From Candidatus Poribacteria bacterium (GTDB taxonomy: Bacteria; Abyssobacteria; SURF-5): a DNA stretch of 35,570 nt. Shown piece after piece: positions 1-35,570 of the stretch (within the stretch, counting starts at the first letter, position 1; every line of letters starts with the position of its first letter). Under the pieces are notes generated by a model. That model saw only the letters and a program-made list of their open reading frames with translations, did no database searches and was not told the origin of the DNA. The stretch is from the NCBI GenBank assembly GCA_016215705.1, contig JACRIR010000133.1, forward strand, positions 1-35,570, read 5' to 3'. A program made the position numbers and the translations under genes.

Positions 1-6
1 CAGAAA

Positions 7-822
7 CTACTTTTTCCAAAGTCTGCCCTCGCGGTGCGCGTTGATGAAGCGGATACAGTATTCATCCATGCCGAGGAGGGCCTCGGCGGCGGTGAGCGGG
101 GTCGTTATGGCGCTGTTGCACGGGTCGATGAACGCGCAGTCGATGCCGGCGACCATTGCCATTACCAGGTAAGTGGCCTCGAGCAATGAGCGCTGCGGCA
201 ACTGAAACGAAACATTGCCCACGCCGGCGACGATATGAATTCCGGCCAGCCGCTCGCGAATCATTGTGATTGCTCTAAGCGTTTCTTTGCCGGCATTGGG
301 CGAGACGCTGACCGGCAGCACGACGGGGTCAATGAATATCTTCTCTCTTTCGATTCCCGCTGTGGTGAGCGTGTCGACCAACTGAATGGCAATATCGAGC
401 TTCTTTTCCGCCTGCTCCGGAATCTGAATAGAATCAATAGTGAGGGCCACTACGCCGCAGGAGTATTTGACTGCGAGGGGTAGAAGCCCATTGAGCCGAC
501 TGCTCTCGAAGGTGACGGAATTGATAACAGCCGTGCCCCGGTGTATTCGGAGGGCGGCCTCAACGGACTCGGGATCGGCGCTGTCGATCCAGAGAGGCGT
601 ATCCACGGCTGCTTGTACGACCTTGACAAGCCACGGGAGATACTCGACCTCTCTGCCCACAAAAGCGCCGGCGTTGACGTCGATGTAGGACACGCCTGCG
701 TCGCGTTGCATACGCGCTTCTTGCTGAATGAGGTTTCCGTTTCTCTCTTCTATCGCCCGCGCGATTGTCTTTCGGGAAGAGTTTATGCGGGCGCCGATGG
801 TTATGAGTCTACTGGTGTTCAT
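7..822 (-). CDS. Pterin-binding methyltetrahydrofolate methyltransferase (MtgA/AcsE-like)
   Basis: The 271-residue protein resembles the dihydropteroate synthase-like, pterin-binding methyltransferases that move a methyl group between tetrahydrofolate and a corrinoid protein (AcsE, MtgA, MetH pterin domain). An early DVNAG segment and a late GVGNVSFQLPQR segment match the conserved pterin-pocket motifs; the Asn in the latter corresponds to the Asn that contacts the pterin N5 in AcsE. The length is usual for a stand-alone enzyme. It is the last gene of a same-strand trio with a corrinoid protein and a UroD-like methyltransferase, so the likely role is methyltransferase II, passing methyl groups from the corrinoid protein to tetrahydrofolate, or the reverse. 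The methyl donor cannot be deduced. The gene is complete, ending in TAG at 7-9. Confidence 0.85.
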   Translation of the reverse strand: MNTSRLITIGARINSSRKTIARAIEERNGNLIQQEARMQRDAGVSYIDVNAGAFVGREVEYLPWLVKVVQAAVDTPLWIDSADPESVEAALRIHRGTAVINSVTFESSRLNGLLPLAVKYSCGVVALTIDSIQIPEQAEKKLDIAIQLVDTLTTAGIEREKIFIDPVVLPVSVSPNAGKETLRAITMIRERLAGIHIVAGVGNVSFQLPQRSLLEATYLVMAMVAGIDCAFIDPCNSAITTPLTAAEALLGMDEYCIRFINAHREGRLWKK

Positions 823-902
823 GTCTACATCGCTCTCATGAATTGCGACTGATAATTGCGCGACCGTCCGCCCTCATCCCGAGATCGATTGCATGTTCTT
901 TT

Positions 903-930
903 GTAGGGGCGCAGCGTGCTGCGCATCTAC
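903..930. repeat. Short palindrome, GCGCAGC-type
   Basis: GCGCAGC (909-915) and GCTGCGC (918-924) form a 7-bp stem around a 2-nt centre, with outer GTAG/CTAC pairs. A related copy with one mismatched pair lies at 24611-24628 between nuoL and nuoM. It sits in the spacer between the UroD-like and methyltetrahydrofolate methyltransferase genes. Confidence 0.6.
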
Positions 931-957
931 TCGTGTAAAAGCGCCCCGTCGTTTTAT

Positions 958-1000
958 GCATATTCGGGGACACCATGCGGCATGGTGTCCCCGAATATGC
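958..1000. repeat. Long perfect palindrome, family A1 (copy 1)
   Basis: Two 21-nt arms (958-978 and 980-1000) are perfectly complementary around one central base. The core reads GGGGACACCATGC in the left arm. The element begins directly after the stop codon of the UroD-like gene (1001-1003, minus strand). The same palindrome recurs at 9628-9672, a variant at 11674-11716 and 13557-13599, and decayed copies at 12320-12360 and 15553-15591. It could act as a transcript-stabilising hairpin or terminator, or be a REP-like non-autonomous element. No cognate transposase is in the window. Confidence 0.85.
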
Positions 1001-2173
1001 TCATGAATTCCTCATGGGATACGTGCCATATTCGCGGGCGGCCTTCAGCATGGCGAGGAAGTTTTGCGTCGGGATGCCGCTGTGAATCGAATTGCTCGAG
1101 CTGAGCACGTAACCTCCGCCCGGCGCGCAGTCGCGAATACACTGTCCCACCGCCTTGGTGACATCCTCCGGGCTGCCGTTGGTCAGCAGGTCGCCGCAGT
1201 CGATATTCCCGAGCAGTGTAATTTTGTCGCCGTATTGTCTCTTGAGACGCGCAATATCCATTCCGGCTGTCGGCTCGATGGCGTGGTAGCCGTCGATGCC
1301 GCATCCGAGCAGCAGCTCATTTTCGATATTCTCGATATTTCCGTCGGTATGCTTGAAGAAGGGAAGTCCGCGCGAGTGACATCTCTCGGTTATTCGTCGC
1401 ATATGGGGGAATATGAATCGTCGGAACATCGCGGGCGAGAACAGAGTGGTCGAGTGGTACGCGAAATCGACGCCGCCAACGAAGCCGTCGACGCCCGCTT
1501 CGGCTTCTGCGTCAATGAGCGTGAGCACCTCGTTTGTGGTCGCCTCGAAGTAACGGTCGATGAGTTCCGGCTCGAGGGCCATGCATTCGAGGAATAGCGG
1601 CTGCCAGCTTGCTTCGGACGGAAACAGCACGTCGGCTTCGCCGAGGATGAAGAACCTTTCGCGCGCAGGATCGAGGACCGCTTTCAGGCCGGCCATCAGG
1701 TCAGCCGACACTAGACCGGGGCGTTTTTCGAGCCACTCGACGTGGTGGCGCAATCCCGGAACGCCTTCCTGTTTGATTCGCGAATCAATTTCTGAATGGT
1801 AGTCGGATTCCGGGTTATACCCAATGACGCGCCAAAGACCCGAGTCGGGATCGGTATATTTCCATTGATTCTCGGCTACCGGTTCGACGGTTTCGTTAGT
1901 CAGCGGAAGCGTAGGCATGGGGAGGATGTCGAGCTCGAGGTGCGAGTAGAGATCGATCCAGTCACTGAAGATTTTGAGTGCGAGCTCGAGCACGCGGCCT
2001 TCGGCCATCCATTCGGAGAAGACTTTGGCGACGAGCCAGCCGCCGAAGCCGACATACATCTGCCGCCCCATGATGTCGGAGGCCACGGGCGAGTTGATCG
2101 AAAGCTCGAAGACTGGAACTCTGTCGGGCTCCCGGTGAGCCACTGCGACGCGAACACGTTCTTTGGAGTTCAT
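1001..2173 (-). CDS. Uroporphyrinogen decarboxylase-family (MtaA/CmuA-like) methyltransferase
   Basis: The 390-residue protein belongs to the UroD superfamily, which includes true uroporphyrinogen decarboxylase and the corrinoid methyltransferases MtaA, MtbA and CmuA. The typical N-terminus (MNSKERV, then HREPDRVPV) supports the ATG at 2171-2173; the frame stays open to a TTG at 2218 that lacks a ribosome-binding site. A late HTDGNI motif and GNIDCGDLL supply a His and a Cys that may bind zinc, although the HxC pair of MtaA is not present. A corrinoid protein gene lies immediately upstream and a pterin methyltransferase downstream, so a methyl-transfer role is much more likely than haem synthesis. 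The substrate is unknown; O-methyl or N-methyl compounds are possible. Confidence 0.8.
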   Translation of the reverse strand: MNSKERVRVAVAHREPDRVPVFELSINSPVASDIMGRQMYVGFGGWLVAKVFSEWMAEGRVLELALKIFSDWIDLYSHLELDILPMPTLPLTNETVEPVAENQWKYTDPDSGLWRVIGYNPESDYHSEIDSRIKQEGVPGLRHHVEWLEKRPGLVSADLMAGLKAVLDPARERFFILGEADVLFPSEASWQPLFLECMALEPELIDRYFEATTNEVLTLIDAEAEAGVDGFVGGVDFAYHSTTLFSPAMFRRFIFPHMRRITERCHSRGLPFFKHTDGNIENIENELLLGCGIDGYHAIEPTAGMDIARLKRQYGDKITLLGNIDCGDLLTNGSPEDVTKAVGQCIRDCAPGGGYVLSSSNSIHSGIPTQNFLAMLKAAREYGTYPMRNS

Positions 2174-2228
2174 TTCCTTAAGCCTACTCTTGGCAATGAA
2201 GTTCCAGTTGTTCAGCAAGAATTCAGGG

Positions 2229-2246
2229 CAGACGTAAGCGTCTGCC
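2229..2246. repeat. Short intergenic palindrome
   Basis: GCAGACG and CGTCTGC flank a short TAAG loop between the corrinoid-protein and UroD-like genes, giving a compact GC-rich stem. It has no T-tract, so a terminator is unlikely. It is one of many short palindromes in the window's spacers. Confidence 0.5.
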
Positions 2247-2286
2247 CCGCAGTTATCGAATATGCCTTGAGAAACCCGAAGCCGGC

Positions 2287-2922
2287 TTACATGCCGAGCA
2301 GCGCCTTTGCTTTGTCAACAGCAGAGGCGGCGTCGGGCGCATAGCCATCGGCTCCGATCTCTGCCGCGTAGCGTTGCGTAACCGGAGCGCCTCCAATCAA
2401 AACCTTCACTTTCTTGAGGAGGCCCGCCTTTTGAAGCTCGTCTATGGTCGCCTTCATCGAGGGCATGGTGGTCGTCAGCAGGGCAGACATTCCGATGAGG
2501 TTCACGCCCTCTTCTTTCGCGGCCTCGACGAACTTCTGGGGCGACACGTCGATCCCGAGATCGATCACCTTGAAGCCGTTGCCGCGCATCATCATGCTCA
2601 CAAGATTTTTGCCGATATCGTGGAGATCTCCGCGCGCGGTGCCCATTGCGATGGTGCCGACCGGTTTGACTCCCGCTTTGACGAGCAGCGGCTCGAGCAC
2701 CTTCATTCCGGTATACATTGCGCGGGCTGCTATGAGAACTTCGGGCACATAGATTTCGTTGTTCTTGAAGCGTTCGCCCACGACCTGCATCCCGGCGATC
2801 AGGCCGTCGTCCAATATCTGCTTAACCCCTATTCCCGCATTCACCGCTTCCTTGGTCATTTTGTCGACTGCGGGCGCGTCGCCTCGCATCAAGGCGGCTG
2901 CAAGTTCTTTCAAGTCGGCCAT
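2287..2922 (-). CDS. Corrinoid (B12-binding) methyltransferase carrier protein, MtbC/MtmC-like
   Basis: The 211-residue protein has the two-domain layout of corrinoid carrier proteins: an N-terminal helical cap (about residues 1-85) and a C-terminal Rossmann B12-binding domain. The DxHxxG motif is present as DLHDIG, with His101 the expected lower axial cobalt ligand. SALLTTTM (about 146-153) and GGAPV (178-182) match the loops around the nucleotide tail of the cofactor. The ATG at 2922 is preceded by GGGAGGA at good spacing; an upstream in-frame ATG at 2988 would add a non-homologous leader. It is the first gene of the methyl-transfer trio and should carry the methyl group between the UroD-like and pterin methyltransferases. 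Confidence 0.92.
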   Translation of the reverse strand: MADLKELAAALMRGDAPAVDKMTKEAVNAGIGVKQILDDGLIAGMQVVGERFKNNEIYVPEVLIAARAMYTGMKVLEPLLVKAGVKPVGTIAMGTARGDLHDIGKNLVSMMMRGNGFKVIDLGIDVSPQKFVEAAKEEGVNLIGMSALLTTTMPSMKATIDELQKAGLLKKVKVLIGGAPVTQRYAAEIGADGYAPDAASAVDKAKALLGM

Positions 2923-2968
2923 GTGGTCCTCCCTTCCGATAGCACAGGCTGGCAAGCATGACTTTGCG

Positions 2969-2984
2969 CCGGGCTTGAGCCCGG
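2969..2984. repeat. Short palindrome CCGGGCT/AGCCCGG
   Basis: Seven-bp arms around a 2-nt centre, upstream of the corrinoid-protein gene. It would lie in that gene's 5' leader if transcription starts further upstream. The type is common as a dispersed intergenic palindrome in bacteria. Confidence 0.5.
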
Positions 2985-3043
2985 ACACACAAAACCCTTA
3001 TAGAAAAATCTGTCCGTGATTTCACCCGGGAGACAAAAAGAAA

Positions 3044-3082
3044 GCGTGATATAGGCTCCAACTCTGCGAGACTATATCACGC
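3044..3082 (-). terminator. Rho-independent terminator of the 3097-3567 gene
   Basis: Read on the minus strand, an 11-bp perfect stem (GCGTGATATAG/CTATATCACGC, arms 3072-3082 and 3044-3054) with a 17-nt loop is followed at once by TTTCTTTTT. It begins 15 nt beyond the stop codon of the hypothetical gene and separates it from the corrinoid methyltransferase cluster. Confidence 0.8.
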
Positions 3083-3096
3083 CATAAGTATCGGAG

Positions 3097-3567
3097 TCAA
3101 GCGAGGCTTGGGAGTTGAATCGTGATTTTCTCCTCGCCGGAATCGGTGACGCCCGAGAAGACGTCGAGGTCGATCTCCTCGTTCTTCACGCCGATGACGA
3201 GCTTGCCCCGGCGCTTGGTCTCGTCTATGCCGGTCATATCCTCAATTTCCTCGAAGAGAGTGGCCACCACTTCTTCGGCCGGCGCTGGAACATCATAGAA
3301 CTTTTCGCCCGTCATTCGGCAGAGCGCGTGGTCCGGCGCCTTGCGCACGATGGAGATATCTTTCGCCTGCACATCGATCCCGTAGAGGAGTACGAGCGCG
3401 AAGTAGCGAAGCGCCTCCTCGGGAACGTCCTCGCGGATACGCTTCCGCAATTGCGGAGTGGAGAAATCCTCGAGCTCTTTCCGATGATTGGAGTCGAGAA
3501 AACAATCGAGGAACTCTTGCAGCTTGACGTGCGGACTCCTGGTCCTCTGTATGCTTTGGGCATCCAT
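3097..3567 (-). CDS. Hypothetical protein (156 aa)
   Basis: I do not recognise this family. The 156-residue protein is soluble, with no signal peptide or membrane segment. Its N-terminal half is charged and probably helical, around DSNHRKELEDFS and a VPEEALRYFALVLLYGID segment. The C-terminal half looks like beta strands rich in Val, Ile and acidic residues and ends in KITIQLPSL. The start is supported by GAGGTG five bases before the ATG. It has its own terminator (3044-3082) and a possible promoter (3621-3649), so it appears monocistronic. A divergent radical SAM gene lies 297 nt away. Codon use looks like that of its neighbours. Confidence 0.7.
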   Translation of the reverse strand: MDAQSIQRTRSPHVKLQEFLDCFLDSNHRKELEDFSTPQLRKRIREDVPEEALRYFALVLLYGIDVQAKDISIVRKAPDHALCRMTGEKFYDVPAPAEEVVATLFEEIEDMTGIDETKRRGKLVIGVKNEEIDLDVFSGVTDSGEEKITIQLPSLA

Positions 3568-3620
3568 GCTTGCACCTCATTTCTTCTGCGCAGCGCGCAA
3601 ATGCTCTTGATACTGCGCTT

Positions 3621-3649
3621 CTTATAAGAATTCTATCAACTAGTGAGAA
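3621..3649 (-). promoter_or_regulatory. Possible sigma-70 promoter for the 3097-3567 gene
   Basis: On the minus strand TTCTCA (3644-3649) and TATAAG (3621-3626) are 17 nt apart. The -35 matches consensus at four of six positions. The predicted start of transcription is about 50 nt upstream of the ATG. Confidence 0.4.
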
Positions 3650-3671
3650 AGTTTGCTATCCGGGGCCATGT

Positions 3672-3723
3672 GGGAGAAAATAGGGACAGACCCTACGCTA
3701 CGGGTCTGTCCCTATTTTCTCCC
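3672..3723. repeat. Long perfect hairpin, family B
   Basis: Two 22-nt arms (3672-3693 and 3702-3723) pair perfectly around the 8-nt loop TACGCTAC. The arm contains AAAATAGGGACAGACCC. It lies between two divergently transcribed genes, so it is not a terminator for either. It resembles family A in length and in the T/A-rich flank plus GGGACA core, but the sequence is different. Together with the promoters noted separately it is what the 3568-3864 spacer holds. Confidence 0.8.
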
Positions 3724-3781
3724 GAGAGTTCGATTGCCCCGAGGCACGAAGCGCTTGACCGGATGCGTGTTCAAGGAAGAT

Positions 3782-3811
3782 TTGATATTGCATAGATACA
3801 TACTATATACT
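3782..3811 (+). promoter_or_regulatory. Probable sigma-70 promoter of the radical SAM gene
   Basis: TTGATA (3782-3787) and TATACT (3806-3811) are separated by 18 nt, in an AT-rich stretch. Transcription would start about 47 nt before the ATG at 3865. Confidence 0.5.
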
Positions 3812-3864
3812 TTGAGCATACAGCGTGCGCTTTCAGACTTTCACTCACTATAAATCCCGATTAT

Positions 3865-5370
3865 ATGCTTTTGAAGAGAAAAATCGAGCGGGTTTTTTTG
3901 TTGTTTCCACCGGCGAGGCTTTGTCGGGAGACGATGAGAGTCCCATCGATGCCTTTGGGTGTCGCTTATTTGGCCTCGGCGGTTCGTGACATTTCCGACG
4001 TCACGATCATGGACGCAGTCGCCGAGAGCGACCATGAAGAGCCCATGGACGGCGACTTCACGTGGTACGGGTCCGCGTTATCCGAGATTCGCTCGAGGAT
4101 CGAGGATTTCAAGCCGGACCTGGTTGGCATAGGCTGCATCTTCAGTTCGATCTTTCCCGTTATCCGAAAGGTTTGCCGCGAGATCAAGGCGATAGACCCG
4201 GACATAATCACGATAACGGGAGGAAGCTACCCGACATTCATGGCCGAGCACTGCATGAAAGAGCCTGCCCTGGACATGATCGTGCTGGGTGAAGGTGAGA
4301 TGACCTTTCGGGAAATCATCCGGCGTCTCAGTTCCGGGGCATCTCTCGCCGAGATTGACGGACTCGCCTTCCGTGACGGCGACCGCACCGTTGTCAATCC
4401 GCGCACCACATGGATCGAGGACCTGGACACAATCAGGTTCCCTGCCCGGGACTTATTGCCCATGGACGCCTACAAGAAGATCGGAATACCGCACAGTCTG
4501 TCATTCTCCGGAAAGAATTTCGCCCCGATGATTACTTCTCGCGGCTGTCCGGCGCGGTGCATCTATTGCTCGAGCACTCGCTTTTGGGGCAATCGTTACC
4601 GTTTCAGGTCTCCCGAAAATGTCCTCGACGAAATTGGAGGACTAATCTCGAGGTGGGATATCGGCGAGATTCAGTTTGAGGACGACAACACCACTGCGAA
4701 CCCCAAGCGAGCCATGAGTATCTTTCGAGGAATCATCGATCGCGGTTACAAGATCAGGTTCAACTTCCCCAATGGGCTGGCGCTTTGGACGCTCGACGAG
4801 CGGCTAGTGGACCTTATGGTGGAAGCGGGGTGTTACGAGATGATTCTTGCCTTTGAAAGCGGCTGCCAGGAAGTGCTCCGGGATATTGTGAAGAAACCGA
4901 CCAATTTGGAAAAGGCCATCAAGATAACGCGCTACATCCAGCATAAAGGAATCAGGACAGACGCCTTCTACATCATAGGATTTCCGGGAGAGACCAGAGA
5001 GCAGATACGCCGGACCTTCCGGTTCGCAAATAAAGTGAAAACTGATCTGGCCTATTTCTTTGTGGCTAATCCACTCCCCGGCAGCGAGTTGCATAGAATC
5101 GCCGAATCAAGGGGAATGCTCCCTCAAGGATTCAATTTCGAGAACCTGACCTATTCGCGTTCTGCCTATCGTGATGACGTTTTCCCCAATGGAGAACTCG
5201 AACGGATGGCGGGACGCGGATTTGTGAAATACGCTTTTCGTTCTTTTCTGCGGAGGCCACATGTATTCCTCAAGAGGTTTCTTTTCGACCTCTTCCTCAA
5301 GCGACCCCGTTACACGGTCCAGATTCTCGTGAGAATCTGGAGAAGAGTCTCAGGAGCAGGAAAGCCCTGA
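3865..5370 (+). CDS. B12-binding-domain radical SAM protein
   Basis: The 501-residue protein has the layout of cobalamin-type radical SAM enzymes. An N-terminal B12-binding-like Rossmann region (about 1-170) carries PLGVAYLASAV, GGSYPT and LGEGE. The radical SAM domain follows, with the CxxxCxxC cluster motif CPARCIYC (Cys228, Cys232, Cys235). FYIIGFPGET is a typical later strand motif of this family. The C-terminal 70 residues are basic and aromatic. Relatives act in hopanoid, lipid, antibiotic and bacteriochlorophyll methylations and cyclisations, so the substrate cannot be assigned. No clear Shine-Dalgarno precedes the ATG at 3865, but homology-like sequence starts almost immediately after it. 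It appears to be transcribed alone. Confidence 0.9.
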   Translation: MLLKRKIERVFLLFPPARLCRETMRVPSMPLGVAYLASAVRDISDVTIMDAVAESDHEEPMDGDFTWYGSALSEIRSRIEDFKPDLVGIGCIFSSIFPVIRKVCREIKAIDPDIITITGGSYPTFMAEHCMKEPALDMIVLGEGEMTFREIIRRLSSGASLAEIDGLAFRDGDRTVVNPRTTWIEDLDTIRFPARDLLPMDAYKKIGIPHSLSFSGKNFAPMITSRGCPARCIYCSSTRFWGNRYRFRSPENVLDEIGGLISRWDIGEIQFEDDNTTANPKRAMSIFRGIIDRGYKIRFNFPNGLALWTLDERLVDLMVEAGCYEMILAFESGCQEVLRDIVKKPTNLEKAIKITRYIQHKGIRTDAFYIIGFPGETREQIRRTFRFANKVKTDLAYFFVANPLPGSELHRIAESRGMLPQGFNFENLTYSRSAYRDDVFPNGELERMAGRGFVKYAFRSFLRRPHVFLKRFLFDLFLKRPRYTVQILVRIWRRVSGAGKP

Positions 5371-5622
5371 GCATTCTCCGAGAATCTCTTGACGGTAGTT
5401 GCCCTATTCATTCACACGTGTCATCTCTGAGCTTCTGACGGGAAAAAAGCATTTGCGTGTTTTGAATGTGTGTGATATGTTTGTTCTTTAGACGGATTTT
5501 GCTCCGGGAACTCACGATCTAGTGAGCCTGAAGATTGTCGTGCGCATTTGCGATAATCTTCGGACGAGAAGCAATTTGAGCTAACCGTGCGGGCGTCGCA
5601 GATGAAACAGAAGAGGGACATA
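5371..5622 (+). promoter_or_regulatory. Leader region of the superoxide dismutase gene
   Basis: No gene is seen here. A weak promoter candidate, TTGCGT (5453-5458) and TATGTT (5476-5481), has 17-nt spacing. Downstream are two consecutive hairpins: CTCAC/GTGAG (5511-5526), and an 11-bp stem with one mismatch (5530-5540 with 5551-5561). The hairpins would lie in the 5' leader and could affect stability or regulation; no known riboswitch or operator is recognised. Confidence 0.35.
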
Positions 5623-6351
5623 ATGGAGTCGAGTTTGGAGGGGGCGCTTTTCTCGCGACGCAGTTTCATCAGGAGTTCCGGCGTGGGCGTCCTGGCTTTG
5701 GCTGCAGCATATCCGACATTATCTTGTGCAGAGGCGGAACTGAAAACAGTTGTATCGAAAGAGGAGGCGAAAATGGCTTACGAAGCGAAGGATTTCAGCG
5801 GCTTGGTCGGCATGGAGGGCTTCAGCGACACCTTGCTCAACAATCACTTCACCTTATACAAGGGCTATGTCACCAACACGAACAAAGCCCTTGAAACGCT
5901 GGACGGGATGCTCAAGGGCGACAAAATTGGCTACGAATACGGCGAAGTGAAGCGGCGACTCGGCTGGGAGTTCAACGGAATGCGCCTGCACGAACTCTAC
6001 TTCGGCAACCTGGGCGGGAAGGCCACACTGGACAAGAGTAGCAAACTCGCCAAGAAGCTGGCCGAAGATTTTGGCAGTTACGAGTTGTGGGAGAAAGACT
6101 TCAAGGCGGTCGGCGCAATGAGAGGGATTGGCTGGGTCGGCCTCTACCAGGACAACACGAACGGCAAGCTCATTAACTTCTGGATTAATGAACACGACGT
6201 AGGGAATCCGTCGGGATGTGTCCCGATTCTCATCATGGACGTGTTCGAGCATGCCTATATGACTGACTACCAGTTGAAGCGACCCGACTATATCGCGGCG
6301 TTCTTCAAGAACATCAACTGGGCGGTCGTCGAAAAGAGACTGATGAAGTAA
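5623..6351 (+). CDS. Exported Fe/Mn-family superoxide dismutase (twin-arginine signal)
   Basis: This enzyme should convert superoxide to oxygen and hydrogen peroxide outside the cytoplasm. From the ATG at 5623 (GAGGG upstream at good spacing) the protein has 242 residues. It opens with a twin-arginine signal, SRRSFIRSSG, a hydrophobic VGVLALAAA stretch and a likely cleavage near residue 35-37. The metal ligands of the Fe/Mn family are in place: His75, His123 in RLHELYF, then Asp206 and His210 in MDVFEHAY. The first-ligand helix is one residue shorter than in E. coli SodB (HFTLYKGYV), marking a divergent subgroup. The open frame extends upstream to a GTG at 5587, but ribosome-binding spacing favours 5623. 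Export in a folded, metal-loaded state fits use of the Tat pathway. Confidence 0.88.
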   Translation: MESSLEGALFSRRSFIRSSGVGVLALAAAYPTLSCAEAELKTVVSKEEAKMAYEAKDFSGLVGMEGFSDTLLNNHFTLYKGYVTNTNKALETLDGMLKGDKIGYEYGEVKRRLGWEFNGMRLHELYFGNLGGKATLDKSSKLAKKLAEDFGSYELWEKDFKAVGAMRGIGWVGLYQDNTNGKLINFWINEHDVGNPSGCVPILIMDVFEHAYMTDYQLKRPDYIAAFFKNINWAVVEKRLMK

Positions 6352-6385
6352 GCCCGGACAAGTCGTTGTCTGATTCCAAATGGGC

Positions 6386-6429
6386 GCGTTTGTCAAGCTG
6401 CACAGAGATGTGACAAACGCTGAAGCGTT
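6386..6429 (+). promoter_or_regulatory. Two overlapping, mutually exclusive hairpins after the SOD gene
   Basis: GCGTTTGTCA (6386-6395) pairs perfectly with TGACAAACGC (6411-6420). The AACGC end of the second arm (6416-6420) can instead pair with GCGTT (6425-6429) around TGAA. Only one structure can form at a time. The region lies between the SOD stop and a terminator-like hairpin at 6439-6470, and might be an attenuator or simply a processed 3' end. Confidence 0.35.
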
Positions 6430-6438
6430 CCAACGGCA

Positions 6439-6470
6439 GGGGTGATTCCCACTGCTTTTGGGATCGCCCC
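6439..6470 (+). terminator. Possible terminator after the SOD gene
   Basis: GGGGTGATTCCC (6439-6450) pairs with GGGATCGCCCC (6460-6470), with one wobble and one bulge. It is followed by only three T residues. A second GC-rich stem (6483-6490 with 6503-6510) follows. Confidence 0.4.
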
Positions 6471-6576
6471 TTTCACGATAAGGGCGGCTCACTGCGCGCG
6501 GCGAGCCGCCTCTGCATTTTCACATGAGTCCCCCGAAAGACATACTATAGTAAAGTTAGAGGGGGAGGTGTTTCAG

Positions 6577-6870
6577 ATGCCCATGTATGATAGTGAACGC
6601 CTCGTTCGCGATATAGAGAAGAAGAAAGAGCAAGTCTCTTCATTGTCTGACACCGAATTGAAGAAAGAAGTCTCGCATGTGACCAAGCTCTTGCAGTCGA
6701 GCCTGCCCGACTGTTTGCGCCAGCGAGCCGAAAGAATCGTCGCGGCCAGAAAGCCGGAAAAGATAGAGACCGAGATTGAGCGTTTCAATTTTGAAGCACG
6801 GTGGTTCCAACTGTTGCTCGACTATGAGAAGCGGGTCGCGAAAGAGGCCGAAAAGAGAAAGATTGCCTGA
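6577..6870 (+). CDS. Hypothetical small helical protein (97 aa)
   Basis: I do not recognise this family. The protein is highly charged (Lys, Glu, Arg), has no membrane segment or signal peptide, and should be mostly alpha-helical, with coiled-coil-like stretches near residues 8-40 and 60-95. The start is set by the strong GGGGGAGG element upstream of the ATG at 6577; the open frame reaches back to 6442, but that extension overlaps hairpins and is not protein-like. It follows the SOD gene on the same strand, 225 nt apart with a possible terminator between. A role is not inferable. Confidence 0.65.
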   Translation: MPMYDSERLVRDIEKKKEQVSSLSDTELKKEVSHVTKLLQSSLPDCLRQRAERIVAARKPEKIETEIERFNFEARWFQLLLDYEKRVAKEAEKRKIA

Positions 6871-6893
6871 CACTGAAGAGAGTAGAAAGAAGT

Positions 6894-7004
6894 ATGGCGA
6901 AAGGGAAATCCGGGAGAGTCAAAGGTCGAAAGCCCGTGGCAGTTGAAGTGACATTGGAGCCTCTCCCAGGAAAAAGCGTTCTCGCGTCCGTTTCGCAGTT
7001 GTGA
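6894..7004 (+). CDS. Possible small ORF (36 aa)
   Basis: An ATG 23 nt after the preceding gene opens a 36-codon frame ending in TGA at 7002-7004. The N-terminus is strongly basic (MAKGKSGRVKGRKP) and the rest is Val/Leu-rich. An AGAAAGAAG stretch precedes the start, a poor ribosome-binding site. Nothing in the sequence proves expression; it may be chance. Confidence 0.25.
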   Translation: MAKGKSGRVKGRKPVAVEVTLEPLPGKSVLASVSQL

Positions 7005-7020
7005 GCCTGTCCCAGGCCTC

Positions 7021-7095
7021 TGTAGGTGCGAATTCATTCGCACAATGGAGGGGGAACAACTTTGCTCTGGGTGTACGAATAAATTCGCACCTGTA
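7021..7095. repeat. Inverted pair of GTGCGAAT-type palindromes (MITE-like)
   Basis: The left end (7021-7043) reads TGTAGGTGCGAATTCATTCG and onward; the right end (7071-7095) is its near reverse complement. The left end also contains the internal palindrome GTGCGAAT/ATTCGCAC. The 75-bp unit therefore has long imperfect terminal inverted repeats and no coding capacity. A related single palindrome, CGCGAATGAATTCGCG, is at 13623-13638. It occupies most of the spacer before the secreted-protein gene. Confidence 0.6.
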
Positions 7096-7172
7096 TGCGT
7101 GGCGGGCATAGCCAGGTTTTGGATTTCTGCGCGACAGCGGTTCATCGTTCATGTATGAGAGAGGAGAAGTCC

Positions 7173-7952
7173 ATGAAAAGAGTCGTGATAGGGTCTACAA
7201 TGATTTTGCTATTCCTGTTTCTTCTGGCAGATACGGCAGCAGTTGCGGTTCCGACACAGGTAACGGTGAGGGTTCTGAGCAAAGGGGCGAAATTCGTTGG
7301 CACGAGCATGGGCGGCGCCTTCGTTGTGATAAAGGACATGAGTACGGGAGAGGTGTTGGCGAAAGGCAGAACTGAAGGCTCCACGGGCAATACCGGTTCG
7401 ATCATGAGAACCCCGAGGACCGCCGGCGAGCCGTATCTCTCGGATGGTGACTCGGCCAAGTTCAATGCGACCATAGATGTCGATTCGCCCGTTTACGTCG
7501 AGATTTCCGCCTATGGTCCCGGCGCGCAAAAACAGTCCGCCAACAAGGTGTCGATAACGCAATGGATTCTTCCCGGGAAGGACATAGTGGTCGGCGACGC
7601 TATTCTGCTCGAGCTTCCCGGATTCGTTGTGGATATTCTTTCACCGCCATCGCATGTAATGTTCGGAGGAGTTCCGCAATCCGTAAAGATAAGGGCCAAT
7701 GTCACGATGATGTGCGGATGCCCGATTGAGCCTGAAGGATTATGGGACGCCAACACGTATGAGATCAAGGCGATGCTGAAAAGGGACGGCAAGGACGCGG
7801 GAACCATTGAGATGAAGTATGCGGGAGAGAAAAGCCAGTTTGAAGCCGGCTACCAGGTGACCGAGCCCGGAACTTATGAAGTGACCGTTTATGCCTTCGA
7901 CCCGTCCAATGGCAACACGGGCCTGGACAAGACGACGTTCATGGTTTACTGA
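7173..7952 (+). CDS. Secreted hypothetical protein (259 aa)
   Basis: The product is exported. It has a classical signal peptide (MKRVVIGSTMILLFLFLLAD) with probable cleavage after an AVA segment near residue 27. The mature part is rich in Thr, Val and Gly and looks like two beta-sandwich domains: the first covers about 30-150, the second about 150-259 and ends in an Ig-like YEVTVYAFDPSNG segment. Two Cys (in MMCGCP) sit in the second domain. The ATG at 7173 has AGGAG at six-base spacing; the upstream frame adds nothing protein-like. I cannot name the family. Binding or envelope adhesion is possible by fold alone. Confidence 0.75.
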   Translation: MKRVVIGSTMILLFLFLLADTAAVAVPTQVTVRVLSKGAKFVGTSMGGAFVVIKDMSTGEVLAKGRTEGSTGNTGSIMRTPRTAGEPYLSDGDSAKFNATIDVDSPVYVEISAYGPGAQKQSANKVSITQWILPGKDIVVGDAILLELPGFVVDILSPPSHVMFGGVPQSVKIRANVTMMCGCPIEPEGLWDANTYEIKAMLKRDGKDAGTIEMKYAGEKSQFEAGYQVTEPGTYEVTVYAFDPSNGNTGLDKTTFMVY

Positions 7953-7955
7953 AAG

Positions 7956-7994
7956 AAGGGACGGATCACGGAATCTACCGATTCGGTCGTCCTT
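7956..7994. terminator. Possible bidirectional terminator between convergent genes
   Basis: Outer arms AAGGGACG (7956-7963) and CGTCCTT (7988-7994) and an inner GAATC/GATTC stem form a hairpin between the secreted-protein gene (plus) and gatA (minus). T-rich sequence follows on the plus strand. Confidence 0.45.
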
Positions 7995-8067
7995 CGTCTT
8001 TATGTTCTTTTCGCTTTTGCGGCGAAGAGATCTCTTGGCTCAGAGCGATTTCTGAGACACTTGCGGA

Positions 8068-9561
8068 TCATCTCTCGATTTTGGAGAAGTCGGGCGTTTG
8101 TTTATGATGGTCGGTATTCTGTTCGAATGTATACGCGGCGCGGAAGAGAGTTTTTTCATCGAAGGCTCTGCCGATCATCTGGAGGCCGATGGGCAGTCTT
8201 CCTGATGAGAAGCCGCAGGGGATAACCATGCCGGGCAGGCCGGTCAGGTTGACGGAAAGAGTGAACACATCTGAGAGATACATCTGCAGCGGGTCGTCGA
8301 CTTTTTCGCCGATGAGGAAAGCGGGAGTGGGAGTGGTGGGTATCATTACGATGTCGCATTTCTTGAATGCTTGATCGAAATCGTTCTTGATGAGAGTGCG
8401 GACTTTCTGCGCCTTGAGATAATAGGCGTCGTAATAGCCGGAGCTGAGTGCAAACGTGCCGAGCATGATTCGCCTCTTGACCTCAGGGCCAAACCCTTCA
8501 CTCTTGGTCTTGCAGTACATATCCAGAAGATTCTCACGTTCCGGATGGCGATATCCGTACTTCACGCCGTCATAGCGAGCAAGGTTCGAGCTTGCCTCGG
8601 CAGGCGCAACGATGTAGTAGACCGCGAGCGCATAGCCGTAATGTGGGAGCGATATTTCCACACTCTCGGCGCCAAACTCCTCGAGCAGTTTGATTGCTCC
8701 CTTGATGGATCTTTCGACCTCGGGGTCGAGTCCCTCCTGAAAGTATTCGCGAGGCACTCCCATCTTCAATCCCCGGATATCGGTCGTCAAACTCTTCGTA
8801 AAATTGGGACACTCGATCTCGGCCGAGGTCGAATCGCGGGAGTCATGTCCGCCGATTACGTTCATCAGGAGCGCGCAATCGGTGACATCGCGCGTGAGTG
8901 GGCCTATCTGGTCGAGCGAAGAGGCGAAGGCAACAAGTCCATAACGCGAGACACGACCATAGGTCGGCTTGAGGCCAACGATGCCACAGAAAGCGGCTGG
9001 TTGGCGAATCGAGCCTCCGGTGTCGGAGCCGAGCGCCAGAATTGCCTCGCCTGCGGTGACCGCTGCCGCCGAGCCACCGCTCGAGCCGCCGGGCGCGCGC
9101 TCGGGGTCCCACGGATTACGGGTGGGCCCGAAGGCGGAGTTCTCGGTCGAGGAGCCCATTGCGAACTCATCGAGATTGGTTTTCCCGACAATCACTGAAT
9201 CAACTGCGAGCAGCCGCTCGACCACGGCCGCGTCATAGGGAGAGACGAAGCCTTTAAGTATTCTCGAAGAGCACGTGGTTTCTGTCCCGATCATGCACAT
9301 GTTGTCTTTGAGCGCGAGCGGAATGCCCGAGAGCGGGTTGATCCGTTCGCCCGCTTTCACCTTCCGGTCGACTCTATCCGCTGCCCTCAAAGCGCTGTCT
9401 CGCAAGACGGTGAGGTAAGCCTTGATTACGGGGTCGCGCCGCTCGATGTTTGCGAGTACAGATTCGGTTATCTCAAGGGAAGTCGTCTCGCCGGAGACGA
9501 TCAACTCGTGTAACCTATGCGCGGGCAACAAAGCGAGGTCTTTCACACGGTCCTTATTCAT
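8068..9561 (-). CDS. gatA: Asp-tRNA(Asn)/Glu-tRNA(Gln) amidotransferase subunit A
   Basis: GatA is the glutaminase subunit of the GatCAB transamidase, which releases ammonia to convert Glu-tRNA(Gln) or Asp-tRNA(Asn) to the amidated form. The protein is 497 residues from the preferred ATG at 9561 (an AGAGGA lies upstream; another in-frame ATG is at 9579). The amidase signature is complete: the Lys in IPLALKDN, the [12 protein letters not shown] loop with the cis-Ser, and the nucleophile Ser in [11 protein letters not shown]. gatC lies upstream on the same strand, about 220 nt away across palindrome 9628-9672. gatB is not in the window, so it must be elsewhere for a working enzyme. Confidence 0.97.
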
Positions 9562-9627
9562 CCAATGTCTTCCTCTCATGACAAGGTGTTTTCAATGTCA
9601 TTATTTCCAACAGCCGACACCGACCGG

Positions 9628-9672
9628 CGCTTATTCGGGGACACCATGCGGCATGGTGTCCCCGAATAAGCG
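9628..9672. repeat. Long perfect palindrome, family A1 (copy 2)
   Basis: 22-nt arms (9628-9649 and 9651-9672) around one central base, nearly identical to copy 1 at 958-1000. It lies between gatC and gatA, within what looks like one transcription unit. Confidence 0.85.
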
Positions 9673-9778
9673 TCAAATACAGGCTCACCCGAAGCAGTAT
9701 CTCTTTCTTTCACCTTTTTCTTTTTAGCTCCTTTAGGCAGAAACCAGAAACCCCCGCCCGGCGCGGCCCCTTTTTCGC

Positions 9779-10069
9779 CTACTCAATCACCCTCGGCACG
9801 ACATAGAAATTCTCTTCGCGGCGCGGCGCATTTTCGATTAGTTTGTCGGTCGGTGAAGGCACGTCTCTCACCTTATCCTCCCGCATTGGTGTCTTCTCGA
9901 AAAACATGTGGGATGTCGGCGGTACGCCACTAGTATCGAGTTCGTTCAGCTTCTCCACGTATTGGAGTATCTCGTTCAACTGAGAAATGAACCCTTCAAG
10001 TTCTCTTTCGCCGAATTTCAATCGTGCGAGTTTGGCAACGTGATCTATCATTTCGCGAGTGATTTTCAT
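9779..10069 (-). CDS. gatC: Asp-tRNA(Asn)/Glu-tRNA(Gln) amidotransferase subunit C
   Basis: GatC is the small belt-like subunit that holds GatA and GatB together. The 96-residue length and the N-terminus MKITREMIDHVAKLARL match the family, as do the central LNEILQYVEKLNELDT helix and the C-terminal segment with MREDKVRD. AGGAG lies about seven bases before the ATG. gatA follows on the same strand. A promoter candidate (10259-10287) suggests that gatC-gatA is transcribed separately from mnmA. Confidence 0.95.
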   Translation of the reverse strand: MKITREMIDHVAKLARLKFGERELEGFISQLNEILQYVEKLNELDTSGVPPTSHMFFEKTPMREDKVRDVPSPTDKLIENAPRREENFYVVPRVIE

Positions 10070-10146
10070 GAGGTATCTCCTCAGAAACTGGCTCGTGGTT
10101 CCCAGTTCATTGTTGTTGGTTAAACCAAGAAAACTGAATAACTTAT

Positions 10147-10172
10147 GTCATTCCCGCTTTCGCGGGAATGAC
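10147..10172. repeat. GTCATTCCCGC palindrome
   Basis: An 11-bp perfect stem (10147-10157 with 10162-10172) around TTTC. This TCATTCCCGC...GCGGGAATGA type is a widespread dispersed intergenic repeat in bacteria. A decayed relative is near 12297-12320. It would lie in the gatC 5' leader. Confidence 0.65.
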
Positions 10173-10258
10173 GTTGTGGTTGCTGTCACGTTTCTTCTGC
10201 ACTTAACCACGCTACGACGTGGTCAATCACTGCTTCTTCTGCTTTCTATTAAGACGAA

Positions 10259-10287
10259 ATTATACACTACACGTTGCCGGACAGCAA
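10259..10287 (-). promoter_or_regulatory. Probable sigma-70 promoter of gatC-gatA
   Basis: On the minus strand TTGCTG (10282-10287) and a perfect TATAAT (10259-10264) are 17 nt apart. Transcription would start about 180 nt upstream of gatC, giving a leader containing two hairpins (10206-10223 and 10147-10172). Confidence 0.55.
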
Positions 10288-10299
10288 GCGGGACAGAAG

Positions 10300-10409
10300 G
10301 TTGAAAGTCGAAAGTCAAAGGGCGAAGGTCGGAAAAAGCGAAGGGCAAAGGCGAAGTGGGAAGCGCCGTGCGGAACTTCACCGCTGACCTTTGACCTTCG
10401 ACTTTCAAC
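10300..10409. repeat. 110-bp inverted repeat with purine-rich interior
   Basis: Arms of 22 nt (10300-10321 and 10388-10409) match with one mismatch. The left arm begins GTTGAAAGTCGAAAGTC. The interior is rich in GAAGG, GCGAA and CAAAGG units. A similar CGAAAGG-type tract, in the opposite orientation, occurs at about 35415-35458. It fills much of the spacer between gatC and mnmA. Confidence 0.6.
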
Positions 10410-10430
10410 TACTGATGATTCCCCTCTCCC

Positions 10431-11507
10431 CTATCTTTTGATGATGCCGCCGCCTACAACTACGTCGCCGTCGTAGAAGACGATGGCTTGACCCGGGGTT
10501 ATGGAGCGCTGCGGATGATTGAAGTGGACGAGAACGGTGTTGTGCTCGAGCGGCGACACGAGGGCCGGGCTTTCTACGTGTTTGTAGCGGATTCGCGCGT
10601 TCAGACGCATTGGTTCGCGGAGGCTTTTCAGAGATATCCAGTTCAGGTTTTCCGCCACGAGCTCGCCGGCCCACACATGTTCGGCGGTTCCCACGATGAC
10701 TGCGTTTCGTCCGACGTCAATGCCGACAACGTATAGAGGTTTCGGGTGAGCGATTCCGAGCCCGCGTCTTTGACCGACGGTATAGTTGGCCGTGCCGGCG
10801 TGGGTTCCAAGCTTTTTCCCCGTCACATCAAGAATGGGGCCGGGGTTGAGCTTGTCGGGCGCGATTCTTTCGAGCAACCTGCGATAGTCGCCCTCGGGCA
10901 CAAAGCAAATCTCCTGGCTCTCCGGCTTTTGCGCGGTGGGCAATCCGAGTTCGCGCGCTTTAGCGCGAACCTGCGTCTTCGTAAGTTCGCCCACCGGGAA
11001 AAGGATATGCGCGAGTTGGGCCTGGGTGAGATTGTAGAGAAAGTACGACTGATCCTTTGCAGTATCGCGCCCTTTCAAGAGAAGGTATCGGTCCGTCCCG
11101 GGGTCATGCGCAATGCGGGCATAGTGGCCGGTGGCGACATGTGTGGCGTCAAGTGAACGAGCACGCCGCAGCATAAGGCGGAATTTTATTTCAGTGTTGC
11201 AGACGATGCAGGGGTTAGGCGTCTTGCCGGCAAGGTATTCTCTGCAGAAAGGATCGACAACGTATTTGCGGAATGCCGCCCTGGCATTTGAGACATAGTG
11301 AGGGATATCGAGGAGAGCGCATACCCTGCGGGCATCATCGGCATCGGAGACGGAACAGCAGCGCCGCGTGAATTCATCGGCCAGACCAGCATCCTCCCAC
11401 ACCTTCATGGTGATGCCGACGACTTCAAAGCCTTGCTGCAACAGGATGGCCGCGGCCGTCGAGCTGTCGACGCCGCCACTCATGAGAGCCACTATCTTCT
11501 GAGGCAT
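10431..11507 (-). CDS. mnmA: tRNA-specific 2-thiouridylase MnmA
   Basis: MnmA uses ATP and persulfide sulfur to make the 2-thio group of 2-thiouridine at position 34 of Glu, Gln and Lys tRNAs. The 358 residues fit the family length. The PP-loop SGGVDSS (about 10-16) adenylates the tRNA. The catalytic Cys pair is present in NPCIVCN and in QEICFVPEGDYRRLL. A C-terminal beta-barrel region ends the protein at IVFYDGDVVVGGGIIK. GGAGAGG just before the ATG supports the start. Its neighbour gatC also serves translation accuracy, but the two have a 361-nt spacer with a separate promoter candidate. Confidence 0.97.
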   Translation of the reverse strand: MPQKIVALMSGGVDSSTAAAILLQQGFEVVGITMKVWEDAGLADEFTRRCCSVSDADDARRVCALLDIPHYVSNARAAFRKYVVDPFCREYLAGKTPNPCIVCNTEIKFRLMLRRARSLDATHVATGHYARIAHDPGTDRYLLLKGRDTAKDQSYFLYNLTQAQLAHILFPVGELTKTQVRAKARELGLPTAQKPESQEICFVPEGDYRRLLERIAPDKLNPGPILDVTGKKLGTHAGTANYTVGQRRGLGIAHPKPLYVVGIDVGRNAVIVGTAEHVWAGELVAENLNWISLKSLREPMRLNARIRYKHVESPALVSPLEHNTVLVHFNHPQRSITPGQAIVFYDGDVVVGGGIIKR

Positions 11508-11525
11508 CAGGCCTCTCCGTGCGTC

Positions 11526-11625
11526 AGGGCGCCGTCCCGCCGAAGCGGGACGCCCTTACAAAAGCAAGTTCAAATGAATATGCACACTTATTCGGGAACG
11601 CGAAGCAGAACGGTAATTCCGAATA
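11526..11625. repeat. Two intergenic hairpins upstream of mnmA
   Basis: The first (11526-11556) has GTCCCGC/GCGGGAC around CGAA plus outer AGGGC/GCCCT pairs. The second (11589-11625) pairs TATTCGGGAA with TTCCGAATA around a long loop and looks like a decayed family-A palindrome. Together with the A2 palindrome at 11674 they make up most of this 249-nt spacer. Confidence 0.5.
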
Positions 11626-11673
11626 GGCGACATCATCCCGGCGCAGTGTTCCTCATGGGATGTGGGACACCGC

Positions 11674-11716
11674 AGAAAATCGGGGACACGATGCGGCATC
11701 GTGTCCCCGATTTTCT
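11674..11716. repeat. Long perfect palindrome, family A2 (copy 1)
   Basis: 21-nt arms (11674-11694 and 11696-11716) around one base. It differs from A1 by a C-to-G change balanced by G-to-C in the other arm, and by AAAAT/ATTTT instead of TATT/AATA ends. The same sequence recurs at 13557-13599. It lies downstream of the bactofilin gene and could end that transcript. Confidence 0.85.
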
Positions 11717-11756
11717 CAAGCATTTGGCCGTATTAACGGGTATCCTCAGCTTGCTT

Positions 11757-12209
11757 TCAGGCGGTTCCGCTCTTGCCTGCGGCTGCCACCTCCTGCTCAT
11801 CAGCGGGATGACCCTGCGCTTTGGGGAGGCGTTGTTTAGCCGTATCGGGCTGACACATCGTGCACCGTCCCTCGAAAATGACACCTTCGGCGACAACGAA
11901 CTTGGCGGCAGGTGTCGTGACGTCGCCGTAGAGGCGGCCGGTCGAAAGAATCTCGACCTTCTCACGCGCAGCAACGTTGCCATGGATCGAGCCGCCGACA
12001 ACGACGTGATTGGCCGAGACGTTGCCCTTTACGACGCCTTTTGAGCCCACGATGACGGCTGCATCGGCGGTCACCTTGCCTTCGATGTTCCCGTCGATTC
12101 GCAATGTGCCGCGCGAATGAATGTCGCCCTTGACCGTCGAGCCAGCCCCAATTACACTGTCAACTTTGTCGGAATCACCCATATTCTGGAGGCCTTTGCT
12201 TTTGAACAT
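11757..12209 (-). CDS. Bactofilin (polymer-forming cytoskeletal protein)
   Basis: Bactofilins polymerise without nucleotide into filaments that place cell-wall enzymes and shape cells. The 150-residue protein, from the ATG at 12209, has the DUF583 right-handed beta-helix: regular repeats such as GTLRIDGNIEGKVTAD, VGSKGVVKGNVSANHVVVGG, and SIHGNVAAREKVEIL. Short disordered tails flank it; the C-terminal tail is Ala/Gln/Pro-rich. An in-frame ATG at 12260 would add 17 residues. The M23 peptidase gene lies directly upstream on the same strand, a widely seen pairing in which bactofilin localises the peptidase. The promoter at 13432-13460 probably serves both. Confidence 0.92.
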   Translation of the reverse strand: MFKSKGLQNMGDSDKVDSVIGAGSTVKGDIHSRGTLRIDGNIEGKVTADAAVIVGSKGVVKGNVSANHVVVGGSIHGNVAAREKVEILSTGRLYGDVTTPAAKFVVAEGVIFEGRCTMCQPDTAKQRLPKAQGHPADEQEVAAAGKSGTA

Positions 12210-12319
12210 TTGATTCCCGCCATTCAGTCCATGATACCATTTATTGAGGAGATTTCGCATCGATTCGATTCATCACGCGTGCACAAGAAACAATCGCGTC
12301 ATTCCCGCGCAAGCGCGCG

Positions 12320-12360
12320 TTTATTCGGGGACACCATGCGGCGTGTGGCCCCCGGATAGA
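12320..12360. repeat. Decayed family A palindrome
   Basis: The left arm TTATTCGGGGACACCATGC is intact, but the right arm has several changes (GTGTGGCCCCCGGATA). It sits between the bactofilin and M23 peptidase genes, after a degenerate ATTCCCGCG hairpin. Loss of one arm is what an ageing, unselected copy would look like. Confidence 0.7.
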
Positions 12361-12378
12361 CGCGGATTTCTCGGTAGA

Positions 12379-13293
12379 TTATTGCACCAGGAATTTGTAG
12401 GGATTAGTCAGTTTGCCGTTGAGGCGAACCTCGTAGTGGAGGTGCGGTCCCGTGCTTCTGCCGGTGCTGCCGATATAAGCGACCACGTCGCCGCGTCTCA
12501 CGCGCTCGCCCCTTCTGACGAGAAGAGAATCGCAGTGGCCGTAGGCTGTGCTATAGCCGTATCCGTGAGCTATCACGACCATCCTGCCCAGACCGTTATC
12601 CCACCCCGCGTACACCACAACGCCGTCAGCGGGCGCAATGATGGGCGTGCCGCGCGGCGCCACGATGTCGACGCCTTCATGGAAGCGTGACTTGCCGTTG
12701 ATCGGGTCATCGCGGTACCCAAAGCCTGAGGAAAGCCATGCCTCCTGCGAGGCGACCGGATTGATGGAAGGAATGCTTGCAAGCTTTGCGCCCTGCCGCT
12801 CGAAGGCATCCAGAACCTCCGCAAAACTATCCTTGAGCTGGAGCGTGCCGCCGATGAGTTCCTGAGCGGAGTAATCCATGTCCGGCTGTGACGCGGCGTC
12901 GGCCGTGTCAAAGAGCGCGGGAGCAGCGTCGGGGGTATCGCCGTCAGGACCGCCCTGCCCGCCGGCCGCCATCTCGAGTTTCGAGCGATCGCGGGGCTTG
13001 AGACCAGCGACAGTGCGCAACTTCTCTTCCAGTTCCTCGAGCACCGCAAACTGGCGGTTGAGTTGCGTGAGCTCCGCATCGCGAGCCCTTATTTCGGACT
13101 CCAATTGAGATATCCGCACCAGCCTCTTCTTATGCAGACTGTGGCCCATGTAGAGGGCCGTGACGCCCGAAAGCACAAATAGAGACGCGGCCACGAAGGC
13201 CGCAATCCTTAAAGAGCGCAAGGGAAGGTTGAAGCTGTAAACCTTACGTCCGGGCGAGTTCGGGACAATCATCAAGCTCCACTTTTTCTGCAT
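12379..13293 (-). CDS. Membrane-anchored M23 (LytM-type) peptidoglycan endopeptidase
   Basis: This enzyme should cleave peptide cross-links in peptidoglycan from the periplasmic side. The 304 residues comprise a short cytoplasmic N-terminus, one membrane segment (about 28-50), a coiled coil (about 55-95), a Gly/Asp/Ala-rich linker (about 108-142), a helical part, and a LytM domain from about 190. The zinc-site motifs are complete: HEGVD with His205 and Asp209, His253 in YGHCD, and HLHYEV with His284 and His286, so it should be active rather than a regulatory LytM. A near-consensus promoter lies upstream and bactofilin follows. Confidence 0.93.
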   Translation of the reverse strand: MQKKWSLMIVPNSPGRKVYSFNLPLRSLRIAAFVAASLFVLSGVTALYMGHSLHKKRLVRISQLESEIRARDAELTQLNRQFAVLEELEEKLRTVAGLKPRDRSKLEMAAGGQGGPDGDTPDAAPALFDTADAASQPDMDYSAQELIGGTLQLKDSFAEVLDAFERQGAKLASIPSINPVASQEAWLSSGFGYRDDPINGKSRFHEGVDIVAPRGTPIIAPADGVVVYAGWDNGLGRMVVIAHGYGYSTAYGHCDSLLVRRGERVRRGDVVAYIGSTGRSTGPHLHYEVRLNGKLTNPYKFLVQ

Positions 13294-13431
13294 CTCGACC
13301 TCGGCAGACCCATTTTATGACTGTTCTTGTGCTGCTACCAATCACTCCATTACACACATATACTTGCGAGAAACAGGCGCTAATTTGAAACTCATCTTCT
13401 TGCGGCAGGAATTCTTTGGATGGACAGCCGG

Positions 13432-13460
13432 ATTATAACATAGGCCCCTAATCCAGTCAA
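13432..13460 (-). promoter_or_regulatory. Sigma-70 promoter of the M23 peptidase-bactofilin unit
   Basis: On the minus strand TTGACT (13455-13460) and a perfect TATAAT (13432-13437) are exactly 17 nt apart. Transcription should start near 13425, about 130 nt before the peptidase ATG. No other gene is seen in the 13294-13697 spacer; its far end holds palindromes at 13557-13599 and 13623-13638. Confidence 0.78.
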
Positions 13461-13556
13461 GTGCAAAATTTGCCTGTCCAGCCTTTTTCCGGATGCAATC
13501 ATGCCAAAATTATGCGTCAGGTTATAGGCCGTGGATTTCACAGCATGACATACCGC

Positions 13557-13599
13557 AGAAAATCGGGGACACGATGCGGCATCGTGTCCCCGATTTTCT
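13557..13599. repeat. Long perfect palindrome, family A2 (copy 2)
   Basis: Arms 13557-13577 and 13579-13599 around one base, identical to the copy at 11674-11716 and sharing a few bases of left flank (ACCGCAG). It is downstream of atpC on the minus strand. The 21-bp stem ends in GATTTTCT, so it may work as the terminator of the ATP synthase operon. Confidence 0.85.
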
Positions 13600-13697
13600 A
13601 ACACTTGTATCTGCATTGTATACGCGAATGAATTCGCGTTTGTACGACCGGTGAGAACGCGAGCGCAGAGATTCTGCAAGAAAGCCTTCAGGACACT

Positions 13698-14108
13698 CTA
13701 TGAGAGCGCGCCTGCGAGCTTAAGACGCGCGATAGCGCGTCTGAGAGACGCCTCGGCCCGGACGATGTCTATCTCGGGGTTCTTCGTCCCCAGTCTTTCA
13801 CGCGCCCTGGCCATAGACGCTCGAGCCCGTTCCACGTTGATCTCTTCTTTTTTCTCTGCTGTGTCGACGAGCAGCGTCGCGCTTTTCTGAGTAACGACGA
13901 GAAAGCCTTCTCCCACGCTCATTTTCAGGTCGGACTTGCCCTCGAGCTTGATCGAGATCATGCCGATCTCGATGTTCGTGAGGAGTGGCGCATGACCCGC
14001 CAATATGCCCAGGTAGCCCAGCCCTCCGGGAGCGGTCACACACTCGACGTTATCGCTAAAGACGGTGCGCTTCAGTGTGACTATTTCAAGCGGATAGGAT
14101 TTCGCCAA
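13698..14108 (-). CDS. atpC: F1Fo ATP synthase epsilon subunit
   Basis: Epsilon links the rotor to the c-ring and can inhibit ATP hydrolysis. The 136-residue protein has the N-terminal beta-sandwich (ECVTAPGGLGYLGILAGHAPLLT is the family hallmark region) and a C-terminal helical hairpin (about 90-134). The start is TTG at 14106-14108, with AAGGGG about eight bases upstream. It is the last gene of the operon, five bases after atpD. Confidence 0.95.
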   Translation of the reverse strand: MAKSYPLEIVTLKRTVFSDNVECVTAPGGLGYLGILAGHAPLLTNIEIGMISIKLEGKSDLKMSVGEGFLVVTQKSATLLVDTAEKKEEINVERARASMARARERLGTKNPEIDIVRAEASLRRAIARLKLAGALS

Positions 14109-14113
14109 TTTAC

Positions 14114-15591
<1,478 letters not shown>

Positions 15592-15637
15592 GGGCGGGTG
15601 CATTCCTCTAACAAATCGGCCACTCGATCCGATACGG

Positions 15638-16504
15638 CTACTTCTTCTTGGTCGCGTCGGCGCCCGTGACGACCTCGAGTATCTCGCGCGTGATGGATGC
15701 CTGCCGCACCTTATTGTAGTTAAGCGTCAGCGTGTGAATCATCTCGTCCGCGTTGTCGGTGGCGCTCTTCATCGAGACCATCCGGCTTCCATGCTCGGAG
15801 GCGCCGGCCTCGACAAACGCGAGATACACCTGGTTCTGGAGGTACTTCGGGAGAAGCTTCTGCATCAACTCCTCCGCTGTCGGCTCGAAGATATAGAGGG
15901 CGCTTCCACCCGCCTGTTTGTCAGCCTCCGCGCTCTCGAGGGGAAGCAACTGCGCTTCGAGCGGAGTTGTCACCATCGCGCTCTTGAATTTCGTGTAGAA
16001 GAGGACCACCTTGTCGTAGTCCGCCTTTTCGTAGCCGCCTGCCAGAAAGCGCATTACTTCGGCGACGAACGAGACCTCGACCTCTTTGCTCGGGAACGGC
16101 CAATACTTGAGAATCTCATATTGCCGCCTCTTGAAGAAGTCGTTCGCCTTCTTGCCGATGACAACGAGCCGAACCGATTCCGGTTTGAGGGACTTGATGA
16201 ACTCCATAGCCCTCTTTATGATGTTCGCATTGTACGCGCCACAGAGGCCTTTGTCGGAGGTCATCACAACGACGCAGACGCGCTCGACCGGCCTCTTCAC
16301 GAGAAGCGGGTGTGTGACGCCGGAAGCAGACTTGCCGACCTCGTTCATGAGCAGACGCAGTTTTTCGGCGTACGGACCGGCGGCCTGAACCATCTCCTGC
16401 GCCCGTTTGAGCTTCGAGGCGGCGACCATCTGCATCGCGCGCGTGATCTGCTGGATGTTCTTTACGCTTCGAATGCGATTTCTGATTTCACGTGTATTTG
16501 CCAT
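15638..16504 (-). CDS. atpG: F1Fo ATP synthase gamma subunit
   Basis: Gamma is the central shaft turning inside the alpha3beta3 head. The 288 residues include both hallmark ends: the N-terminal helix starting [20 protein letters not shown] and the C-terminal NKVRQASITREILEVVTGA helix. The internal SDKGLCGAYN motif is present. The ATG overlaps the atpA stop by one base (TAATG), implying translational coupling. Confidence 0.97.
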   Translation of the reverse strand: MANTREIRNRIRSVKNIQQITRAMQMVAASKLKRAQEMVQAAGPYAEKLRLLMNEVGKSASGVTHPLLVKRPVERVCVVVMTSDKGLCGAYNANIIKRAMEFIKSLKPESVRLVVIGKKANDFFKRRQYEILKYWPFPSKEVEVSFVAEVMRFLAGGYEKADYDKVVLFYTKFKSAMVTTPLEAQLLPLESAEADKQAGGSALYIFEPTAEELMQKLLPKYLQNQVYLAFVEAGASEHGSRMVSMKSATDNADEMIHTLTLNYNKVRQASITREILEVVTGADATKKK

Positions 16505-18030
16505 TATCGCTCTGACGGCTTGAACAGAAGCTTAAACTCTTCTGTCGCCTTCTTGATCCGTTCCATGGTTTCGTCAGTTATCTTCTTCGTTTCGCGGATG
16601 GACTGTCCTATTGCCGGGTACTTGTCCTTCATAAATTCATGGAAATCTATCTCGAAGGATTTCACATGATCGGCGGGGACGTCGTCGAGCATTCCCAGGT
16701 TGGCCGCCGCGATAATCATCACCTGCTTTTCGACCTCCATGGGGTCGTATTGCGGCTGCTTGAGCACTTCGACGAGCTTCTCGCCCCGGGTCAGTTGCGC
16801 CTGTGTCGACTTGTCCAGCTCCGAGCCGAACTGGGCGAACGCCGCGAGTTCGCGGTACTGCGCCAGATTCAGGCGGAGCGCGCCGGCCACTTTCTTCATA
16901 GCCGGTATCTGAGCGTTTCCGCCTACGCGCGAGACCGAGAGACCGACCGAGACGGCGGGCCTCACGCCTCCGTAGAACAGGTCGGTTTCGAGATATATCT
17001 GCCCATCAGTAATCGAGATGACGTTGGTCGGGATATATGCCGAATAGTCGCCCGCTTGTGTCTCGACGATGGGGAGCGCGGTGAGCGAGCCGCCACCGAG
17101 CTTGTCGTTGAGCTTGGCGGCGCGCTCGAGCAAACGCGAATGAAGGTTGAAGATATCCCCCGGGTACGCCTCGCGGCCGGGCGGCCTTCTAAGCAGCAGC
17201 GACATCGTGCGATACGCGACCGCATGCTTGGATAAGTCGTCGTATATAATCAGAGCGTGCTTGCCGGTGTCTCTGAACTCCTCACCCATGGCGCAGCCGG
17301 CGTAAGGCGCGACGTACTGCATCGGCGCAGCGTCGCTCGCATTGGCGGCCACGATGATGGTATAGTCCATCGCTCCGTATTTCTGGAGCGTCTCGACTAC
17401 ACCGACCACGGTCGATTGTTTCTGGCCAATGGCGACATAGATGCAATAGACGTCCTTGCCGCGCTGGTTTATTATAGCGTCGATTGCGAGGGCGGTTTTG
17501 CCCGTCTGCCGGTCGCCGATGATAAGCTCACGCTGGCCGCGACCGATGGGGATCATCGAGTCGATGCACTTGAGCCCCGTTTGCAGCGCCTCCTTAACGG
17601 GCTGGCGCTGGACGACGTTGGGCGAGCGGCCTTCGATCGGCCTGAATTGCTTGTTGTTGAGAGGCCCTTTTCCGTCAACCGGCTGGCCGACGCCGTTGAC
17701 CACTCGACCGACGAGCTCGGGGCCGACGGGCACTTGCAGGATTCTGCCCGTGCGCTTGACTTGCGCGCCCTGTTGGATATCCTCATACTCGCCGAGGATG
17801 ACGGCGCCAATCTGGTCGAGTTCCAGGTTGAGGGCCATTCCGAAAACGCCACCGGGGAACTCAAGCATCTCGGCCGACATGCAACTGGGCAGCCCCTTGA
17901 TGCGGGCGATGCCGTCGCCGGCCTCGATGACGACGCCGACCTCCTCCATGCCGATCGTGACTTTTGATTCCTCGATGTGTCGCCGCAATACAGCGGATAT
18001 TTGAGCAGGATCTAGCTTAAGTTCCACCAA
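16504..18030 (-). CDS. atpA: F1Fo ATP synthase alpha subunit
   Basis: This is the non-catalytic nucleotide-binding F1 subunit. The 508-residue length is typical. Walker A is [10 protein letters not shown]. The family signature region [14 protein letters not shown], with the arginine-finger Arg, is present near residue 370. The start is TTG at 18028-18030, preceded by GGGAGGA at six-base spacing; an adjacent GTG is the alternative. The gene is 33 nt from atpH and overlaps atpG by one base. Confidence 0.98.
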
Positions 18031-18063
18031 GACACATCCTCCCTTTGATGAAGAAGCAGCGAA

Positions 18064-18600
18064 TCAACCAACCATCTGCTTCTTTAATTGAGCCAGTTTG
18101 CTGCGCATGCTGCCGTCGAGAACCTTGTCACCGACCCTGACGACGGCGCCGCCCAGAATTGACTCGTCCACGCGAGCGCGCAGGTACACGTCTTTCTTGG
18201 TCAGTCTCTTCAACTCGGCGCCAAGCTTCTCGAGTTCCGCGTCGGAAATCGGGACGGCGGTGATTACTTCCGCCGACACCTTCGACCTGGCCGCGCTCGC
18301 CAGAGCGTAAAACTCCTCGGCAATCTTGGGAAACACACGCCCGCGGTCCTGGTCGATGATAAGGTTCATCTGGTTGAGCATGACGCGGCTCAACTTGTCG
18401 CTCATGAGGTCGGAGAGAGCATTCTTCTTGCCCTCCGCCTTGATTCTCGGGTTATTGATGAACTCTTTAAGCTCGAAGTTGCTCTGGTACAGGCGCTCGA
18501 GCTCGCGTAGTTCTTCTTCCACCCGGTCGGCGACACCTTCCGCCGACGCAAGTCGAAAGAGCGATTCGGCGTATGCGCTTGTAATAGGATCAGCCTTCAT
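18064..18600 (-). CDS. atpH: F1Fo ATP synthase delta subunit
   Basis: Delta (OSCP homologue) fastens the peripheral stalk to the top of F1. The 178 residues fit the family. An N-terminal helical bundle begins ITSAYAESLFRLA, and the C-terminus has the typical ILGGAVVRVGDKVLDGS strand-turn before the last helix. Its ATG lies 11 nt inside the end of atpF, so the two are probably coupled in translation. Confidence 0.95.
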   Translation of the reverse strand: MKADPITSAYAESLFRLASAEGVADRVEEELRELERLYQSNFELKEFINNPRIKAEGKKNALSDLMSDKLSRVMLNQMNLIIDQDRGRVFPKIAEEFYALASAARSKVSAEVITAVPISDAELEKLGAELKRLTKKDVYLRARVDESILGGAVVRVGDKVLDGSMRSKLAQLKKQMVG

Positions 18601-19249
18601 ATAGCTTGCCTACCTCGGTAATGTATTGGTCGATGAGTTTGCCGTGTTCCTGTTTGCTCAGAGTCTTCTGGATGACCTTCGAGGCGACTTCTATGGAGAT
18701 ATCGGCAATCTGGTTCTGAAGCTCTTTTATGGCCTTTTCCTTTTCACGCCCGATTTCCTCCTGGGCGCGTTTGATCAGTTGATTGGCCTCTTCTGTCGCC
18801 TTGGCGATGGTCTCCTTGCGCAGATTCTCTCCAAGGGACTTGCCTTCGTCCATGATCTTCTTCGCCTCTGTGCGAGCGGTGTCGAGCTGCGCCTTGTATT
18901 CGGCGAGCAGTTTCTCGGCGTCCGCGCGCGTGAGCTCGGCGTTCTTGATGTCGCCTTCGATCTTGTCGCTGCGTTTGTCGAGCATCTCCATTATGCGAGG
19001 AAACGCAAACTTGTTCAAAATGAAGAGCACAACGGCGAACGCAATGAGCGTCCAAATCCACATATTGAAAGCGGGCGGGGCCGCTTCGTGCGCTTCGCCA
19101 TGCGCGGCAGGCTTCTCCGTATGGGCGCCCGTAACCGCTGGCGTTTCCGCGGTCACTTGTTGCATCTCTCCCTGAGCGGCTTCTTGCGGGGCCGTCGCCT
19201 GGTGCGTGTCGCCCGTTTCCTGCGCTAAATAGAATATGGTTTCCGCCAC
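18590..19249 (-). CDS. atpF: F1Fo ATP synthase b subunit with long N-terminal extension
   Basis: Subunit b forms the peripheral stalk. The membrane helix, MWIWTLIAFAVVLFILNKFA, begins near residue 63 and is followed by the long Lys/Glu-rich coiled coil with KRSDKIEGDIKNAE. Unusually, about 62 residues precede the membrane helix; they are rich in Ala, Glu, Gln, Thr and His and lack a signal peptide. The start was taken as the GTG at 19249, because GGAGGTGA lies five bases upstream; another GTG at 19258 overlaps that element. The extension would sit on the side of the membrane opposite F1. Confidence 0.93.
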   Translation of the reverse strand: MAETIFYLAQETGDTHQATAPQEAAQGEMQQVTAETPAVTGAHTEKPAAHGEAHEAAPPAFNMWIWTLIAFAVVLFILNKFAFPRIMEMLDKRSDKIEGDIKNAELTRADAEKLLAEYKAQLDTARTEAKKIMDEGKSLGENLRKETIAKATEEANQLIKRAQEEIGREKEKAIKELQNQIADISIEVASKVIQKTLSKQEHGKLIDQYITEVGKLYEG

Positions 19250-19288
19250 GTCATTCACCTCCAGTTAAAGGACTCCAGGTTTCCCTGA

Positions 19289-19543
<255 letters not shown>

Positions 19544-19557
19544 TTATACCCAAACTC

Positions 19558-20298
19558 TTAGTGATGTTCACGAAGCGAGTCACCGATATACAGCGAGGTG
19601 AGTATCGCAAAGATAAACGACTGAATCAGAGCGACGAAAATCTCGAATAACAGCATTCCCACGACCCCGAGGAAGGGCAGCACACCGAGCAGCTTCCAGC
19701 CGATCCCTTTCGCGAACAACGCCACCGCGCCCCCCGTGAATACCAGGAGGACCTGGTGGCCCGCAAGCATATTGGCGAAGAGTCGGACGGCCAACGCAAA
19801 ATGTTTCGCGAGGAGGCTGATAATCTCTACAGGGTAAATTAGTGGGATCACGTACCAGGGAACCCCATGCGGGATAAAGCCCTTGACAAAATACCCGTAA
19901 ATCCCCTTCTTGCGAACGCCGGTAACCACCACAATGACGAGCACCAGCACCGCAAGCGTGGCCGTGACGTTTATGTCCGATGTCGCCGTATGGCCAAGAG
20001 GCCCGAGCGGGAACACACCGACGATGTTGCAGAAGAACACGAAGAAAAAGAGCGACGCGATGAGCGGGAAATACGGTAACCCTGCGTGGCCCATGGTGTC
20101 GAGAACCATCTTTTGGCGAATAAGCGTAAGGAGCAACTCGACGAAGCTTTGGTATCTCCCGGGCACCATCTCTTTCTTCCCCGCCATATAGATGGTGATG
20201 AACGCCAGGAACGCGGCTACCCACATCCATATGACTGCCTTGTTGATAGAGAAATAGGGGCCCAAGTCCACTATGTTCTGTAACGCTGCATGTTCCAA
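19558..20298 (-). CDS. atpB: F1Fo ATP synthase a subunit
   Basis: Subunit a forms the ion half-channels beside the c-ring. The 246 residues contain about six membrane helices. The essential Arg is Arg172 in FALAVRLFANMLAGH. The start codon is TTG (20296-20298) with GGAGG eight bases upstream. The gene follows the AtpI-like gene by five bases and precedes atpE by 41. Confidence 0.97.
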   Translation of the reverse strand: MEHAALQNIVDLGPYFSINKAVIWMWVAAFLAFITIYMAGKKEMVPGRYQSFVELLLTLIRQKMVLDTMGHAGLPYFPLIASLFFFVFFCNIVGVFPLGPLGHTATSDINVTATLAVLVLVIVVVTGVRKKGIYGYFVKGFIPHGVPWYVIPLIYPVEIISLLAKHFALAVRLFANMLAGHQVLLVFTGGAVALFAKGIGWKLLGVLPFLGVVGMLLFEIFVALIQSFIFAILTSLYIGDSLREHH

Positions 20299-20303
20299 GA
20301 TTC

Positions 20304-20618
20304 CTACCTCCTGTCAGACGCCTGCTTCCCGGCCCGACCACTTGTTCCGAATACCTTAAGAGGCTGCAATAATGTCAATACCGTAAACGACCCGACCAAT
20401 CCAGCGCACGCAGAAGTGAAACTGACATTTGTTGCGTGCGACAGGAGCCAGAGCATGAAACCGATCGCGGTCAACCTGACCAGAAAACCGCCGACAACAA
20501 TCGCCATCGCTATTTTCATGGTCGAAGGCCGAACCAATGAGGCGAACGAACGCGCAAGCGAGAAATCCATCACCCCGATGACGATTCCCACTGCAAGACC
20601 AAGCACCATCGGAGACAT
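20304..20618 (-). CDS. atpI: ATP synthase subunit I-like membrane protein
   Basis: This 104-residue protein has about four hydrophobic segments and sits between atpZ and atpB, the usual position of AtpI, which assists c-ring assembly or ion supply. Segments such as VGIVIGVMDFSLARSF and GGFLVRLTAIGFMLWLL fit the loosely conserved ATP synthase I family. Sequence conservation is low, so position carries much of the weight. GAAGGA precedes the ATG. Confidence 0.72.
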   Translation of the reverse strand: MSPMVLGLAVGIVIGVMDFSLARSFASLVRPSTMKIAMAIVVGGFLVRLTAIGFMLWLLSHATNVSFTSACAGLVGSFTVLTLLQPLKVFGTSGRAGKQASDRR

Positions 20619-20650
20619 GCCAATAATCCTTCCATTTCCGAATGAATCCG

Positions 20651-20929
20651 TTACGGAGACCCGTTTTGCTCGTGTTGCGCTTTCTCGTCAGAAGGTTTCT
20701 GTTGTTTCTTCAGGTCGCTGAGTGATTCCGTCAGCGTCCTGTATGCGGAGCGAATAGCCGCGGCTCCACCCAAAATCATTCCTGCGACCGTAAACCACGG
20801 GTCCTTGCCCGTCTTCTTATCAAGCCACTGCCCGATAAGAACGGGGAGGAATACGGCAACAGCCATCTCGATGCCGAGCGTGAAAGCCCGCCCGAACGCC
20901 TCCATCGCTTTTGGTTGGGTGCGGGTCAT
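20651..20929 (-). CDS. atpZ: AtpZ/AtpI-type accessory protein of ATP synthase
   Basis: This short protein (92 residues from the ATG at 20929) has two hydrophobic helices. It carries the family features FTLGIEMAVAVFLPVLIGQW, LDKKTGKDPW and a second helix VAGMILGGAAAIRSAYRTL. AtpZ/AtpI proteins are encoded at the head of F-ATPase operons and have been linked to assembly and divalent cation supply. The charged C-terminal tail is Lys/Gln/Glu-rich. An upstream in-frame GTG at 20938 is less likely, because AGGTGG is spaced correctly for 20929. Confidence 0.85.
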   Translation of the reverse strand: MTRTQPKAMEAFGRAFTLGIEMAVAVFLPVLIGQWLDKKTGKDPWFTVAGMILGGAAAIRSAYRTLTESLSDLKKQQKPSDEKAQHEQNGSP

Positions 20930-20991
20930 AAATGCCACCTGCCTTTTTCGTGCCGTCTGAAGCCCGCGCTTCCGTCACAGGGCTTATATCT

Positions 20992-21021
20992 ATTGTATCA
21001 GAAGCACGCCTCTCGACTGAA
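20992..21021 (-). promoter_or_regulatory. Possible promoter of the ATP synthase operon
   Basis: On the minus strand TTCAGT (21016-21021) and TACAAT (20992-20997) are 18 nt apart, about 55 nt upstream of the atpZ start, within the 164-nt spacer after nuoN. The -35 is weak. There is no convincing terminator between nuoN and atpZ, so read-through from the nuo operon is also possible. Confidence 0.35.
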
Positions 21022-21093
21022 GATTTCCCGCCAAGAGCAAAAGGCGCACGTCTCGGCAATCAACAGCGATATCGGCTTGGGGTGACACCGACA

Positions 21094-22596
21094 TCACGCA
21101 AGCATACGTTCGATCGTGTAGCGGGCCATGTCGATAATGAAGCCCGGCGCGACTCCAAACAAGAGAGTAAACATCGTTGTGACAACGATTGCGTACATGG
21201 TCGAACTGATGGCATCTCCTTCGGCCAGTACCTCGCCCTCCGGTTCGCGCATGTACATGTAAAGGACGACGCGGACATAGTAGAACGCTGCAACGACGCT
21301 CATGAGCACACCGACTACGGCAAGCGTCAGGTTGCCTGTCACTATTGCCGCCTTGAATATATAGAACTTTCCGATAAATCCAAAGGTTCCCGGGAAACCC
21401 ATTAACGATAGCAGCAAGATAGTCATGAGCAGAGCCGTCAGCGGCCTGCGTTTCGCGAGGCCGGCGTAGTCAGCCAGCGAATCGCGCGGATTATCGGCCC
21501 TTCCGAGCGAGATGACCACCGCGAACGTGCCCAGGTTCATGAACATGTACGCGAACAGATACACCATCACGCTCATCATCGACTCGGACGCAAACGTGGC
21601 TGACATCGCCTTGCCGCCTGTCATCTCTGTGGCGGTTCCGGCGGATACTATTCCGATGAGCAGATAGCCGGCATGCGCAATGCTCGAGTACGCCAGCATC
21701 CGTTTCATACTCTTCTGAGCGACGGCGACAACGTTGCCGTATATCATCGTCAGGATCGAGAGCAAAGTGAACATTTGCACCCAATCGGGAACAAGGGCTC
21801 CGAACGTCTTCATGTAGACGCGCATGATGACGGCGAATGCGGCGACCTTGGGGCCAACCGACATGAACGCGGTCAGCGGCGTCGGCGCGCCCTCATATAC
21901 GTCGGGCGTCCACATATGGAACGGGACAGCGGCTATCTTGAATGCGAACCCGACGGTCATGAGGACCAGCGGAAGCCGTGTCATCACTTCGGAGTCAATA
22001 ATATTGCTATTGGGAGACAGCGTGAAACCCTGCAGGCTGGTCGTGCCCGTTATCCCATAGAAGAATGACATCCCATACAGCAGCAGCGCGGACGCGAACG
22101 ACCCGAGCAGGAAATACTTCATCGAGGCCTCGCATGAGCGCGGGTTGTCCCTCTGGAACCCTGCCATAAGGTATATCGAGATGGCCATGAGTTCGAGACC
22201 GATGTAGATGGTCACAAGGTCGTTTGCCGACGCCATCACCATCATGCCGACGGTGCAGAACAGCACGAGCTCGAGGTATTCGCCCACGCTGATGTTGTTC
22301 AGTGAGAGGTACCTGGGCGAAATGAGGACGGTAAGCGCCGCCGAGAATATGAATATTAACTTGAAGAACTGGGCATATGAGTCCACGGCGACCATCCCGC
22401 TGAACGCCGTCTCGTTCCTGTCCCATATCAGCATCGTGGTCAAGAACGCCAGGACCAAACCCACGAGGGCAATCGCGGAGAGAGAGGTTTTCCGTTGCGG
22501 CTTGATGAAGATGTCCACCGCCAAAACGAGCAATCCGACGAGGGCTACAATTACCTCGGGATAGACGGCCGTAAAATCAATCGGGGGAATCTGCAT
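21094..22596 (-). CDS. nuoN: NADH-quinone oxidoreductase subunit N
   Basis: NuoN is one of the three antiporter-like, proton-pumping membrane subunits of complex I. The 500-residue length and about 14 hydrophobic helices fit. Family motifs include KIAAVPFHMWTPDVYEGAPT, MLAYSSIAHAGYLLIG and GFPGTFGFIGKFY. The ATG overlaps the nuoM stop by one base (TAATG). It is the last nuo gene; 164 nt separate it from the ATP synthase operon. Confidence 0.96.
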   Translation of the reverse strand: MQIPPIDFTAVYPEVIVALVGLLVLAVDIFIKPQRKTSLSAIALVGLVLAFLTTMLIWDRNETAFSGMVAVDSYAQFFKLIFIFSAALTVLISPRYLSLNNISVGEYLELVLFCTVGMMVMASANDLVTIYIGLELMAISIYLMAGFQRDNPRSCEASMKYFLLGSFASALLLYGMSFFYGITGTTSLQGFTLSPNSNIIDSEVMTRLPLVLMTVGFAFKIAAVPFHMWTPDVYEGAPTPLTAFMSVGPKVAAFAVIMRVYMKTFGALVPDWVQMFTLLSILTMIYGNVVAVAQKSMKRMLAYSSIAHAGYLLIGIVSAGTATEMTGGKAMSATFASESMMSVMVYLFAYMFMNLGTFAVVISLGRADNPRDSLADYAGLAKRRPLTALLMTILLLSLMGFPGTFGFIGKFYIFKAAIVTGNLTLAVVGVLMSVVAAFYYVRVVLYMYMREPEGEVLAEGDAISSTMYAIVVTTMFTLLFGVAPGFIIDMARYTIERMLA

Positions 22597-24530
22597 TACT
22601 TGTCTCCACTATGACCATGAGGGTCTGCATGAGCGGCCTCAGGCGCTTCACCGTGTCCGGCCGCGGCAGGTTCCATAAACGTCAGCCCTCTTCGCATTCC
22701 GTGGGATTCACCTGCTCTGAACTGCTCCATCATTGCCTCATGGCCGGCGGGCATGGCCGGCGTTTGTCCGGGCATTGAGATAGGCGGATGTCCCGGCGGC
22801 ATAGCCGACTGTTGTCCGGGCATCATGTGTTGTCCGGGCATTGAAATAGGCGGATGCCCCGGCGGCAGTTGCATGCCCGAAGGCGCTTCCATGCCTTGAC
22901 CGGGGGCGGCGTTCATCTGCATCTCCCGCATCTGTTTCATTTCAGCCAGCGCCGCTTGCGGATTTGTCATGAGAACCGTATTCATCACGGCGGCATCCAT
23001 GAAACGAAGGAACGGCTTCGGGTAGATTCCTATCCAGAAGCAGAGGATAATGATCGGGATCAGAGTCATGACTTCGCGCAGGTTCAGGTCCTTGAGTTCC
23101 ATATTCTTCGGGTTCTCGAGCTTGCCGAACATCACGCGCTGATACATCCAGAGCATGTATGCCGCACCGAGCACGATGCCGCTGGTGGCGAGGAGGACCA
23201 TCAACGTGGACATGTTCGTAGCCCATTCCTTGGGAAGAAATCCGAGAGCAACGACGGGCTTCATCCACAGAGCCTTGAACCCTCCAAGGAGGATGGTAAA
23301 TTCTCCGATGAACCCGTTCAGAGAGGGAAGCCCGATTGACGACAGCGTTATGATCATGAACATGATCGCATAGAGGGGCATCTGATGGCTGAGGCCGCCG
23401 AAATCTTTGATCATGCGGGTGTGTCTGCGTTCATATATCAGGCCGACGACCAAGAACAGCCCGCCCGTGCTCAGGCCGTGGTTTATCATTTGGAGTATTC
23501 CGCCTTCGACTCCCTGCTGGTTGAGCGCGAACAGGCCGAGCATAACAAATCCCAAATGGCTGACGCTCGAGTAGGCCACGAGTTTCTTCATGTCAGGCTG
23601 CATCATTGCGGTCAGCGCGCCATAAACGATTCCGATCACGGCGAGCGTTATACCGTAAGGCAGGAACCACATTGTCGCCTGCGGGAACAGAGGGAGGCTG
23701 AACCGCACAAAGCCGTAAGTGCCCATTTTCAGCAGAACGCCGGCGAGGATGACGCTGCCGGCGGTGGGCGCCTCGACGTGCGCGTCGGGAAGCCACGTAT
23801 GGAAGGGGAACATCGGCACTTTGATGGCGAACCCGACGAAAAACGCGAGGAAAAGCCAGCGCTGAATATGCATCGGGATATCCATACCGTAGTACTTCAT
23901 GACCTCGAAGCTGAGTTCGCCGGTTTGACGGTAATGGAGGAAGTAGAGTCCCAGAATCGCCAGCAGCATGAGCACGCTGCCGGCGAGGGTATAAAGGAAG
24001 AACTTGATTGCCGCGTAGAGCTTTCGCGGGCCGCCCCACACGCCTATCAAGAAGTACATGGGCACAAGCATGATTTCCCAAAACACGTAGAAGAGGAAGA
24101 AATCTAGTGAGAAAAACACGCCCAACATGCCCGTCTGCAAGAGGAGCATGAAAATATAGTATTCTTTCACCCTGTCCTGTATTGCAGTCCACGATGACAG
24201 GACAGCGAGCACGCCGAGGAACGTAGTCAGGAGAACGAGCAGGATGCTGATGCCGTCAACCCCGAGGAAGTACTGCGCGCCGAGACTCTCGATCCAGGGT
24301 GCTTTCTCCACAAACTGGAGCGCATGCCGGTCAATTATGAAACCGGGTATGAGCCTGAGCGAAAGCACGAAATCGACAAGGACGACGATGTTCGCAAACC
24401 ATCGAATCGTGTTGTCGCGTCGCAGGAAAAGCATGATGATGATTGCGCCGATGACGGGGATGTACGTCAGCAGCGAGAGGATGGGCCACTTGAGGCCCAT
24501 GTCAGCGTATGTCAGTATCTCAGGAGTCAA
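22596..24530 (-). CDS. nuoM: NADH-quinone oxidoreductase subunit M with Met/Pro/His-rich C-terminal tail
   Basis: NuoM is an antiporter-like proton-pumping subunit. Residues 1 to about 515 are conventional: [16 protein letters not shown] with the functional Glu, [20 protein letters not shown], and [15 protein letters not shown]. The protein then continues for about 130 residues instead of ending. The tail contains repeated [12 protein letters not shown] (about 556-567 and 578-589), further MPGQ and MPAGH units, and a His/Glu/Ala-rich end ([18 protein letters not shown]). The encoding DNA has a 66-bp-period repeat. The start is TTG at 24528-24530, seven bases after GGGAGAG. The tail may bind metal or be a flexible linker; neither is shown. 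Confidence 0.94.
22764..22867. repeat. In-gene repeat in the nuoM tail, 66-bp period
   Basis: A 38-bp stretch at 22764-22801 recurs at 22830-22867 with two base differences; the period is 66 bp (22 codons). A third partial unit (TTGTCCGGGCATCATGTG) lies between them, from 22812. It encodes the duplicated [12 protein letters not shown] segment. The multiple-of-three period keeps the frame, as expected for a tandem duplication tolerated in a disordered tail. Confidence 0.75.
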
Positions 24531-24610
24531 GTCTCAACTCTCCCTTCTCCAGATATCTAAGGGTTAGCGACGGCATTTGTTCTTCCCTGCATTCTATCCG
24601 CTTTTACAAG

Positions 24611-24628
24611 GGCACAGCATGCTGCGCC
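24611..24628. repeat. Short GCGCAGC-type palindrome between nuoL and nuoM
   Basis: GGCACAGC and GCTGCGCC form a stem with one mismatched pair around AT. It belongs to the same family as 903-930. It lies in the 112-nt gap, the largest between nuo genes in this operon. Confidence 0.55.
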
Positions 24629-24642
24629 TACACAAAACCAAC

Positions 24643-26766
24643 CTACCTGAAAAGTATGTATATGCTCAGGAATACGAACACTCCGATTGCCATTACGAGA
24701 GCGTAGTTCTGCACGTAGCCGGTTTGTATCCGCCTGAGAACATTGCTGCTCGCCTCGACAATTTTTCCAACGAGGTTTACGGCGCCGTCGACCACTCCGC
24801 CGTCGAAAAGAATACTGGCGCTGCTCAGCGTCCTGCCGAGCCACGCGACGCCATTGACCGTTCCGTCAATAATGTTGGCGTCAAACCAGCATAATATGTT
24901 TGCGAACTGCTTGGTTCCGCCGACAATGGCGAAGTTGTAGATTTCATCGACGTACCACTTATTCAGAAGGGCCTTGTGCAGCCCGGGCAACTTGAATTGG
25001 AGAAGCAATGGGATATTCGGATTCTTGATGTACATGAAGTAACCGACGCCGATGCCGGCGCCCGCAATCGCGATCGAGACAAACATCATAAGAAGCTCAA
25101 GCGAACGCGAGTGGGCCTCTCCCCCGCCGCCGACATGAGCCGTCATTTCCTGCGCATAAGCAAGACCCGCCGAGGCAGCCTCATGAGTCCCATGAGCGCC
25201 AAGAGCCGCTTTGTCGAGAACTGGGGCAAGAAAATGGTGAAAATGGTTTGCGCCTCCGAGCGCTTCGGGAATGCCGACCCACCCACCCACGACCGACAAG
25301 ACCGCCAGCGCCATGAGCGGATATATCATCGCGCCCGGCGATTCGTGGAGGTGATGCTCGGCCTCATGAGAGACGCGCGATTCACCGAAGAACGTGAGAC
25401 ATATGAGGCGCGTCATGTAGAACGCGGTCATCAGGGCGGCAGCGGCGCCGACGGCCCAGAGGAACTTTCCCCACATCGGCCCGAGAACGGGCGAATTATA
25501 CGTGAACGCTTTCCACAGAATTTCGTCCTTGCTGAAAAAACCGGCGAACGGCGGAATCCCGGCGATGGCGATATATGCGATCATAAACGTCCAGCACGTA
25601 TGCGGCATGTGCTTTTTCAGAGCGCCCATGTTGCGCATGTCTTGATCGCCGCTCATGCCGTGAATGACGCTTCCGGCCCCGAGGAACAGGAGCGCTTTGA
25701 AGAAGGCATGCGTCATCAGATGGAAAATCCCCGCCGTGTAGGACGCTACGCCGCACGCGAGGAACATGTAGCCTAGCTGGCTGACCGTCGAATACGCCAG
25801 AACCTTTTTGATATCATATTGCGCCAGACCAATCGTGGCCGAGAAGAAAGCCGTCGCAGCGCCGATAGCGCCGACGAGTATGAGCGTCTTGGGCGCCATC
25901 GAAAAGAGCGCATTACAGCGGGAGACCATATAGACGCCGGAGGTCACCATGGTTGCCGCGTGGATGAGGGCGCTCGTAGGCGTCGGGCCTTCCATTGCGT
26001 CGGGCAGCCACACGTACAGTGGAAGCTGCGCCGACTTGCCCGTGGCGCCGACGAAGAGAAGCATCGTGATCGCGGTCACGATAGCGCCGTTATAGGCAAG
26101 TGTGTGGGGCGCAGCGGCGAAAACGGTCTGATAGTCAAGTGACCCGAAGTTCGTAAAAATAAGCATCATTCCCAGCGCAAACCCGAAGTCGCCGACCCGG
26201 TTGGTTACAAACGCTTTCTTGCCGGCATTGGCGGCCGAATCCTTCCCGAACCAGAACCCGATGAGCAGATAGGAGCACAAGCCGACACCTTCCCACCCTA
26301 TGAACATCATGAGGAAATTGCCACCGAGCACGAGTATAAGCATCGCGCACGTGAACAGGTTCATGTACGCAAAGAAACGGTACTGCCCGCCGTCTTTGTG
26401 CATGTAACCGTGCGAATAGACGTGGATGAGGAAGCCTACGCCCGTGACCACGAGGATCATGACTGACGACAGGGGGTCTAGTTGGAACTTGAACGGAACC
26501 CTGAACGCGCCCATCTCGATCCACATGAACACTTCGCGCGTGAATACGCGCACGCCCTCCGCGTTGGGCTCAATGTGCCGAAGCGCAAGCACGCAAAGAA
26601 CGGAGGTCACAAAAGAGAGGAAGACAGAGGCGCATCCGATAATTGAGGGCACTAACTCGGTCTTGCCCTTGAAGAACTTTCTCCCGAGGAGCCCTATCGT
26701 AACGAATCCCAAAAGAGGGAACACCGGGATCAACCAGATGTAGTCGAGTACTTGTCTTAGCGCCAT
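24643..26766 (-). CDS. nuoL: NADH-quinone oxidoreductase subunit L
   Basis: NuoL is the distal antiporter-like subunit with the long lateral helix. The 707 residues are somewhat longer than the usual 610-650. Family motifs are present: FIGWEGVGLCSYLLIGFWF, GATGKSAQLPLYVWLPDAMEGPTPTSALIHAATMV without internal breaks, and YSTVSQLGYMFLACG. The extra length is mainly in a His/Ala/Gly-rich loop (about 520-570, with HLHESPG, HFHHFL and GAHGTHEAAS) before the C-terminal lateral helix region. AGGGA precedes the ATG. Confidence 0.96.
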   Translation of the reverse strand: MALRQVLDYIWLIPVFPLLGFVTIGLLGRKFFKGKTELVPSIIGCASVFLSFVTSVLCVLALRHIEPNAEGVRVFTREVFMWIEMGAFRVPFKFQLDPLSSVMILVVTGVGFLIHVYSHGYMHKDGGQYRFFAYMNLFTCAMLILVLGGNFLMMFIGWEGVGLCSYLLIGFWFGKDSAANAGKKAFVTNRVGDFGFALGMMLIFTNFGSLDYQTVFAAAPHTLAYNGAIVTAITMLLFVGATGKSAQLPLYVWLPDAMEGPTPTSALIHAATMVTSGVYMVSRCNALFSMAPKTLILVGAIGAATAFFSATIGLAQYDIKKVLAYSTVSQLGYMFLACGVASYTAGIFHLMTHAFFKALLFLGAGSVIHGMSGDQDMRNMGALKKHMPHTCWTFMIAYIAIAGIPPFAGFFSKDEILWKAFTYNSPVLGPMWGKFLWAVGAAAALMTAFYMTRLICLTFFGESRVSHEAEHHLHESPGAMIYPLMALAVLSVVGGWVGIPEALGGANHFHHFLAPVLDKAALGAHGTHEAASAGLAYAQEMTAHVGGGGEAHSRSLELLMMFVSIAIAGAGIGVGYFMYIKNPNIPLLLQFKLPGLHKALLNKWYVDEIYNFAIVGGTKQFANILCWFDANIIDGTVNGVAWLGRTLSSASILFDGGVVDGAVNLVGKIVEASSNVLRRIQTGYVQNYALVMAIGVFVFLSIYILFR

Positions 26767-26816
26767 GCTTTGTTCCCTGAGAGACGGCCCCGTGCCCGGG
26801 GTCCGTCCTCGCTATC

Positions 26817-27119
26817 CTACCATTTCATTGCGCTGGCTTCATCGGCGTTCACGGCCCGACTAACCCTGTAAAGCGCAATGAGTATTGCGAGGCCGGTTGC
26901 GGCCTCGGCCGCTGCAACGGTTATCACAAAAAGCGCAAACACCTGCCCGTGAGGCGACTGAAACTGGTGGGCGAACGAAACCAGATTCAGATTGACGGCG
27001 TTCAGCATCAACTCTATCGACATGAAGATCACTATCAGATTGCGCCGGATGAGAAAGCCGAGCATTCCGATACAGAACATCGCCGCGCCGAGCGCTATAG
27101 AATGGACGGGATCAATCAT
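26817..27119 (-). CDS. nuoK: NADH-quinone oxidoreductase subunit K
   Basis: NuoK has 100 residues and three membrane helices, with the conserved Glu in FMSIELMLNAVNLNLVSF that lines the proton path, and the second Glu in AAEAATGLAILIALYR. The start overlaps the nuoJ stop by four bases (ATGA), so translation is coupled. It is followed by nuoL after 50 nt. Confidence 0.97.
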   Translation of the reverse strand: MIDPVHSIALGAAMFCIGMLGFLIRRNLIVIFMSIELMLNAVNLNLVSFAHQFQSPHGQVFALFVITVAAAEAATGLAILIALYRVSRAVNADEASAMKW

Positions 27120-27652
27120 CTGGCCTCTTTCTCCCTTACTGTATCAGCGGCCGCCACCCCGCGGCGGGCGAGAATGACGGACCCTATCATCGCCACGAGC
27201 AGTAATATCGAGGCGATCTCGAACGGGTATAGATACGTCAAGAACAACTCGTGCGCAAATGCGCGCGTGGTGTCGGGCGCGTTGACAGCCGCCTCCTGGA
27301 TGCGGGAAGGCTCGATTCCGCGTTTCGCGACCGTGAGAACAACGGCCATGACCATGGCGGCGAAGAGAGCCGCGAACCCGACCTGCGCCGGTTTGTGAAA
27401 GGCCGCCCGAAGCGCAGCCTCTTTCGACAGGTCCACAAGCATGATGACGAATATATACAGAACCAGCACGCCGCCCGCATAAATGATTATCTGGACAGCC
27501 GCTATGAACTCGGCGCTGAGCAGGAGATAAATGCCCGCAAGGCTGAAAAAGGTCACGAGCAGCCAAAGCGCCGAATGCATCGGATTGCGGCGGCTTATGA
27601 CCATCAGAGAGGATATCAGAGTTATTGCCGCCAGGATATAAAAGGAAACCAT
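27116..27652 (-). CDS. nuoJ: NADH-quinone oxidoreductase subunit J
   Basis: NuoJ is a membrane subunit of complex I with about five helices; its third helix twists during turnover. The 178 residues include the family core NPMHSALWLLVTFFSLAGIYLLL and the conserved AEFIAAVQIIIYAGGVLVLYIFVIML. It lies seven bases after nuoG. In the standard nuo order nuoH and nuoI stand between nuoG and nuoJ; both are missing here. Confidence 0.96.
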   Translation of the reverse strand: MVSFYILAAITLISSLMVISRRNPMHSALWLLVTFFSLAGIYLLLSAEFIAAVQIIIYAGGVLVLYIFVIMLVDLSKEAALRAAFHKPAQVGFAALFAAMVMAVVLTVAKRGIEPSRIQEAAVNAPDTTRAFAHELFLTYLYPFEIASILLLVAMIGSVILARRGVAAADTVREKEAR

Positions 27653-27659
27653 AATGCTG

Positions 27660-30230
27660 TCAATCCTTCGCCATGCGAACGCTGGCGACCCACACCGGCG
27701 CGCCTTCTTCCGCTTTCAAGGCGGAAGCTTCAAGTTTCTTGACGAGCTTGGAGACCACGGCAAGATCGTGCGCGGGAATACCAAGAACTCCCGCGGGCAG
27801 TTCCCTGCTTATACGTGCACGCAGCTTCAACGAACCGCCGCCCTTTACCGCCAGTTCCACCATGTTTCCGTTCTTCACGCCCAGATTGCGGGCGTCATCT
27901 TCGCCGATTTCGACAACTCCGTCCACCCGAATCCGCGCGAGACTCGCCGAATGGAGCGACGCCGCGCCGCCATAGTGCAGCATATTGTCAAAGCTTATTA
28001 TATAAGGATAGGCTGCGTCAACGGCCGCCTGGCTTTCTTTCACCAACGAGAGCTTATGCCGGCCGGAAGAGGCAACCTTTGAGTAGTCCCATGTTTCGGC
28101 CTGGGCCAGGCGCGCCGACCCTTTCATAAAGCCATAGTTCGGGGCTGCCGCCGCGATTTGGTTTCGGACGGATTCCAAGGACTCGATCGAAGGCAAACCC
28201 AGTTTGTGTCCGAGCTCCGAGAGAATCTCGAGGTCAGTCCGGCACTCACCCATCGGTCTTATCGCCTTGTTGCTGTGCTGAGTGATCCGGTAAGCGTTTG
28301 TATATGAGGCATCCTGTTCCGCAAAGCTGCAAGCGGGAAGAACCACGTTTGCCATTTCGGCGACCGGCCCCCCGAAGACATCCTGCACGACGAGGAGTTC
28401 CAACGTCCGGAGCACGTCGAGGGACAAGCCGAGAAGCGCCATTTCCTTACGGATATCGCCGCCCATGAGATAAAGCGCCTTAACTTCGCCGGATTCGATT
28501 CCACGAAGGATTCCGGCGACCTCGAGCGGGCCGTTTCCGGCCTCCGATGCTTCTTTATGACCAGGCAAGAAAGCGGGTGTCACACCCATATCGAGCGCGC
28601 CTTGCGCATTGCCCTCACGCATAAGGGAGAGTGTTTTGCCACCCTTCAAGACGGCAAGATTAACGGCGGCGCGGACAATCGAGGAGTTCACGGCTGAATG
28701 CAGGCTGCCCGGCGACAGCATCAAAAGGAGGTTCTTCGAGTTACCGATTGCGGCAGCCATCTCCGAGAGTATGGCGGCGTCAACGCCGGTACTGGCGGAA
28801 ACGTCCGCGAGCGAATACTTGGCCAGGTGCAGCTTCAACTTATTGTAGCCGTCGGTTCGGCGCTCGAGGGTTTCGCCGTCAAGAGAGCCTTTTTCCACGA
28901 GCAGGTTTGCGAGACAATTGAGCACGGCGGCTTCCGCGCCGGGCATTGTCCGCGCAAACTGCGTGCACTGCGTCGTAAGCTTGTTCGAGCGATGGCCGAC
29001 CACAAGCACCTTCGCCGAGCCGGAGGCGTGAACGCGCAACGCCTCGAGAGCGGCCACCGGATGCGTGCAGATAATATTCGAATCGAAGACGAGAATCACG
29101 TCGGAATTGTCGATGTCTGAAAGCGTCGCCGTTGGAGCGGCCACGCCGTAAACATCGGTCATGGTTTCTATAATGGCCAGATTATTGAGGCGCGCCGGCG
29201 TATCGAGACGATTGGTTCCGAGCCCCTCGCGCATGAGGCGCTGGAACGCAAAGAGCGCCTCGTTCGAGCAGCGGGCAGAGGCCAATCCGGCGACGCTTTT
29301 GTTCCCCGCCGACTTGGCTATTTCTCTCAATTTCTCGGCTGCGAGCCCGAGGGCTTCGTCCCATGTCGTATTTCGGACGCTGCCGTTATTGCGAATCGCC
29401 GGGCTCGTGAGCCTCGATTCACTGTGAGCCGCGTCTCTTCCGAACCTGCCGACGGAACAAAGATTGCCTTTGTTATGTCCCTGAAAATCACGTACGGTCA
29501 CACGGTAAACCTTGTCGCCGCGCACGTTGAGCTCATAGGAGCAGCCGATCCCGCAGAACGTGCAGACCGCATCCACGGGCTTAAGCTGCCATGCGCGCGC
29601 GCTGTAGCGGAAAGTTGAGTCCAGTATTGCGCCCACGGGACAGACGGAGAGACATTGGCTGCAACTTTCGCACGGATAACCCCCGAACTGTGTGGGGCCG
29701 ACTTTCGAGGAGTATCCGCTGCGCACGACGCAGTCGATTGCGCGCGCTCCCTGAATCTCTTTGCACACCTGCACGCAACGGCCACACATGATGCAGCGCG
29801 TGTGCCAGATGTCGAGCACGGGCGAAAGCTCTTCTCTGCTCTTCTCGGGTTTAACCGACCAAAACGGCTGCTGCAGGATGCACATCTCTACGGTTATGTC
29901 CTGAACGTCACACTCGCCCGATTTGTCGCAGACCGGACAATCGAGCGGATGATTCAGGAGCACGAATTGAAGCATCTGCTTGCGCTGACGGACTATCTCA
30001 TCGGTGTTCGTGCGCACGACCATGCCCTCGCGGGCCTGTACATCGCACGATGCGACCGCCCTGCTTTCGCCCTCGACTTCCACCAGGCACACCCTGCACG
30101 CGCCTATGGAGGACAGTTTGGGATGATAGCAGAGGGTGGGAATGTATATACCGACGGACTCGGCCGCCTTGAGAATCGTCGTGCCTTTGTGAACGCTGAC
30201 CTTCTTGTCGTCTATCGTAAGATTAACCAT
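27660..30230 (-). CDS. nuoG: NuoG-type iron-sulfur/molybdopterin-fold subunit
   Basis: The 856-residue protein carries the electron wire of the complex I peripheral arm. N-terminal clusters are all ligated: 2Fe-2S by Cys34, 45, 48 and 62; a His94-Cys98-Cys101-Cys107 4Fe-4S; two ferredoxin-type clusters at Cys146-156 and Cys187-197; and a molybdopterin-family cluster starting CTFCGIGC (Cys223, 226, 230). The rest is a molybdopterin-oxidoreductase fold. The Cys or Sec that would mark an active formate dehydrogenase is not seen: the equivalent region reads DTPARLNNLAII. NuoG is therefore favoured over an FdhA. It follows the NuoF'/GltD fusion by 30 nt, which it probably receives electrons from. 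Confidence 0.9.
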   Translation of the reverse strand: MVNLTIDDKKVSVHKGTTILKAAESVGIYIPTLCYHPKLSSIGACRVCLVEVEGESRAVASCDVQAREGMVVRTNTDEIVRQRKQMLQFVLLNHPLDCPVCDKSGECDVQDITVEMCILQQPFWSVKPEKSREELSPVLDIWHTRCIMCGRCVQVCKEIQGARAIDCVVRSGYSSKVGPTQFGGYPCESCSQCLSVCPVGAILDSTFRYSARAWQLKPVDAVCTFCGIGCSYELNVRGDKVYRVTVRDFQGHNKGNLCSVGRFGRDAAHSESRLTSPAIRNNGSVRNTTWDEALGLAAEKLREIAKSAGNKSVAGLASARCSNEALFAFQRLMREGLGTNRLDTPARLNNLAIIETMTDVYGVAAPTATLSDIDNSDVILVFDSNIICTHPVAALEALRVHASGSAKVLVVGHRSNKLTTQCTQFARTMPGAEAAVLNCLANLLVEKGSLDGETLERRTDGYNKLKLHLAKYSLADVSASTGVDAAILSEMAAAIGNSKNLLLMLSPGSLHSAVNSSIVRAAVNLAVLKGGKTLSLMREGNAQGALDMGVTPAFLPGHKEASEAGNGPLEVAGILRGIESGEVKALYLMGGDIRKEMALLGLSLDVLRTLELLVVQDVFGGPVAEMANVVLPACSFAEQDASYTNAYRITQHSNKAIRPMGECRTDLEILSELGHKLGLPSIESLESVRNQIAAAAPNYGFMKGSARLAQAETWDYSKVASSGRHKLSLVKESQAAVDAAYPYIISFDNMLHYGGAASLHSASLARIRVDGVVEIGEDDARNLGVKNGNMVELAVKGGGSLKLRARISRELPAGVLGIPAHDLAVVSKLVKKLEASALKAEEGAPVWVASVRMAKD

Positions 30231-30260
30231 CAGAAAACGCTCTACCTCACTCCGCCCGTA

Positions 30261-32222
30261 TCAGGCGGTCATCACAATTCTATAGCACCTCATGCAGCGC
30301 TCGGCCTCGGCGACCGCCGTCTGCTCGCTGAAGCCCAACTCGATCTCTTTGAGGTTTCCTATTCGCTCTTTCGGCGGCATGGCGGGCATCTTGGCGCGCT
30401 CGAGCCCGCTCACTCCCGCGCAGTATTCCGACTTCGCGACCGCTCCGAGCCCCTGGATTATGTTTCGGAAGCGCATTAACTGGTTAAAGTCGTCGTGAGT
30501 CCTGCCGCTCAGGTATTTGTCAATCGAAGCCGCCGCCTGCAAACCGGTCTGGACCGCCTTGATGACTGATTGCGGCCCTGTGATTGCGTCACCGCCGGCG
30601 AACACGCCTTTGATAGTTGTTTCCAGTGTATCGGGATCAACCTCGAACGTCTCCCGCTTGCTTATCCCGAGACCCTGAACGGTCCGGAAATAATCCATGT
30701 CGGGCGCCTGGCTCACAGCGCCGATAACCATGTCGGCCTCTATGACAAATTCCGAGCCCTTTATGGCAACGGGAGCGCGGCGACCGCTTGCGTCCGGTTC
30801 GCCTAGTTCCATACGCAGGCATTCAAGCCCCGCAACTTTCCCGTCTTTTCCGACAACGCGGCTAGGCGCCATCAGGAAGTTGAGCTTTACGCCTTCATGC
30901 TCTCCCTCTTCGACCTCCCACGGGCTGGCCGGCATCTCCTTGCGCGTCCGGCGATACACCATGCTCACGTTTTCGCAGCCGAGATGCGCCGCCACCCGCG
31001 CAGCGTCAACCGCCGAGTTTCCGCCGCCGATTATGATCACTCTCTTCGGCATGCGCGTGTCTTCGCCGAGATTGATCCGACGAAGGAAATCCATGCAATC
31101 GACGACTCCCTCATATTTATCCTCGTCGGGGATGCCCATCTTTTTGCCCTTCATCGCGCCTATCGCGAGGAAGACGGCTTTGAATCCCTGGTCGAACAAG
31201 TCCTGTATCGAGAAATCCTTGCCGAGCGCCGCATTCATCTTGACTTTGACGCCATAGGCCTGCGCTTGCTCGATCTCGCCGTTGACAACATCGCGCGGAA
31301 GACGATAGGAGGGGATGCCCAGGTGCGTTGTGCCGCCAACCACCGGCGCAGCCTCGAACATGGTCACATCATAGTCCCAATTAGCCAGGTCGCGTGCGCA
31401 AGTGACTCCGGCGGGACCGGTTCCGATGACGGCAACCTTTCCCTTTTCACCCGTCGAAACGTGGGGCGCAAATCGGAATTGTCTCTGCTTGATCAGACGC
31501 TTCTCGTAGTCGGAAACGAAGCGCTTCAGATATGCGATAGAAATAGGCTCATCGACGTTCCCGCGCTTGCATACGGTTTCGCAAGGATGGAAACAGGCGC
31601 GCCCGCATACCGCCGCAAACGGGTTCGGCGAACGTGCCACGTCGATTGAGTCATTATATTTATGTTCACGGATGAGTTCGATGTAGCGGGCGGCATCGGT
31701 CGTTGCGGGACACCCGAAATTGCAGGGAGCTATCATCATGGACGCCGTGTTCGGGGCCGCGCACTTTTTCTTTTGGTTCACATGCGCGTCAAATTCGGCC
31801 CGGAAATGACGGAGGACATCGGCGAGCGGCTTCTCCATTGCGATCCCGAAACCACAGAGGGCTGCGTTGCGGATGTCGGCGGCAAGTGGCAGCAACTTCT
31901 CGATGTCGCAGACGTCGCCTTCTCCGGAAGCGATCTTCTTCAATAGATCATATATGATGCGCGAGCCGACGCGGCACGGGAAACACTTGCCGCACGACTT
32001 CGCCTGAACCTGCTCGAAGAAATTGACCATGATCTGGACGGCGCAAACGTCCTCGCTCAGAACCACGAGGCCGCCCCACCCGACAACCGCTTTGAGGTCG
32101 GGCGGACACGTTTTTCCCGCGAAAAACTTCTTGTGCGCCTCGGGGATTTTCGAGACGGTTTGCTCGCCGGCGAGCTTTCCGCATGGTTCCACAAACCAAC
32201 TGTCAAATAGTATTTCAGCCAA
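30261..32222 (-). CDS. Fusion of NuoF C-terminal iron-sulfur region with GltD-type FAD/NAD(P) oxidoreductase
   Basis: In the 653-residue protein, residues 1-45 match nothing I know. Residues about 48-150 correspond to the C-terminal 4Fe-4S region of NuoF (GWGGLVVLSEDVC, SCGKCFPCRVG with Cys77, 80 and 83, and Cys123), without NuoF's FMN/NADH Rossmann and SLBB domains. Residues about 154-650 are GltD-like: Cys-rich clusters (167, 171, 206, 210, 214, 218), FAD motif GTGPAG (267-272), and NAD(P) motif GGGNSA (399-404). A CMRC pair (643, 646) ends it. The predicted role is flavin-based oxidation of NAD(P)H feeding NuoG, or the reverse. It starts with TTG, with GGGAGAG upstream, as first gene of the operon. 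Confidence 0.9.
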   Translation of the reverse strand: MAEILFDSWFVEPCGKLAGEQTVSKIPEAHKKFFAGKTCPPDLKAVVGWGGLVVLSEDVCAVQIMVNFFEQVQAKSCGKCFPCRVGSRIIYDLLKKIASGEGDVCDIEKLLPLAADIRNAALCGFGIAMEKPLADVLRHFRAEFDAHVNQKKKCAAPNTASMMIAPCNFGCPATTDAARYIELIREHKYNDSIDVARSPNPFAAVCGRACFHPCETVCKRGNVDEPISIAYLKRFVSDYEKRLIKQRQFRFAPHVSTGEKGKVAVIGTGPAGVTCARDLANWDYDVTMFEAAPVVGGTTHLGIPSYRLPRDVVNGEIEQAQAYGVKVKMNAALGKDFSIQDLFDQGFKAVFLAIGAMKGKKMGIPDEDKYEGVVDCMDFLRRINLGEDTRMPKRVIIIGGGNSAVDAARVAAHLGCENVSMVYRRTRKEMPASPWEVEEGEHEGVKLNFLMAPSRVVGKDGKVAGLECLRMELGEPDASGRRAPVAIKGSEFVIEADMVIGAVSQAPDMDYFRTVQGLGISKRETFEVDPDTLETTIKGVFAGGDAITGPQSVIKAVQTGLQAAASIDKYLSGRTHDDFNQLMRFRNIIQGLGAVAKSEYCAGVSGLERAKMPAMPPKERIGNLKEIELGFSEQTAVAEAERCMRCYRIVMTA

Positions 32223-33021
32223 CGATTATCTCTCCCAATACTCAATTTCCGCGCAATTTATGGGGTCATTGCGCAGCCTTGCTCCTGGTACGAGGAGACG
32301 GTGGGCATTTTCCAGGGAGGCGCCGATTTGGACATGATGCCAACAGTCGCAATCCACCCCGAAAATTTGAAAACCTATCTCTTATAGCATTTTTTTGGGG
32401 GCTTGTCAAGCGTTTTTTGCAGCGCGTCAAAAAGGACAGTCTCCGGCCGCAGATTTCGCGGATTTCCGCGGTCAGCAGAGCCGGGAGCACGGATAGATTC
32501 GTTCATGGTTTATAGACAAAACCGCAGCCCGCAGCCAGAAACCGAAGCGGCCATCTCCCGCGTTTTCGCATCCACTTCTCACTCGCAAGCTTGCGCCGTT
32601 CTTCTTTTCAACGAACCTCGAACTATTACGACGTTTCCTATACGACGTTTCCTGAATCACATGCATTGTTTCGGCGACGTTCCCCCCTTTGCAAAGGGCG
32701 ATCATTGCAACAAAATTTAGGAAGCGCTCAAGACGCAGTCCCTACTACTACTACTACTACTTGCAGAAATAGTAGATTCCTATCGTAATTTTCTTTTGCA
32801 GGGCGGTTCGCGAACCATCCTTCAGAATATTCGTGTATATCTACAAATGTTCCTTTTCTTCTTTCGTTGTGTCTCTGGGAACTCTGAGCTCTCGTGGCTC
32901 AGGTCAATTCTTGGTTGTGGCCGCGCCGTCCCTATTCTCCGTTTGCCGGAACAGGGTTGGGGTTACATAGTAGACTACACTTCAGGGAAGCGGTAAGATT
33001 TCCAAATAGGAGAGTGCTCTC
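32223..33021. other. 800-nt divergent intergenic region
   Basis: No convincing gene is seen. From the left it contains the nuo leader and promoter (32381-32409), with a 25-codon ORF in the leader (minus, 32258-32335) that has no clear ribosome-binding site. A degenerate stretch, GCAGATTTCGCGGATTTCCG, lies near 32448. A 14-bp tandem duplication (TACGACGTTTCCT, 32627-32640 and 32641-32654) follows, then a CCCTTTGCAAAGGG palindrome (32685-32698) and six CTA trinucleotides (32742-32759). No clear promoter was found for the DoxX gene at its right edge. Confidence 0.6.
32381..32409 (-). promoter_or_regulatory. Near-consensus sigma-70 promoter of the nuo operon
   Basis: On the minus strand a perfect TTGACA (32404-32409) and TATAAG (32381-32386) are exactly 17 nt apart, with a TG one base before the -10 (extended -10). 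Transcription should start near 32374, leaving a leader of about 150 nt before the TTG start of the fusion gene. Confidence 0.8.
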
Positions 33022-33408
33022 ATGAAATTGCTTGAAAAGTATGCGAACTACGCTTACGCCTTGATGCGAATCATGGCGGGACTCATGTTCTCGTTCCACG
33101 GCGCCCAGAAAATCCTGGGGGTGCTTTCCGAGTTTCAACCACCGGTGGGGTCCCAACTATGGTTTGGCGGGATCATCGAACTTATAGGAGGGCTGGCAAT
33201 AGCGCTGGGGTTTCAAACACGCATAGCGGCTTTCCTCTGCAGCGGCGAGATGGCAGTTGCCTATTTCCAGTTCCACTGGAAATTCCAAATCGGACGCATG
33301 TTCTTCCCGACGCTGAACGAAGGCGAGTTGGCGGTCCTCTACTGTTTTGTCTTCCTCTTCATCGCCTGTCGAGGCGGAGTAAAATGGAGCCTCGACAAAA
33401 CGACCTAA
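33022..33408 (+). CDS. DoxX-family membrane protein
   Basis: The 128-residue protein has four hydrophobic segments and the DoxX signatures LMRIMAGLMFSFHGAQKI near the N-terminus and IIELIGGLAIALGFQTRIAA in the middle, followed by AVAYFQFHW. DoxX proteins are inner-membrane proteins linked in different species to thiosulfate oxidation or redox stress; the exact role is unsettled. AGGAGAG lies seven bases before the ATG. It is not obviously co-transcribed with the next gene, which has its own promoter 163 nt downstream. Confidence 0.85.
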   Translation: MKLLEKYANYAYALMRIMAGLMFSFHGAQKILGVLSEFQPPVGSQLWFGGIIELIGGLAIALGFQTRIAAFLCSGEMAVAYFQFHWKFQIGRMFFPTLNEGELAVLYCFVFLFIACRGGVKWSLDKTT

Positions 33409-33725
33409 GTACACGCTTTCACAAATACGATGACGTGCCCACCCAATCTCCGTACAGGTTCGTTAATGGCACATTGCTCGAAGAAAAGGAATAACAGGGA
33501 AAGTCCTTTTGTACATGAATTTCAGTATTACTCAAGAATTATGTTGGTTGACAGACAAAGCTTTGCGTGGTATAATCCTGTCCGACGACGAACAAGATTG
33601 GCCGACAGACATAAAAAGGGAAGTGCCCGAAGCGAGAATCAACAGCAATCTCGATCAATAATCGTAACGGCGAGCCAATCCGGCATGCAGCATGTGGACC
33701 TACCGGCTCGTGGAGAACTTGTGAA
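33409..33725 (+). promoter_or_regulatory. Spacer with a consensus promoter for the FAD oxidoreductase gene
   Basis: TTGACA (33548-33553) and TATAAT (33571-33576) are both perfect matches to the sigma-70 consensus, with exactly 17 nt between and a TG one base before the -10. Transcription should start near 33583, leaving a leader of about 140 nt. In the leader CGAGCC (33672-33677) can pair with GGCTCG just before the ribosome-binding GGAG. No gene is seen in this spacer. Confidence 0.8.
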
Positions 33726-35042
33726 ATGCGGACAGCATCTGACAACTTTTGGTTTCACGGAATACCTCCTCTCGAAAGCGGGGCGGCGTTGTTCGGCGAG
33801 CACGAGGCCGACGTGGCCATCATTGGCGGCGGATTCACCGGCATCGCAGCCGCATATTTCATCAAGCAGCGTTTTCCGGAAAAGCGGGTAATAGTGCTGG
33901 AGAGCGAGTTCGTCGGATACGGTTCCTCCGGACGTAATTCGGGAGGAGTGACCGGCTTGCTGGGGCATTCTTGCCTCCATATGAAAAAGAAGCTCGGGAT
34001 TGAGAAGACGACACGCCTTCTGCAGTTCACCTTCCAGTCCGTTTCTCTCGTTGAAGAATTGATTAAGAAACACGATATCGATTGTGATTATGAAAGAGCC
34101 GGGCGGCTCGTTATCGCCGAAGGTGAGAGACAGGTTAGACACCTCGAGGAACAAGCAAAAGCTTCTGAAGAGGTCGGCGCAAAAACGCTGTGGCTTGAAA
34201 AAGAAGAAGCCCGCAGCCGTTTCGGAGGAGTGAATGTGTTGGCAGCCTTGTACCTCCCTGACGAAGGGGTCATTAATCCTGTAAAATTCTTGCGCGGCAT
34301 GAAGAGGGCCGCTGAATCAATCGGTGTCGAGGTCTACGAGCACTCACGCTGCACACACATCGAGCCCGGCCCGATGATGTCGCTTTACACATCGTTGGGT
34401 AGCGTGAGAGCGCGAGACATCGTCATGGCGACCAACGCCTACAGTAATCCTCTAGGATTGCTCAAATATAAAGTGCTGCCCTTCTATATATATCAGATTA
34501 CGACCGAGCCGTTGACACAGGGGCAGTTGGATGAATTTCACTGCAAGGGGCAACAAAACGTCTTTGTCGCGAAGAATCTATATTGGGCCGCACGCTTCAC
34601 GGCGGATAATCGGCTCATGTTTGTCGAATGCGACACGCTGTTTTTCTATGATATCGAATGCGACTACAGTCACCGTCCCAGCGAGTATAGGAGTCACTAC
34701 AGACTTATGATTGAGAAATTCCCTTTTCTCAAAGGCATCAAAGTGACGCACCAGTGGGGAGGACGAATAGGGATAACGCTGGACTTTCTACCGTCGGTGG
34801 GCCGCACGGGCAAGCACAATAACGTCTACTACAGCATGGGCTATAACGGTAACGGCTTAGGCTTCGGCCAGCTTGCAGGTAAGATGCTTGCTGCGCTGAT
34901 GGCGGGGGAAAATTCCGAACTGACCAATAACATGTTGATAAATAAACCCATGCTTGGCATCCCTTCGGCATCCGCAACGTATCTGGCCAGTCATGGTCTG
35001 AAGTTCTATTACAAGACGCGTGACCGGTTGTTGGAAATGTAG
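33726..35042 (+). CDS. FAD-dependent oxidoreductase of the DAO family (PuuB-like)
   Basis: The 438-residue protein has the D-amino-acid-oxidase fold. An FAD-binding ADVAIIGGGFTGIAAAYFI lies near residue 28, with the acidic ribose contact in VIVLESEFVGYGSSGRNSGG. The C-terminal FAD motif is YSMGYNGNGLGFGQLAGKML. The N-terminal DNFWFHGIPPL resembles the leader of gamma-glutamylputrescine oxidase (PuuB) and other amine oxidoreductases. It should oxidise an amine or N-substituted amino acid with release of hydrogen peroxide or electrons. No other polyamine genes are seen nearby, so the substrate is open. The strong promoter at 33548-33576 suggests high expression. The ATG is preceded by GGAG at about ten bases. 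Confidence 0.85.
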   Translation: MRTASDNFWFHGIPPLESGAALFGEHEADVAIIGGGFTGIAAAYFIKQRFPEKRVIVLESEFVGYGSSGRNSGGVTGLLGHSCLHMKKKLGIEKTTRLLQFTFQSVSLVEELIKKHDIDCDYERAGRLVIAEGERQVRHLEEQAKASEEVGAKTLWLEKEEARSRFGGVNVLAALYLPDEGVINPVKFLRGMKRAAESIGVEVYEHSRCTHIEPGPMMSLYTSLGSVRARDIVMATNAYSNPLGLLKYKVLPFYIYQITTEPLTQGQLDEFHCKGQQNVFVAKNLYWAARFTADNRLMFVECDTLFFYDIECDYSHRPSEYRSHYRLMIEKFPFLKGIKVTHQWGGRIGITLDFLPSVGRTGKHNNVYYSMGYNGNGLGFGQLAGKMLAALMAGENSELTNNMLINKPMLGIPSASATYLASHGLKFYYKTRDRLLEM

Positions 35043-35469
35043 GAAAAGATCGTAATCCACAACTCCCAGTATAACCTCTTCCCCTCTTCCCCCTCAGAAT
35101 TATCGTTCGTGTGAAGCCGGGAGCAGCCATTGCCTCCGGCCGGTCATTCGTAATTCATACAATTCGTGCGATTCGTGACACGACTCTTTTTCTTTTCTTT
35201 CTTCTTCCTCCTTGAATCTGTGCAAATCAGCGCAATCCGCGGATCCCTCTTCTTTTTGGTCGTGGCTTTGCCGCACTCCGAAACTCCGGATTGTCATCTC
35301 GCCTGAAAACTTTTGGCAATGTGTCGCCCGATGATGTATACTTCGGGAGAATGGTTAACTGTGGAAGTAAGGGAAGGTTTGGGAACAAGCGATGACTCTT
35401 CTTCTTTCTTGGTTTTTTCCTTTCGCCTTGTTCCTTTCGCCTTTCGCCTTTTCTTAGGAGGCCCTTCGT
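35043..35469. other. Intergenic region with degenerate repeats and a pyrimidine tract
   Basis: No gene is seen. A GC-rich hairpin (35117-35125 with 35131-35139) follows the oxidoreductase gene. Then come repeated ATTCGT-like units (35146-35177), a CT-rich tract (35183-35212), a CAAATCAGCGCAATCCGCGG stretch and a second pyrimidine tract with CTTTCGCC repeats (35415-35458). These look like short degenerate repeats rather than remnants of a gene. Confidence 0.6.
35313..35342 (+). promoter_or_regulatory. Probable sigma-70 promoter of the terminal iron-sulfur gene
   Basis: TTGGCA (35313-35318) and TATACT (35337-35342) are 18 nt apart. Transcription would start about 120 nt before the ATG at 35470, with the CTTTCGCC tract in the leader. 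Confidence 0.5.
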
Positions 35470-35570
35470 ATGGCTGTAAGCTTCATGGATCAAATCACTC
35501 GGGAAAAACAGGAATTCATCGAGCGCTGTAAGTCGTGTGGGAAGTGTTTGGAAAAATGCCGGATCCGACC
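35470..35570 (+). CDS. Iron-sulfur (4Fe-4S ferredoxin-type) protein, 5' fragment
   Basis: The frame starts at ATG 35470, eight bases after a perfect AGGAGG, and runs open to the window end (33 codons visible). The visible N-terminus has a Lys/Glu-rich stretch and then CKSCGKCLEKC, a CxxCxxCxxxC iron-sulfur motif. Proteins that begin this way include heterodisulfide-reductase-type and (Fe-S)-binding oxidoreductase subunits, but too little is present to name it. Confidence 0.7.
   Translation, partial: MAVSFMDQITREKQEFIERCKSCGKCLEKCRIR

Follow-up and report, generated by a model that had tools for sequence, protein, structure and literature searches.

A NuoF-GltD fusion paired with NuoG as a probable SfrBA-type, NADPH-linked input module of a 13-subunit complex I

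Complex I is regarded as a machine driven by NADH (or ferredoxin, or F420H2). Among the papers searched, the described systems nearest to the one reported here are the Nuo-Bfu complex I (PMC9304861) and those in a complex I survey (PMC12361115); the available portion of the survey makes no mention of a NuoF-GltD fusion, and a full-text search of openly licensed PMC papers found no description of such a fusion in complex I. SfrAB of Geobacter is described in PMC2825233 and PMC13186404 (after Coppi et al. 2007) as an NADPH-Fe(III) oxidoreductase and a putative NADPH dehydrogenase. The FAD of StnC is non-bifurcating and passes the electrons of NADPH down a cluster chain (PMC10482914), and the NADPH-dependent formate dehydrogenase of Moorella thermoacetica is a precedent for an NADPH-linked SfrB-type subunit (PMC13040438).

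We analyzed a window, i.e., a whole stretch of DNA of 35,570 nucleotides, containing an operon that encodes, like SfrAB, a NuoF'-GltD subunit with a NuoG-like partner directly after it, and then NuoJ to NuoN. The features are the following.

30261..32222, (-) strand: fusion of the NuoF C-terminal [4Fe-4S] domain to a GltD/SfrB-type FAD-NADP oxidoreductase, 653 aa, TTG start (Pfam, homologues)
31782..32033, (-) strand: NuoF-type N3 cluster domain of the fusion, aa 64-147, ligands C77, C80, C83 and C123 (PF10589, E 1e-22; ligand table)
30285..31733, (-) strand: GltD/StnC-like domain of the fusion, aa 164-646, with cluster ligands and FAD and NADP(H) sites (Pfam, alignments, VIA-align)
27660..30230, (-) strand: NuoG (SfrA-like), with N1b, N5, N4 and N7 ligands and an extra [4Fe-4S] ligand set (Pfam, ligand tables)
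27116..27652, (-) strand: NuoJ (PF00499)
26817..27119, (-) strand: NuoK (PF00420)
24643..26766, (-) strand: NuoL (PF00361/PF00662)
22596..24530, (-) strand: NuoM (PF00361)
21094..22596, (-) strand: NuoN (PF00361)

The operon runs in the order fusion, NuoG, J, K, L, M, N, with spacers of -4 to 112 nt after NuoG, and ORF and Pfam annotation of it revealed no nuoE. An earlier reading made from the sequence alone (the sequence-only reading) had placed NuoG 30 nt downstream of the fusion, complete with its cluster ligands, and the N1b, N5, N4 and N7 ligands are indeed seen. F1Fo ATP synthase genes (a, b, delta, alpha, gamma and beta by Pfam) lie directly behind nuoN (window 13698-20298, (-) strand), and ATP synthase-like genes seem to sit behind nuoN in two relatives of the family as well (G001, L056; G002, L057).

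The same reading had proposed that the C-terminal iron-sulfur part of NuoF is joined to a full GltD-type oxidoreductase, and the domain search of both parts confirmed this. Pfam assigns PF10589 (NuoF iron-sulfur) to aa 64-147, PF14691 (Fer4_20) to aa 164-241 and Pyr_redox_2 to aa 262-560, all four N3-type ligands are found, and PF01512, the FMN domain of NuoF, was not found in the Pfam scan of the fusion. The N-terminus of the fusion is real, because the TTG start is common to three genera, the N-terminal AEILFDSWF is identical in two sister genera, and F6, W9, G48, W49 and G51 are invariant across phyla. A glutamate synthase reading was rejected, as no GltB lies beside the fusion.

The nearest matches of the GltD part are StnC and the A chain of NfnABC, with sequence E-values of 1e-88 to 1e-111. 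Its fold, compared by VIA-align using an AlphaFold model of moderate pLDDT (68) and covering only residues ~166-651, matches in the Z range of 34-36 (35.0 to StnC 8oh5_C, 36.2 to 9bov_A); the NuoF part was identified by Pfam and phmmer. At the FAD-proximal cluster, K233 of the fusion corresponds to K170 of StnC, where NfnB has Glu. Also as in StnC, the motif is PCxxxCP with the upstream CxxC missing, and this CxxC now lies at the C-terminal end (C643, C646), opposite the N-terminal CxxC of NfnB in the alignment. All 34 short fusions compared keep C167, C171, C210, C214, C218, C643 and C646 together with the NADPH-type YRR pair, and position 233 holds Lys, except in one family (the f12 clade) that has Arg there. 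By analogy with NfnB and dihydropyrimidine dehydrogenase, C167/K233/C643/C646 and C171/C210/C214/C218 are assigned to two putative clusters. In related thioredoxin reductases, the two Arg at the YRR position bind the 2'-phosphate of NADPH. This motif and the homology to StnC and Nfn support the NADPH preference that the sequence-only reading had raised as a possibility.

The molybdopterin domain of the window NuoG is without a catalytic Cys/Sec, and a formate dehydrogenase reading of this subunit was rejected, the catalytic CH/U site being of an LNN type. Four additional cysteines (156, 187, 190 and 193) make up a ligand set for one more [4Fe-4S] cluster, which is absent from the five canonical NuoGs compared, including that of the window genome itself. 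By analogy with StnC, this cluster may be a second way in for GltD, or else a relic.

The subunits that the operon lacks are encoded elsewhere in the same genome. The Q and P modules of complex I (NuoA-D, H-N) are all there, J-N in the window and nuoA-B-C-D-H-I as a tight run on contig C45, and the same split into two loci recurs in the two sister genera, G001 (L163, L055) and G002 (L165, L057). NuoI, NuoB and NuoD keep the expected cluster ligands, NuoD keeps the quinone-site His/Tyr, and, at the level of the ligand tables, the chain from FAD to N2 and the quinone is unbroken. G001 also holds a complete canonical 14-gene A-N operon with NuoE and full NuoF (L164), and has two NuoD and two NuoJ above the curated cut-off. 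Because this canonical operon is complete, the orphan sets A-B-C-D-H-I and F'GltD-G-J-K-L-M-N of G001 add up to exactly one further 13-subunit complex I. In the window genome, a MAG that is 92% complete, tblastn located a canonical set on contig C222 (B, C, D, E, A, F, G, H, I, J, K, N); no L or M was found in this set, K and N being ~20 bp apart (L019:14790-16519), and no other complex I-type L or M was found in the genome outside the window. The claim that NuoE and a NuoF with the FMN/NADH site are absent thus holds for the operon, but not for the genome. The sequence-only reading had counted full-length nuoE and nuoF elsewhere, combined with a different partner enzyme for the fusion, as evidence against itself: these genes exist, but as parts of another complex I, and the fusion is matched with partner subunits of its own. 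Contig C208 of the same genome (G000; L020:4388-9816) encodes, in a separate cluster, NuoE, a 1032-aa full NuoF-GltD fusion with an FMN domain, and an [FeFe] hydrogenase, possibly an NADPH/NADH-linked hydrogenase.

Using profile and pattern searches with context annotation, we found fusions of 635-693 aa in three gene settings. In the first setting, the fusion lies between nuoD and nuoG, i.e., at the place of nuoE/F (G013, G182 and G321 of one family; G119, G257 and G340; and L062, L063, L064 and L072, which are Thermodesulfobacteriota, Syntrophobacterales, Bacteroidales and Deferrisomatales MAGs, respectively). Across other lineages, this position was read at L058, L195, L196, L063, L064, L072, L198, L199 and L208; the operon is otherwise complete, with the fusion exactly between nuoD and nuoG, in G013, G321, G257, L063, L064 and L072, and all 13 genes are visible in L063, L064, L058, L196 and L199. 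In the second setting, the fusion heads a contiguous 13-gene operon F'GltD-G-A-B-C-D-H-I-J-K-L-M-N (G356; L203, L240). These two arrangements strengthen the original proposal of GltD as the input of complex I in the place of the FMN site. In the third setting, seen among others in Desulfacinum (L061) and in a Geobacteraceae-labelled family (L153-L157), the fusion is alone with NuoG, as in SfrBA. No complex I NuoD was found at E 1e-60 in three genomes that have the stand-alone form (G287, G142 and G405), hence the module also has other uses. By our own reading of contexts in a sample of 386 genomes, the linked form occurs in 10 genomes (three of them from the family of the window) and the stand-alone form in 9. 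Chance co-location with nuo genes was rejected: ~7 of ~15 fusion clades, as we grouped them, are nuo-linked (binomial tail ~2e-12). Judging from gene order, several unrelated bacteria show the same exchange of the input module.

Other arrangements were seen in these searches. In a Candidatus Bipolaricaulota locus (L115:1-8673), a GltD-type gene without the NuoF part lies in a nuo operon between nuoH/nuoI-like genes and nuoJ, a possible alternative input. In Dehalococcoidia (L073, L075), the fusion is preceded by two unidentified genes (~405 and ~310 aa) and followed by a short NuoG/HoxU-like protein (~240 aa), and the third N3 Cys is replaced by Gly. In Desulfohalobiaceae (L079:3677-8392), a stand-alone fusion has a NuoG-like partner with a formate dehydrogenase-type CARLCH site and with the N5 ligands lost; this pair is probably an NADPH-linked formate dehydrogenase.

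The trees were quick searches with SH-aLRT support only. In the NuoD tree, the window complex forms a group with G356 and a single NuoEFG-bearing complex (support 96), and this group is nested in a larger group of canonical NuoEFG complexes (support 99), which fits a swap of the input module within a lineage of ordinary complex I. The fusion label requires at least 4 changes on starred branches of this tree; repeated gain or loss of the module is therefore probable. The GltD tree shows five changes of the nuo-link label, at least 2 of them forced, with the window clade on a long branch and its placement unsure. With label changes forced on both trees, a single origin of the nuo-linked fusions is not supported. 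The NuoGs paired with the fusion, linked or stand-alone, are separate from canonical NuoG (support 99); thus, the fusion and its NuoG appear to travel as a cassette. The third N3 Cys is kept in 13 of 14 nuo-linked versus 7 of 18 stand-alone fusions, a difference that is suggestive only, because p = 0.003 by row becomes p = 0.28 by clade.

We consider it likely that the fusion and NuoG constitute an NADPH dehydrogenase of the SfrBA type and that a 13-subunit complex I uses it as its electron-input (N) module, in the place of NuoE, NuoF and FMN. Gene content, ligands, homology and conserved linkage are read directly from the sequence, whereas NADPH use, docking and direction are inferred. The hydride of NADPH would be transferred to FAD in the GltD domain, and single electrons would pass from FAD to the proximal [4Fe-4S] cluster (C167, C643, C646, K233), to the second GltD cluster (C171, C210, C214, C218), and then to the N3-type cluster (C77, C80, C83, C123). 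From N3, they would proceed through N1b, N4 and N5 of NuoG, N6a/N6b of NuoI and N2 of NuoB to the quinone, the reduction of which would drive proton pumping by NuoH/L/M/N, with NuoA-D, H and I supplied from the second locus on C45. This route is suggested by the likeness to StnC, the conserved YRR and the NADPH flow known in StnC. Alternatively, GltD might dock directly on NuoG as in StnC, via the extra NuoG cluster, the N3 domain being a platform. Since the input is related to NADPH-oxidising enzymes, and the same swap is seen in several unrelated bacteria, the pump of the window probably draws its electrons from NADPH and not from NADH. It should be noted that the two nuo halves are unlinked in the genomes of the window family and that a canonical complex I coexists there, both of which count against an N-module role of SfrBA.

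The same complex might instead run in reverse, with quinol and the proton motive force driving NADPH formation for biosynthetic use. In favour of this, its electron chain would be reversible, forward respiration has a canonical NADH-type complex I at hand, and F1Fo ATP synthase genes lie directly behind the operon; however, the sequence gives no sign of direction, transfer from NADPH to menaquinone is strongly downhill by tabulated potentials (PMC9304861), and we regard reverse operation as unlikely. Bifurcation with ferredoxin had been offered in the sequence-only reading, and a bifurcating or confurcating input for NADPH and ferredoxin, as in Nuo-Bfu or Nfn, would agree with the GltD fold, which is that of bifurcating NfnB, with the conservation of the FAD-contacting R307 (StnC R239) and with the extra [4Fe-4S] site in NuoG. 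This suggestion was not supported: the proximal cluster has the Lys ligand of non-bifurcating StnC, not the Glu of NfnB, and the operon contains neither an NfnA-like gene beside the fusion nor the BfuBC core of the Stn/Bfu family (NuoE and a cluster-rich NuoF with FMN). Such an input seems highly improbable, and NADPH oxidation is probably linear, without bifurcation.

With the A-B-C-D-H-I half on another contig, and with close homologues standing alone with NuoG in many genomes, the pair could also be a soluble SfrBA-type NADPH oxidoreductase that stands alone and has no more than its operon in common with part of complex I. We find this improbable in the face of nuo linkage in approximately seven clades and three different gene orders, the full ligand set of NuoG, N5 included, and nuo-linked operons without any other input gene. 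Another explanation concerns the membrane arm: NuoL and NuoM of the window, the only ones of complex I type found in G000, might also complete the NuoEFG complex on C222, where K and N are adjacent without L/M, such that one arm would serve two input modules. The canonical operon of G001 has its own L/M, however, and genes may be missing from an incomplete MAG, which leaves little probability for a shared arm.

The electron donor of the 11-subunit complex I has been described as unknown (PMC11238625). In the Geobacteraceae-labelled family, the fusion is present in 14 of 14 genomes (in two of them in pieces), and a profile search of these genomes found no other NuoF-like match. The complex I loci of G076, G077, G080, G073 and G078 are A-B-C-D-H-I-J-K-L-M-N without E, F and G in 5 of 5 cases, with SfrBA standing alone elsewhere, and the same pairing is found in G036 and G336 (operons without EFG were read at L249-L253, L241 and L243). 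Because stand-alone SfrBA accompanies EFG-less nuo operons, and the Geobacteraceae-labelled SfrA keeps N1b, N4 and N5, SfrBA is a candidate donor for the 11-subunit enzyme. A general donor role is opposed by G133, G270, G331 and Desulfacinum, which have SfrBA together with a canonical NuoEFG enzyme, and by the three genomes without NuoD. We tentatively suggest, at somewhat less than even confidence, that SfrBA is a general, exchangeable NADPH-oxidising N-module of complex I, which several lineages tie to it by operon, and that its stand-alone form is the physiological donor of the 11-subunit complex I lacking NuoEFG. If a recurrent NADPH-type input is real, anaerobes with low-potential menaquinone could drive full pumping from the more reducing NADPH pool and would thereby solve in another way the energetic problem that Nuo-Bfu was proposed to answer (PMC9304861). 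SfrBA would also give a testable candidate for the donor, a question stated in PMC11238625.

Compared to known systems, the window module would function like SfrBA, or like the GltD half of Stn, coupled to complex I. The window pair has the arrangement of Geobacter SfrAB, likewise a GltD-like and a NuoG-like subunit; this comparison was made via the Geobacteraceae-labelled homologues, not the G. sulfurreducens sequence. In that family, NuoF'-GltD (~655 aa) is encoded in single copy and NuoG comes next, as in the window, but SfrBA stands alone outside the nuo operon, whereas the window fusion is inside one, and the SfrA has lost the extra-cluster and N7 ligands, both of which the window NuoG retains. 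The StnABC/NfnABC transhydrogenase (8oh5, 9bov, 9n5u) has in common with the fusion the GltD fold, the lysine cluster ligand and the C-terminal CxxC; unlike in the window, its GltD is inserted in the NuoG chain, NuoE and a full FMN-bearing NuoF bifurcate, and the enzyme is soluble, without a membrane arm. In Moorella SfrB2/SfrA2/FdhF3 (PMC13040438), an SfrB-type subunit handles NADPH, but its partner is a catalytic formate dehydrogenase, unlike the window NuoG. The Nuo-Bfu complex I is, as here, a case of an alternative input module in an anaerobe, with BfuABC (NuoE and a cluster-rich NuoF with FMN) as the input, whereas the window operon is without NuoE and without the FMN domain (PMC9304861). 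The 11-subunit complex I is without canonical NuoEF; the window operon has a defined SfrBA-type module instead.
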